A stretch of 64,000 nucleotides of DNA. Origin: Tricholoma matsutake (lineage: Eukaryota; Basidiomycota; Agaricomycetes; Agaricales; Tricholomataceae). Positions 1-64,000 of this stretch are shown piece after piece (position 1 is the stretch's first letter; the number at the start of each line of letters is the position of its first letter). Under the pieces are notes generated by a model that saw only the letters and a program-made list of their open reading frames with translations, was not told the origin of the DNA and did not search any database. A program made the position numbers and the translations under genes. Location of the stretch: NCBI GenBank assembly GCA_026075535.2, contig AP026545.1, forward strand, positions 4,712,001-4,776,000, in the 5' to 3' direction.

Positions 1-250
1 AGTACCCCTTCCGACACATACCCCTTGGTATGATGTCATTCGGCGGCCTTGATCCGCCTATCTCCACCTTTTTCTATTTTTCGGTTATATTTGATTTTTG
101 TCATCTTCACATATACTGGGCATCAGCAAGGGGATCCTTAGAGTTTTCTCTTCGGATTTCCCTTTGCTAGGTGTGTCCCCAATGCCTGTATTATGTAGTA
201 TAATTTTAACTTCGGATTTCCCTTTGCTAGAGGCTTAGGTTGCCCTTATA
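1..250 (+). repeat. LTR fragment of family gypsy-C, cut by the window edge
   Basis: This stretch matches, in reverse complement, the last ~250 bases of the two 426-bp gypsy-C LTRs at 35118-35543 and 39693-40118. It ends with the same GCCCTTATA terminus and carries the duplicated motif TTCGGATTTCCCTTTGCTAG. The following bases do not resemble the gypsy-C primer region, so this is either a solo LTR or the 3' LTR of an element lying outside the window. It interrupts the family X gene copy that starts at 251. Confidence 0.85.
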
Positions 251-1393
251 TCAGCCCCATCAACACTGCCAACAACGTTGACAACGGCCACCACCACTGC
301 TCCCCTTGCTTCAAAACACCCACCTGCTGCTCAGATCCGACGGCAGTCACTTCCGGCCCAACCCACTGCACCCCAGCTAACTCCCCAGCCTCTCCTTTCG
401 CACCCTGAGCTGCCCGTTGTCACTGCCACATCACTACTAACAATGGTGGCGACTACTGCTACAACCACCCGGAAAACGATGCCTAGAGCCTCGTCTGGCA
501 CCCAGACCACTGCACACACCTCGGAGATGGCTCACCACACTGTAAGCAATGCACAGAAGTCGTCCACAGCCCAGCAAGACGAGTTACGAGACGATGAGCA
601 ACTGTGCTCATCAAAATGTGCCGTCTGCTCAATGGACAAACCCTGCCAGCCCCCCCCTCGTCAACGACAATCCAGGAGCATCCCCATGCCTCCCAGTCCA
701 CCCTTGCTAGCACCCCTTGCCCCCATTATGCACAACGAGCCCATTACAATGCCCTATGCGTCCACACAGCCTGCCACGTCATCAACGACATTTCTGTCAA
801 CGACAGCTCAACCCCCCGCTCTGCCCCATTCTAGACCACATCCCGCAGCTCAGAAACAACAGGATACATCACCAGACCCAGCAGAACACACCTGGCACAC
901 CTCTCAACCACCCAGTTTGCCCCAGTATGGCCGTAAATGACCTGTTTCCCCAGAACCCGCATGGTACACCCCACCTGCATCACCGTCGACACCTGCTACA
1001 CCCCCTGTCTGCCCCAGCCCAGCCCACCCCAGCTCGAAATGAGCCATTTCACCACCACTTACCCGTTTAGACTGGGCCAAAGACACTGAGTCCCTCCCCA
1101 CCACACCCTTGCTCCCCCGAGACCTCTCATGTCTACGGAATGCCCATGTACAGCTGTTTGGAACTCTATGACGACGGACTTGACAACGACGAGCCCCACC
1201 TCGAGTCTCTCCACCATCGCGACAATTCTTTCATCCAGATTCATTATCCTATGTTTGCCCACCTCATCCTCAACCTATGTTTACTCGCCATCACCCTTCA
1301 GCTCCTGCTCTAAAGCTAAACTGGGATCAAGACCCCCGTCTCACAAATCTGAGTCGAGCTCTTTGTGCTCTGGGTTGGACACCACCTCGCTGA
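251..1393 (+). pseudogene. Family X gene, 5'-truncated copy
   Basis: This is a Thr/Pro/Ser-rich reading frame homologous to the larger family X gene at 24168-26377. Shared landmarks in order are a HPELPV motif, a Cys-containing block (LCSSKCAVCSMDKPC near 600-640), a W-A-K-D motif near 1070 and the C-terminal block DPRLTNLSRALCALGW ending at the TGA at 1391-1393. The N-terminal half with the GY-x-EG repeats is missing because the gypsy-C LTR abuts at 250. Several TGA codons (for example at 938-940) and frame changes break it. The function of the family is unknown. The sequence continues into a 3' untranslated part that resembles 45170-45310. Confidence 0.7.
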
Positions 1394-1655
1394 GCTTTAC
1401 CTTTTATTTTCATATTTTACCTGCATATATTATCATTGGACATTCATTCACTGCACATATCATCAGGCATTTTAGACATCATTTTCCTTGTTTCTTTTCA
1501 TCTAGAGTTGAGATTGCAATGAGGGCATTGCTATTGTGTAGGGTGGCACATGTAGCTGTGGTGGCAGCACCTGGTGGAGTTAGAGACACGGTCATGTGAC
1601 TGCATGCTAGATATCCACATAGGCTATAGACTGTTTGTCCATCGATACCACTGCT
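1394..1655 (+). other. Decayed 3' part of family X copy 1
   Basis: The stretch ATTGGACATTCATTCACTGC near 1434-1454 and the following TTTTAGACATCAT match the 3' region of the complete X element at 45196-45260. Beyond 1560 there is only weak resemblance (GGTCATGTGACTGCATG) to the 146-bp terminal repeat of X. No gene is seen. Confidence 0.5.
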
Positions 1656-1689
1656 ATAGAGGTTCTGCCCATGCTTTAGGGCCTTCTGC

Positions 1690-2433
1690 TTGCGTTCCCT
1701 GCCTGTTCCGGTGAGACGGCATGTCTCCAACGTTATGGCACACTTCGAGAGGACCTGTTCCAACTTGCACATGATGCGCTCGGGCACTTTGGCAGTGACA
1801 AATCATATGCGGCCATCCGTGACTCATACTACTGGCCAAATATGCATTGGGATCTGGAGAGTGCTTACATCCCCTCTTGCACAGAGTGTCAGTGTAACAA
1901 GGGACAAACTTTGAAACCAAAGGGCCCCCTACACCCCTTGCCTGTGCCTGATGCTCATGGTGACTCTGTCTGCCTGGATTTTGTTGGCCCAGTGCCAGAG
2001 GATGAAGGATTCAACTGCATCCTGACTATAACAGATCAACCAGGCTCAGATGTGTGAATTGTGCCCACTCGCACTGATATCACTGAACACAAGCTCATAG
2101 GGATCTTCTTCTCTGAATGGTACTGCAAGAATAGTTTGCCTACCAAGCTTATCTCCAACTGCAATAAGTTGTTTGTGTCTAAATTCTGGAAGGCACTACA
2201 TCTGCTGACTGGGGTTCACCTTAAAATGTCAACTGCTTATCACCCACAAACGGATGGCAGCAGCAAACACACAAACAAAACCCTAAACCAGTGTATTTGA
2301 TTCCATGTCAAACAAAATCAAAAGGGCTGGGTACAGGCACTGCCTCTGATCTGATTCAACATCATGAACATGGTCAACACATCGACAGGATACTCTGGTT
2401 TCCAGCTTTGAACGGGTCGGTCACCACGAGCTC
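1690..2433 (+). pseudogene. Integrase, gypsy-A (broken)
   Basis: The reading runs through an HHCC-type zinc region (HDALGHFGSDKSY, SCTECQC), the first catalytic aspartate in CLDFVGPVPEDEG, and the region leading to the YHPQTDGSSKH motif near 2240-2270. The usual second acidic motif (SDRD-like) reads SNCNKL, so the second catalytic aspartate is lost. The expected glutamate of GQTE also reads differently (GSSKHTN). TGA codons interrupt at about 2056 and 2298. It is not functional. The hAT element at 2434 ends this piece. Confidence 0.75.
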
Positions 2434-3123
2434 TAGTGTTTAAAGGTCTGGTATGGTCCAGTTTTTTGACCTCCAAGAGGGGCAACCAGCAACCGCAACC
2501 GAACTGAGTAGGACCGGTCCACATCAGTTTGGTTGCCCCCAAAAAACCGGTTAAGACCGGTCTTAGTCACCATGAGGGGTGGGTTCCTTTCCCGTGATGA
2601 TATACCCCGCGAGTCATGTCACCATGAGGTGCGGGTTTCTCATTTCTGTAATAATTTTGTACATTGCGGGAAAAAACCCACGAGTCATGTCGCCATGAGG
2701 CACGGGTTCCTTTCCCACAATGATATAACCCGTGAGTCAGGTCACCATGAGGTGCAGGTTTCTCATTTCTGTAATAATTTCATATCTTTTCAGCAAATTA
2801 TTACGGATATGAGCAACCCATGCCTCATGGTGACATGACTCATGGGGTATGTCCTCGTGGGAAGGGAACCCACACCTCATGGCGACCTGACTTGCGGGTT
2901 TTTTCCTGCGATGTACACATCTTTTATGCACTGCAGAAAGACTGGTTGCAACTGATGGCAACTGGTCTTTTAACGGTTTTCAAATATTTTCAAAATGAGG
3001 CAACCGGCAACTGGAACGACCCCAAATGTGGGCAACCGCAACCAATGGTCCGGTTGCATTCAGTCCAGTTCAGTTTGGTTGTGGTCATTTTTTCAGTTGC
3101 ATTAACCAGACCTTTAAACACTA
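2434..3123. mobile_element. hAT-1: non-autonomous hAT-type DNA transposon
   Basis: The ends are inverted: TAGTGTTTAAAGGTCTGG on the left, and its complement CCAGACCTTTAAACACTA on the right. The flanks are ACGAGCTC (2426-2433) and ATGAGCTC (3124-3131), an 8-bp target-site duplication with one CpG-to-TpG change. The T-A-G-N-G terminus and 8-bp duplication are diagnostic of hAT elements. The 690-bp interior has no transposase frame. It holds two direct and one inverted copy of a block built on CACCATGAGGTGCGGGTTTC, which could form long hairpins. Confidence 0.85.
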
Positions 3124-3643
3124 ATGAGCTCTACCACCCCTCGTACCCACTGTGTTGGCTTCTATGGCCAAGATTGATGTGTGAAGCCTGTTCAGCCAAA
3201 TTCTGGCAGATGAAGCTGATGCTAAAGACTCTCTGTTGACCACCAAAATTTCACAGGCATTTTATGTGAACAAAGAATGGGGCAAAGAAGACATGTTCAA
3301 GGTGGGAGACAAGGTCATGTTATCAACACTACATTGAAGACAAGAATGGAAAGCTGGAGATAAGAATTGTGTCGCTAAGTCCTTCCCCAGATTTGATGGT
3401 CCCCACCCCATTATGGAAGCACTCCCTGACTTCTCTGCTTATACCCTAGACCTTCAAAATTCACCTGACGTGTTCCCTACCTTCCACACATCCGTACTGA
3501 AGCACTACCACCCCAACGATCCTGAATTATTCCCATCCTGAGGATTCACATGCCCTGGCCCGATTGTCACTGCTGATGGTATCAAAGAATACACCATTGA
3601 GAAAATCATCGATGAAAGGAAAAGAGGATGAGGCCACCAATAC
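3124..3643 (+). pseudogene. gypsy-A integrase C-terminus and first half of chromodomain
   Basis: After the hAT insertion the frame resumes with a region typical of the integrase C-terminal domain: KISQAFYVN, VGDKVMLS, FPRFDGPHPI and FHTSVLKHYHPND. It then enters a chromodomain (EYTIEKIIDERK near 3589-3628). The chromodomain is cut at 3643 by gypsy-D1 and continues at 11371. The TGA codons near 3336, 3540 and 3630 align with arginine positions in such domains. It is not functional. Confidence 0.75.
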
Positions 3644-4349
3644 TGTTAAGAACTGATCCTAGAAGACGCGTTGGAATCTGATTGGTCACTGTGGGTGATA
3701 ATAGTGGGAGTTTGTCGGGTCGATGCAGATTCTATGGGAGGGGAAACAGAAAGGACTTGGCTTGAGCTTGTAAGAAGCTGCACCCTTCACCTCGTCTGGT
3801 GTCCTAATTTCAAGTCGAAGGTCTGGAGGTAGGAGCAGGAAAGTGTGGGTAAATGCAGGGAGGAGTATGGAGGGACTTAGGTTAAGTTCAGGTGAGGTTA
3901 GGCCTTCAGAGGGAGACTAGAGGTCGAGTTGAACAGAGTTCAGACTCTTAGAGAACTGAGGTTGGAGTAGAAGGAGGTTTAGATTGGCAGGATAAAGTCG
4001 AGTCTATGTTGATATACGAACTAAGGAATACAAGGTGAAACTAACTAAGCTTAAATACTGTAGTCCGGAATAATGTGGAACAGGAATGAAGACTGTGGCA
4101 GTGTCTCGACTGTGTAGATAAATTATCTAGCGGGAGCCACACAGGAATCCGTAGTCGAATATGCAATAGAGATGGCAGCCTTGGGAAGGCAGCCATGGAT
4201 GCTGTACAAGGCGGCCTTGTGCACAGCAGTGTGGGCAGTGCAAGGCGGCCAGGAACAAAATCGGGAGGAGTAGACAAATGTCAGGTTTGACGTGCGGAAA
4301 AGGATCAGACGGATGTGGGTTCCGATCAGGCGAGGAACAGTTCTTGACA
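3644..4349 (-). repeat. 3' LTR of gypsy-D1
   Basis: On the minus strand it starts TGTCAAGAACTG and ends TTCTTAACA, giving TG...CA termini. It is 706 bp and is nearly the same as 10672-11370 and, in the other orientation, 57912-58616. Confidence 0.93.
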
Positions 4350-4484
4350 GTATTTCCCCCTTAGTGCCGAGCCTACGAGGCACATGAGTGTTTGAGTCCA
4401 AATAAGGAAGTTGGTTGAATTTCCGAATGTGGTAATTGGTTGAAAAATTTTCACATTCTTTCCTTCCTCCATCAACTATCAAAT

Positions 4485-5473
4485 ATGTCCCCCCCAGCAG
4501 TCTCCACGCAGATCAAAATGGCTGCGATGAAGGCCCAACACGAACAGAGGGAGCGGGCACTGAGGGAGCAGATGGAAAAGGAGATGAAGGAGCTGGAGGA
4601 AGCAGCGAGGGAGGAGGAGCACTGGGCGTAGGAGGCGCAAAAGGCAGCAGAGGAGGCTGCAAAGGTGGAGGAGGCGCACCAGGCAGAGGCATGGAAAAAG
4701 GAGGCATCAGCCACAAAACGAGTGGAGAAGAAGTGGGCAGCTGCAGCTGTGGGTTTGGAGGATGAGGCCAAGGGGAGCAAGTCCCCAAAGAAAAAGAAAG
4801 TTGCCAAGTCGAAGGCACAAGTGGGGATGGAGGAGTCAGAGGGTCCGGTGCGGGTGCAGGCTGCGTTGCCCTGCAAAAGGTGCGTACTTGTTTCCCTTCT
4901 CAGTCTTCTCTTACTGATAAGTCGCCTAGATGCAAATATCAGAAGATTGCTTGTTTCAAGATGGGTGTGAGGGGACATGTGTGTGACAACTGCACGTGCA
5001 TCAAACATAAGTGTGAGGAGGTAGTGTGGGAGGGGCAGGAGGCCCCTGCAGCAAAACTGGCAGGAACGATGGGGATTAGAGGGGAAAACCTGGAAGTAAT
5101 GCAGCAGATGATGAAGTTGATAAGGAAGGGGTTTGCTGAGGTGGCTACTGCGGTGCAGGAGTCGATGGGGGAGATCTGGGACGCTTTGGACCCAGAGTGG
5201 GTGGAGGAAGAAAGCACCGGGGAGGAGAGCGACAAGGGTGATGAAGAGGTGGAGTGGGTGGTGCGAGAGTCCTGGCAGGAAAGACACGGGATCCACAAGT
5301 CCGGAGATGACTGGGCGGCCTTCCAGAGGTATCTGGAGAAAAGGCAGGCGGATGATGGGGAGGAGAGTGAGAGTGGAGAGGAGGAGAGTGGAGAGAAGGA
5401 CGAGGGCGGAGAAGAGGGCAAAGTTGGGGGAGAGGGTGACGAAGACAGAGAGGGAGAAGCAGAGGTAGTGTAG
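4485..5473 (+). CDS. Antisense Zn(2)Cys6 coiled-coil acidic protein carried by gypsy-D1
   Basis: This gene lies between pol and the 3' LTR but is coded on the strand opposite to gag-pol. Exon 1 (4485-4879) starts at an ATG and encodes a charged Lys/Glu/Ala coiled coil (about residues 10-110) with a KKKK-type basic patch. The intron (4880-4929, 50 nt) is GTGCGT...CTGAT...TAG. Exon 2 (4930-5473) follows. Splicing gives C-X2-C-X6-C-X9-C-X2-C-X6-C, the exact spacing of a fungal Zn(2)Cys6 DNA-binding cluster, starting PCKRCKYQKIAC. A helical middle and a very acidic Glu/Gly/Asp tail end at TAG 5471-5473. The spliced frame is about 312 codons. One TAG at 4629-4631 lies in exon 1 and probably replaces CAG (Gln), so this copy is damaged. 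A DNA-binding regulator is inferred, not shown. G1 and D2 carry homologues at the same position. Confidence 0.7.
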
Positions 5474-5561
5474 GGATCCGGTCGGATCCAAAGAAAAAAT
5501 TGTTTTTCAATGAAATTTGTTTCTGAGTTCAGACTGAGTGAATAAGTAACGTGAATAGACT

Positions 5562-8500
5562 TTAAGCGGGTAATGGTCCGGGTTTCTGTGGGTAGCAGGT
5601 GTGAAAATCCGCAAGGAGTTCTTGGGCATGGTCAAGTTCCATAACAGGTAGCCAGGAGGTCTCTTCATCGGTTCCCTGGTAACCTTCCCATCGGATGAGG
5701 TAGAGAATCTTGCAGCGATGTTGGTTGTCGACCTTGGAGTCGAGGACTTCAGTGATCTCATATTTGAGCTCGTCATTGATGGTGATCGGAGGAGGGGGAG
5801 GTTGAACTCGATTTGGAATTGTGTTTGGGGAGTGTTTCTCTAGTTGAGAGACATGGAAAACAGGGTGGATGGCCTGCATGTGATCCGGGAGCTGCAGGGT
5901 GACTGAGTGAGTGCCCAGGTGGGCAATGATTTTGAAGGGGCCATGGTTCTTTTCAGAAAGTTTCTTGGAAGGACGAGTGGTGCGGATGTTTTCCGCAGTG
6001 ACGTAGGCAGAGTCACCAATGTTGAAGTTGGGTGTGGGTGCTCGATGTTTATCTGCAGGGCCTTGATAATGCTCTTGAGCAGCCGCAAGCTGTTTCTGAA
6101 GTTCCTGATGAAGGTTGTCTAAGTCGACGATGAACTTGCAGGCATGCTGTGAGGCTAAGTCACATTCGGGGAAGACAGAAATGTTCGGGTGATAGCCTTT
6201 GTTGGCAAAGAAAGGGGATATGCCTGTAGAGGTGGAGGGAGCATTGTTGTAGGCAAATTTGCCCAAGGGTAAGAGGTGAGACCAGTCATCCTGCTGATAA
6301 TTGCAGAAGATCCAGAGGTACTGCTCCAAGGTCTGATCAAGTCATTCTGTCTGACCATCACCTTGCGGGTGATAACTGGAAGTGAAGTGGATCTGCATAT
6401 TGAGCACTTTTCCGAGGGAGCGGAAGAAATGGGAGATGATCTCAGATCCCCAGTCACAAGTGATGTGCGATGGAACACCATGCTTGGAGAAGATGTGGAG
6501 GACAAACAGGTTGGCTAGTTCTTGGGCTGTGATTTCATTAATAGTTGGGATGAAGATGCCTTGTTTGGTGAGACAGTAAACAATGACCAGGATAGCGGTG
6601 TGACCATTGGAGTCAGGTAGTTGCTCAATGAAATCCATGGAGATGGAGTTCCAAGGTCATTCTGGAACTGGAAGTTGCTTTAGAAACCCGTAGGGCTTGT
6701 GTCAAGGTGATTTGGATCATTTGCAAGTGGTACAGGATTTGCAGAATTCCTGCACAAAGGTGTGGAGGTTTGGCCAGACATATTCCCAGTGGACAAGCTG
6801 CTGGGTTTTGTTTTGTCCGAAGTGGCCAGAGAGGATATGATCGTGTTTGTATTGAAGGACTTTGAGGTGGAGGTCCACGACGTCCGGAACATAAATCCAG
6901 TCGAAGTGGTGGAGAAGACCTGCCTCGTCTATGGTCCAGTTGGGGTTGACAAGTGTCAGAAGATGTGCGGATGATAAGGGGTCAAGGGGTAGAGAGGTGT
7001 GGATATCATTGTGAAGTTTCTCAACATCCATGATTACTGCTTGTTGAAGGATGGGTGTGGCGAAATAGGTGGTGTGAAGGGAAGAGGTAAGCTGTTCCTG
7101 TGTGAATACAGGTCGGAAGTTGGTTGGGCTTATGGAGGCGAAGTTGCTATTTCCCCCTTTGCAGTAGATGTCCCAATGTCTAGTGAGTGCATCTGGCTTG
7201 GCCCCTAATTTTCTGGGGTGGAAGCAGATGACGAGATTGAACTGGGAAAGGTATTCAGACCAATGGGCCTGGCGGCGGGTGAGCAACTTAATAGTTCTGA
7301 AGTACTCAAGATTTTTGTGGTTGGTGACCACATCAACTGGGTTTGCAGAACCCTCAAAATACTGCTGCCAGTGTTTGAAGGCTTCAAAGATGGCCAAGAG
7401 TTCCTTGTCATGGGTGTTGTAATTTAGTTCAGCGGGATTAAAGGAGCAGGAATGAAAAGCGACCGGATGGATTTCTCCATCCATAGTATAAACCAAAAGG
7501 ATTGCCACTAGGGCATAGTCGGAAGCGTCAGTTTTGAGTACCATCTGTGAGTCAGGTACCCATTGAGTTAAGATGGGGGCATGAGTGAATTCTTGTTTAA
7601 GCTTTTCAAAAGCATCGTGGCACTTCTTGTTAAAGTCCCAGGGTGTGGATTTCCGCATCAAGCAGGTGAGTGGAATGACAATGTCTAATGGCTGTTAATG
7701 AAGTGGTGGTAAAAGTTGCAAAAGCCTAAGAAGGATTGTATATCCTTAACTCTCCTAGGCTCAGGCCAGTCGAGCATGGTTTTGACTTGATCCTCGGACA
7801 TCCGCAGTCCATCTGGTGAAAGGATGAAACTAAATATTCAACAGTGTCTTTGTGGAACTCACATTTCTGTGGAGAGGCGTAAAGTCCATTTTTCTGGAGA
7901 TGGCGGAGGATTTCTTTAACGTGAGCCCCGTGCTGGGACTTGTCATCTGAATAGATCAGGATGTCGTCAAGGTACACGATGACACAAACATCCAGCATGT
8001 TGCTGAAGATGTTGTTCATAAACCGCTGGAAAGCTGCAGGTGCATTAGTGAGTCCAAAGGGAACCACCTACCACTCAAAGGATCTGTAGTGGGTGTGGAA
8101 AGTGGTTTTCCACTCATCACCATCAGCGATGCAGACTAGATGATAAGTGTGCCGCAAGTCTATCTTAGTGAACAAGCGGGCTTTTCGGGGGGAGTCGAGG
8201 AGGTCAGAAATGAGAGGAAGTGGGTAGTGGTCTTTCTTTGTAAGACGGTTGAATCCTTGGTAGTCGACACAAAGTCAGAGACTACCATCCTTCTTCTTGA
8301 CGAAGAGAATTGGAGCACCATGTGGAGACTTGGATGGGCGGATGAAACCTGAGCAGATGTTTTCATCAATGAAGACTCATAAGGCTTCTAATTCAGAGGG
8401 AGAGAGAGAATACATGCGGCCTGGAGGCAGAGGAGTGTTGTCTTCTGTCTCTATCTTGAGGTCGTAAGACTGATGCAGAGGAAGGGTATCCACTTTAGTC

Positions 8501-9240
8501 TTATTAAAGACATCAGCAAATTCGTGATACTTGGGTGGAATATCGGAAAAGTCAGATGAGTTAGCAGATTGGGCAGAGTGTGCGAATAACCCTTCTGGAG
8601 CAAAGGTCATCTGAAAAGCTACTGCCCCAGGAAGTTTGCTAGCATGCGCATAAGCAGCAGCGTTGATGAAAGAGATGTTGGGAGGTGTAAACTTAGGAGG
8701 AATTGTGGGTTCAGAAAGTGAGGAGAAGTCGAGGATTTCTACTGGAAGGTTTGGGGGCAAAGGTGACGTCAGGGGTGCCAGACCTCTATGATCTGCAGAG
8801 CAGAAAGCGAGTTGGCTTGTAGACCAGTCAATCAATGGATTGTATTGCTTCAGCCAGTTATGACCAAGTATGGTGGAAGAGGAAGAGTCGAGCGAGGTTA
8901 CATAGAATGACAAATTGAACACTTCACCGGCAGGGAAGGTGACTGGAAGTTTGACGACCTGAGTTATGGTGGAGTTGCAAGATCCATCAAAGAGTCATAA
9001 ACCGATCGGGTTAATGGATTCTGTGCTGAGTTGGTTATTCAACATGAAAGAGGAGTCAAGGAAGCAGTGGGAGGAGCCAGAGTTGATAAGGGTTTGGAAA
9101 GGGGTGGAAGAGTTGGGAAAGGTTAAAAGAATAGTTAGGGAGTCAGGATAGGAAAGAGCAGATACGTTGAGACAAATGTAGGCAGCCAAATGGGTAAGGT
9201 CAATGCAACCCCCAGCCCCAATGGCTGTTTCCTGAGGGTT
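5562..9240 (-). pseudogene. pol of gypsy-D1: protease, RT, RNase H, integrase, chromodomain
   Basis: On the minus strand the protease is near 9070-8380, with LINSGSSHCFLD where the usual active site is D-S-G; the Asp is Asn here. The reverse transcriptase follows (8330-7730) with an intact [12 protein letters not shown]. RNase H (7661-6900) has KTDASDYAL, DKELLAI and VVTNHKNLEY, where the usual TDHKN Asp is Asn. The integrase (about 6890-5900) has MDFIEQLP, a TCDWGSE acidic motif and GDGQTE. The chromodomain ends the frame (YEITEVLDSKVDNQHRCKI ... EETSWLP, 5790-5562). TGA stops and frameshifts separate the blocks. The D-to-N changes fit CpG decay on the other strand. Confidence 0.9.
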
Positions 9241-9344
9241 GTGGACTATTTTTCTGAGTCCATAGTGTCGGGAATGACAATGGATGCATGGGCTTTTGGG
9301 GCTTTGGATTTCAGGCAGTTTCCTGCTATGTGCCCTTCCTCACC

Positions 9345-10636
9345 ACAGTAGAGACAAAGTCATTCTCTCATGCGACATTCTCGTTCCTCCCCAGTGAGCT
9401 TGCCATTCTTCCCCAACTTATCGGAGATGGACAACTTGGGCTTGTCCCGGGGAGTGTTCTTTGTCGTGGAAGACTGCTGGTTGGAGGTGTTACCGTGGGT
9501 GGAGTTTGAAGAGGCTTGGTTTGTCAACAGGGAAGGACTTTTGGAAGAGTCCTTCTGACTAGAGTTAGTGATGTTACTGGAATTCTTTGTTTCAAAATGG
9601 GATTCATCTTCTTGCATCCAGTAGATGTCGTCGCTGTCCTGCGCTTTCAAGCACAGTTCCGCAAGAGTATTGGGTTTACCACCCCAGAGAACTTCTATGT
9701 GAAGCCAGAGTGGAAGACTGCAGAAATCGCGGTCACGAAGGGCTGCTTCATTCCAATTGACCCTAGAAGCTAATTCCCAGAAGTCAATGTTATATTTCGT
9801 GATATGACCACCTTTCTTCATTGTTAAGTCAGAGAGAGCTTTTTCTGCATCTCCAACTGGGTCGTGCAGACTGAAGTTACTTTCCAGCTCGGTGAGGAAA
9901 GCTTCATAGTCCCACATCGAGTGTGTGGAATCTGTCGGATCATTAAGACCAGGCTCAAACCAACTGAGAGCTGATCCTTTAAGATAAGAAAGGATAAATA
10001 TGATCTTTTCCTCATCAGAGGAAAATACATGTGGACGGTCGCGGAAATGAAGGTTGCAGGAGACTAGGAAGTCTCTAAGTTTCTTCAGATTGGCACAGTC
10101 AAAAGTGTCGGGGTCGCAAACTTTGATTTTCTTGGTCTTGGGTGTGTTATTTTGACGAAGGGTGCAGATACTCTCTGAGAGGTTGTAAAGGACATCTATG
10201 AACCTATCCCCTGGGTCAGGGTTTTCCCCCGTGGGAGGTTGATCCTCAGGATCATTGGGATCAGGGTCACCCCCAGGGCCGTCAGGACCACTAGGGTCAT
10301 CAGGTCCGCCGGGGGGTCTGTCCTCTAGACCAGGATCTTCCAACCCAAAGGGTTCAGGCTGGTTGATGCCCCTATGTACTCAAGGGGAGTTCTTGATCGA
10401 AAACCTTCCAGGTTGGCAGAAGGGTGTGGGGAATGGGTGGACATGAGATTGGCACTGATTGAAGGGGCTCCTGAGCCGATTGGTCAGAATATGTTTGAGG
10501 GTCTGGAAGACACTCCAAAAGTAGTGGCGGGATGAGGGTCAGAAAGGGTGGATCACTGGATTGCAGAGATCCCTGGAATAGTACCAGCATGTTGGGAATT
10601 TCTTGTTGTGCACTGGCAGGTCTCAGTAGGGGTCAT
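9345..10636 (-). pseudogene. gag of gypsy-D1
   Basis: The frame begins at ATG 10634-10636 on the minus strand, matching the start of the D2 gag. It passes a proline/glycine/aspartate-rich linker (about 10340-10200). Next comes the capsid-like gag domain with SYLKGSALSWFEPGLND and LHIEVLWGGKP. The C-terminal zinc knuckle reads CLYCGEEGHIAGNC (CX2CX4HX4C). A one-base loss in a G run near 10370 and TGA codons, including one just before the knuckle, break it. It would package the element RNA. Confidence 0.88.
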
Positions 10637-10671
10637 AGAGGGGAATGGGATGAGTGTGAGTTTGTATATAC

Positions 10672-11370
10672 TGTTAAGAACTGATCCTAGAAGACGTGTC
10701 AGAATCTGATCGGTCACTGTGGGTGATAATAGCAGGAGTTTGTTGGGTTGATGTGGATTCTACAGGAGGGGAAATGGAAAGGACTTGGCTTCAGCTTGTT
10801 AGAAGCTGCACCCTTCACCTCGTCTGGTGTCCTAATTTCAAGTCGAAGGTCTGGAGGTAGGAGCGGGAAAGTGTGGGTAAACGCAGGGAGGAGTATGGAG
10901 GGACTTAGGTTAAGTTCAGGTGAGGTTAGGCCTTCAGAGGGAGACTAGAGGTCGAGTCAAATGGAGTTCAGACTCTTAGAGAACTGAGGTTGGAGTAGAA
11001 GGAGGTTTAGATTGGCAGGATAAAGTTGAGTCTATGTTGATATATGAACTAAGGAATACAAGGCGAAACTAACTAAGCTTAAATACTGTAGTCTGGAATA
11101 ATGCGGAACAGGAATGAAGACTGTGGCAGTGTCTTGACTACATAGATAAATTATCTAGTGGGAGCCGCACAGGAATCTGTAGTCGAATATGCAATAGAGA
11201 TGGCAGCCTTGGGAAGGCAGCCGTGGATGCTGTACAAGGTGGCCTTGTGCACAGCAGTGTGGGCAGTGCAAGGCAGCCAGGAACAAAATCGGGAGGAGTA
11301 GCCAAATTCAATGTGCGGAAAAGGATCAGATGGATGCGGGTTCTGATCGGGCGAGGAACGGTTCTTGACA
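10672..11370 (-). repeat. 5' LTR of gypsy-D1
   Basis: Its 699 bp match 3644-4349. It ends exactly at the AATAC target duplication. The internal sequence next to it on the minus strand starts GTATATACAAACTC. This lacks the TGG expected for a tRNA 3'-end primer, so priming may be unusual. Confidence 0.93.
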
Positions 11371-11590
11371 AATACCTTGTCTGCTGGAACAGTTTTGGCA
11401 CAGAAGATGACCGATGGTTACCATGACATGAACTCGAGGACTGTGAAGTGCTGGATAAGTGGCTTGCACATATGGAATAGGGACACGCAGTAGCTTTTCC
11501 CACTGGGTTTTTGATGCACCTGTCGTGAGGTTGATGTTGAAATTTTCTCATTTTTGTTTTTATTTGAACTGTGATTGCTTATGCCATCTA
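11371..11590 (+). pseudogene. gypsy-A chromodomain, second half
   Basis: The frame continues from 3643 with YLVCWNSFGTEDDRWLP, a TGA and HELEDCEVLDKWLAHME. This is the hydrophobic/aromatic second half of a chromodomain with its C-terminal helix. The coding part ends by about 11500, and the rest has no recognisable domain. Confidence 0.75.
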
Positions 11591-11593
11591 ACT

Positions 11594-11870
11594 TGTAACA
11601 CCCCCTGCCTTTTTCTAAGGGTGGGAGGGTGTAAGCCTACCATAGTTGTTGTGACTTATTTACATGCTTACATTAGGACTTCTTGCTATCATCATCCTTT
11701 CTTCTTCTTTTTCTTCTTGACTTTGAACTACCATCTATATTATGCTAGCTCTAGTTATTGGAATACCACACCATGTCTTATCACTTTGTGTGATTGGAAG
11801 TAAGTCCTAGAGTTCCTCCCTTCCCTTCTCTTAGTGCTTGTCTACCTCCACATAGGAGGTAGGCTCACAG
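11594..11870. other. Possible LTR remnant between gypsy-A and gypsy-F
   Basis: It starts TGTAACACCCCCTGCC directly after the gypsy-A coding end. It contains a purine/pyrimidine-skewed stretch and an imperfect inverted repeat, CTACCTCCACATAGGAGGTAG, near its right end. It could be the start of the gypsy-A 3' LTR or the truncated end of gypsy-F. I found no second copy in the window, so the call is weak. Confidence 0.3.
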
Positions 11871-12960
11871 GAATCCAGGGAATGTGTTAGGGTTGTTGGG
11901 TAATTTCAGTGTATATTCTGAATGTTCTGGGTAAGCATGGGTGATTGTATATGGTCCATCATGTTGTGGCATGAATTTGGCAACTCTTTCCTTGCCTTTT
12001 CACTTATAAACATGTCATCTATTCTCTATGGAGACACTGCCACTGGAGAGCATCACTTGGTCACACACCTTGTAGATCTCTTCAGGCTCACGGTGTTCAT
12101 TGGCATGATATGCCTGGCAAATCTTGGCTGCTAAGAGGTTGCCTTGTGCTTCTTGAACATCAAGGGCCAAACAAGTGATAATCTTGTGTGCATACTGTGG
12201 TTTGTTCAGTGGAAGTATTGGTGGGTATGGTAGTGATTGGAGAGATGATATGTGGTGACCTCCCAGTTTTGAGTTGGAAGCCAGAGAATCCAGTGGATGC
12301 ATTCACTGTGTTCATGATGGCAAAGCAAATGCAAGGGAGTTTCTTCAACCACCCCTTTTGATTGTTGTCAACATGATATTGTATTGCTTGGTTAACCATT
12401 TTGTTGGTGTGTACATTGTTTCCATCCGTCTCAGGATGGTATGAGGTTGACATCTTCAGTTTGACTCCAGAGAGTTTATGGAGTGCAATCCAGAGTTCAG
12501 AGGTAAACAGAGCATCCCTATCTGACACAAGATGTAGCATTAATCCATTCTCACAGTACCACTCATCCAAAGGACTACAGCTAACTGTGCAGCTGTGTAA
12601 CTTGAGTGGGTACCTGCAATTCATATGTCGGCCCCAAGGAGGTTGGTCATGGTCAGGATTGTGTCCTTTCCATCCTCCTCCAGTAATGGGCCTATGAAAT
12701 CTAGTGCGACTGTATCAAATTGCTCATCAGGTATTGGTAATGGATGTAGTGGTCCTGTGGGTTTGGATGTATGGTTATTATTCTCTGGCACTCTGTACAG
12801 GAGGGTATGTATGCCATCTCTAGGTCATGCCGCATGTGTGGCCAATAATAAGAACCATGGAGCGATTCATAGCTTTTGTCAAAGCCAAAATGTCCCAGAG
12901 TGTCATGTGCTAGATTATAGAGCAGTTCCCAGACCTTGGTGTCTTAGGGAATGAGGAGGT
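11870..12960 (-). pseudogene. Integrase of gypsy-F
   Basis: On the minus strand the zinc region reads LAHDTLGHFGFDKSY ... SCTEC. The catalytic core follows, with LVSDRDALFTSELW (second Asp present) and MSTSYHPETDGNN (Glu region changed). The C-terminal domain has KVCDQVMLS, AKFMPQHDGPYTI and LPNNPNTFPGF. It stops at about 11870 without a chromodomain. Several TGA codons are present. It is the same family as gypsy-A, which has the same STGFSGFQL motif. Confidence 0.78.
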
Positions 12961-13002
12961 GTTGTCCTACATATATTAACCCATTGGTATGTATTGCTCC
13001 CT

Positions 13003-13205
13003 CTATGCTTCCCAAGGTAATGTCCTTGGCAAGTTGTTTGGCAAAGTCATCAGTCTTATAACTGTTGGTGATTCCATTGCACATGCTGCCAACATGGCAT
13101 CAGGATGGGAATCAGGCATTCTAGACAAGGCATCAGCAGCTGTATTGTCTTCTCCTTGGATGTAAGTGATGTCATAACCAAAGTCAGAAAGATACATCGA
13201 CAACT
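13003..13205 (-). pseudogene. gypsy-F RNase H C-terminal piece
   Basis: The frame reads YLSDFGYDITYIQGEDNTA ending in ADALSRMPDS, the conserved end of gypsy RNase H with its last catalytic aspartate. It is cut at 13205 by the LTR of gypsy-G1. Confidence 0.8.
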
Positions 13206-13800
13206 TGTTAAGTTCTGAGCTGGGGGAAGGAAGTCATCAGATTTTTGGCCATACCCAGACATTAGAAGTTGATAAGGATGGATCAAGTAAGGCAGGGAAC
13301 CCAATGGGGATCCAGGGCAAGGTTCACTTGATGTGTCATATCAAGTGGGGAACAGAAAGGACTTGGCTTCAACTTATAAGAAGTTGTACCCTTCTCCTCA
13401 TCAAGTGTCCTAATTTCAAGACAAGGGTAAGGAGGATGATCAGAGGCCCAGGGATTTTCTGGAGAGGATGAGCAAAAGTTCAAGATAGACTTAAGAAAGT
13501 AGTTGGAGCATAATTGGGATGGAATTAAGTGGGAGACTTGGTTGATTTACAAACTGCTGATACAAGATGAAAGTAGCTAGCTTAAATACTAAAGGCCAGA
13601 GGCAATCAGAGTTTCCGAGGCTGTGATAATTTGCAAACTGGCCTCTGAGACAAATATCCTGAAACTGTTTCATCAAATTGGAAATGAGGGAATTTCACCT
13701 CTAGGCAGTGCTGCTGATAGGAGGTGGGCTGTGATGCAAGGCAGCTGGGAAGGGTGGTGGAAAACAATCAGAAATCTGGTTGAGAGAATCGGCCTTGACA
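13206..13800 (-). repeat. 3' LTR of gypsy-G1
   Basis: This 595-bp LTR starts on the minus strand at the TGTCAAGGCC end (13800) and ends at CTTAACA (13206). It is near-identical to 18881-19471 and, inverted, to the solo LTR 19540-20129. Confidence 0.9.
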
Positions 13801-13956
13801 GTATTTCCCTCTTAGTGCCGAGCCTACGAGGCACATGAAGGTTTGAATCCAAATTGGGCAATTATTTCTTCTTTGTTGACTTTGATGGGGTTCCCAGGTC
13901 TTCCTACAACCACTACCACCACCACTATCACTCACACCCGCACCTACCACACCACC

Positions 13957-14217
13957 ATGTCTTCTGTAACCTCGCACACAGAGAATATAGTGGCCCTCAG
14001 TGCCCAGCAAGAAAAGTTGATGGAGGAGCTTCAGCTTGAGGAAGAGGTGAGGGAGGCAGAAGAGCACTGGGTCGCAGAGGAGGCTGCAAGGGTGGAGGCA
14101 GCCAGACTTGAGGTGGAGAAAAAGGCCATGGAAGAGGAGCAGAGGAAAGTGGCTGCCACCAAAAGGGTGGAAAAAAAGCGGAAGGCTGGGGAAGTGGGGC
14201 CCCCAAGAAGAAGGTGA
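13957..14217 (+). pseudogene. Antisense coiled-coil gene of gypsy-G1, truncated
   Basis: The ATG at 13957 starts MSSVTSHTENIVALSAQQEK. A charged coiled coil then ends VAATKRVEKKRKAG, which matches VSATKRVEKK-type sequence of the D1 antisense protein (4485-5473). After the stop at 14215-14217 the DNA resembles only the extreme 3' end of the D1 gene (GGGATCCGG near 14257). The intron, the Zn(2)Cys6 cluster and the acidic tail have therefore been deleted. Position and strand are the same as in D1, which supports an inherited gene of this retroelement lineage. Confidence 0.6.
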
Positions 14218-14344
14218 AAGGGAAGGCAAGGGCAGAGGGTGGAGTAGGGATCTGGCAGGGATCCGGAGTGTCTTTAGATTTCTATTATTTTTTTATTTTT
14301 TTATTTGAATGAATGAGAATTTCATTTTGAAATGAAGGAGTGTT

Positions 14345-16051
14345 AAGTAGAAAGAGGTCTGGGTTTCCCTGGGTAATGAGTGTGAAAGTCTGTAATGAGT
14401 TCCTGGGCATGATCAAGTTCCATAGCTGGAAGCCAGGAGGTTTCTTCATTGGTTACTTGGCAACCTTCCCACCACACAAAATAGAGTAACCTGCATCGGT
14501 GGTGGTTGTCAATCTTTGAGTCAAGGATTTCTGCAATCTTGTACTCCAGTTCATTGTCTATAATGACTGGAGGAGGTGGGGGTTGGATACGATTAGGAAT
14601 TGTGTTGGGGGTGTCTTCTTCCAGTTGGGAGAGATGGAATACCAGGTGGACAGCCTGGAGGTGATCTGGAAGTCGAAGGGCAACTGAGTGGGTACCCAGA
14701 TGGGCAATGATTTTGAAAGGGCCATCAAACTTCTCTGAGAGTTTCTTAGAGGGTCAAGTAGTTTGCCTTTGATGAAAGCATAGTCACCAATTTTGAAGTC
14801 AGGAGCAGGAGCCCATCATTTGTCTGCAGGACCTTGATAGTGCTTCTGTGCTTCTGTGAGTTGCTTCCAGAGTTTCTGGTGGAGATCATCAAGGTCGATC
14901 ACAAAATGGCGCACATGTTGCAAGGCTAGTTCATGCTCTGGGAAAACTGTGATGTTTGGGTAGTAACCCTTGTTGGCAAAGAAGGGTGAAATACCAGTGG
15001 AAGCTGAGGGAGCATTGTTGTAAGCCAACTCCCCCAAAGGTAGTAACTGGGACCAGTTATCCTGTTGGTAGTTGCAGAAAATCTGCAAGTACTGTTTGAG
15101 GGTCTGATTGAGGTGTTCAGTCTGTCCATCACTTTTGGGATGATAACCCAAAGTGAAGTGGATTTTCATGTCTAGGGCCTGTCCGAGAGAGAGCAGAAGA
15201 AATGGGAAATGAACTCAGAACCCCAGTCACAGGTGATGTGAGATGGAACACTGTGTTTGGAGAAGACATGCATGACAAATAGATTAGCAAGTTCTTGAGC
15301 CATGATTTTGTTTACTGTGGGGATGAAGATGCCCTGTTTGGAGAGTCAGTCTATGATGACTAGAATGGCAGTGTGTCCATTGGAATCTGGTAACTGTTTG
15401 ATGAAGTCCATTGAGATCGAGTTCCAAGGCCTTTCTGGAACTGGAAGTTGTTTCAAAAATCCATAAGGCTTGTGTCAGGGCAATTTGGACTGTTTGCATG
15501 TAGTACAAGACTTGCAAAAGTCCTGCACAAAGGTGTGGAGGTTGGGCCAAACATAATCATGTCAGATGAGTTGAAGGGTCTTGTTTTGTCCATAGTGACC
15601 TGAGAGAATATGGTCATGCTTGTATTGTAAGACTTTAAGATGGAGGTCTGCAACATCCAAGTAAATCTGGTCAAAGTGGCAGAGAAGTCTGCTGTCATCT
15701 AGAGACCAATTTGGAGTGGATGGTGATGGAAGGTGTGAGGAGGAAATGGGATCAAGAGGGAGTGAGGATCAGATATCATTGTGGAGTTTCTCAGTATCCA
15801 TGAGAACAGCTTGTCGGATGATAGGAGTAGCAAGGAAAGTGGCTCAGAGGGAGGATGTGAGTTGTTCTTGAGTAAAGACTGGATGGAAGTTTACTGAGGT
15901 GAAGTCCTTATTTCCCCCTTTGCAGTAGACATCCCAGCATCTAGTGAGCACATTGGGTTTTACCAGGGTGGAAGCAGATGGCAAGGTTGAACTGTGAGAG
16001 GTATTCTGATCACTGTGCTTGACAACAAGTAAGGAGTTTTGTGGTACTGAA
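14345..16051 (-). pseudogene. gypsy-G1 chromodomain, integrase and RNase H end
   Basis: The chromodomain (about 14580-14345) includes YKIAEILDSKIDNHHRCRL and EETSWLPAMELDHAQELI. The integrase (about 15800-14650) has [41 protein letters not shown] and a PADK region. The end of RNase H, with LNSQLV-like and PN-VLTRCWD residues, lies near 15900-16000. TGA codons are frequent. The hAT element begins at 16052. Confidence 0.8.
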
Positions 16052-17363
16052 TAGTGTTTAAAAGTCCGGTCCAGTCCGGTTTTTTTGATGACAACAGGGG
16101 CAACCATGGACCGGACCGGTTGCTTACATGCTCAACATCAAGGCAACTGAGGACCGGACTGGTGTAAACCGGTCCTACTCGGTTGCCTCACGGTTGCCAA
16201 ACCAGTTTAAAACCAGTCCATACTTAGACTGGTCCTGACCAGTTCACAACCAGTCAGGACTGACTATTTGTACACTAATATACATGTCTCGAAGTAATAT
16301 ATTTTGAAAACTAGTAGTAGTAATATAAGTAAACACTACAGACAAAACCATAAATGAATGGCTAGACCATGTGGCTAGTGCTTTGGGGGGTGTATCTATA
16401 TCATATATGTAGTGTCTAATCCAAGTTTAACGAAAGGATACATTGAACCATTATTGAATTACGGTTCTACAGAGTTTTCAGAGGAATGAGGAGGAAGGGT
16501 TGCTTACCATAGATGAATGGTTGTACCGTTTGACTAGTGCTTTAGGGAGCACATATATATAATATATATTGTATTTAATCCAAGCTTACGAAAGGATCGG
16601 TTGAGCCATTATTGAGCTACAGTGCTATGGAGTTTTCAGAGGAATGAGGAGGAAGGGTTGCTTACCATAAATGAATGACTGTACCGTTCAACTAGTGCTT
16701 TGGGGAGCATATATATATGCTATATATAGTGTCTAATCCAGATTTACGAAAGGATTCATTCAGTCATTATTGAATTATAGTCCGACAGAGTTTTGAGAGG
16801 AATAAGGAGGAAGGGTTGCTTACCATAGATGAATGGTTGCATCGTTTGACTAGTGCTTTTGGGAGCATATATATATAATATATATGGTACTTAATCCAAG
16901 TATATGAAAGGATCGGTTAAGCTGTTATTGAATTACAGTGATACGGAGTTTTCAGAGGAATGAGGAGGAAGGGTGTTTACCATGAATGAACCACTGCACC
17001 ATTGAACTAGTGCATTTGGGTGGATGTAGATATACTCTATACAGTGTGGAATCCTGGTTTATGGACATAGCTGTTAAGGCATTACAATCCTACAATAACT
17101 TATTTAGTCAGTGCCAGCACACAGATTACTTGTATCACATGTAATCAATTGATCACTTGCCTTAGCAACACATCAAATTATGATCAAAGACCGGTTGGAA
17201 CTGGTCTTTACCCGGTCCATAATTATTTGAAAAACTATGCAACTGGCAACCGGACTGGTCCACAACCGCTGCTGCAGAACCTGCAAGACAGACCGGACCG
17301 CAGTTGGGTCCGGTTTGGTTGCTGGTTTTTTTTCGGTCCATGCAACCAGACTTTCAAACACTA
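16052..17363. mobile_element. hAT-2: non-autonomous hAT element containing a tandem satellite
   Basis: The inverted ends are TAGTGTTTAAAAGTCCGGT on the left and GACTTTCAAACACTA on the right. A perfect 8-bp target duplication GTACTGAA lies at 16044-16051 and 17364-17371, inside the gypsy-G1 RNase H. No transposase frame is present. The outer 250 bp at each end are rich in CCGGT/ACCGG words in both orientations. The core (16347-about 17060) is five tandem units of about 158 bp. Confidence 0.9.
16347..17060. repeat. Satellite array 1, five ~158-bp units
   Basis: The unit marker ACCATARATGAATG (diverged in the last unit) recurs at 16347, 16506, 16664, 16822 and 16979, giving periods of 159, 158, 158 and 157. 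Each unit also has GGAATGAGGAGGAAGGGTTGC-like sequence and an AT-rich TATATATAATATAT stretch. A diverged, inverted array is at 47870-48550. Confidence 0.88.
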
Positions 17364-17371
17364 GTACTGAA

Positions 17372-18790
17372 GTATTCCAGGTTTTTGTGATCTGTGACCA
17401 CATCTACCAGATTTCCAGAACCTTCGAGGTACTGTCACCAGTGTTTGAAGACTTTGAAGATAGCCAAAAGTTCCTTGTCATGAGTGTCATAGTTCAATTC
17501 AGCTGGGTTAAAGGAGCAGGAGTGGAATGAAACTGGGTGGATTTCTCCATCCAGGGTATGGATGGAAAGGATAGCTGCTAAGGCATAGTCTGAGGCGTCT
17601 GTTTCCAGGATAATGCGGGAGTCCGGTAGCCATTGAGTGGCCAGATGAGGATTGGTTTGTGTTGTTAGAGCTGGACAAGGGCTGGGGTTTGGACTGAGTG
17701 TTAGAGTTGGAATTATGACTAGGAGAACCTTTAGAATCCTTTTTCCTGGGGTGTGCAGGATTTCTGGGGGTCTTTGCTTCTAAGCAGGTTTCTTCTTCCT
17801 GCATCCAATAGATGTTGTCAGCATCATATCCTGAGCTTTAAGATGTAGGGATGCTAAGGTTTCGGGTCATCCCCCCCACAATACTTCTATGCAAAGGTGG
17901 AGTGGAAGACCTCGGAAGTACTGGTTGTGAAGAGTGGCCTCATTCCAGTTGACCTCGGACGCTAGTTCCCAGAAGTCCACATTATACTTCACTATTCATC
18001 CACCTTTCTTCATGGTGAGTTCTGAAAGGGCTTTCTCTGCATCCCCTACAGGGTTGTGAGGACCAAAACTACCTTCCAACTCACTAGGGAATACCTCATA
18101 GTTCCACATCCAATGAGCAGAATTTGTTGGGTCATTGAGCCCAGGTTCAAACCAGCTAAGGGCTGACCCTTTGAGGTAGGAAAGAATAAACAGGATCTTC
18201 TTTTTGTCTGAAGCAAAAACTTGAGGACAATCATGGAAATGAAGGTTGCACAAGACTAGGAAGTTCCAAAGTTTCCAGAGATTGGCCCCATCAAAAGTGT
18301 CAGGATCACCAACTTTGATTTTCTCAGTCTTGGGTGCTTGGCTCTGCTGGAGGGTTCAGAGACTATCTGAGAGGTCAAAGAGAGCATCAAGGAACCTATC
18401 TCCTGAATCAGGATTTCTGCCATTGGGAGGTAGAGGATCAGCAGGGTCATCAGGATCGGGGTCATCCCTGGGGCCATCAGGACCGCTAGGGTTGTCAGGT
18501 CCACCAGGAAGTCCATCCTCTTTACCTGGACCTTCCTCGTTGAAGGGGTTAGGTTGCCCAACATTCTCTACATACTCAAGTGGAGTTGTATTCTGAGGGG
18601 TCTCCGGAGGTTGACACATGAGGTTTGCACTGATGGAGGGTGCTCCAGAACCAATTTACCTGAAGATGTTGGATGGTCTGGTGGATGCACCAAAAGTCAA
18701 AGCATGCCTAGGGGAAGGAAGTATAGATCAGTGGATTGCTGATAAACCTGGTACCGCGCCAGAATGGCAGGAGTTTCTTGTAGTTCATTG
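17372..18790 (-). pseudogene. gypsy-G1 gag fused to RNase H start (protease and RT deleted)
   Basis: On the minus strand gag runs from about 18790 through LPGGPDNPSGPDGP, SYLKGSALSWFEPGLNDPTN and AEKALSELTMKKGG to a Ser/Asn-rich tail near 17650. The next residues are already RNase H (WLPDSRIILETDASDYALAA, DKELLAIF), 17640-17372. In gypsy-D about 2 kb of protease and RT separate these, so the junction near 17643 is an internal deletion. The RNase H aspartate (TDASD) is intact. Confidence 0.8.
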
Positions 18791-18880
18791 AGTCTGTGAT
18801 TTAGTGGGAGTCATAGGAAATTGTTTTTGAAGATAGAAGATGGGATGGATTTGATGAGAGAAGTGAGAGCTTGTAAATAC

Positions 18881-19471
18881 TCTTAAGTTCTGGGCTGGGG
18901 GGAGGAAGTAGTCAGATTTCTGGCTGTACCCAGATGTTAGAAGTCATAAGGATAAATTGAGTAAGGCAGGGAACCTGACGGGGATCCAGGGCAAGGTTCA
19001 CTTGATGTGTCATACCAAGTGGGGAACAGAAAGGACTTGGCTTCAACTTATAAGAAGTTGCGCCCTTCTCCTCATCAAGTGTCCTAATTTCAAGACAAGG
19101 GTAAGGAGGATGATCAGGGGTCCAGGGATTTTCTGGAGAGGATGAGCAAAAGTTTGAGATAGACTTAAAAGAGTAGTTGGAGCATAATTGGGATGGAATT
19201 AAGTGGGAGACTTGGTTGATTTACAAACTGCTGATACAAGATGAAAGTAGCTAGCTTGAATACTAAAGGCCAGAAATCAGAGTTTCTGAGGCTGTGATAA
19301 TTTGCAAACCGGCCTCCAAGACAAATATCCTGAAACTGTTTCATCAAATTGGAAATGAGGGAATTTCACCTCTAGGCAGTGCTGCTGATAGGAGGTGGGC
19401 TGTGATGCAAGGTGGCTGGGAAGGGTGGTGGAAAATGATTGGAAATCCAGTCGAGAGAATTGGTCTTGACA
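18881..19471 (-). repeat. 5' LTR of gypsy-G1
   Basis: The 591-bp copy of 13206-13800 ends at GGTCTTGACA (19471). The first bases at its inner end are TCTTAAG instead of TGTTAAG. The adjoining internal sequence on the minus strand is GTATTTACAAGCTCTC. Confidence 0.9.
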
Positions 19472-19539
19472 CCACTGCATTTCTCTCCTAGACATTTCTC
19501 TCTGTGATTGGAAATATTCAAGAGTCCTGTGATTGGTAT
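19472..19539 (-). pseudogene. 68-bp gypsy-F RNase H island between two insertions
   Basis: On the minus strand it reads NHRTLEYFQSQREMSRREMQ followed by W. It is the middle of the gypsy-F RNase H and joins the frames at 20130 and 13205. It is bounded on the left by gypsy-G1 and on the right by a solo LTR. Confidence 0.85.
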
Positions 19540-20129
19540 TGTCAAGACCAATTTTCCCAACTGGAATTCTGATTGTTTTCTGCCACCTTTCCCGGCTGCC
19601 TTGCATCACAGCCCACCTCCTATCAGCAGCACTGCCTAGAGATGAAATTCTCTCAATTCCAATTCAATGAAATGGTTTCAGGATATTTGTCTTGGAGGCT
19701 GGTTTGCAAATTATCACAGCCTTGGAAACTCTGATCACCTCTGGCCCTTAGTATTTAAGCTAGCTACTTTTGTTTTGTATTAGCCAGTTTGTAAATCAAC
19801 CAAGTCACCCACTTAATTCCAACCCAGTTACACTCCAAATATTCTCCTAAGTCTATCTTGAACTTTAGCTTGTCCTCTCTGGAAAACCTCTGGACCTCTG
19901 ATCATCCTCCTTACCCTTGTCTTGAATTAGGGGTCCTGAGGAGAAGGGCACAACTTCTTATAAGTTGAAGCCAAGTCCTTTCCCCACACTTGATATGGCA
20001 CATCAAGTGAACCTTGCCCTAAAATCCCATTGGGTTCCCTTCCCTATTTGATCCTTCCCTTATCAACTTCTACTGCCTGGGTACAACTGGAAATCCAATG
20101 ACTTCCTTCATTCAGCTCAGAACTTAACA
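19540..20129 (+). repeat. Solo LTR of the gypsy-G1 family
   Basis: It starts TGTCAAGACCAATTTTCCC and ends CTCAGAACTTAACA. The perfect 5-bp target duplication GGTAT flanks it at 19535-19539 and 20130-20134. It is 590 bp and in the opposite orientation to the gypsy-G1 LTRs, 68 bp from G1. A solo LTR is the usual result of LTR-LTR recombination that removed the internal part. Confidence 0.95.
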
Positions 20130-21300
20130 GGTATAGACTTCAAAATGGGTGTTGAGAAGGTGAGATCTCCATTTCTTCAGAGATTTGACTATAGTGAGAA
20201 GTTCCTTCTCATGAACTGGATAATTCTTCTCAGCATCATTGAGTGGATAAGAGTCGTATGCAACTGGGGGGCTGTTTCCCAAGTTTTTCCAAAACTCAGG
20301 ACAGCTCCAGTTCAACAGTCACTGGCATCAGTAGTAACATAGATGTTGGAGGTAGGGTCATCATAGTCAATGACAGTGAGACAGTCTACCCCTAACACTA
20401 ATCCCTTGATGTGTTCAAAGGCAGACTGATGTTCACTCATCCATTCTGGGAAGGTCTTATCACATTCCTTGGTGGTGAGTGGGGTGAGGATACTAGTATA
20501 TTCTGCCAGTGCAGGTAGGAAAATGGCAAGGTATCGGGTCAATCCTAAGAACTCATGGACATTGGTAGCAGTTGTTGGTTGGGGCCAGTTTGTGATGTGG
20601 TCAGTCTTTTTGGGGTCAGGTAAAATACCTGTCCCAGAGACAATATGGCCCAGAAAGGACAATTCAGTAGCAAAAAGGTTTGATTCATCTGGATTACACA
20701 GATGTTTGCATTTCTCAATGCTTCCAGAATGAGGGTACAGTTGTGTTCATGTTCCTCAAGTGTTTGTGACCAAATGATAATGACATCAAGGTATACATGA
20801 CAGATCTTGCCTATGTATTCTCTAAGAGCATCTGTCATTCAGCATTGGTGAGTGGCTGGGGCATTGCAGCCACCTTGGGGCATAACATTCCATTCATATA
20901 ATCCCCAGGGAGTTTGTACAGCAGTGAGGTGGATGTCATCTGGGTGGACACAAGTCTGAAAAAAGGAATTTGTCATGTCCATTTTGCCAAATATCTTCCC
21001 TTTCCCACAGTTGGCAAATATGTCATCAACATGGGGTAAGGGGAAATTGTCTCATGTAGTGTTGCTGTTGAGAGCATGATAGTCATTTACCCAGTGGGGA
21101 GGTACAGTCAGGTCTGGTGTTCCCCCTTGGTATTTTGGAACACAGAATGCAGGGGAAGCATATTCTGATGAGGAGGGACACATATGGCCAGAGGCTAGGT
21201 GTTCATCCAAAAGTCTCTTCCAAGAAACCTGATATTTCTTGGGTGCAGTATATCCTCTATTGTTAATTACTTGGGTAGGATCCTTCAGACATTGACTCAA
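20130..21300 (-). pseudogene. Reverse transcriptase and RNase H start of gypsy-F
   Basis: The RT on the minus strand has the N-terminal PSSSEYASPAFCVPK and WVNDYHALNSNT motifs and FLGLTRYLAIFLP near the connection region. The catalytic motif reads VYLDVIIIW: the second Asp of Y-x-D-D is Val, which should kill polymerase activity. RNase H begins with VTTDASD and YPVHEKELLTIVKSLKKW. TGA codons and frame changes occur near 20840 and 21055. Confidence 0.82.
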
Positions 21301-21999
21301 TATGATCTCTTACTTCAGCCATAATGGGAGCAGGGAGGAGATATCCAGCAAGAGTAGGTTTCTCAGCACTCTCAAGTGTTATTGGTTTGGGAATTTGGGT
21401 TTTCTTTGGTGTGGGTGGAAGTGTCACTCTTGGTTGCATGGGTTTCCTGAAAGGGATTGTAGGATTCACAAGATCATACCCAGAATGCTTATCTATAGCA
21501 GTTCTTGCATGGGTGTCAATCACAATGTGTTCTGAAGAAAGGAATGACATTCCTAATATAAGTGGTATTGGCAATCCTACATTCACTTTAATTCGCATAG
21601 TCCTGGATATCCATTGTCCTTGTCCCAATTGCACCTCAAGCTTCACATCACCTTAATAGAAATTCCGATAGAGACAATAGGTTGTCTTCAGCTTGAGGGA
21701 GTCAGTATTGATGGAGTCCCAGGCTATCAACAAGTTCAGAACTAATCACTGTAGATGGGGAGCCAATATCAATAAGGGCTCATATAGGAATAGGGAGTTT
21801 GGAAATATGAGGTCCAGTGGCAGTCAATTGGACATATAGATGAGGGACAGTAAAGGGTATCTTGGGAACATACAAGTCAGTTTCATCATCCTGAATTTCA
21901 CCCTCAATGTATGTGGTGGTGATCTTGGGGGCAGCCACTAAGGCCATTTCTGAAATGAGGGTGTGGTACGGGTCAATGTCAGGCCATGTGTTGTTGGTT
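21301..21999 (-). pseudogene. Protease region of gypsy-F
   Basis: An aspartic protease active site ALIDIGSPSTVIS lies near 21780-21735. It is followed by a second conserved block, GLPIPLILGMSFLSSEHIVID, near 21580-21510. TGA codons separate it from gag. It would process the element polyprotein if intact. Confidence 0.7.
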
Positions 22000-23011
22000 T
22001 TTATGGGGCATTGATCCACTCAGTGTCCCACATGAAAAGTTTGACAATCTGTACAGCCAGAATGTTTGTTCAAGAGTTTCCTCTCATTGAGAGTGAGGGC
22101 AGGGAGGAATTTACAGTCAACAACAGAGCTAACTCCAGAAGTCTTCCAGTCAGCAACGGAGCTAACTCCAGAAGCTGAACCCCGTTGTTGAGGTTCTGAA
22201 ATCCAGGAGAGAAGATCCTTCTTCTCCCCATGATGTGTAGCATGCACAATGTTGTTTGCATCTATGAGCTTCTGGGTGCAGGCATCTTCAGCATGCATTC
22301 AATCATCTCACTCCTTCACTTCAATAGACCAAGCTGCAAGGTCCTTAGCTAAGACAGGTTTGTTGCTGAGGTTGAGGCAAAGGTTGGGGTGGAGATTGGA
22401 TTGGAGTTGCAATTTAAGCACATCTTTGGAGAGTGCATGAGTTGGGGAAGATGTGGAGAGTATTACATTCAGGTTCTCCATCTCGATCTTCCAATCGATG
22501 AAGATTTTGTTTCCCTGTTTTGAGGAGAGAATTTTCTCCAAGATGTCATGAGCCCAGTTCTTGTCCAGAACAAGGGCAGAGAGCCCTTCGAGGTATTCCT
22601 CAAGCAAGAGGGAATCAATTTAAGTTTGGTCAGCCTGATGCCAACCAATAAGGTGAGGTTCAAACATCCCCTTGGTGACAAAGGTCACTATATTGTCAGG
22701 GGTCTTACTGGCATGTTTCATGTATTGTTTACATGCTAGCATCCAGGATTGCATGATGAGGGGAGTGATCTTACCAGCAGTAAGCATGGGACAATCCTTC
22801 ATTTTTGCAACCTGGACTTCAGCAAAGTTTGAGCAGACATCTCGAGATGCAATTGGTGATACGCAGTATGTTTTGAGGGAGTGGCAGCAGTGGGCTTGAT
22901 GATAATGAAATTGGTAGAATCAATGGAGTCAGTAGTTGATGACAGTGATGGTGATGGTAATGGTGATGTCAATGATGACAATGACAATGGTGAGGAGGGT
23001 AGAGGGTTCAC
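22000..23011 (-). pseudogene. gag of gypsy-F
   Basis: A Ser/Pro-rich N-terminus (23011-22900) leads into a gag core with AGKITPLIMQSWMLACKQY, FVTKGMFEPHLIGWHQAD, KNWAHDILEKILSS and DWKIEMENLN. A C-terminal zinc motif reads CTDCQTFHVGH followed by a stop and VDQC (CX2CX6HX4C). Repeated GVSSV-D blocks near 22120-22160 reflect a short duplication. It is broken by TGA codons. Confidence 0.75.
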
Positions 23012-23734
23012 AGTATTTGATCCTCGGTCTCAGTGGACAGACAGTGTTGCAGTTAGAACTTGTAGTTCAGCAGGTAAACCCAACTGGATCAGTCTTCTCC
23101 TCTCTCCCCTTGTTATCAGGGGAGTAGGGGTTGAAGGTAGCTGAGACAGAGTGGGGGTCATCAAGCAGAAGAGTATTGATGTCAAAATAAAAGTGAAAGG
23201 TTGCCTGGTTAGGGAACCTCACTCAGTAGTCAGGCAGACAGACAGGAATAGGTTATCTTTGTTGCAAGAGAGGAAGGGAAATTAGTACTATACAGCAGAA
23301 AGAATAATTAACTATATCTTTGTTGCAAGAGAGGAAGGGACAGGGGCAACAAAGGGAAAGATGGCCTACTACCTATGGTATGCTAAAAATAGCTATCTGC
23401 CTTGTACATATTGAGAATATGGCCGCATTAAGACTTTCTATACATGGAAGGGTCACATCATGATGTCGGAATGATGGGAGTGTGTCATTCTCAGGGATTG
23501 ATGGGATTGATGGGAATTTGATGGGAATTTGATGGGAATTTGACGGAAAAGTGATGGGGGTGTCAAGTGGGCGCTGATTGATGGGAAATTGATGAGAACG
23601 TGATGGCAACACATAGTGGGTGTTGTTTCACAGCCCGATTCTATATTTGGAAATTCTTTGATGTGAATATTGATGTGTGCTCACGTTAGAATGTTTGAAT
23701 GCATAATAGCTGTTTTGCATGTGTGTGTGTGCAC
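23012..23734. other. Noncoding stretch between gypsy-F and family X
   Basis: I see no gene. It holds a direct repeat of about 24 bp (ATCTTTGTTGCAAGAGAGGA near 23248 and 23321) and a short tandem run of GGGAATTTGAT units near 23510-23545. It may include the lost 5' LTR of gypsy-F. It ends in a GTGTGT run and the GCAC that flanks family X. Confidence 0.5.
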
Positions 23735-23880
23735 TGGAGTAGTGTGTATGGGCACACCTACTCCAGGTAGTCACATGACCATGTAGTCAGTAGACAGTCA
23801 CACATGTAGATAGAGACATGCTTAGGCTATCACTAGAGCATCTCACCACTCTGCTATAGGAGACGGATCCGCTGTCTCCA
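23735..23880 (+). repeat. Left 146-bp terminal repeat of family X
   Basis: It matches 45312-45457 over its full length with few differences, mostly CG versus CA/TG (for example CACATGACC versus CACGTGACC). It begins with the palindrome-like TGGAGTAG...CTACTCCA. Confidence 0.85.
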
Positions 23881-24167
23881 TCTTGGTGATGAGAGTGCGA
23901 TTTGACTTGCTCACCACTGCTTAGACTTACTGGGCTCACTGCTATTTAGCTCCATTCTTGCCACTTCTGCTTTCATTCTTGTGAGCCATGTTATAACGTG
24001 CCAAGTTCGCGTTGAGATCTGCTTCTTATTTTTAGCTCTCAAGTGTTCAGTTTCAGCACCCAGTCATAGTACCAGAACCTCAGTCTTGCAGAACCCCAGT
24101 ACTCCAGTCACATGGAACCCAGCACCAGCCCCTCAGTTTATTTATTTCTTAGTTCCTCTGTTCAGCA

Positions 24168-26377
24168 ATGCCAGGTCCAGGACAAAGCAAATGAACCCAA
24201 AAGAAGAAATGGTGCAAGAACACATTCAATTTGGATGTGAATATTGCAGCCGTAAACACCATACTAACAGCATCAAGCACAGATGCTCTGAAGGTGAGAA
24301 CCACCACGTCAAAATTGTCGTCACCTAATGACGAGATCATTGCGACATCACTTGCAAGTGAAATGACAGCTAAAACCGCTTCATACATGGCTCTACAAGC
24401 TACTACAACAACCACTACAACTACCACAGCGGATGCAGCCCCAAATGACCCAAATGATGCCAATGATGTGACGTGCATCGACACAGCCACAGCCATGTCA
24501 CCAACAAATGAACCGTCTACCTACAGTCATGACAAAGTACAGCAACTACTCGATAATGCGAAACTCAAGGGATACCAGGAAGGGTTCAAAGAAGGACACA
24601 AAATTGGTAGGAAAACAGGGAAGGAAGAAGGAACAGCAGACAGTTATGAGGAGGGATATGAGGAAGGAAGTAGGAAGTGGATGGAAGGCTACAGGGAAGG
24701 GTACGATGCAAAGGGGAAACTAGACCAAGAGAAGGCAGAACAAGCACACAAGAAGGGACTACTGGAAGGCCACAAACTAGGAATGCAGAATGGAAAGGAC
24801 GAGGAATGAAAAAAGTGGCTCACAGAAGGACACGGTGCTGGGCTCTGCCTACCGATGGCGGCCCATGCGTGTGCACTCTTCCATGGCGCAGTTCTCCTGG
24901 AGGAGGCTGAAACCCAAACCAACCCTGAAACAACCACCTGGAGCGACGCTAGCACCCAGTCAGCCCTCAGTACCAACGAGACAGCTACTCAAACAAAGAA
25001 CAAACCTCACCCAGCTCCCGTTGCACCCATAACAACCCCCCAGCCCTTCATCACACACCCTGAGCTGCCTGTCACCACTGCCACCTCACAGCCAACAATG
25101 GCAGCCACTTCTGCCCCAAATTCCTCCAAAACAACTGCTATGGCCACAACTAGCTGCCAGACAACCACTACCACCTCGTATACCAAGTGCCAGGCCCTAA
25201 ATGACATACATAAACAGTCTATAGCCCAACAAATGATGTTATGTGAGGACGAGCAAATGTGCTCATCAAAACATGTTGTTTACTTGATGGAACAACCCCG
25301 CTCCCCACAGAACTCTAAATGATGGTCCAGGAGCCCTGCCGCACCACCTAGTTCCCCCCAGCTCGTGCCACAGACCCCCATTCCATACCACGAACCACCC
25401 TACACCACCATCATGCCATTGTTGATGACGTCTGCATCCCCTGCTCTGCTTAACTCAGGATCACCACTGGCAGCTCCAGAATGAAGATGTACATGGCTAG
25501 ACCCAGCAAAACACCCCCAAAATGCATCCCAAACACCCAGCTTGCCCCAGACCCTCCAGGAACGACCTGTTTTGCCACCACCTGCCTCCCACACCTCTGC
25601 CATGTCACCAACGATGTCGTTTACACCCAGGGAGCCATCCCATTCGCTGCCCACCCCTCGTTCACTGCCTATACACCCCAGCCAACCCCAGCATGCACGA
25701 AAATGTGCAGTATCGCTGCCTACAATGGCCCTCAATGACAAATACTGATGGCTACAAAAAAACAACATGGCTATGACTGCACCATCCCTTAGACCCCCTC
25801 ATTCCTCTATGCAGCCCAGGAAATGGTCTACACCACCCGTCTCACCCCAGCTCAGCCGTAAAGGAGCTGTTTTGCCACCTCCCATATCTTCGATGACTGC
25901 CAATGCATCTACAGCTGCTGTTTCATGGCCCCCATCTCCTGTCTCACCCCTTTTGAGCCTTGTACCGCCGTGTTCAACACCTATACCCACTCATCTCAAC
26001 TGGGCCAAAGACGCTGCATCAATGCCAGCCCTGCCCATCATGTACCCACCACTGCGAGATCTCTCGACTCTGAGGACAGGCTGTGCACAGCCGTTTGGAA
26101 CCATTCGACGATGTACAAGATGATGATGAGCCCCAGCTCCACCATATTTTTTCTCACAGTCTCAAAAGTCTTTATATCTGGCCCTACCATTTCTTCCTCG
26201 GTCTCAAGCTCAACTTTTTATCACTTGATGACATCCTGCTGGTATAGGACCAGGAAGACCCATCATTACTATTCCTGTCAGAACAGCACCCGTACCTGCC
26301 ACTCATGTTCCAAAGCTTGACTGGTATCAAGACCCTCATCTTGTTGATTTGAGTTGTGCACTTTGTGCCTTGGGATG
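24168..26377 (+). pseudogene. Family X protein: GY-x-EG repeats, Thr/Pro-rich body, LSRALCALGW-type C-terminus
   Basis: The most likely start is ATG 24168 (MPGPGQSK). One frame then runs to about 26120 and is interrupted only by TGA codons, at about 24192, 24807, 25320, 25482 and 25746. Order: a basic N-terminus; a Thr-rich stretch (24395-24430); a helical block of repeated GY-x-EG-x3-G units (about 24565-24780: GYQEGFKEGHKIG, GYEEGSRKWMEGYREGY); GHGAGLC; a Thr/Pro-rich region with TCQT/TKCQ and CSSKH cysteines; and W-A-K-D. The last part (about 26250 on) is in another frame and ends KLDWYQDPHLVDLSCALCALG. Copia cuts it at 26377, and the last codons W-T-P-P-G-stop are at 45146-45166. I do not recognise a function. 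Confidence 0.65.
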
Positions 26378-26697
26378 TGCTAAAGTCTGAGGTTGCCTTT
26401 CATGCAGTTTAACCTAGCAACTGTAAAGGGAGACTCAGATAGACTGAACAGCTGGAGTCCAGAGTGAGCAACTAGTTATTATATGAGACAATAAGGAGTA
26501 CAGTACCTGGAGTCCAGAGTGAGCAACTGAAGAGTGCAAAACTCCAGACTCTGCAGTCTACATACTGTGAAACAAACAGTGATAAACACAAGGTGGAAAC
26601 TACTCTAAGTGCCCATGAGTGTAACTACAAGTGATAGGACATGGAATAGAAGTAGGATAGAAGTAAAATAGAGAGATGGTGAATCATACATTTAACA
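26378..26697 (-). repeat. 3' LTR of copia
   Basis: On the minus strand it starts TGTTAAATGTATG and ends GACTTTAGCA. It is 320 bp and near-identical to 44826-45145. Internally it has the repeated phrase CTGGAGTCCAGAGTGAGCAA twice on the + strand. Confidence 0.95.
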
Positions 26698-26729
26698 CCC
26701 CCCCTTGATAAAGCAACTCCCAAAATTGC

Positions 26730-28486
26730 TGAAATCACACCTTTAAACCAAGAAGAGTCCGGAATTTTTCCACTGTTACACGAGGTAGTGCCTTGGTAAG
26801 AATGTCGGCAAGTTGGTCAGTGGTGGGGATATAGACAGGGAAAATGGTGCCAGCTTCAACTTCATTGCATAGCCAGTAGTACTTGAGATCAAGGTGCTTC
26901 ATTCATCCATGGTGCTCCAGGTTTTTGGAAACAGTGAGAGCGGACTGGTTATCAATGAAGAGAGTGGACGAATGATCAACAGGATATCCAAATTCCTGTA
27001 AAATGCTGCGAGTCCACTTGATTTCCTTTCCAGCCTCTACTGCAGCAACAAACTCAGCCTCTGTGGTGGAAAGCGTCACAAAAGGTTGTAACCAACTCTG
27101 CCAGTCAACTGCACCTCCACCGACACAAGTCAAATAGCCACCAGTTGAGCGACCATTATCCTTGTTACCACCATGGTCAGCATCAGTGTAAGTTGTGAAT
27201 AACTCACTACCATCCTCATCAGGTCCATAGACTAGTTTGTAGTCCATAGTACCCTTGAGATAGCAAAGTAGATGCTTGACTGCAAGCCAATGACAAGGAC
27301 CAGGGTTGTGGTTGAAACGACCAAGTACACCAACTGTATAAGCAATGTCCGGACGGGTGGTGGTGGCAAGGTACATCAAAGACCCAACAGCAACCAAATA
27401 AGGAACATTGCACATTTCTGCAACATCTTCCTCTGTTTTGGGGCACATGTCAGAAGTCAATGAAAGGGAGGGATCCATGGGAGTCAAGACAGGTTTGCAA
27501 TCTGACATACCAAAATGTTCAAGTGTACTGACGTTGGGAGAGGGAGATGGTGTGATTTGTGAGGTCACAAGTAATGTGGATGCCAAGTAGGAATTGAGTA
27601 GGACCAAGATCACAAAGTTTGAAATGGGATTTGAGATCTTCAACTACCTTGTCAATGGCAGAAGTAGAAGTCCCAGCAAGAGTAATGTCATCGATAAAGA
27701 TTGGAACAATTACCCTGACTTCACCTCGTGTGTAATTGCAATTACCCTGACTTCACCTCGTGTGTAAATATAAACAGCACGGTCCACTTCACAGCATGTA
27801 AATCCCATAGCTGTCAATACCTCATGGAGGCAAGCATTCCAGTTGCAAGCAGACTGTTTCAACCCATAGAGAGGTTTACGCAGCAGACAAAGTGTGTTTG
27901 GGTTACCTTGATGGAAACCCTCGGGTTGGTGCATGTAGATGACTTCCTCAAGTTCTTTCCCAAGTAAGAAAGCATGGGAGATGTCAAGAGAGCGAAGGTG
28001 GAGGTCTTTCCTTGCAGCCAATGCAAGAATTAGCCGAAGTGAAGCAGGATGATAAACTGGGGAGAACGTAGCATCTTCTGCATATTCAAAACCAGGGCAT
28101 TGGGTGAAACCCTTAGCCACAACCCGACCTTTGTAACACTCAATGGAGCCATCAGCATTATGCTTGAGGTTAAAAACCCATTTGCATCCAACTACCTTTG
28201 CACCAGGAGGTAACTCCACATAATCCCAAGTCCCATTCTCAAAATGATTGTTCATCTCTGCATTTGCTGCCTCCTGCCATTTTCGCACATCTGAGCACTT
28301 CATAGCCTCCTTGAATGACTGTGGGTCCGCATAACGAGTAGATAATGCAAGATCAATACTAGAATCCAAACCATCACCAACAACTGGACCAGACTCATCA
28401 TCAGATGAAGGTTGATCAAATTGTGGAGCTGGGATTGGAGCAAGGGGCTCATTCCAAGCCCATGGTGCAATCCAGCATTCTTGCAT
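26730..28486 (-). pseudogene. copia reverse transcriptase and RNase H
   Basis: The RT begins near 28300 with SFKEAMKCSDVRKWQEAANAE. It continues through GCKWVFNLKHNADGSIE, ARKDLHLRSLDISHAFL and LCLLRKPLYGLKQS, and the catalytic PIFIDDITLAG lies near 27710-27680. A 32-bp tandem duplication at about 27706-27769 shifts the frame just upstream of the F-I-D-D motif. Downstream are the conserved PYLVAVGSLMYLATTTRPDI and RNase H motifs TDADHGGN, TEAEFVAA and LFIDNQSAL. The 3' part is open from 27643 to 26903, with a TGA near 26905, and coding resemblance continues to about 26740. Confidence 0.88.
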
Positions 28487-29527
28487 GGATTAGCAGCTCA
28501 ACGCTCTAAAAGCGGAGGAAGTGATGGAGGAGGAGATGAAATTGGGGTCTGAGGTGGAGATACAGCAGGTGTCTGAGTAGGAGGAGTGGGAGTGTGAGGG
28601 GTAGTATTAGCAGGAGGAGAAGAAGCAGGAGGAGTAGGAGCATGAGCAGGAGATTGAGATGGAACAGGATCATCATCAAGATCAGTTACACCAGAAGGAA
28701 GAATTGCCTGTACAGGTTCAGGATCAATGTCACTAAGATCAGGAACCATCAAAGGTGTAAGATACTCAGACATGATGAGAGGGGAAGAGGGATCAACAGG
28801 TGGCTCATTCCAAGTGTGTTTGAGACCAGGAAAATAGTGCTCATCAAATTCAGTGCATTCACAGATCACAGTATGCTTGGTCACAGGATTGTAGAATTTC
28901 CAGGCTTTGGGTAGCCAATGAAAACACACTTCTCCATGTGAGAGCCAATCCCAGTATGCTTATCCTTCTGGATGTGAACATATGCAGCACAACCCCAAAC
29001 TTGGAGATTTGAGACATCTGGTTTATGCTTATGCCAGAGTTCAAAGGGGTTTTTCTCCGAGAGGGAATGAGTGGGACACTTGTTCTGGACTGTGATGTAT
29101 GCATCGACAGCCTCACCCAAGAAAGAAGGAGGTAAACCAGCTTCATAAAGCATGGCAGTAGTGTGTTCCTCAATACTGTGGTTTGCTCATTCAGCAATGC
29201 CATTCTGTTGAGGTCGATTGCAAACAGTATGCAAATGTTCAGCAATGCCATTCTGTTGAGGTCAATTGCAAACAGTATGCAAATGTTCAATCTCACACTG
29301 ATCCATGAATGGAAGGAATTCATTAGACATGTACTCGCCTCCCTTGTCATCAATCATAGCCTTGATTTTGCGATTCCAGTGATTCTCAGCTTTCACTTTG
29401 AATAACTTGAATGCATTAAATGCCTGATCTTTGGTACGAAGGAAGTATTTGGAGCGGAAATGAGTATTGTCATCAATGAAAGTGATCCAGTAACAATACC
29501 CAGAGTGAGTACATGTTTTGAAGGGAC
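28487..29527 (-). pseudogene. copia integrase, C-terminal part
   Basis: On the minus strand the frame resumes with HGPFKTCTHSGYCYWITF and FIDDNTHF. The second acidic motif is IDDKGGEYMSNEF, and the third sits in PQQNGIAE. It continues through LPPSFLGEAVDAYI and a SNLQVWGCAAYVH region to a Pro-rich linker ending near 28498. A 48-bp in-frame tandem duplication (29193-29240 and 29241-29288) duplicates the block that contains the catalytic glutamate. A TGA replaces the expected Arg in one copy. It joins 42829 once the nested insertions are removed. Confidence 0.88.
29193..29288 (-). repeat. 48-bp in-frame tandem duplication in copia integrase
   Basis: Units 29193-29240 and 29241-29288 are identical except for one CG/CA difference. 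Each encodes HLHTVCN-x-PQQNGIAE. Confidence 0.95.
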
Positions 29528-29532
29528 CATGC

Positions 29533-30077
29533 TGTTAGGAAACCACCCCATTACCTAATAAAATTTCATTTTATTTTATTATGTCAAATTATGCTACATG
29601 ATGCCAAATGATGCTATACTTTGATAGCATGAGAATTTTATTTCACATTGGAGACGTGCCGAGTGTCTCCCTTGCTGAAGGCATGGAATGCAATGGTATA
29701 GCAAGCTTAGCTACTAACATGTGACTAGCTACAGGTATATCTACTAGATCATGTGACCACCCTGGAGTGGGCATCCCTGACCACTCCAACATGCATCAAT
29801 ATGTATGCGCATGTACAAACGCATCAGTAACAACAATGTACAATATATGTAACATAGTATATAAACCCTAAATACACACCTAGGGGACCCTAGTTGTGTT
29901 CTCTTAGGTATTCCACCTACATTTTCGGTGTGAAAGGCCTATCTCAACAAACTCACCTATTAATAACCCCTTGCATCAAAATCATCAATTCCCCCATCAC
30001 AAGCACGGATCCCGCCCCCTTCTTGTAGAGAGAACCCGCATGGTCTTAGCTAGCAGATAGTGGGTGTCACCCTAACA
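29533..30077. repeat. Solo LTR H1
   Basis: It starts TGTTAGGAAACC and ends CACCCTAACA, with inverted termini TGTTAGG/CCTAACA. It is flanked by the perfect target duplication CATGC (29528-29532 and 30078-30082). Excision restores the copia frame LIHSNLHGPFKTC. The 545-bp LTR has a TATA-like TATATAA stretch near 29860. A relative in the opposite orientation is at 47201-47582. Confidence 0.95.
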
Positions 30078-30102
30078 CATGCAAATTGGAGTGGATGAGA
30101 TC

Positions 30103-30787
30103 TGTTAAGGGCGAAGCCTCAACCACTCGATCTAGTCAATGTTGTTGATGAGGTGCTTCCTCGACAAGTCATTCGGCACTAGTCTTACTTGGAGCATCCA
30201 ACGTAAGAGAGATAGTGCACTCTAGCAGGCCTTCTGCATAGAGTTGTTCAGGTTCACACACTAAGGGGCTTCCTTAGTGGTTTCGAGTAAGTTCGCAAGT
30301 TCACAAGTTAAGGCTGTAGATTGCCTAGATCTAAACTAAGGACATCCCTACTACAAGTTGCAGTACTTATACTAGAAGGGAGGTCCTTATCGTCCAATCG
30401 GAAAGGTAGATGCATATCAAGTAATAATAGAAACAATAGGCCTCATGCCTTGCATGAGGGGTCCAATGTCACGGAGTGCTGTGGCACAGCATGTCAGGAA
30501 GCAATAACAGATAAGCCTCATGCCTAGCATGAGGCATCTGATGTCATGGACCTCATGTCAGGGGGCTGTCGTATCACAGCATGTGTGGGAGTGGGTTCGG
30601 GTGCATGGAGTCACCATGCGTCAAGGGTGCCTTCCACGGGAAGGGGATCGAATGCATGCAGTCAGCATGCATCGTGTGTGTGTCTGATGTCAAGGACATG
30701 CCCTAGGCATGAATCAAGGGGTGCCTCCTGTCTGGAGGGGATCGTTGGGTGCATCGGGTTCCATGAGTTACAAGGAAAATTGTAACA
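30103..30787 (-). repeat. 3' LTR of gypsy-B
   Basis: On the minus strand it starts TGTTACAATTTTCC and ends GCCCTTAACA. It is 685 bp. Relative to 42163-42828 it shows several CG/TG/CA differences. A CATGAGGCATC-rich block near 30490-30545 is present only here, while a 13-bp tandem ACATGCCCTAG duplication near 42728 is present only in the other LTR. Confidence 0.95.
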
Positions 30788-31136
30788 TTACCCCCCCGCT
30801 ATGGTCGAAAGTCCCACACTTCGACCTAAATCTTCGTCTCTCCTTTGTGGTCTGATCGGGCATGGTCTGGTTATGTGGGTAGGTCAGGGTCAAGGGGTAC
30901 GATGGAGGAATCGTTCATGTCCAAGCTTGGACCGTGATCGGGTTCTTTTCATTTTATACTGCCTTTAGCAGTGGTGTCAAAGAGTCGGTGGTGTCGTCGG
31001 AAGGGGGAGGGGTGTGTAGGGTTTGCACAGTATCAAGGGTAATCACTGTAGTTTTACATCTTTGTGGATGATCGCTAGTTTAACATCTTTGTGGATGGTC
31101 GGTAGTTTAACGTCTTTGCGGACGATCGGTTTGCAC

Positions 31137-31699
31137 CTAGTTGTGCTCAGTGGTCTGGGGTGTCGGTGTATGGGGGTGTTGGCTGGAATGCAGCAATGTC
31201 CCCAGTTCTCCATGTCGTCCAAATAAGAGCTGCCTTGCCAGCTCAAATCCACTTTCTTCGTCATAGTGGGTGTTCCACTGAAGGTCATTCAACAGTAGTG
31301 GGCCAATCCCCGCTAGTGGTCTCCTGCCTGGGGTCAGACCATCGCGGTTGACAACAAATTGTTTGGGGAGATAGTCTCCGCCGTCTAACTCTTCTTCAAA
31401 GCACCACTCCTCAAATTGTGCTTTTACCCAGGTCAAATCCATTTTCGTGCTCCATGCACATAGAGGCAGCATGTTGGGCAAGTCAAAGATATTCTCTTTA
31501 TCCAGTTGTCTCTGTTTATCCAGAATGTGATTCCGTGTGGGCATTCCCAAGAGGGTTGCCCCGGCAGTCTGTTTGTTCTTGGTGACTGGTCAATGACTCG
31601 TCGTCCAGTCACCATGTTCTTCTCATATTCGTTCTTTATCGAAAGGGGGTGGGGGTGGGAGTGAACGTGAAGGGCGTCAACATTCAGTGGGTCAATCAT
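31137..31699 (-). CDS. Extra frame between chromodomain and 3' LTR of gypsy-B
   Basis: Two overlapping frames on the pol strand cover this gap. The first, from ATG 31699, reads MIDPLNVDALHVHSHPHPLS and GRRVIDQSPRTNRLPG. The second ends at 31137 and contains LDKENIFDLPNMLPLCAW, FEEWCFEEELDGGDYLPKQF and PLLLNDLQWNTHYDEESGF. A single ancestral gene with a frameshift near 31520 would explain both. The position is that of an env or accessory gene. I do not recognise the product. No membrane segment is obvious. Confidence 0.4.
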
Positions 31700-31744
31700 T
31701 GTTTAGGGGGTATCAGGGGTGTCATTTGGTTCAGATAGTGGGGG

Positions 31745-33330
31745 TTTCTTGGGTTCTTGTCAGAGATGGTACCTCTTCTTATATGCCATCAGGATCTGGG
31801 GGGCATGCTTTAAGTTTGATTCAGGTTCCCATGTGTTTTTGGAGGTCGGGTAGTCAACCCATTTCATGAGGTAACGGCGTGTCTTGCTGTGCTTCTTGTG
31901 TGCGATGATCGCTTCCACTTCGTATTCGTTTTCTCCTTCCACAAGGTCAGGTGGTGGAGTCAGGAAGTTCCGTCCATGAGTGTCATTCTCATGGTATCGC
32001 GTGAGTAAAGCCGCATGGAATACTGGGTGGATCTTCCATCTCGGTGGCAGTTTCAATTGGTATGTCATTCTCGACAAGGCATCTTCAATCATGAAGGGCC
32101 CTTCTCATTTTGGCGCTGGTTTTCTCGTTGGGTAGCCAATCTTCAGGTTCTTGGAGTCAAGCCATACTTGTTCTCCAACCTTGAATGGTTTGTATTGCCC
32201 TTTTGTTCGGGCAGCCATAGCCTGTCTGGCTAGTTCATGTGCAGCAAGAGCTTCCCTTCTCGCAGAGAGAAGTTCTTGGATCCTCTGTTTGGCGGCCAGC
32301 ACGTTCGTCTTTTTGTAAGGGGTGGGGATAGCGCATGGTTGATATCCCATCATTAAGTAAAACAGTGAGTGTTTTACTGTGGAGTGCGTCTTCTGGTTGT
32401 GCACGAATTCTGCCGTTGGGAGATAATGCTCCCAATCTTCGGGTTTGTTCAAACAGAACATGCGGAGGTAAACCTCTAGCTCTTGGTTTACTCGCTCCAT
32501 TTCTCCATCGGTCTGGGGGTGATAGGCGGTGCTCATGGATAGCTTAATCCCAAGCAATCGTCCGAGTTTTTGGAAGAGTTTGGATGTGAATCGGGGGTCT
32601 CTGTCTGAGATAATTCTTCTGGGGAGTCCAAATCTTGTGTATACATGGCGCAGGTAAAGGTCTGCGGCGCCAAGTGCATCGATTGTCTTCGCACAAGGGA
32701 TAAAAATTACCCCCTTTGTAAGACCATAGTCTACCACGACCATGATTGAGTCAAATCCGTTTATCACAGGCAAGTCCGTGATAAATCTGTCGTTACCAGC
32801 TCGAATGGTCTGCTGGCATCAGATGATATCGGTGTTAGCGGTGGGGTCATCGGGTGTGTATTCACTTTCATTTGCTGGCACTTTGCACAGCCTTCGATGT
32901 ACTTCTTGATGAAGTTGGCCATTCCTGGCCACCAGTAGTCTCGTCGGATCAGTTCAATCATCTGCCATTGTCCAGGGTGTCCTGTTGTGATGCTATCATG
33001 GTATTTCCATATGATCACTCGGCAGAGGGTTTCGTCCTGTGGCACATAGCATCTGTCTTTGAAAAAGAGCAGGCCGTCTTCGAATTTCCAGTCCTCCAAT
33101 GCAGACTTGATTGGGGGAGTTCCATTGTTTTTCAGGGCTCGTAAAGTGTCATTTACGAGGTCGTCCTTCATTATTGCTGAGACCAGGGCTCCCTGGAGCT
33201 CAGTGTCGATCGTTTTGACAAACAGTTTGTCAGCAAGGATGGTCTTGTCCTTGTTATCAGTGTTTTCTTCAGCTATATGATCTGATCTCCTCAATAGGGT
33301 GTCAGATTGTACCATCTGTGATCCAGGTAC
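31745..33330 (-). pseudogene. Integrase and chromodomain of gypsy-B
   Basis: The zinc region has HDSITTGHPGQWQMIELIR and CAKCQQMKV. The catalytic core has VVVDYGLTKGVIFIP, IISDRDPRFTSKLFQ and YHPQTDGEMERVNQELE. The C-terminal domain has KVGEQVWLDSKNLK. The chromodomain near 31950-31770 has EVEAIIAHKKHSK and YLMKWVDYPTSKNTWEPESNL. The second and third catalytic residues (D in SDRD, E in EMERVNQE) are retained. Only a few TGA codons interrupt, so this integrase is well preserved. Confidence 0.9.
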
Positions 33331-35112
33331 GTGTTGTAGCTTCAGGTTGAATTGTGACAGGTAGATGGCCCATCTAGCCTGTCATCGGTTTAGTTTCTGT
33401 GGCTGATGGAAGTACGTCAGGTTCTTGTGATCAGATAATACCATCACAGGGAACGGTGTCCCCTGTAGGTAGTGTCTCCATGTTTCTAGCGCTCGGATCA
33501 CTCCCAATAGTTCTCGGTCATATATCTCATAATTTCTTTCCGCTTCGTTGAAAGAATGCGAGATGTATCCACATGGGTGCCAGTCTCCATTGGCGTCCTA
33601 TTGTCTGAGTACTGCGCCTGTCGCGAATTTTGAGGCATCAGATTCTACCACAAATGGTTTCGTTGCATCTGGCATCAGCAGTACTGGGGTTTCATTGAAC
33701 TTCCTTTTTAGTGCATCGAATGACTGCTGACAGTTGTTCGTCCATTCAAATTTCTGGTTCTTCTTTGTTAAATCGTTCAGCGGTCTGGCCAGATCCACGA
33801 AGTGTCCGATGAATCGTCAATAGAAGTTTCCAAATCCTAGGAAGGATCTTACATCCTTCACTGTCTTTGGCGTGGGCCAGTCCTTGATCCCAGCCAGCTT
33901 CGTCTTGTCCATTGCAAGTTCGTTGGGTCTGACGATCATGCCCAAGAACTCAACTTCCTGTACGTCGAATTTGCACTTCTCTACCCTCAGGTAGAGATCG
34001 CATTGTCATAGTCGTTCAAGGACCCTTTCGGTCCTTATCTGGTGTTCTTCTTCCGTCTTCGAGAAGATCAGGATGTCGTCCATATAGATGATGAGCCATC
34101 CTTCATCTAGCATATCTCAGAAGAGATTGTTCATCATGGCCTGGAATGTTGCCGGTGAGTTGCACAGCCCAAAGAACATCACCATTGGCTTGAATAGCCC
34201 TCGGTTAGTCTTGAATGCTGCCTTCCACTCGTCTCCTTTCTTTATCCGTATGTTATGATATCCCCATCGAATATCAAGTTTCGTGAAAAATCTCGCTCCC
34301 TTCAGCTTGTCCAAGAGGTCTCCAATCAGTGGCAGGGGGTAGTTGTTCTGGATCGTTCCTTCATTCAGATAGCGATAGTCTTGGCAAGGTCATAGAGCGT
34401 CAGAGTCCTTCTTCGACACGAAGAAGAACAGGGATGCCATGGGTGATTTCAACAGTCGGATGTATCCTTTCTCCAGGTTTTCATCTAGAAACTCATTGAG
34501 TTTCTCTTGTTCTTTTGGCGTCAATGGGTAGACTTTGCAATCCTTCAGTATAAAGCCTTCCTTCAGGTCGATCGCGTGATCCCACGGTCTTGATTCCGGG
34601 AATCGTTCTGATGCAGCTTTCTCGAATACCTGTCTGTACTTCTGGTATTCGGGTGGCAGTAAATTGTCCAGGGTCCGTTGGCTAGTCTCCTTTCCCTCCT
34701 CTTGCTCATGCGCTAGTCATTGGGATATGGATGTCTTTGCTCTGATCCATATGTCTGAGTTGAGTAGGTACCATGGGGAGCCCTTGCCTTTCATGAGCCT
34801 GCTGATCGTGTTCATTTTTCGGATGTATCTGTGTGTCGGCTCTCAATGTTCCTCTGTCAAGGGCAGTTCTATGTCTGGTCCGAATAGGCCAATGACTGGT
34901 TCACCTCGCACGTATGTGATCAACACCAAGTCATCCTCGATTGTGTCTCATTCGGGGGTCTGGTTCATCATCTGTATGTCCATGCCTGTGTCTGCCAGTA
35001 GTTCTTCGTCGGGTACCTCTTCGACCTTTACCTGAGGGGGGGTCTCCCTGGGCATAGGTATTTCAGTGTTGATGGTACCATGATCTGGAGTCCTATGATC
35101 GTGGGTCGGGGT
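33331..35112 (-). pseudogene. Reverse transcriptase and RNase H of gypsy-B
   Basis: RT motifs in order are [95 protein letters not shown] and an intact catalytic IIYMDDILIF. A tether [12 protein letters not shown] follows, and then RNase H ([34 protein letters not shown]). Stops are mainly TGA at former arginines. The upstream end at 35112 is the gypsy-C insertion point, and the frame continues at 40124. Confidence 0.9.
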
Positions 35113-35117
35113 AGTCT

Positions 35118-35543
35118 TATAAGGGCAACCTAAGCCTCTAGCAAAGGGAAATCCGAAGTTAAAATTATGCTACATAATACAGGGATTGGGGGCACACCTA
35201 GCAAAGGGAAATCCGAAGAGAAAACTCTAAGGATCCCCTTGCCGACGCCCAGTATATGTGAAGACGACAAAAATCAAATATAACCTAAAAATAGAAAAAG
35301 GCAGAGATAGGTGGATCAAGGCCGCCGAATGACATCATACCAAGGGGTATGTGTCGGAAGGGGTACTCCGCCTCTAAATATAAAAGTGTCAACATGTGCA
35401 AACATGATAGCAAGGGAAAATTAGTAATAAAATCCGGAAAAATCATAGAAAATGAAGAATAGAAGGAAATGAGGTGGGGAAAAATATAGGACAAACATAA
35501 AAAATAGAAAAAACACACAGGGCACCCCCCTAGTCCCTTTACA
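35118..35543 (-). repeat. 3' LTR of gypsy-C
   Basis: On the minus strand it starts TGTAAAGGGACTAG and ends GCCCTTATA. It differs from 39693-40118 at about eight positions, six of them CG versus TG/CA. A 16-18-bp motif CTAGCAAAGGGAAATCCGAA occurs twice. Confidence 0.97.
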
Positions 35544-35649
35544 TCACCCCCTCTCTAAGATGCATTGCCCTGATGCATTCGAAATTGTATACGACCAAAG
35601 TCTGTGACTTGAATGCAACGCAGTGCAGCAGTGTGCCATCGGTGGAATT

Positions 35650-36945
35650 CCTTGATTAACCGAGGGGCATTTACGTCAGACTCTTCAACCCATGAGTTCT
35701 CCTCATACCCATAACCCTTCCAATGTACCAAATACTGGAGTTTTCCTCAATGCAAACGGCTGTCCAAGATTGACTCGACTTCATATTGGGGTTCTCCCTT
35801 GATCACTGTAGGTGGTGGTGGTGGGTGTGAATGGCATCCCGGGAACGGATCTGGGGGAGCTGGAAGCAATTTGATGACATGGAAGACAGGATGGAGTCTG
35901 GACATGGAGGCTGGGAGGCGTAGACGATAGGCATGTGTTCCAATGCACTTGACAATGGGGAAAGGTCCCAAGAAGCAATGAGCGAGTTTCTTGGATGGAC
36001 GTGTAGTGGAGATGTCACTGGAGTCAAGATAAACTCGATCACCAACCTTGTACTGAGGGGTTGGGGAGTGGCGTTGGTTGTAAAATCGCGCCATGTTGTC
36101 CTTCGCCTTTGCTAAGGCTGCCCTTGCCTCCTCCAAGCTATCCCTCATGTGTTCTGTGAACTCATTCACTGTCTCAATGTGTGAGGGAGTTGGCGAGGTT
36201 CAAATCCCATGCGTGGATGTCGTCCAGTGTCTAAGAGGAAAGGGGTCTGTTGAGTGGAAGCATGGACATGGTTGTTGTATCCAAACTTGGCCAAAGGAAG
36301 GAGATCATCCCAATCGTCCTGGCGTTCATTGACAAAGAGGCGGATGTACTGCTCCAGTTCCTGGTTGACTCGCTCTGTCTGGCCATCAGTTTGTGGGTGA
36401 TAAGCGGTTGAAGCGAGGAGTTTGATCCCCAGGAGTCGGTACAGCTCATGAGTGAACTCTGCCATGAACTGAGGGCCACGATCCGAGAGGAAGGCACCAG
36501 GAAGTCCATGTAATTTCCACACATGGTGGAGGTAGAGTCGAGCGGCACCTAGGGCACTGACAGTGGTGTGAGTGGGAATGAAGTGAGCACGTTTTCCCAC
36601 TGAGTCAACTGTGCACATCACCGCATCAAACCCGTTTGACTCTGGCAATTCCACCACAAAGTCGACACTGACGACATCCCAACGACTCTCTGGAACAGGA
36701 AGAGGGTGTAGCTCACCAATAGGCTTGCGACGAGGAACCTTGGTGCATAAGCAAAGGTCACAAGTGCGACAATACTGACCAATGAGCCGTGACATTTGTG
36801 GCCACCAATAGTTCCGTGAGGTGAGCTCCAAGGTCTTCCAGCATCCGGGGTGGCCAGCAATCTGTGAGTCATGGTGTTGGGATATGATGCGCCGGCGAAG
36901 GTCTGGGTCATTGGGAACATAGATGCGATCCCTGAAATACAACAA
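35650..36945 (-). pseudogene. Integrase and chromodomain of gypsy-C
   Basis: An open frame from 36945 to 36166 holds the zinc region HHDSQIAGHPGCWKTLEL ... CRTCDLC. It also holds the full D,D,E core: VVSVDFVVELPES, LSDRGPQFMAEF and YHPQTDGQTERVNQELEQ. A one-base shift near 36190 moves the frame to 36169-35747 (MNEFTEHMRDSLEEA, YKVGDRVYLDSSDIS, LHPVFHVIKLL). The chromodomain YEVESILDSRLH, then a TGA, then [19 protein letters not shown], runs to about 35650. The catalytic residues are intact. Confidence 0.92.
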
Positions 36946-37014
36946 GTCCTCCTTTTCAGCCCACTCTGCCGCACGTAAGGAAAGGGTCGATCCCTTCCTC
37001 AGTTCTTTAACAGC

Positions 37015-38064
37015 TCAGGCGACAACATCCTCATGTAAACCGCTATGGTTTGCACGACGAATGTCATGTAGGATGTCCCGCTCCTCGCCCTGGGGTGCGA
37101 TGCCTTCCAGTGCCCGAATGGTGAACAGGTCTGGCTGCAACAGCACAATGTTTTGGTTGTCACCGCTGCCATCCCCATGGTCTGCACGTCGGGATAGGGC
37201 ATCGGTCTTCCCCATGCTGCGACCTGGACGGTGGTGTAAGGAGAAGTTGAATCTAGATAGATACAGGGACCAACGAGCTTGACGACGGTTCAATTTCTTG
37301 GCCATCATGAAGTACTCGAGGTTCTTGTGATCTGTCCAAATTTCCACCTTGTGTTGGGCACCCTCGAGGAAGTGTCGCCACTCCTCAAGCACACGCATTA
37401 TCGCCAACATCTCGTTGTCATGGATCTCGTAGTTTCTCTCTACAGCACTAAGGCTTTTGGAGTAGAACGCAACAGGATGCCACTTCTGGTCCTCCGGAGA
37501 CTGCTGAGACAACACGGCACCCATCACAAAGTCAGAACTGTCGGCTTCTACACAAAAAGGACGTGAATTGTCAGCAAAGGTAAGGATCGGAGTGGAAGTG
37601 ACCGTCTCCTTAAGCTTTTCGAATGCCTCCTGTTGTGCATTATCCCACCTCCACGCCTCCTTTCCTGTCAAGTCAAACAGCGGTCATGCATGATGTGAGA
37701 AATCCTTGATAAAATGCCGATAGAAATTGATGAAGCCCAGGAAAGACTGCACCTCCTTCTTGTTCATGGGCGTCAGCCAAGCTGTGACCCCGTTTACCTT
37801 GATAGGATCCATCTCCACTTGACCCTCCGAGATAATCAGGCCGAGGTACTCGATCTTGGTCCTTTCGAACTCGCATTTGTCCTGACGAAGGTAGAGTTTG
37901 TACCATCGAAGTCGCTCTAGGACGAGGCACGTGATGCAACGGTGCTCTTCAACCGTGCGAGTGAAGATGAGGATGTCGTCGAGATAGATGCAGACAACGC
38001 CTTCGAGGATGAGGTCATGGAAGATGTTGTTATCGGATGTGAGAGTGAGCGAGTATTTAGACAA
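37015..38064 (-). pseudogene. Reverse transcriptase C-terminal part and RNase H of gypsy-C
   Basis: The RT starts abruptly near 38030 at NNIFHDLILEGVVCIYLDDILIF, so only the catalytic YLDD half is left. It continues with the thumb/connection (IEYLGLIISEGQVEMDPIK, EVQSFLGFINFYRHFIKDF). After a TGA the RNase H is fully open (37671-37015), with VEADSSDFVMGAVLS, HDNEMLAIMRVLEEW, IWTDHKNLEYF and GKTDALSRRAD, so all acidic residues are present. Confidence 0.9.
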
Positions 38065-38411
38065 TGTTGTTGTACCAGATGGGAATCGATGAAGAGACCA
38101 GTTGCACCAGAGTCCAAGAGCGCAGAGACACCGAGTATCTGTCCAGTGTCGGTCGTCTGCAGTTCGATGGCTAGGTTTAAGGAATGTGCAGAGGGAGTGG
38201 ATGCCACAATATACTTGCGTGGTAGTTTACGCTCCCATGATTTAATTTTGGGACGTGGAGTAGAAGGAGAGATGGGGAGAGCAGGTACGTCTTTAGCCAA
38301 CTTCGAAGGGTCAGAGAGGGGAGCAGTCACAGAAATGGATTCATTCTCCGGGGATTCAACTGACAAGACTTCAAAGTGGTTATGGACAGGCAGTGAGGGC
38401 GTACGATTCAC
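38040..38411 (-). CDS. Start of gypsy-C pol: protease N-terminal half
   Basis: The frame starts at an ATG overlapping the gag stop codon (ATGA at 38408-38411), in the -1 frame relative to gag. It reaches the aspartic protease active site ALLDSGATGLFIDSHLV near 38130-38085. Soon after, near 38040, it runs into RT sequence in the wrong frame because the rest of the protease and the RT fingers/palm are deleted. Confidence 0.85.
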
Positions 38412-39526
38412 TCGCTGCGAATAGGAAAATCCTGCTCTTCTACAACTTCCAACTTAATCTCCTCTGCAACTCGATCCTTCGCTTCCTCAACATCTACAAG
38501 CACCAACAAATCTTGCAGGAGTTCGTCTCGTCCCTCGGGGGTGAGCATGTGGATATCCTGACGATGGGGACACGCTCCAGCCCTGTGTCCAGGTTCCCCA
38601 CAACGGTAGCAGAGATCCAACTTATGTGCACGGCTGTGGGCTGCATCAACATCCATTGGTACTGGGACATTGACGGCTGGTGTGGGAGTTTGACGAACAG
38701 GAATGGGGTTATGGTGGGGGAGGCTTCGATTGAAGGTGTAGGGTGTATGAGTGGTAGTTGGAGCACGGAATGCAGCATTAAACGCCGCATTTGTGAGTCG
38801 GTTCTCGTCACAGAGTGAAGCAGCTTCATACCAAGCAAGGATATCATTGTCCGCTGGGCGCCCTTCCAACATCTGTGCAATCTGGTCCTGAATTTCTTGG
38901 TTGAGCCCCTGTCGGAACTTCACCACCACTGGTAACCCACTCCCATATCCTGCCATGTCCACCAAATCCTTGAACTCATCGATATAGTCATCCACGGATC
39001 GACGTCCCTGGTGGTAATCGGATGACTCAAGTCGTGTCACTGCTCGGTGGTGTTCATTGAGGGGGCAGAAGTGGCGTATGAACTCAGCTCGAAAGTCACC
39101 CCAAGTGGAGAAAGGTAGAGAACCGAGTTCTTTAGTTTGACGTAGGATACGGTCCACATAGAGATAGGCGCATTCAGATTTCATGTATGTGAAGGCCCAA
39201 TAAATTTTTGCAGCCTCATCAACGAATTGATGCGACTGGAAACTAATGTATAACTCACAGGAATTAAGGAATGCATGTCCCTGCACACATGCACCATTAA
39301 ATTTGGCAGGGGGGGACGGTTTGATCTGGGCACGTTCCTTAGTGGACACGTTTGGCAAAACGTTGTTGTTGGGTGCGCTTGGAGTCGTAAAGGGGGAACT
39401 ATTGGTCATAGGGTTAGCCTGGAGGGTCCTAACGAAGTTTTCAATCGTAGATTTAAGCGAGTCAATTTGCATGCACATTCCGGAAACATCACTTTCAAGC
39501 GCGTCGAAGCATTCTGATGCGTCCAT
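38408..39526 (-). CDS. gag of gypsy-C, intact 372-residue frame
   Basis: The frame is uninterrupted from ATG 39526. An N-terminal heptad-like segment precedes the gag capsid domain (GACVQGHAFLNSCELYISF, LPFSTWGDFRAEFIRHFCP, DEFKDLVDMAGYGSGLPV, KFRQGLNQEIQDQIAQM). A single zinc knuckle reads CYRCGEPGHRAGAC (CX2CX4HX4C, near 38600-38560). The frame ends EEQDFPIRSE. It would form the particle and bind element RNA. It is the only major retroelement gene in the window that is fully open. Confidence 0.93.
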   Translation of the reverse strand: MDASECFDALESDVSGMCMQIDSLKSTIENFVRTLQANPMTNSSPFTTPSAPNNNVLPNVSTKERAQIKPSPPAKFNGACVQGHAFLNSCELYISFQSHQFVDEAAKIYWAFTYMKSECAYLYVDRILRQTKELGSLPFSTWGDFRAEFIRHFCPLNEHHRAVTRLESSDYHQGRRSVDDYIDEFKDLVDMAGYGSGLPVVVKFRQGLNQEIQDQIAQMLEGRPADNDILAWYEAASLCDENRLTNAAFNAAFRAPTTTHTPYTFNRSLPHHNPIPVRQTPTPAVNVPVPMDVDAAHSRAHKLDLCYRCGEPGHRAGACPHRQDIHMLTPEGRDELLQDLLVLVDVEEAKDRVAEEIKLEVVEEQDFPIRSE

Positions 39527-39692
39527 GTCGCTAGGGAGCGCGTTTGGCGAAAATGGCGGCGTAATAAAGGCGAGAGTATCTGGAACGGTGTGTAGGGACC
39601 CTGTGGAGCTTTGGGAAGCATCGTCCAGTCCGTACCTGCCTATCTTGGGCAGCGCGTTTGCGATTTTCGGGCCTTAGGGGAGAGTTTTCTAC

Positions 39693-40118
39693 TATAAGGG
39701 CAACCTAAGCCTCTAGCAAAGGGAAATCTGAAGTTAAAATTATGCTACATAATACAGGGATTGGGGGCGCACCTAGCAAAGGGAAATCCAAAGAGAAAAC
39801 TCTAAGGATCCCCTTGCTGATGCCCAGTATATGTGAAGACGACAAAAATCAAATATAACCTAAAAATAGAAAAAGGCAGAGATAGGTGGATCAAGGCCGC
39901 CGAATGACATCATACCAAGGGGTATGTGTCGGAAGGGGTACTCCGCCTCTAAATATAAAAGTGTCAACATGTACAAACATGATAGCAAGGGAAAATTAGT
40001 AATAAAATCCGGAAAAATCATAGAAAATGAAGAATAGAAGGAAATGAGGTGGGGAAAAATATAGGACGAACATAAAAAATAGAAAAAACACACAGGGCAC
40101 CCCCCTAGTCCCCTTACA
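39693..40118 (-). repeat. 5' LTR of gypsy-C
   Basis: It matches 35118-35543. The adjoining primer region on the minus strand reads GTAGAAAACTCTCCCC and has no TGG. Confidence 0.97.
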
Positions 40119-40123
40119 AGTCT

Positions 40124-40660
40124 GTTGTCGAGGGTAGTTTATCCTGTTTTGTAGTGTCGTCTTCATGTTCCTTTTGCCGGTGCTTCCCTCCCCTGTGGAG
40201 GTTAGCAATTCCTTCATCCTTTGCACAATTTGTTGTGCCCTGTTGCATTCTTTGTTTGTGCCCTTTTCCAGTTGTTTCTTCTTCTGGTTTTCTCGGGTCT
40301 TGGCAACAGCACGTCGTGCTGCTTCAAGGCTTCTGGCTTGTTTAGGGGTGTTGCTGCTCCTGGTCTTTGCGACGGCTATCTGGACAGAATTTAGTTCTTT
40401 TGCTTTCCTCTCTGAAAGCCTTTCTCTTGTTTTTGCCATGGCCAATCAGTCTTGGGCAAGGCTCCTCTCTTTTTCTTCAGTGAGCCTTTCTCTCGTCTTT
40501 GCCATGGCTAGTCGTGCTCAGGCAAGGTTTCTCTCCTTCTCTTCAGAGAGTCTTTTTCTTGTTTTTGCCACAGCCAATCTGGCTTGGGCAAGGCTCCTCT
40601 CTTTCTCTTCACAGAGCTTCTGTCTTGTTTTGGCCACGATGTATTGAATTCATGCCATTC
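40124..40660 (-). pseudogene. gypsy-B linker with six 22-residue coiled-coil repeats
   Basis: On the minus strand, between protease and RT, six tandem 22-residue units of the form (V/M)AKTR-x2-L-x-E-x-K-x-RSL-x2-AR-x-A occur between about 40634 and 40270. The first four are the best conserved. Two contain TGA where other units have Arg or Gln contexts. The units are highly charged and predicted helical. The last part, NYPRQQT, meets the gypsy-C insertion. Such a repeat block is not a usual part of gypsy pol. Confidence 0.75.
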
Positions 40661-41215
40661 TGTCATTTGACGCCTCCCTTTCGGCGTCTACCCTAGGAAG
40701 GTTTAGGGTGTTCAGGAGGGCCTGTTTGGCTCTTCTTGTCTTTTCCAGGATCTGCTGGATTTGAGCCCATCGTTCTTCATTTCAGAACTCAAAGGTTCCC
40801 TTCTTCCAATCGATGATCGGGTTAATCTCCCGCAGCCATGGCAGGCCCAGGATTACCGATTCTTTGCCTAGTCTGGCGACTAGGTATTCTATCAGGTAGC
40901 TCCTTCCATTGATGTGGAGTCTTCCTTTCACGCATCTGGTGATCATTCCCTGCTTGTTCAGGGTCCCGTCTATGTTTGTGGCCTGGATGGTGCGGCCTAA
41001 GGGATATGTTCTGATCCCTTCTCATTCGATGAAGTTCGAGTCGATAAAGACTCCTCCTGCTCCAGAGTCGAGGAGCACGTTCGTTGCGACATCTTTCCTG
41101 TTGTCTGACTCAGCTACCCGAATAGACAGGTGCATGGATTGTCTATTCATGGTAGCTAAGAGTACAGACCCTAGGGAGACTACAGCGGTGACTGGCGTCG
41201 TATCAGGCCGCTGTT
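40660..41215 (-). pseudogene. Protease of gypsy-B
   Basis: The active site is NVLLDSGAGGVFIDSNF near 41085-41040. It is followed by KGRLHINGRSYLIEYLV and the conserved ESVILGLPWLREINPIIDW near 40860-40800. The Asp-Ser-Gly triad is intact. TGA codons lie near 41020 and 40780. Confidence 0.82.
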
Positions 41216-41971
41216 CTAAAAACCTGATTCCTCCATGAGGTTAAGGGCTCGTTCCTTTTCTTCTTCGTCTAGTTCATCCAGCATCATGCGAATCTTCTGG
41301 TAGGTGTCCACCCCAGTCTTCTTCTGGGTGAAGCAGTTTTGGTAGGGAGGAGGCGCTGACCCCGTCTGAGTGGGGTTCTTTCCATCCCTGTGGTCGGACG
41401 ATCTGTGTCCCGGTTGGTGGCAGATGAAACACAATCCCTTTCAGAGGTGTTCCACACGTTCTTGGTTTGTCAGTTGGTTGATGTCGAGAGAGGACTGTCC
41501 TTTCTTCGTCGTTTCTTTTGTCATCTGGTTTTGCCTGGTCTTCCCCAGGATTGCCATGGCCCGTTTCCATTGGCCTTCATATTTCGAAGCTGCCTTTATC
41601 CAGCCTTCGAGCGTGTTGGGCACTGTCTCCATTGTGTGTACCCTCTTCAGTAATTCGGGATGCAGTCCGTCCATGAAGTACTCGATCATGGCTGGATCTT
41701 CTGTGATTCCCGTCCTGTCTTTCAGGATGTGGAAGTTCGCCACATATTCTTTGAGGTTCCCTGAACCTTGTTTGAGATTCTTAATCTCTGTCTTTGCTGT
41801 TCCAGTATTGTCGATCGGTGAGAAGGCCTCTAGGACCTTCTGTCGGAAGTCTGCGTATTCACCAAGTCCCTCAGACTGGTGTTGGGGTGGATGTTTTGGG
41901 TGGGGGTGTGTGCAGTTGTTTAAAGTCTTTGTCAGTGAGGAAACCTCCTCGTTGTCTGTTGGTTGATCCAT
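41216..41971 (-). pseudogene. gag of gypsy-B
   Basis: From ATG 41971 it carries the gag core ADFRQKVLEAFSPIDNTGTA, GSGNLKEYVANFHILKD, PAMIEYFMDGLHPELLKRV and AIL-KTRQNQMTKETTKKG. A TGA at about 41441 separates the zinc motif CFICHQPGHRSSDH, where the last Cys is His (CX2CX4HX4H). The acidic end DELDEEEKERALNLMEESGF precedes protease. Confidence 0.85.
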
Positions 41972-42162
41972 AGAACCAACGCTGTGCTGGGGTCGAGTAA
42001 CGGACTAGTCTTCCATTGTATCGGTACCAAGATGAACCTGGCTGTGGTTCTGCTTCTCTTGGTGGTCAGTCTGGGGTTTGTCTAGACCTGGGTTGCTGTG
42101 GTGTGTATCGAGATGTATTGCCTACACCTAGGTAGGTGGGCTAGCAGATAGTTTAGATCTTA
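41972..42162 (-). other. gypsy-B leader between 5' LTR and gag
   Basis: This holds the untranslated leader and primer region. The bases next to the LTR on the minus strand are TAAGATCTAAACTATCTGC, without a TGG. A 13-mer GCTAGCAGATAGT here also occurs at the end of solo LTR H1 (near 30048). No gene is seen. Confidence 0.5.
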
Positions 42163-42828
42163 TGTTAAGGGCGAAGCCTCAACCACTCGATCTAGTCAAT
42201 GTTGTTGATGAGGTGCTTCCTCGACAAGTCGTTCGGCACTAGTCTTACTCGGAGCATCCAACGTAAGAGAGATAGTGCACTCTAGCAGGCCTTCTGCATA
42301 GAGTCGTTCAGGTTCATGCACTAAGGGGCTTCCTTAGTGGTTTCGAGTAAGTTCGCAAGTTCACAAGTTAAGGCTGTAGATTGCCTAGATCTAAACTAAG
42401 GACATCCCTACTACAAGTTGCAGTACTTATACTAGAAGGGAGGTCCTTATCGTCCAATCGGAAAGGTAGATGCATATCAAGTAATAATAGAAACAATAGG
42501 CCCCATGCCTTGCATGAGGTGTCCAATGTCATGGAGTGCTGCAGTGCAGCATGTCGATCATGAGAGTCCGACGTCATGGACCTCATGTCAGGGGGCTGTC
42601 ATATCACAGCATGTGTGGGAGTGGGTTCGGGTGCATGGAGTCACCATGCGTCAAGGGTGCCTTCCACAGGAAGGGGATCGAATGCATGCAGTCAGCATGC
42701 ATCGTGTGTGTGTCTGATGTCAAGGACATGCCCTAGACATGCCCTAGGCATGAATCAAGGGGTGCCTCCTGTCTGGAGGGGATCGTCGGGTGCGTCGGGT
42801 TCCATGAGTTACAAGGGAAATTGTAACA
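42163..42828 (-). repeat. 5' LTR of gypsy-B
   Basis: Its 666 bp match 30103-30787. It ends TTGTAACA next to the AGATC duplication. Confidence 0.95.
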
Positions 42829-44342
42829 AGATCAAGGGGATTGGTAGCACGACTAGAGGAAGTGGGGAATGGATGTGCGTTCATCTTGCCAGCTAAACAA
42901 GGTTTGCATATAGGGTCTGGTTTGGCATGCATATTAATACACATACCAGTCACCAGCTCATCCTTCACAATCTTATTGACAACATCATAGCCATGATGAG
43001 CAAAACGACAATGCCAGAGATTGCGGTCTGCAGGAAGAGTGGATATGGAGTGGTGAGCATGCTCAGTGAACACCTCAGTAGTCCCAGCAAGAAATGTGGA
43101 ATTGTTCTCATCAATGGGAGCCATGAAAAGGTGTTCACCATCAAGTAAGAATATCATCGCAAGTTCATTGGCAGAGATATAAATGTCAATACCACGTTGA
43201 CGGGGTAAATACAAGACTGAGAGGAGATTGTTCTGGAGATCGGGGACATGCAAAACATGAGTAAACTTGACAGCCCTCAATTCTTTTCCTGCAATAATCG
43301 GTTCAAACACCACACTTCCTACACCTTCAGAATAGACAATAGTATTGTCTGCAAGATGAATTGGGACTCGAAAAGGGGTATAATCGCGAAGCCAGTTGCG
43401 ATGAGGTGTCATATGAGATGTGGTGCCTGTGTCTGCATTCCAAAGGTAAGTTGTGGTTGAAGTAGGAGTGGGTTGAGAGGAATGATAACTTGCATTCCCA
43501 GCAAACTCAGCGACTGAAACAGCAGTAGTAACAGCTGCGCTTTCAGGAGAGGAAGGTGATGTGGAGGATGTGGTTGTAGAGGTGTTAGCAACGCGAGACC
43601 GCTTGGGTTTACGTGCCTCCATCTTTGCAGCAAGGAATTTCCTGCACTGAGGTAGGGTATGACCTTTAAATCTGCAAAAGTCGCAGAGTAAACCGATAAC
43701 TGAAGAGGTGGCTAGAGCAGTACCGGATGTGGAGTCACTGGAGAACCCAGAATGACATTCACGGTTTAATTGCTCATTCCTGAATGCTTCATGAATAGTA
43801 GAGCGATCAAGATTGTCGATGAGCATGAGGGAAGAGACAAATGAGGAATATTCATTGGGAAGGGCACGGATGAGAGCCATGGAGTGAAGTTCATTGTCAA
43901 GGTCATCGAGGGTGAAGCCAGAGGGACAGAGATCCTTGATAGCATGGACCTTCTCAGAAACGCAAGCTATGAGACCTTCCAGGTCCTCAGTCTCTTGTTT
44001 CCTAACAGAGAATAAGTCATCATAGGTATTGAAGCACGTACCAGGCTTCTTTGATTGATTCCCTCTCTCCAACAGCTCCCACATCTTCTTTGGATCGTCA
44101 AAAACCCCACCCAGGTGATGCTTCTGGTCATCCTCAATATGTAAATAAATGTCCCCAGCCCCCTTATCCACTAGTTGAAACCACAAATGACGTGCCTCTG
44201 CATCCCCAGGGCTAGGCTCCTGTATATCACCAGTCACAACCCTCCACCACCCCTGTTTACGTCCCCAGGCAGCTGTCTGATCCTTCCAGGAGGCATAATT
44301 GCGATTGTTGAGCTTTGGGAAATTAGGTGATGAGTTGGACAT
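42829..44342 (-). pseudogene. copia gag, protease and integrase start
   Basis: One open frame from ATG 44342 runs through the gag (MSNSSPNFPKLNNRNYASWK, KKMWELLERGNQSK, MALIRALPNEYSSFVSSLML). Next is a zinc knuckle CDFCRFKGHTLPQC and then a protease site WNADTGTTSHMTPHRNW near 43440-43390. The integrase zinc region follows (NLWHCRFAHHGYDVV, PICKPCLAGKMNAHPF) and runs to ATNPLDL at the gypsy-B insertion. The frame reads directly into 30097 and 29527 when the nested elements are removed. No internal stop is present in this part. Confidence 0.92.
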
Positions 44343-44825
44343 GTTTGCAGAACGATGCGCTGAGAAGCGAGCATGGGCGCGATTGGGGTAAGCATAGGCG
44401 CGTTCGAGGGAAGGGAAGGTGCCGAATCTGCCTGTCGAATCCGTTCGACGATAGCGTTTGAATTGGGCACGCGCAAGACAATTTGAGCAAAGGGTGTAAT
44501 TTGAGTGTTTGGTGTTTCAGATTCGCGATGAGCGCTGAGCGGGAACTGTGGGTGCGTTCGACTATCGGTGTTAACGGGAGGTGGGGGGTATGTCCCCAAG
44601 TGTCCTAGAAAAAGGACTAAGCGATCTGACCAGTGGGCGACGAGGAACATCGAATTTGGTGGGAAAAGTGTGATAACTCCAACAAGGGCTTGTTGACCTA
44701 CAACCAAGGCACACAGAATGGAAATTGTAGGTGCTGGGGGGTTATTGAGGTCAGGGAATTCACTGAGAGTGGTTTCAGAGTGATTGGAGTTGATTTGAAG
44801 TTGCTAGGGTGCAGGGCCCATAACC
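44343..44825 (-). other. copia leader and primer-binding site
   Basis: The 12 bases adjoining the 5' LTR (44814-44825; minus strand GGTTATGGGCCC) are complementary to the anticodon stem-loop half of eukaryotic initiator tRNA-Met, as in Drosophila copia. The rest is an untranslated leader with no conserved frame. Confidence 0.7.
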
Positions 44826-45145
44826 TGCTAAAGTCTGAGGTTGCCTTTAGTGCAGTTTAACCTAGCAACTGTGAAGGGAGACTCAGATAGACTGAACAGC
44901 TGGAGTCCAGAGTGAGCAACTAGTTATTATATGAGACAATAAGGAGTACAGTACCTGGAGTCCAGAGTGAGCAACTGAAGAGTGCAAAACTCCGGACTCT
45001 GCAGTCTACATACTGTGAAACAAACAGTGATAAACACAAGGTGGAAACTACTCTAAGTGCCCATGAGTGTAACTACAAGTGATAGGACATGGAATAGAAG
45101 TAGGATAGAAGTAAAATAGAGAGATGGTGAATCATACATTTAACA
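44826..45145 (-). repeat. 5' LTR of copia
   Basis: It is 320 bp, near-identical to 26378-26697. It ends next to the GGATG target duplication. Confidence 0.95.
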
Positions 45146-45150
45146 GGATG

Positions 45151-45311
45151 GACACCACCAGGCTGAGCATCTTTATTTTATTTTTATTATTCACTGCATA
45201 TATCATTGGACATTTATTCACTGCACATAGCATTACCAGACATTTTAGACATCATCTCCTATTTAGAGTTCCATCGCAACGAGGACATTGCATTTTTTGG
45301 ACATGGGTAGA
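45151..45311 (+). pseudogene. Family X gene end and 3' untranslated region
   Basis: With GGATG restored, the first codons complete the family X protein (ALGWTPPG-stop at 45164-45166). The 3' part, including CATTGGACATTTATTCACTGC, is shared with X copy 1 near 1430-1500. It reaches the right terminal repeat at 45312. Confidence 0.75.
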
Positions 45312-45457
45312 TGGAGTAGTGTGTATGGGCACACCTACTCCAGATAGTCACGTGACCATGTAGTCAGTAGACAGTCACACATGTAGATAGAGACATGCTT
45401 AGGCTATCACTAGAGCATCCCACCACTCTGCTATAGGAGATGGATCCACCATCTCCA
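45312..45457 (+). repeat. Right 146-bp terminal repeat of family X
   Basis: It matches 23735-23880 base for base apart from scattered, mainly CpG-type differences. It is followed by GCAC. Confidence 0.85.
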
Positions 45458-46560
45458 GCACGCATTGTAGTGGCTGTGTAACAGCTAATGTTTGGGTGCA
45501 TTGTGTGTGTGTGGTAAGTTTGTGAGGGCACCAGACTTACATTTGCAAACTTGGAGTCAATGTGATGGTAGAAAGATGACATGAAAATCACAGTGCTTTC
45601 TCTTTCAAAGTCAATGTTGTGTGGTTAAATGAATTAACCAACAGAGAGATGAGATAATTCCCACTACTTTAGTAGTGGTTTTGTAGACATCAAAAATCAG
45701 ATTCAGAATGCCTGATGTTTGTACATGTTATGATTTGATTGGCTGCTGAGCACCCCTAGCTCAGACATGTCATGTGACTTGAAGTGTGGACACTGGCCAA
45801 TGCACAAGTCTGAGTTGCACTGTCAGTCTGTATAATATATTATAGTTAGCATAGAAGATTGTAAGAGTGTCTCTTACATCAGCAATCCTCATCTACATCC
45901 ACCCTCATTATTCTTGTAGTATATAGTCTATACTTTGAGTACTTGTACTGTATCTTAGTTTCCTACCTCAGATATACTAAGTTCCTTATAGTTCTTGGTT
46001 CCCTCTAGTGTTGGAAGCTCTGGCTTCCAAAGATCCTCTCTCTGCCTTGTAGCTTTGGTAGAAAACTAACATGAGAGGATCATGATTATAATACAATTTT
46101 GACACAAGTTGTTAGTCTATTAACCTAAAGCAATATCCTCTGGTAATACTTATGAGGGGCAGTGAGCTGATAGAGCCTTTGATCTACAAGGTTGCAATGA
46201 CTGATTTTGAACCTGTACAATTCAAACAATTTTGATTCTACCAACCACTGCTTGGATTTGAATTGTCTGAAGGCAATTATTTGAACCTCAAACTCTGAAA
46301 AGCTCTTGTCAGTCAAAAAAATCCCCTACAAAAGAAAAAAAAAGGCCAAGCCTTTGGCAGCTGATCATGAGCAGTGCATGACAGGCAAAAATTATCACTA
46401 AAACATTTGTCCAGAACAAAAATTATAGACCCATGAAAATTACTTGCAACAGTCTGGAACTGAACCCAGGACTGTCATGAGAGGACTTTTCAATATCTTT
46501 TTATGATATCTTATCATTATCAGATGGATCTGGGATCATATCAGGACAGTAGTATTATCT
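45458..46560. other. Decayed noncoding DNA with a possible solo LTR (45726-46071)
   Basis: No gene is recognised. The segment 45726-46071 begins TGTTATGATTTG and ends GAAAACTAACA. It has a TATA-like stretch (TATAATATATTATAG near 45831) followed by an initiator-like region, which resembles a copia-type LTR. The flanking 5-mers (GTACA, TGAGA) do not match, so the call is uncertain. Confidence 0.35.
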
Positions 46561-46997
46561 TATCATAGATAGTATCACAGGCCTATAATGGTGAGGCAAG
46601 GAATGCATAGAAGGCATGGCCGAGCCACAGCCTGGCTATGATATCATGCACAGTGTATCCTGATGGATATTGGACAGCATGGTCACTGGGAGCCACTGCC
46701 CACAGGCATGGATGCAGCATGGCCAAACATAGCTTACTGATCATACACACAGTACAGGTGTGGCCAAGACTCATGTGTATCATAGTATATAATGAATGTA
46801 GAACCAGGGGTTCTCACTAGTTGAGTTCTCTTGGGAATTCCACCATAACCTGGTGTGAGGACCTTAAATGCTAATGAGACTCACTTACTGTCTTTACTCA
46901 CTGTTGGTGATAGTACCCTAGATGGGAGCCCACATGCAATCAACTAGTAGACCAACAGGGTCAAATGTAGGTTGTAGGTTGTGGTGTTGCCCTAACA
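46560..46997 (+). repeat. Diverged LTR related to the H family
   Basis: The right end GTGTTGCCCTAACA resembles the H1 end GTGTCACCCTAACA. The internal order (TATA-like ATAGTATATAATG, GGGGTTCTC, GTTCTCTTGGGAATTCCACC, GGTGTGAGGACC) parallels H1 near 29860-29950. The left end is not identified. Confidence 0.5.
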
Positions 46998-47200
46998 AGG
47001 ACCAGTGATGGGAAGCCAACAACAAATCAACTTGTAAGCATGTTGCTTACTACAAAGCCTTCATTTGTAGCATATATATTCTGTCCAAATCAACTAGTTG
47101 TTGATTATACTGCCTTTTAGTCAAAGGGTAAGTTGTAACTTGCTTCTTGGACAGAGCTGACCTCACTTACACAACTATACCAATATACCATACTGGCTTC

Positions 47201-47582
47201 TGTTAGGGTGACACCCACTTATCTGCTAGCTAAGACTGTGTGGGTTCTCTACAAGAAGGGGGTGGGATGTGCGCACATGATGGGGGAATTGATGGTTCTG
47301 ATGCGAGGGGTTATTAATAGATTAGTTGATTGAGAAAGGTGTTTTGCACTGCTATGATAGGTGGAATACCTAAGAGAACACAACTGGGGTCCCCTAGGCA
47401 TGTTTATATATTATGTTACATATGCTGTACAATGTTACAACTGATATGCACATACATGTGCATACATATCAACCCATGTGAAATAAAATTCTCACACCTC
47501 ACACATGTAGCGTAATTCAGCATAATTTGATGCAATAAAATAAAAATGAAATTTTATTATGTAATGGGGCTGTTTCCTAACA
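47201..47582. repeat. LTR H2, inverted relative to H1
   Basis: It starts TGTTAGGGTGACACCC and ends TTTCCTAACA. It is the reverse complement of the H1 type with an internal loss (382 versus 545 bp). The flanks show no matching duplication. The next bases, ATTACCCCCCTTT, read as a polypurine tract on the minus strand. This may therefore be the 3' LTR of a minus-strand element rather than a solo LTR. Confidence 0.8.
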
Positions 47583-47869
47583 TTACCCCCCTTTCATGCC
47601 ATGACTAGTGTATATCATGGGTATAGGAATACCCGCGGTATTCATGTGACAGTGTACATAGGTATGGGTATGTTATCACAAAAATCAAACCTGTGGCATA
47701 TCACAACCCACTTCATGGTGTTGCAGGTTTCAACAGGTTTTGGATTTGGCTTTATTTCCACTTCCAAATGATCTAATACTTAGCCAACATGGTAGAGTAT
47801 TTGCAAAGATATGAGGGATTTTGTGATTGAGGTTGGGCCAAAAGTTGTTTTGCTCTATCTCAACAATTA
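47583..47869. other. Noncoding DNA, nothing recognised
   Basis: AT-rich, with no coding resemblance. It is bordered by the H2 LTR on the left and the satellite array on the right. Confidence 0.5.
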
Positions 47870-48550
47870 GCCATTTATCTCTCTTGCAAACTGGTACTGT
47901 ACATTACATATAGTATATCTACCCTCTCCCCAAAGCATTAGCTGATTGACCCAGCCATTGTTGTTTGGTATGCGCCCCTTTTTCCTAGTTTACCTAAAAA
48001 GCTCATCTCATTCTATTTCCATAACTCTTCAGTGGACTTTTTTGCAAACTGGTATTATACATTAAATATAGCATATCTACATGGTCCCCAAAACATTAGC
48101 TGAATGACACAACCACTCTTTTTTGGTATGCACCCCTTCCTCCTAGTTTACCTAAGAAACTCATCCCACTATATTTCCACAATGCTTGAATGGATCCTTT
48201 TGCAAATTTGTACTGTACATTATGTATAGTATATATACACCCTCCCCAAAGCATTAGCTGAATGAATTAGTCATTCTTTTTGTATGCACACCATCCTCCT
48301 AGTTTACCCAAAAAGCTTCATTCCACTCATTTCCATAATGCTTCAATGGATCCTTGTGGAATTGGAATTCTGTATAAAGTATAATATATCTACACCCTCA
48401 CAAAGGCATTACTTGATTGACCCAACCCTTCTTTGTGGTAGACACACATTTCTCCTAGTGTCTCTCAAAAGTCTGTAACACTGTATTTCAATAGCGCTTT
48501 AGTGGATTAGTTCATACATTTGTATTCTAGGACAAATATAATATATGTCT
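47870..48550. repeat. Satellite array 2, about four ~158-163-bp units
   Basis: The unit marker CATTAGCTGA-TGA (CATTACTTGATTGA in the last unit) recurs at about 47934, 48092, 48251 and 48414. Units contain CCTCCTAGTTTACC and ATTTCCATAA-type blocks. In reverse complement the unit aligns with array 1 (16347-17060), with shared CTCCCNAAAGCAYTAG and GGTAWGC-CCTTCCTCCT blocks. Confidence 0.8.
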
Positions 48551-48559
48551 CACCATGGC

Positions 48560-49170
48560 GCTTTCAGTATGGGGTTTGGCATTAATTTCCCTGCACGTTT
48601 CTCTGGAAATTTCTTCCCCCTCATGCACATATCACATCCATCCACATATCCCAACACAATCTCAAAATTCTGGGCCACCAATAATTTCTCATCACTAACT
48701 CCAATGTCTTCCATCTTCCTGGATGTCTGGCAGCCAGTGTATTATGATGTAACCAGATGATCTCCCTTCACAAACCCTGATCTCTCAGTACATACACCTT
48801 CCCTCAGAATAACACCAACACTTGTTCCTCAGCCTATTCATCTCCTTTAATGTTACCTTCTTCTCTCCTTTCAAAGCTTTCATGGCTTCCACTACCTCAT
48901 CATCCATTTCTGAGCATTGTCTAATTTTAGAGGTTTGAGTAGTGTAACATTTGTATTATCCTCCTCTACCCCCCTTTCATGATCAATACATCTGGACAAT
49001 GCATCTGGTTTCCTCACTAAGCATCCCACTTTATGGATCAGGTGAAAATTGAAACACAATATGAATAGTGCCCAATGTGCTTGTTGATGGCTAAGCTTTT
49101 TGGCAGACATGAAGTATTGCAGATTTTGGTGATCCATCCAGATCTTAATCTGATATGTTGCTAAGTTGAA
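48560..49170 (-). pseudogene. gypsy-E1 fragment: RNase H end and integrase start
   Basis: On the minus strand it has HQNLQYFMSAKKLSHQQAHW, KPDALSRC and NTNVTLLKPLKLDNAQKW. It then has the integrase zinc region HHNTLAARHPGRWKTLELVM with NYWWP near 48730-48650. It is the same family as gypsy-E2 in the opposite orientation. No LTR was identified. Confidence 0.75.
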
Positions 49171-50739
49171 CTAACAGTACACTTTTCATTTGCAAGTTAA
49201 ATCATGTGATTTGGATGAAAACTGACTGAATTACTATATTTAGCTCATGACAACAGTACCAAACAATGCTGTATGCTCTCCTGATGATTGGCCAAGAGTG
49301 TACTTTCCCATCAGTAGTTAAATGAGCCTAGTAGGACAAGAAATGAGTAAGATACAAGACTTTTAATCTCAGGCAAGCTAAATAAAGCATTCCTTAAAGT
49401 GGTCACATGGACCAAATTTTTTGGGGGGAGAGAAGTAGAAAATTGGCACACATACTTTAGGGTATGATAACTACAAAGTTTGTAAGTAATCAATGATAGC
49501 TTATAATAAACTAACTGATCAATAACGGTTTGTAATAGTTGTATTGAAGTCATTAGTATACCAGTAATTCAGATAGCCAGATGTCAAGTTTTTTTTATAC
49601 TCAAAATCTGTGTCTCAGCTAATTTTCATTCCCACAGTTACAAAAAGTCAGAAATTGTTGTAATGGGTACTTAGGATTACTAACCATGGGAAAAAAGAAA
49701 ATGTTTTTAATGACATGCTGAATTTTTCATTGATTCTGTGTTTGAAGAATGAGTCTTAGGAAGACAGACAGCAGAATTTTGTGGAAGAGTCCCAGTGAAG
49801 GTTTCCCCATTAGTGACCCAGGAATTGTTACAATGTACTACTGTACCAGGTCAGGAAGTGGGCCACCCTGTCTAGTGGGCCACTTGGCACTTTTCTGATG
49901 AATGTTGCCACTTACTGCTAATCTGTTATGTGCCAAAGGAGTACCTGTAGGGGAGACATCTACAGCAGAAAACTGCAGCTGAAGTCATGTGATAGTGGTT
50001 TCTAAAAATATGCCCAAAGATTGGGGATAGCCCTGAAATGCTGGTTTCCTTAAAAGGCATGTGGTATTGAAATCATGGGATGTAGGGCATAACAGGATTG
50101 CCCAAAAATTCTGTAAATATTTGGGGAAGGAGAGAATATATATGTCAATGTAATAGGGTCAAAATATATAGGATTGCATTAGTAACTACTTGGCAAAACC
50201 CTTGGTGGCCCACTTCATGGTCATCTCCATATTTGTGGCCCATGTGGCAAATCATCCACCTAACCTGATCAAGTTGCTTTTTGTCCATTTTTGCTGTCTA
50301 CACAACATCTCAGGACATTTGTCTACCCATCAAAACACCCAAGCAAGCAGCAAGGGCCACACATTCTCACCTGAAGACCCTTTACCCTTAGGTGGCCCAT
50401 TTCCTGCCCTTTGACAGTAGTATCTGAGGAAACCCAGGGCAAACCAGAAAAGGAAATTGATGAGGAGTACAACTGCCATGAATCATGTGACAAATAAAAT
50501 TGCCAAACAATATTTCTAAAAACCCCTAAATTCTTTATTTGCTCTGTGTGAATAGACCCCAAAATCACCTTGACTGTAGGATTGAAGACAGTGGACACAC
50601 ATGCAGCGATTGATGTGGAAGTGGTACAAAATTATTTATTAATTGGTCCTTAATTACTGGAAATGGTAGTAGCACATGCAAGCTATCACAATGGATAGTG
50701 GTGTATAATATTGATGGAATGATAAATCGTGGAGGAACT
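49171..50739. other. About 1.6 kb without a recognisable gene
   Basis: AT-rich and low in CpG. No domain, LTR boundary or inverted terminal repeat was recognised on either strand. It may be decayed repeat or true intergenic DNA. Confidence 0.5.
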
Positions 50740-53299
50740 ATTAAGGAGGAGGTGACTATGGTACTAAGGTATCAGGGGCATCAGGAATGAGCCATATTCA
50801 AAGTGTGTGATCTTGGGGAAACAAATCTAATAATAGGATGTCCATGGTTATACAAGCATAATCCCAAAATTGATTGGAGGACTGGAGAAGCTGAAGTACA
50901 AATGACTTGTTGTCCTAAGGAATGTAATGTGTATGTGAAAAAGATGAAAAAGGAGAAGAAGGAAAAGAAGGAGAAAGAACGTCCAAGGAAGTATTCTGTT
51001 ATGATGGAGGAAGTGGAGGATGAGGATATGCCAAATGGGGATAATCAAGAAAGAAGAGCAGAAGCAAACATTTAGAGCAATTCATGGAGGACAGTTGTGG
51101 GATAGGAATGTAGTGAAGGTGGAGAAGCCAGTGGAGTGGGTACCAAAAGAATATCACAAAAATCTGTCAGTCTTTCAGAAGAAGGAGTCTGAGTGAATGC
51201 TGGTGTGGAAACCATGGGATCATGCAATCAAGATGAAGCTAGGATTTGTGCTGAAGAAGTCGAAGGTGTATCCATTAACTCTGAAGGAACAAGAAGAAGT
51301 TGATGTGTTCCTAAATGAGCAATTATGCAAGGGATACATACGACCTTCAAAATCTCTGCCAATGTCACCAATATTCTTTGTGCCAAAAAAGGATCAGATA
51401 CAGATTATAGGTATCTGAACGAGTGGACAGTAAAGAATGTGTACCCCCTACCCTTGATCTCAGAAATAATTGACAAGGTGGGAAAAGCCAAAGTCTTCAC
51501 AAAATTGGATCTATGATGGGGATACAATAATGTACAAATTAGGAGAGGAGATGAGTGGAAGGCCACATTTGCCATGCCTTGAGGATCCTTCAAGCTGCTT
51601 GTCATGTTTTTCAGGATGACCAATAGTCCCCCAACTTTCCAAAATATGATGAACAATATTTTCAAGGATGTAATTGACAAAGGAGTGGTGATGATATTTA
51701 TTGACAACATTCTGATATTTATGGAGGATGAAGAAAATCATGAGGCAATAGTGCAGAAGGTGTTACAGAGATTAGCAGAGAACAATCTATTTTTGAAACT
51801 GGAGAAGTGTGTATTGGTGCATGCGAGATTGAGTTCCTAGGATTATAGATCAGCCCTGACAGAATTAAGATGGACCTGATCAAGGTACAGGCAATCACTG
51901 ACTGGCCTGTGCCTACCTGTGCCAAGGAGGTTCAAGCCTTCTTGGGACTTGCAAATTATTATCATTGCTTTGTGCATAATTTTTCTAAAATTGCTGCACC
52001 CTTACATAACCTTACATGAAAGGGAGTAGTGTGGAGGTGGGGGGAGCAGCAGCAGACAGTGTTTGAGGAGTTGAAGAGGAAGTTTGTGGAGGGACCAATA
52101 TTAGCCCCAGTAGATTTCATGTGCCCCTTATGAGTGGAATCAGATGCATCTGACTTTGCTACTGGAGCAGTATTATCAATGCTGTGCAAAGATGACAAAT
52201 GGCATCGCATATTTGTCCTGAGGGTTGAATGATGTGGAGAGGAATTATGATGTGCATGAAAAAGAGATGTTGGAAATAATACAAGCATTGGAGGCATGGA
52301 GGCATTATTTGGAGGGATGTCATCAGATTGAAATCTGGGTGGATCATCAGAATCTGCAATACTTCATGTCAGCCAAAAAGCTTAACTGCTGGCAAGTGCA
52401 TTGGGTGTTATTCCTGTTGCATTTTAATTTTCACTTAATCCACAAAGTGGAAAGCTTAATGAGGAAAGCAGATGCATTGTCCAGACATAGTAATCACCAA
52501 AGGGGGGTGGAAAAGGACAATACAAATGTTACGCTACTCAAACCCAAATACTTTTGCATTTGCACCACATGCTAAGGGCATCTATTAATAGATAGCTCAG
52601 AAACAGAGGTGTTGTCTAAAATTAGACAATGTTCAGAAATGGATGATGAAGTAGTAGTGCTTTAAGATCCAGTCAATTGAAGTGCAAAATAACCACAAAC
52701 TGAACCGGAAAAAACTGGACCATCAGTCTAGTTTTTTCAGTGTTTGGAATGAGAAAACTGCAAAAAACCGGTCCCAAATGACTGGTTTATCACAAAACCG
52801 ACACAGCCACATGTTCCCCTTGTCATTCCCTTGAAACTGACCAAAACATTAAGCAAATTGGTCAAGAATTGACTGAGATATCATCAAAACTGAGTTTCAT
52901 ATCAGGTTTTAGGTGGTCAAAGTTGCTTTTGATGATATCTCAGTCAGTGTTTGACCGATCTGCTTAATTTTTTGGTGAGTTTCAAGGCAATTGGTATGAA
53001 AATGTTTCCCAAGGGCAGTCTGAACTGATTATGACCGATACATCCATCGGCTTTTTTATGAACCAGTTATGACTGATTATGGCCAGTTTTTTGCAGTTTT
53101 TATCAGTTTCAGTTGAGTTATTTGGCTATTTCCTTTGATGGGTAACCAGTCACAGTCACAGTTTCCCCAAAAATAGCAAAAAAAAACAGACTGGACCAGA
53201 CTTTAAAGCACTATGAAGTAGTGGAAGCCATGAAAGGTTTGAAGGGAGAGAAGAAGGGTAATATTCAAGGAGATGAATGGGTTGAAGAGCAAGGGTTAG
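50740..53299 (+). pseudogene. gypsy-E2: protease end, RT and RNase H
   Basis: The protease C-terminal motif TNLIIGCPWLYKHNPKIDW (50820-50880) is followed by a Lys/Glu-rich insert. RT follows, with [38 protein letters not shown] and RMTNSPPTFQNMMNN. The catalytic motif is MIFIDNILIF: the last Asp is Asn. RNase H has VESDASDFATGAVL and HQNLQYFMSAKKL. The D-D to D-N change and several TGA codons make it inactive. A 70-bp extra block at about 52550-52612 is absent from gypsy-E1. hAT-3 interrupts at 52655, and the gypsy-C2 LTR ends it at 53300. Confidence 0.82.
52655..53213. mobile_element. hAT-3: non-autonomous hAT element
   Basis: The ends TAGTGCTTTAAGATCCAGTC and its imperfect complement GACCAGACTTTAAAGCACTA are flanked by a perfect 8-bp target duplication TGAAGTAG (52647-52654 and 53214-53221). 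It is 559 bp with no transposase. The interior has inverted AACTGA/TCAGTT-rich blocks, including near-mirror copies of GATATCTCAGTCA-type sequence around 52880 and 52935. Its termini differ from hAT-1 and hAT-2 mainly at CG positions. Confidence 0.9.
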
Positions 53300-53666
53300 T
53301 ATAAGGGAAACCTTAGAGGCCACTTAATTATTGGACTAGCAAAGGGAAACTCTAAGGACCCCTTTGCCAATGCCCAGTAAATGTGAAGATTGCAAAAATC
53401 AAATAATAGCCTAAAAATAGAAAAGGTGGAGATAGGCAGATCAAGGCCACCAAATGACATCATACCAAGGGGTAGATGTTGGAAAGGGTACTCTGCCTCT
53501 AAATATAAAACTGGCAACATGCACAAATGTGATAGAAAGGAAAATTTGTAATAAAATAAGGAAAAATCATAGAAAATGAAGAATAGGAGGAAATGAAGTG
53601 AGGAAAAATATAGGACAAATGTAAGAAATAGGAGAAACACATGGGGTACCCCCTAGTCCCCTTACA
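53300..53666 (-). repeat. LTR of gypsy-C2 (diverged)
   Basis: It is a diverged copy of the gypsy-C LTR, with TATAAGGG at 53300 and TTACA at 53666. It is 367 bp because one internal block is missing. Most CG positions are TG or CA. Confidence 0.9.
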
Positions 53667-53679
53667 TCACCCCCTCTCT

Positions 53680-54322
53680 AAGATGCATCACCCCAATGCA
53701 TTTGAAATCGCATACAACCAAAGTCAGTGACTTGAATGTGACACAGTGCAGCAGTGTGCTGTCAGTGGAATTCCTTGACTAACCGAGGGGGATTCACATT
53801 AGACTCCTCGACCCATGAGTTCTCCTCATACCCATAACCCTTCCAGTGCACCAAACACTGGAGTTTTCCTTGATGCAACCAGCTGTCCAAGATTGACTCA
53901 ACTTCGTACTGGGGTTCTCCCTTGATCACTGTAGGCAGCAGTGGTAGATGTGAATGGCATCCTGGGAATGGATCTGGGGGAGCTGAAAGGAGTTTGATGA
54001 CATGGAAGACTGGGTGGAGTCTGGACATGGAGGCTGGGAGGTGCAGACAATAGGCATGCATTCCAACACACTTGACAATGGGGAAAGGTCCCAGGAAGCG
54101 ATGGGCAAGTTTCTTGGACAGATGTGTGATGGAGATGTCACTGGAGTCAAGATAAACTTGATCACCAATCTTGTACTGAGGGGCTGGAGAATGGTGTTGA
54201 TTGTAAAAGCACGCCATGTCATCCTTTGCCTTCGCTAAGGCTGCCTTTGCCTCCTCCAAGCTATCCCTCATGCATTCTATGAACTCATTCACTGTCTCAA
54301 TGTCTGAGGGAGTTTGGGAGGT
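53680..54322 (-). pseudogene. gypsy-C2 integrase C-terminus and chromodomain
   Basis: The frame includes IETVNEFIECMRDSLEEAKA, KIGDQVYLDSSDIS and LHPVFHVIKLLSAPPD. The chromodomain reads YEVESILDSWLHQGKLQCL and [17 protein letters not shown]. It is unusually open (54388-53762) for an old copy, but upstream sequence is lost at the junction near 54322. Confidence 0.85.
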
Positions 54323-54911
54323 CTTTACACTCCCCCCCATATTCCTATAGGAATCTGACCATATTCCAATGTCATTTTCACCAGCCAAATTGACATGAAA
54401 TGGCAGGTTCAGTCCTAGTCCAGTCTGATGCAGTCCAATCAGAATCCAATCAGACCATTGGAATTTCCTAGGAATTTCTGACCACAGGAATCACATAGGA
54501 ATATTCCGAGGTTATGCAGAGACATCAGACAACATAGGATTCCAATGGGAATGATAGCAGCATTGCTTAGTAATAGTAGAAAAAGTAGACATGCATGGCA
54601 GAATTGAAATATTGAACCCCGGAGCTCTAATATGATTACATAAACTTACAGTAACAACAAGACCACTACACTAAGCAGTCATTGCAGGTACATGCTCGTA
54701 CTGCATTACATACCATTCCTGTGGAAAGCACATAGCCGCATCACCACACCTGCCAGCTCATCATTCTCCCACCACCACCACCACCACCACCACCAACGAT
54801 GACGACCACCGCTGCCTCCCCACCTCAACTACCACCACCACCACCATTCCCACTCCCACTCCCACTCCCGTGCTGTCAAGAGGGGCCAATGGCCATGTTG
54901 TTTGGGCCATG

Positions 54912-54977
54912 GTAAGTTTTTTTTTTCATTTGTTTTTTGTTTTCTAAACTAACTAACATCTTTCTTTTGTTTTTTAG
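54912..54977 (+). other. Candidate intron 1 (GT-AG)
   Basis: It runs ATG|GTAAGTT to TTTTTTAG|GTCC with a CTAAC branch-like motif about 20 bases upstream. It is 66 nt with a strong T tract, typical of basidiomycete introns. Confidence 0.5.
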
Positions 54978-55021
54978 GTCCTAAACTACAGGGTAACGAT
55001 GGATGGACAGATGGGCCCTAG

Positions 55022-55083
55022 GCAAGTTTTTTTTCTCCCTTTGACTTTGAGTTTACACTAACTGATTTTCTTTCATCTTCTAG
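55022..55083 (+). other. Candidate intron 2 (GC-AG)
   Basis: It runs AG|GCAAGT to TTCTAG|GTTC with branch-like CACTAAC. It is 62 nt. A GC donor is a known minor class that needs a strong match, which is present here. Confidence 0.45.
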
Positions 55084-55925
55084 GTTCTAAGCTGTTGGTA
55101 ACAGCGGAGGGACACGAGACAGTGGAGGGACATGAGATGACCCAAACAACGACACCAGGGCCCCATCACAAACACCCATGGAGACGAAGAGGGACAGGGA
55201 GGGAGATGAGGAAGTGACAACAACAATAACAACAGGGAAGGGGAGATGAGAGGGTGGAGGGGGAGATGAGAAGGGGGAGGGGGGGAGACGAGGGGAAGGT
55301 GATGGGCACCAGCACTGGACGAGACGAGGGTGGCAAGGGATGACAAGGGGGGGACGACAAGGGGTGGGGACGACGAGATGGCACCCCAAATGACACACCA
55401 CTCACCACCAGCCTTGCGAGCAACTGCTTGTGGGGTGGACAGTGGGTGGAATGATGACAAGGAGGGGGAGACAAGGGAGGAGGAGACAAGGAGATGAGGG
55501 ATGCACGGGGGACACCACGCCACCGCCATGAGCATCTGCTCATGGGGTGGATCATGGGGTCTACAAGGAGAGGGCACCCCAGCACCGAACCCCACCGCTG
55601 CAAGCTTTGCTCGTAGGGTGGAATGGGTGCTAATGGCCATGTCACTGCCTCCACACTGAAATGCAACACACCACCACCCCCTCCCCCCCCCCACAGAACG
55701 GGGGGGGTGGTTTTTTGTTTTTGTAGAATTTTAAATAGTATAATTAATTGTCTCCCCCCTGCATTTGTGTTGGGGGGTATTTTTTTAATCTATATTAGTC
55801 ATATATTAGCTCCTCCTGTCTTCGTGAGGGCTCATCAATTTTTTTCGAGCTCTCGTGAGGGAGGTTAAAAATATGTAAACTATCCCTAAGTGCATTAAAT
55901 GAACTTTGTATTACATATTTAATAA

Positions 55926-56009
55926 TTCCCTGTGGCTCAACTGGTTGAGTGCTTGTTTAGTCATCATGTGACTTACATCCCATGGTCCATGGTTCAATCC
56001 CTGCTTTAG
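55926..56009 (+). tRNA. tRNA-like sequence (degenerate or SINE head)
   Basis: An A-box TGGCTCAACTGG (55933-55944) and a perfect B-box GGTTCAATCCC (55991-56001) are in the right order and close to tRNA spacing. The D-arm can pair (GCTC/GAGT). The T-stem and acceptor stem pair poorly, so a functional tRNA is unlikely. It sits exactly at the junction between the foreign block and gypsy-C2, which suggests a tRNA-derived SINE end or a tRNA pseudogene. Confidence 0.4.
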
Positions 56010-57430
56010 GATATGATGCACTGGGCCATTGGGGACATAGATGTGATCCCTGAAATACAACAAGTCCTCCTTTTAAGCCCACTCTGCTGCATGCAAGGAA
56101 AGGGTGGATCCCTTCCTCAGTTCTTTATTAACAGCTCAGGCAACAACATCCTCATGTAAACTGCTATGGTTTGCATGACAAATGTTGCATAGGATGTCCT
56201 GCTCCTTGCCCTTGGGTGTGATGCCTTCCAGTGCCCAAATGGTGAACAGGTCTGGCTGCAACAACACAATGTCTTGATTATCATCGCTGCCATCCCCATG
56301 GTCTGCACATTGGGAGAGGGCATTGGTCTTTCCCATGCTGTGACCTGGATGGTGGTGCAAGGAGAAGTCAAATCTGGATAGATACAGGGACCAATGAGCT
56401 TGATGACAGTTGGCCATCATAAATTACTCGAGATTCTTGTGATCTGTCCAAATTTCCACTTTGTGTTGGGCACCCTCGAGGAAGTGTTGCCATTCCTTGA
56501 GCGTGCGCATTATTGCCAACATCTCCTTGTCATGGATCTTGTAGTTTTGCTCCACAGCACTAAGGCTTTTGGAGTAGAACACAACAAGATGCCACTTCTA
56601 GTCCTCCAGAGACTGTAGAGACAACATGGCACCCATCAGAAAGTCAGAACTGTCAGCTTCTACATGAAAAGGGCATGAATTGTCAGCAAAGGTAAGAATG
56701 AGAGTGGAAGTGACTATCTCCTTAAGCTTTTTTAATGCTTCATGTTGTGCATTATCCCACCTCCATGCCTCCTTTCCTGTCAAGTCAAACAGTGGTTGTG
56801 CATGATGTGAGAAATCCTTGATAAAACACTGATAGAAATTGATGAAGCCCAGGAAAGACTGCACCTCTTTCTTGTTTGTGGGCATTGGCCAAGCCATGAC
56901 CCCATTCACCTTGATAGGATCCATCTCCACCTGACCCTCTGAGATAATCAGGCTGAGGTACTCAATCTTGGTCTTCTCAAACTCGCACTTGTCATGACAA
57001 AGGTAGAGTTTGTACTGTGGAAGTCATTCCAGGATGAGGCGCATGATGTGACGATGCTCTTCAACTGTGCGAGTGAAGATGAGGATGTCCTTGAGATAGA
57101 TACAAACAATACCTTTGAGGATGAGGTTGTGGAAGATGTCATTCATCATGGTCTGAAAGGTGGCAGGACTATTAGTAAGGCCAAAGAACATGACAAGTGG
57201 TTCAAAAAGGCCACAGTTGGTATGAAAGGCTGCCTTCCACTCATCCTCCTTTATCCTCACATTATTGTAACCCCAATGGAGGTCAAGTGTGGTGATGTAT
57301 TGGGCTTCATGGAGCTGGTTCACAAGTTCAGAGATGAGAGGTAATGGTAGTGATTTTTGACTATGATGTCGTTGAGCCTTCTGTAGTCTTGAACTGGTGA
57401 TAGGTCTGCCTTGTGCTCTAAGCTCTGGGA
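56009..57430 (-). pseudogene. gypsy-C2 RT and RNase H
   Basis: The RT runs from about 57430 (SLPLPLISELVNQLHEAQYI, TTLDLHWGYNNVRIKEDEWK, MFFGLTNSPATFQTMMNDIF). The catalytic motif reads IYLKDILIF, with the first Asp of Y-x-D-D replaced by Lys. RNase H follows with VEADSSDFLMGA and LHHHPGHSMGKTNALSQ (last Asp changed to Asn). It is inactive. Confidence 0.85.
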
Positions 57431-57911
57431 ACACTTCCAGATGCTTCGACACATCATCACACATGTTCCCAACCCTACAAACCTCATGAAACCACTCTGA
57501 AACTATTTCATAACACTTCAAACAACTTCAAACAATTTTGAACAACTTCGACTGACTTTGCAACACTTCGAGCAAGTTCAAATGACTTTGCAGCACCTCG
57601 AACACCTTCGGCTGCTGTATGCCTATTGCACCTCCCTTCAGACACACACAGCATACCTTGCACAAGTTAGTGCATCACATATCGAGCACCACCGGACACA
57701 AGGAGATACGACAACACACTTTTAGGACATGATTGTGGCACTTTGATGTTTCGATGATATATTGGATCAATAGGACAGGTACCCTTGATACATCATGACT
57801 CTATATGTCTCCCTTTTGATCATCTCTCATTTATCTTATGATTTGGAAAGTTCTTATTGTTTTATATCTTGCCTCATGTAGTCCTCATGTTTTATTTCCT
57901 TTTAAGTACCT
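57431..57911. other. Noncoding gap between gypsy-C2 and gypsy-D2
   Basis: No gene is seen. From 57500 to 57610 it has a degenerate short repeat of the type AACACTTCGA-AACTT with several TTCGA palindromes. The rest is AT-rich. It ends with the GTACC that would be the left target duplication of gypsy-D2. Confidence 0.5.
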
Positions 57912-58616
57912 GTCAAGAACCATTCCTCGCCTGATCAGAACCCGCATCCATCTGACCCTTTCCTGCATGTCAAACATGACTTTTGTCTACGCCTCCCGAT
58001 TTCGTTCCTGGCCACCTTGCACTGCCCACACTGCTGTGCACCAGGCCGCCTTGTACAGCATCCACAGCTGCCTTCCCAAGGCTGCCGTCTCTATTGCAAA
58101 TTCAACTACAGATTCCTGTGCGGCTCCCACTAGATAATTTATCTATGCAGTTGAGACACTGCCGCAGTCTTTGTTCCTGTTCCGCATTATTCCAGACTAC
58201 AGTATTTAAGCTTAGTTAGTTCCGCCTTGTATTCCTCAGTTTGTATATCGACATAGACTCGACTTTAATCTGCCAATCCAAACCTCCTTCTACTCCAACC
58301 TCAGTTCTCTAAGAGTCTGAAATCCATTCGACTCGACCTCCAGTCTCCCTCTGAAATTCTAACCTCATCTGAACTTAACCTAAGTCCCTCCATACTCCTT
58401 CCTGCATTTACCTGCACTTTCCCGTTCCTACCTCCAAACCTCCAACTTGAAATTAGGACACCAGATGAGGTGAAGGGCACAGCTTCTTACAAGCTGAAGC
58501 CAAGTCCTTTCCGTTTCCCCTCCTGCAGAATCCACAACGACCTGACACCCTTCCATAAACAACACCTGCAGTGTCCGATCAGATTCCAACAAACCCTCTA
58601 GGATCAGTTCTTAACA
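57912..58616 (+). repeat. 5' LTR of gypsy-D2
   Basis: It starts TGTCAAGAACCATTCC and ends CAGTTCTTAACA. It is 705 bp and matches the two gypsy-D1 LTRs in reverse complement. The adjoining primer region is GTATATATGAACTC. Confidence 0.93.
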
Positions 58617-58656
58617 GTATATATGAACTCACACTTCACTCATCCATTTCCTCTCT

Positions 58657-60060
58657 ATGACCCCTATTGAGACCCACCAGTGCACAACAAGAAACTCCCA
58701 ACGCACTGGTACTATTCCAGGGATCTCTGCAATCCAGCGATCCACCCTTTCCGACCCTCGACCTGCCACTACTTTTGGAGTGTCTTCCAGACCCTCAAAC
58801 ATCTTCCAACAAATTGGCTCAGGAGCCCCCTCAATCAGTGCCAATCTCATGTCCACCCATGCCCCACAACCTTCCAGCAACCCAGAAGGTTTTCAATCAA
58901 GAACTCCCCTTGAGTACATAGGGGGCATCGACCAGCCTGAACCCTTTGGGTTGGAAGATCCTGGTCTAGAGGATGGACCCCCTGGCAGACCCGATGACCC
59001 TAACAGTCCTGACGGCCCTGGGGGTGACCCTGATCCCAATGATCCTGAGGATCAACCTCCCACGGGGAAAACCCTGACCCAGGGGATAGGTTCATAGATG
59101 TCCTTTACAACCTCTCGGAGAGTATCTGCACCCTTCATCAGAATAACACACCCAAGACCAAGAAAATCAAAGTTTGCGACCCCAACACTTTCGAGAGTGC
59201 CAATCTGAAGAAACTTAGAGACTTCCTAGTCTCCTGCAATCTTCATTTCCGCGACCGTCCACACGTATTTTCCTCTGATGAGAAAAAGATCATATTCATC
59301 CTTTCTTATCTTAAGGGATCAGCTCTCAGTTGGTTTGAGCCTGGTCTGAATGACCCGACAGATTCCGCACACTGGATGTGGGACTATGAAGCTTTCCTTG
59401 CCAAGCTGGAAAGCAACTTCGGTCCACACGACCTGGTCGGAGATGCAGAAAAAGCTCTCTCTGACTTAGCAATGAGGAAAGGTGGTCATATCACAAAATA
59501 CAATGTTGACTTCTGGGAATTAGCTTCTAGGGTCAACTGGAATGAAGCAGCCCTTTGTGACCACTATTTCTGCGGTCTTCTGCTCTGGCTTCACATAGAG
59601 GTTCTCCGGGGTGGTAAACCCAATACTCTTGCAGAACTGCGCTTGAAAGCGCAGGACAGTGACAACATCCACTGGATGCAAGAAGATGAATCCCATTTCG
59701 AAACAAAGAATTCCAGTAACATCACTAACTCTAGTCAGAAGGACTCTTCCAAAAGCCCTTCCCCATCAACAAACCAAGCCTCTTCAAACTCTGCCCATGG
59801 TAACACCTCCAACCAGCAGTCTTCCACGACAAAGAACACTTCCCAGGACAAGCCTAAGTTGTCCATCTCCAATAAGTTGGGGAAGAACAGCAAGCTTACT
59901 GGGGAGGAATGAGAACGTCACATGAGAGAACGACCTGTGGTGAGGAAGGGCACATAGCAGGAAACTGCCCAAAATCCAAAGCCACAAAAGCCCGTGCATC
60001 CACTGTCGTTCCTGAGACTACGGACTCAGAAAAATAGTCCACAACCCTCAGGATACAGCC
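58657..60060 (+). pseudogene. gag of gypsy-D2
   Basis: The frame from ATG 58657 runs through the Pro/Gly/Asp-rich linker. It shifts near 59062, where one G of a GGGGG run present in gypsy-D1 is lost. The capsid-like domain continues in another frame (SYLKGSALSWFEPGLND, LHIEVLRGGKPNTLAEL) to a TGA at 59910-59912. A 10-base loss just before the zinc knuckle removes its first Cys (CGEEGHIAGNC remains). Confidence 0.88.
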
Positions 60061-60093
60061 ATTGGGGCTGGGGGTTGTGTTGACCTTACCCAC

Positions 60094-61024
60094 TTGGCTG
60101 CCTATGTTCATCTCAACGTGTCCGCTCTTTCTGACCCTGACTCCCTAACCATTCTTCTAACCTTTCCCGACTCTTCTGCCCCTTTCCAAACCCTTATCAA
60201 CTCTGGCTCCTCCCACTGCTTCCTTGACTCCTCTTTCATGTTGAATAACCAACTCAGCACGGAATCCATTAACCTGATCGGTTTACGACTCTTTGATGGA
60301 TCTTGCAACTCCACCATAACTCAGATTGTCGAACTTCCAGTCACCTTCCCTGCTGGTGAAGTATTCAATTTGTCATTTTATGTAACCTCGCTCGACTCTT
60401 CCTGTTCCACCATACTTGGTCATAACTGGCTGAAGCAATACAATCCGTTGATTGACTGGTCTTCAAGCCAACTCGCTTTCCGCTCTGCAGATCATAGAGG
60501 TCCAGCACCCCTGACATCACCTTTGTCCCCAAATCTTCCAGTAGAGATCCTTGACTCCTCCGCATTTTCCGAAACCCCCATTCCTCCTAAATTTACACCC
60601 CCCAACATCTCCTTCATCAACGCTCCCACTTATGCGCATGCTAGCACACTTCCTGGGGCAGTAGCTTTTCAGATGACCTTTGCTCCAGAAGGGTTATCCA
60701 CCCGCTCTGCCCAATCCGCTAACTCATCCGACCTCTCCGATATTCTGCCCAAGTATCACAAATTTGCTGATGTCTTTAATAAGACTAAAGCGGATACCTT
60801 TCCTCTGCATCGGTCTTATGACCTCAAGATGGAGACAGAAGACAATACTCCTCCACCTCCAGGCCAAATGTATTCTCTCTCACCCTCTGAATTAGAAGCC
60901 TTACGAGTCTTTATTGATGAAAATGTCCGCTCAGGTTTCATCCGCCCATCCAAGTCTCCGCATGGCGCTCTGATTCTCTTTGTCAAGAAGAAGGACGGTA
61001 GTCTCCGACTTTGTGTCAACTACT
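60094..61024 (+). pseudogene. gypsy-D2 protease and RT start
   Basis: The protease has LINSGSSHCFLDSSF (catalytic Asp replaced by Asn) and the conserved STILGHNWLKQYNPLIDW. A Ser/Pro linker is followed by RT motifs [38 protein letters not shown] and KKDGSLRLCVNY. The frame stops at a TGA at 61024 where Arg is expected (NYRGLN-type motif). Confidence 0.9.
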
Positions 61025-62236
61025 GAGGACTTAACCATCTTATGAAGAAAGACCACTACCCACTTCCTCTCATTTCTGACCTCCTTGACTCTCCCTGAAA
61101 AGCCCGCTTATTCACCAAGATAGACTTGCAACATGCTTATCACCTAGTCCACATCGCTGACGGTGATGAGTGGAAAACTACTTTTTGCACCCACTATGGA
61201 TCCTTCGAGTGGTTGGTGGTTCCCTTTGGACTCACTAATGCACCCACAGCTTTCCAGCGGTTTATGAACGACATCTTCAGCGACATGCTGGATGTTTGTG
61301 TTATCGTATACCTCGACGACATCCTAATCTATTCCAATGACAAGTCCCAGCACGGGGCTCACATCAAAGAAGTCCTCCGCCATCTCCTGAAAAATGGACT
61401 TTACACCTCTCCACAGAAATGTGAGTTCCACAAAGACACCGTCAAATATTTAGGTTTCATCCTTTCACCAGATGGACTGTGGATGTCTGAGGATAGTCAA
61501 AACTGTGCTTGACTGGCCCGAGCCTAGGAAAGTTAAGGATATACAATCCTTCTTAGGCTTTTGCAACTTTTACCGCCGCTTCATTAATGGCTATTCAGAC
61601 ATTGTCATCCCACTCAGCCGCTTGATGCAGAAATCCACACCATGGGACTTCAACAAGAAGTGCTGCGATGCTTTTGAAAAGCTCAAACAAGAATTCACCC
61701 ATGCCCCCATCTTAACACAATGGGTACCTGACTCACAGGTGGTACTCAAAACCAATGCTTCTGACTATGCCTTAGCGGCTATCCTTTCGGTTTACACTGC
61801 GGATGGAGAAATCCATCTGGTCACTTTTCATTCCTGCTCCTTCAATCCCACTGAACTAAATTATGACACCCATGATAAGGAACTCTTGGCCATTTTCGAA
61901 GCCTTCAAACACTGGCGGCAGTATTTCAAGGGTTCCGCAAACCCAGTTGATGTGGTCACCAACCACAAAAATCTTGAGTACTTCAGCACTACCAAGTTGC
62001 TTACCCACCGCCAGGCCCATTGGTCTGAGTACCTTTCCCAGTTCAATCTCATCATCCGCTTCCACCCCGGAAAATTAGGGGCCAAGCCAGACGCGCTCAC
62101 TAGACGTTGGGACATCCACCGCAAAGGGGGAAATAGCGACTTTGCCTCTGTAAACCCAACCAACTTCCAACCTGTATTCACACAGGAACAGCTCACCTCT
62201 TCCCTTCGCGCCACCTATTTTGCCACACCCATCCTT
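61025..62236 (+). pseudogene. gypsy-D2 RT and RNase H
   Basis: RT continues with [38 protein letters not shown] and an intact [14 protein letters not shown] small deletion near 61490 shifts the frame. RNase H then has SQVVLKTNASDYALAAIL (first Asp to Asn), DKELLAIFEAFKHW, VVTNHKNLEYF (Asp to Asn) and AKPDALTRRWD. TGA codons at about 61098 and 62237 fit former CGA codons. Confidence 0.9.
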
Positions 62237-63720
62237 TGACAAGCAGTAATCATGGATGTTGAGAAACTTCACCATGACATCTGCACCTCCCTACCCCTTG
62301 ACCCCTTTCATCTGCACATCTTCTGACACCTATCGACCCCAACTGGACCATAGATGAGGCAGGTCTCCTCTGCCACTTCGACCGGATTTATGTTCCAGAT
62401 GTCGCAGATCTTCGCCTCAAGGTCCTTCAGTACAAACATGATCACATCCTCTCTGGCCACTTCAGACAAAATAAAACCCAGCAGCTTGTCCGCCGGGAAT
62501 ATGTCTGGCCAAACCTCCGCACCTTTGTGCAGGAACTCTGCAAATCCTGTACCACTTGCAAACGATCCAAATCACCTTGACACAAGCCCTATGGGTTTCT
62601 AAAGCAACTTCCGGTTCTGGAATGACCTTGGAACTCCATCTCCATGGATTTCATTGAGCAACTACCCGACTCCAATGGTCACACCGCTATCCTGGTCATC
62701 GTTGACCATCTCACCAAACAAGGCATCTTCATCCCAACTGTCAATGAAATCACAGCCCAAGAACTAGCCAACCTGTTCATCCTCCACATCTTCTCCATGC
62801 ATGGTGTTCCGTCGCATGTCACTTGCAACCGGGGATCCGAGTTTGTCTCCCATTTCTTCTGCTCCCTCGGAAAAGCGCTCAACATGCGGATCCACTTCAC
62901 TTCCGGTTATCACCCACAAGGTGATGGTCAGACAGAATGACTTAATCATACCTTGCAGCAGTACCTCCAGATCTTCTGAAACTATCAGCAGGATGACTGG
63001 TCTCACCTCTTACCCTTGGGCAAATTTGCCTACAACAATGCTCCTTCTGCCTCTACAGGTGTGTCCCCTTTCTTTGCCAACAAAGGCTATCACCCGAACA
63101 TTTCCATCTTTCCAGAATGCGACTTAGCTTCACAGTGCACCTGCGAGTTTGTCGTCGACTTAGATGACCTCCATCAGGAGCTTCGGACACAGCTTGCGGC
63201 CACTCAAGAGCGTTATCAAGGTCCTGCGGACAAACATCGGGCACCCGCACCTGACTTCAACATTGGTGACTCTGCCTACGTCACTGCGGAAAATATCCGC
63301 ACCACTCGTCCTTCCAAGAAACTTTCCAAAAAGCACCATGGCCCCTTCGAAATCATCGCCCACCCGGGCACTCACTCAGTCACCCTGCAGCTCCCGGATC
63401 ACATGCAGGCCATCCACCCTGTTTTCCATGTCTCTCAACTAGAGAAACACTCCCCAAACACAATTCCAAATCGAGTTCAACCTCCCCCTCCTCCGATCAC
63501 CATTGATGATGAGCTCAAATATGAGATCGCCGAAGTCCTCGACTCCAAAGTTGACAACCGACATCACTGCAAGATTCTCTACCTCATCCAATGGGAAGGT
63601 TACCAGGGAACCGATGAAGAAACCTCCTGGCTACCTGTTATGGAACTTGACCATGCCCAAGAACTCCTTGCAGATTTTCACACCCGCTACCCGCAGAAAC
63701 CCAGACCATTACCCGCTTAA
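62237..63720 (+). pseudogene. gypsy-D2 integrase and chromodomain
   Basis: The zinc region has KHDHILSGHFRQNKTQQLV and CKSCTTC. The core has [33 protein letters not shown] (second Asp to Asn) and YHPQGDGQTE followed by a TGA. An open frame from 63016 to 63720 carries FAYNNAPSASTGVSPFFANK, FNIGDSAYVTAENIRTTRPS, LQAIHPVFHVSQLEKH-type sequence and a complete chromodomain (YEIAEVLDSKVDNRHHCKIL, EETSWLPVMELDHAQELLA). Five TGA codons occur in the front part. Confidence 0.9.
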
Positions 63721-63793
63721 AGACTATTCACATTACTTATTCACTCAGTCTGAACTCAGAAACAAACTTTATTGAAAAAAGATTTTTTTATCC

Positions 63794-64000
63794 CTACACT
63801 ACCTCCACTTCTCCCTCTCCGTCTTTGTCACCCTCTCCCCCGACTTTGCCCTCTTCTCCACCCTCATCCTTCTCCCCACCCTCCTCATCTCCACTCTTGC
63901 TCTCCTCCTCATCATCCACCTGCCTTTTCTCCAGATATCTCTGGTAGGCCGCCCAGTCATCTCCAGACTTATGGATCCCATGTCTTTCCCGCTGGGACTC
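63794..64000 (-). CDS. Antisense extra gene of gypsy-D2, C-terminal part
   Basis: On the minus strand the frame is open from the window edge to TAG at 63794-63796. It reads RERHGIHKSGDDWAAYQRYL, then EKRQVDDEEESKSGDEEGGE, and ends GEGEVEVV. This is almost the same as the acidic C-terminus of the D1 antisense protein (5280-5473). The shared frame, stop and position support a real coding sequence. The Zn(2)Cys6 part would lie beyond the window. Confidence 0.7.
   Translation of the reverse strand, partial: ESQRERHGIHKSGDDWAAYQRYLEKRQVDDEEESKSGDEEGGEKDEGGEEGKVGGEGDKDGEGEVEVV

Follow-up and report, generated by a model that had tools for sequence, protein, structure and literature searches.

Antisense genes in LTR retrotransposons

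Extra open reading frames placed antisense between pol and the 3' LTR, the arrangement called aORF-3R, have been described in plant gypsy elements: gene23 of maize Grande, rice RIRE2, and Retand, whose TRP28 domain is predicted to bind DNA (PMC7264820, PMC11963269, excerpts). On this point the literature agrees with the initial annotation of the locus studied here, which had pointed to such ORFs in plants. The function of the antisense extra genes of LTR retrotransposons is presented as an open question in the excerpt available of PMC7264820. The nearest precedent in kind is brtn of Boty, a fungal chromodomain gypsy element in which this gene occupies the interval from pol to the 3' LTR in antisense (excerpts of PMC7264820, PMC8365987, PMC4227169). 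brtn is likened to the gene described below by position and orientation, not by sequence, and its host is an ascomycete, whereas ours is a basidiomycete. Among retroviruses, HBZ and APH of HTLV come from antisense, spliced transcripts driven by the 3' LTR and provide a nuclear regulator of proviral transcription (PMC10186651, in part). HBZ is of the bZIP type and represses proviral transcription, whereas the fungal protein carries a six-cysteine cluster, so that the two are compared by layout alone.

With the plant aORF-3R genes, the present gene shares its position, its orientation, its presence across copies, an element-gene-like conservation and a proposed DNA-binding or regulatory role (excerpts of PMC7264820, PMC11963269). 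Retand belongs to a plant non-chromovirus lineage, whereas we deal with a basidiomycete chromodomain element whose antisense gene has a conserved intron; a six-cysteine cluster is not described for the plant genes in these excerpts. Antisense accessory ORFs of LTR retrotransposons are known already, and no Zn2Cys6-like one in a fungal retrotransposon was found among the titles and opening lines of abstracts of the open-licence literature searched.

The host element

The window, that is, the whole stretch of 64,000 nucleotides that was analysed, contains one element of 7,727 bp around the antisense gene. Its parts are as follows.

3644..11370, sense strand minus: gypsy (chromovirus) element, from LTR alignment, flanks and pol domains
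3639-3643 and 11371-11375: target site duplication AATAC, 5 bp, flanking the element
3644..4349, minus strand: 3' LTR, 706 bp, preceding the antisense gene, from LTR alignment
10672..11370, minus strand: 5' LTR, from LTR alignment
5562..9339, minus strand: pol pieces (protease-like, RT, RNase H, integrase with H2C2 and core, SH3-like, C-terminal chromodomain)
9360..10379, minus strand: gag-like open frame, 339 codons, named from position alone

With Pfam-type models, RVT_1, RT_RNaseH, Integrase_H2C2 and Chromo were found above their cut-offs in the window pol, in the domain order of gypsy elements; rve matched at 29.0 bits (cut-off 32.6). The element is a chromodomain Ty3/gypsy retrotransposon (chromovirus). 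Its pol is split over several separate frames, and its 5' and 3' LTRs are 92.8% identical. The gypsy element marY1 of Tricholoma matsutake, of the same host and superfamily, is about 6 kb long with a 426-bp LTR (excerpt of PMC10627285), and the window element is set apart from it by these sizes alone.

Structure of the antisense gene

Between the end of pol (5562) and the 3' LTR, on the strand opposite to pol, the following parts were recognised.

4485..4879, plus strand: exon 1, with a helical-looking N-terminus, a basic stretch of SPKKKKV type and the start of the first CxxC
4880..4929, plus strand: GT-AG intron, 50 nt, phase 2, within the first CxxC, GTGCGTACTT...CTTACTGATAAGTCGCCTAG
4930..5473, plus strand: exon 2, with the rest of the six-cysteine cluster, a conserved EEVVWEGQEA, a predicted helix, an acidic tail and a TAG stop

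The initial annotation had placed a gene here, antisense to pol, and had noted that removing the 50-nt intron gives a particular cysteine spacing. Both statements stand. The pol domains lie on the minus strand between LTRs flanked by the AATAC duplication, and the spliced frame 4485-5473, of 312 codons, reads C-x2-C-x6-C-x9-C-x2-C-x6-C and contains CKRCKYQKIACFKMGVRGHVCDNCTCIKHKC. A CTGAT branch-like site is present in the intron. The six-cysteine motif with a GT-AG intron of 45 to 60 nt occurs a single time in the window, and was absent from all eight shuffled windows. Exon 1 of the window copy is interrupted by an in-frame TAG (4629-4631), and this copy is therefore unable to make the full protein.

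Copies in the genome

The genome searched was that of T. matsutake (161,040,721 bases, 13 contigs), a species for which a telomere-to-telomere genome has been published (PMC10211490, in part). Two sets of loci were collected. A DNA search with the window ORF gave 626 candidate places, of which 40 were scored and the 30 most similar copies were taken; a protein search with exon 2 gave 835 candidates, of which 150 were scored and 30 loci were retained by protein score, a choice biased to intact copies. Together, the 60 loci correspond to 52 unique places (8 repeats). The genome holds hundreds of relatives of the window copy.

Of the 30 DNA-chosen copies, four had an uninterrupted frame from the start codon to the final stop. 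Over all 30, 179 of 180 cysteine codons were intact, a count made independently of the motif scan and equalled by random sets of six codons in 2.3% of draws, and the full six-cysteine spacing was present in 29 of 30. All 30 copies kept the GT and a CTGAY branch-like site; 28 kept the AG. When the neighbourhood of the unique loci was inspected (50 of the 52, L043 and L059 being left out), the C-terminus of pol was found antisense downstream of the gene in 50 of 50, and a 3' LTR upstream of it in 48 of 50. We take the antisense gene to be accessory to a chromodomain Ty3/gypsy lineage, with aORF-3R position and orientation across copies. The earlier proposal that the element lineage carries the gene is borne out by conserved cysteines and codon constraint (see below) in the copies examined, which are part of all copies.

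A second, inverted copy of the element's family lies at 57911-64000 and ends at the window edge (90.2% identity over 6,119 columns). The exon-2 protein search of the genome places its antisense gene at C8:4775911-4776339, and the portion inside the window is the following.

63794..64000, minus strand: C-terminal part of the antisense gene of the second copy, start estimated via alignment offset

A second gypsy family and a database relative

A search of 5.8 billion proteins with a single-copy query gave no relative other than P0001, a database protein of 218 residues from a 970-base contig. With an alignment of seven sequences as query, P0001 alone was found again in the same number of proteins, scoring being confined to the 7,991 candidates with the most words in common. 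P0001 has all six cysteines and aligns without an intron across the junction. Its source may be a transcript that was spliced, perhaps in another fungus, or an intronless DNA copy.

Using P0001 as query against the genome, we obtained 1217 candidates, scored 150 and analysed 12 loci of about 1 kb each. Nine of them (L061-L069) form a second group, of CKRCSNQKLSCF type, and three (L070-L072) are closer to the window's family. Within the second family, the full splice and cysteine layout was found in L063, L065, L066 and L068, one cysteine was changed in L064 and in L069, and L061, L062 and L067 were placed by protein alignment alone. The phase-2 intron, the cysteine spacing and the antisense position are the same as in the window's family, while identity between the families is 50 to 59% over the cysteine region and 40 to 46% over the whole protein. 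Four neighbouring stretches were compared for pol: its C-terminus was found antisense beside L068 (74% amino acid identity to that of the window), L066 (70%) and L071 (85%), and none was found beside L072. The window itself has an element of the second family, with a remnant of the gene.

13957..14217, plus strand: antisense gene remnant of the second gypsy family, resembling this family's N-terminus, the cysteine-cluster part missing
about 13206-13800 and 18883-19471: LTRs of the window's second-family element

The intron across the genome

An exact pattern of the intron-bearing gene, with GT, TAG and 47 to 53 bases fixed and other forms outside its reach, matched 210 places in the genome, and none with the reversed control. 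Exact patterns of the spliced junction, one per family type, had 0 matches in the genome. Among 100 listed matches of the intron pattern, 24 had a length of 48 (3), 49 (9), 51 (11) or 52 bases (1); the others had 50. A change from 50 to 48 or 49 bases would shift a continuous frame, yet in L070 and L071 (48-base intron) the exon frames are kept on both sides, as splicing predicts. In L072 (51-base intron) they are kept over the cysteine cluster, after which a stop is reached. The second-family intron has 48 bases, and unspliced reading hits a stop at its 5' end in L061, L062, L064 and L067.

From these patterns we infer that the antisense gene is spliced once. The intron is antisense to the genomic RNA. 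It would therefore not be recognised and removed before reverse transcription, and would survive transposition.

Selection on the reading frame

Pairwise dN/dS was computed on 38 copies for exon 1 and 38 for exon 2. Before the counts, L036, L043, L059, L061, L062 and L067 (unplaced by the scan) were left out, together with seven repeats; further exclusions were 10 loci without a recognised start, five without the DPEW anchor, six second-family or decayed loci by design, and, for exon 2, five loci at more than 30% difference. The predicted frames gave a ratio of 0.30 for exon 1 and 0.28 for exon 2, the remaining plus-strand frames 0.68 to 1.06, and the reverse frames 0.38 to 1.08, the lowest two values (0.38, 0.54) being those of shadow frames. 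The constrained frame switches exactly at the intron. The initial annotation had pointed to a comparison with the reverse frames, and in the part of the copies used here constraint is strongest in the predicted frame.

We then separated shared substitutions, present in at least three copies, from singletons, using only the 30 DNA-chosen copies. Each class was counted relative to the majority codon, under a simple weighting of transitions and no term for CpG decay. For shared substitutions, N/S relative to expected was 0.48 (exon 1) and 0.49 (exon 2), compared to 1.62 and 1.07 for singletons, a significant difference in counts between the two classes (Fisher P = 5e-5). In these copies the C-terminus of pol behaved likewise, with 0.41 for shared substitutions and 1.48 for singletons (P = 1e-12); shared counts of the ORF and of pol were not significantly different (P = 0.27). 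Coding conservation comparable to gag-pol, as expected of an aORF-3R, is seen here as 0.48 to 0.49 against 0.41 for the pol C-terminus. In the wrong plus-strand frames the shared class gave 0.75 to 1.64, the 0.75 coming from one exon 1 frame, and in the six reverse frames 0.65 to 1.50, where the lowest values, 0.65 and 0.75, belong to shadow frames with common third positions.

The minus strand over the antisense gene is also open, as a frame of 344 codons. This frame was rejected as a real gene, its shared-substitution ratios being 0.75 over the exon 1 stretch, where it is a shadow frame, and 0.97 over the exon 2 stretch.

Constraint bears on shared and not on private substitutions, a sign that selection acted on the element and not on the host locus: it is the element lineage, and not each locus, that appears to have been selected to encode the protein. 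We interpret this as a protein required for as long as the lineage was being copied, with drift setting in once a copy was stranded. The coding status of the antisense gene and its selection at the element level are well supported by these substitution patterns.

Two alternatives may be weighed at this point. In the first, the antisense RNA alone would matter, through dsRNA or interference, and the frame would be incidental. Noncoding antisense LTR transcripts do exist (PMC7264820, excerpt), but a constraint that is specific to one frame and switches at the intron, together with conserved splice sites and conserved cysteines, makes this scarcely credible. In the second, a host transcription factor gene was recently captured as cargo and has no function for the element. 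A host-type intron and a Zn2Cys6-like motif would fit such an origin, and LTR elements are known to transduce host genes (PMC7264820, excerpt). Against it, the gene occupies the same place in two families whose pol C-termini are 74% and 70% identical to that of the window, no host relative turned up in the two protein-database searches or in the Zn_clus genome search reported below, and the constraint is on shared, not private, substitutions; we hold a recent capture to be highly improbable. A selected antisense gene, predicted to be spliced, suggests that the element makes its own regulator.

Nature of the encoded protein

The seven aligned sequences have in common a charged N-terminus, a P-K-x-K basic stretch and a six-cysteine cluster ending in KHKC, followed by EEVVWEGQ, and all seven have DPEW. 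The AlphaFold2 model of P0001 has a helix at residues 2-48 (pLDDT > 90), and helices are predicted also at 132-170 and 179-200; pLDDT is below 50 over residues 57-85, 87-104 and 110-130 and most of the cysteine region. A coiled coil had been annotated; what is predicted, for this relative, is a long N-terminal helix. The acidic tail, also annotated, agrees with the charge computed on copy L008, whose C-terminus is acidic.

The cluster had been described as having the spacing of GAL4-type zinc clusters, to be checked with the Zn_clus profile. Its exact spacing is conserved, but membership of the family is not established: Zn_clus (PF00172) on three isolated domains scored 10.4, 9.6 and 8.0 bits, at most half of the cut-off of 21 (best E = 0.75). 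Nor was Zn_clus among the family matches of two full-length copies; a genome search with it gave 21 places, and comparison by eye showed none of them to be a listed copy of the gene. Searching the PDB with a profile of the domain returned no Zn2Cys6 chain, and sequence searches of Pfam, NCBIfam and the PDB gave no significant family. A PROSITE-type Zn2Cys6 pattern matched 28 of 30 copies as well as L063 and L068; it did not match L066 or P0001. The likeness to GAL4-type proteins consists of the cysteine spacing, basic residues between the cysteines, and helical and acidic regions; the differences are the score below the Pfam cut-off, a helix placed before the cluster (the coiled coil of GAL4 comes after it), the KHKC motif, and a C3-C4 loop that lacks proline. 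It is plausible that the protein works like a Zn2Cys6 protein, and it is probably DNA-binding.

A different assignment, a CCHC zinc knuckle (C-x2-C-x4-H-x4-C), was tried and rejected: its second cysteine is Met in 49 of 50 loci by the motif-scan count, and its His position is occupied by H, R, C or Q. The best PDB matches to the cysteine stretch include HIV nucleocapsid, at E = 0.07 with one sequence and E = 1 with a profile, neither of them significant. Membership of the nucleocapsid family was rejected because the knuckle ligands are not conserved.

These matches bear on the possibility that the antisense protein is a nucleic-acid-binding accessory of replication (an RNA or cDNA chaperone, or a helper of nuclear import or integration) rather than a regulator of transcription. 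The retroviral knuckles are among the best matches, though not significant ones, and the basic stretches and a constraint indistinguishable from that on pol would fit replication as well as regulation. The knuckle ligands are nevertheless lost where six cysteines with Zn2Cys6 spacing are kept, and RNA chaperones do not usually have an acidic tail. We regard a role in replication as somewhat doubtful.

A conserved block and a possible regulator

Directly inside the 3' LTR, a short block was found in both families of the window.

4350..4407, plus strand: block with the inverted repeat GTGCC-N10-GGCAC, polypurine-tract-like (PPT-like) on the sense strand

Positions 4350-4407 are identical to 13801-13858 of the second family at 52 of 58 bases, while the LTRs of the two families align well only over 89 and 60 bases (83% and 78%). 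A 27-base pattern of the block, in which C/T and G/A were allowed at CpGs, matched the genome 221 times and the control 0 times. The block adjoins the polypurine tract, 78 to 135 bases upstream of the antisense ATG; it could take part in reverse transcription, be part of the antisense promoter, or be a binding site.

The anatomy of the gene makes a regulator role of the antisense protein probable. The gene would be transcribed in the direction of pol, starting on the side of the 3' LTR, with a single splice; the N-terminal helix would dimerise the protein, the conserved SPKKKKV-like stretch would direct it into the nucleus, the Zn2Cys6-like cluster would bind DNA, and the acidic tail would recruit or block the host transcription machinery. 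The likeliest target, as a guess, would be the element's own LTR/PPT-proximal region, with control of sense transcription, antisense transcription or both, by analogy with the antisense HBZ of HTLV-1, which regulates its provirus. This is our best explanation: a selected, spliced antisense accessory gene encoding the element's own regulator, acting likely on the LTR/PPT-proximal region. We consider it evenly poised between right and wrong, and against it count the Zn_clus score below cut-off, the PDB search without a Zn2Cys6 chain, the low confidence of the model, the values below 1 in shadow frames and in one wrong plus-strand frame of exon 1, and the possible origin of P0001 from an intronless copy.

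A more specific version is advanced as a tentative possibility: the zinc-cluster-like regulator of the chromovirus, made from a spliced antisense mRNA, may bind the inverted-repeat block and switch between sense expression, that is, transposition, and antisense expression. If true, HTLV HBZ would have an equivalent among retrotransposons, one whose antisense intron serves as an inbuilt label that tells protein-making from genome-making RNA. The conserved cysteine cluster, the splice marker, the two diverged families and the nearby candidate block make the regulator idea directly testable.

The block also bears on another proposal, in which the protein is an anti-silencing factor that binds element DNA and acts on chromatin or methylation. 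The listed copies of the block vary between C and T and between G and A at CpGs, as the pattern allowed, and such variation is compatible with methylation of the element; for a high-copy family, an accessory protein that binds DNA would suit this role, and the chromodomain already links the element to chromatin. No named family was matched significantly in the family searches, hence no known anti-silencing link, and we judge this role unlikely.

Other repeats in the window

At 2434-3123, within older pol-like sequence, a stretch of about 690 bases ends in the inverted repeats TAGTGTTTAAAGGTCTGG / CCAGACCTTTAAACACTA, as seen by eye, and is possibly a MITE-like insertion. It also has internal inverted repeats (by eye). 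Self-comparison of the window revealed local repeat arrays at 16347-17061 and 47881-48546, with offsets of about 158 bases.
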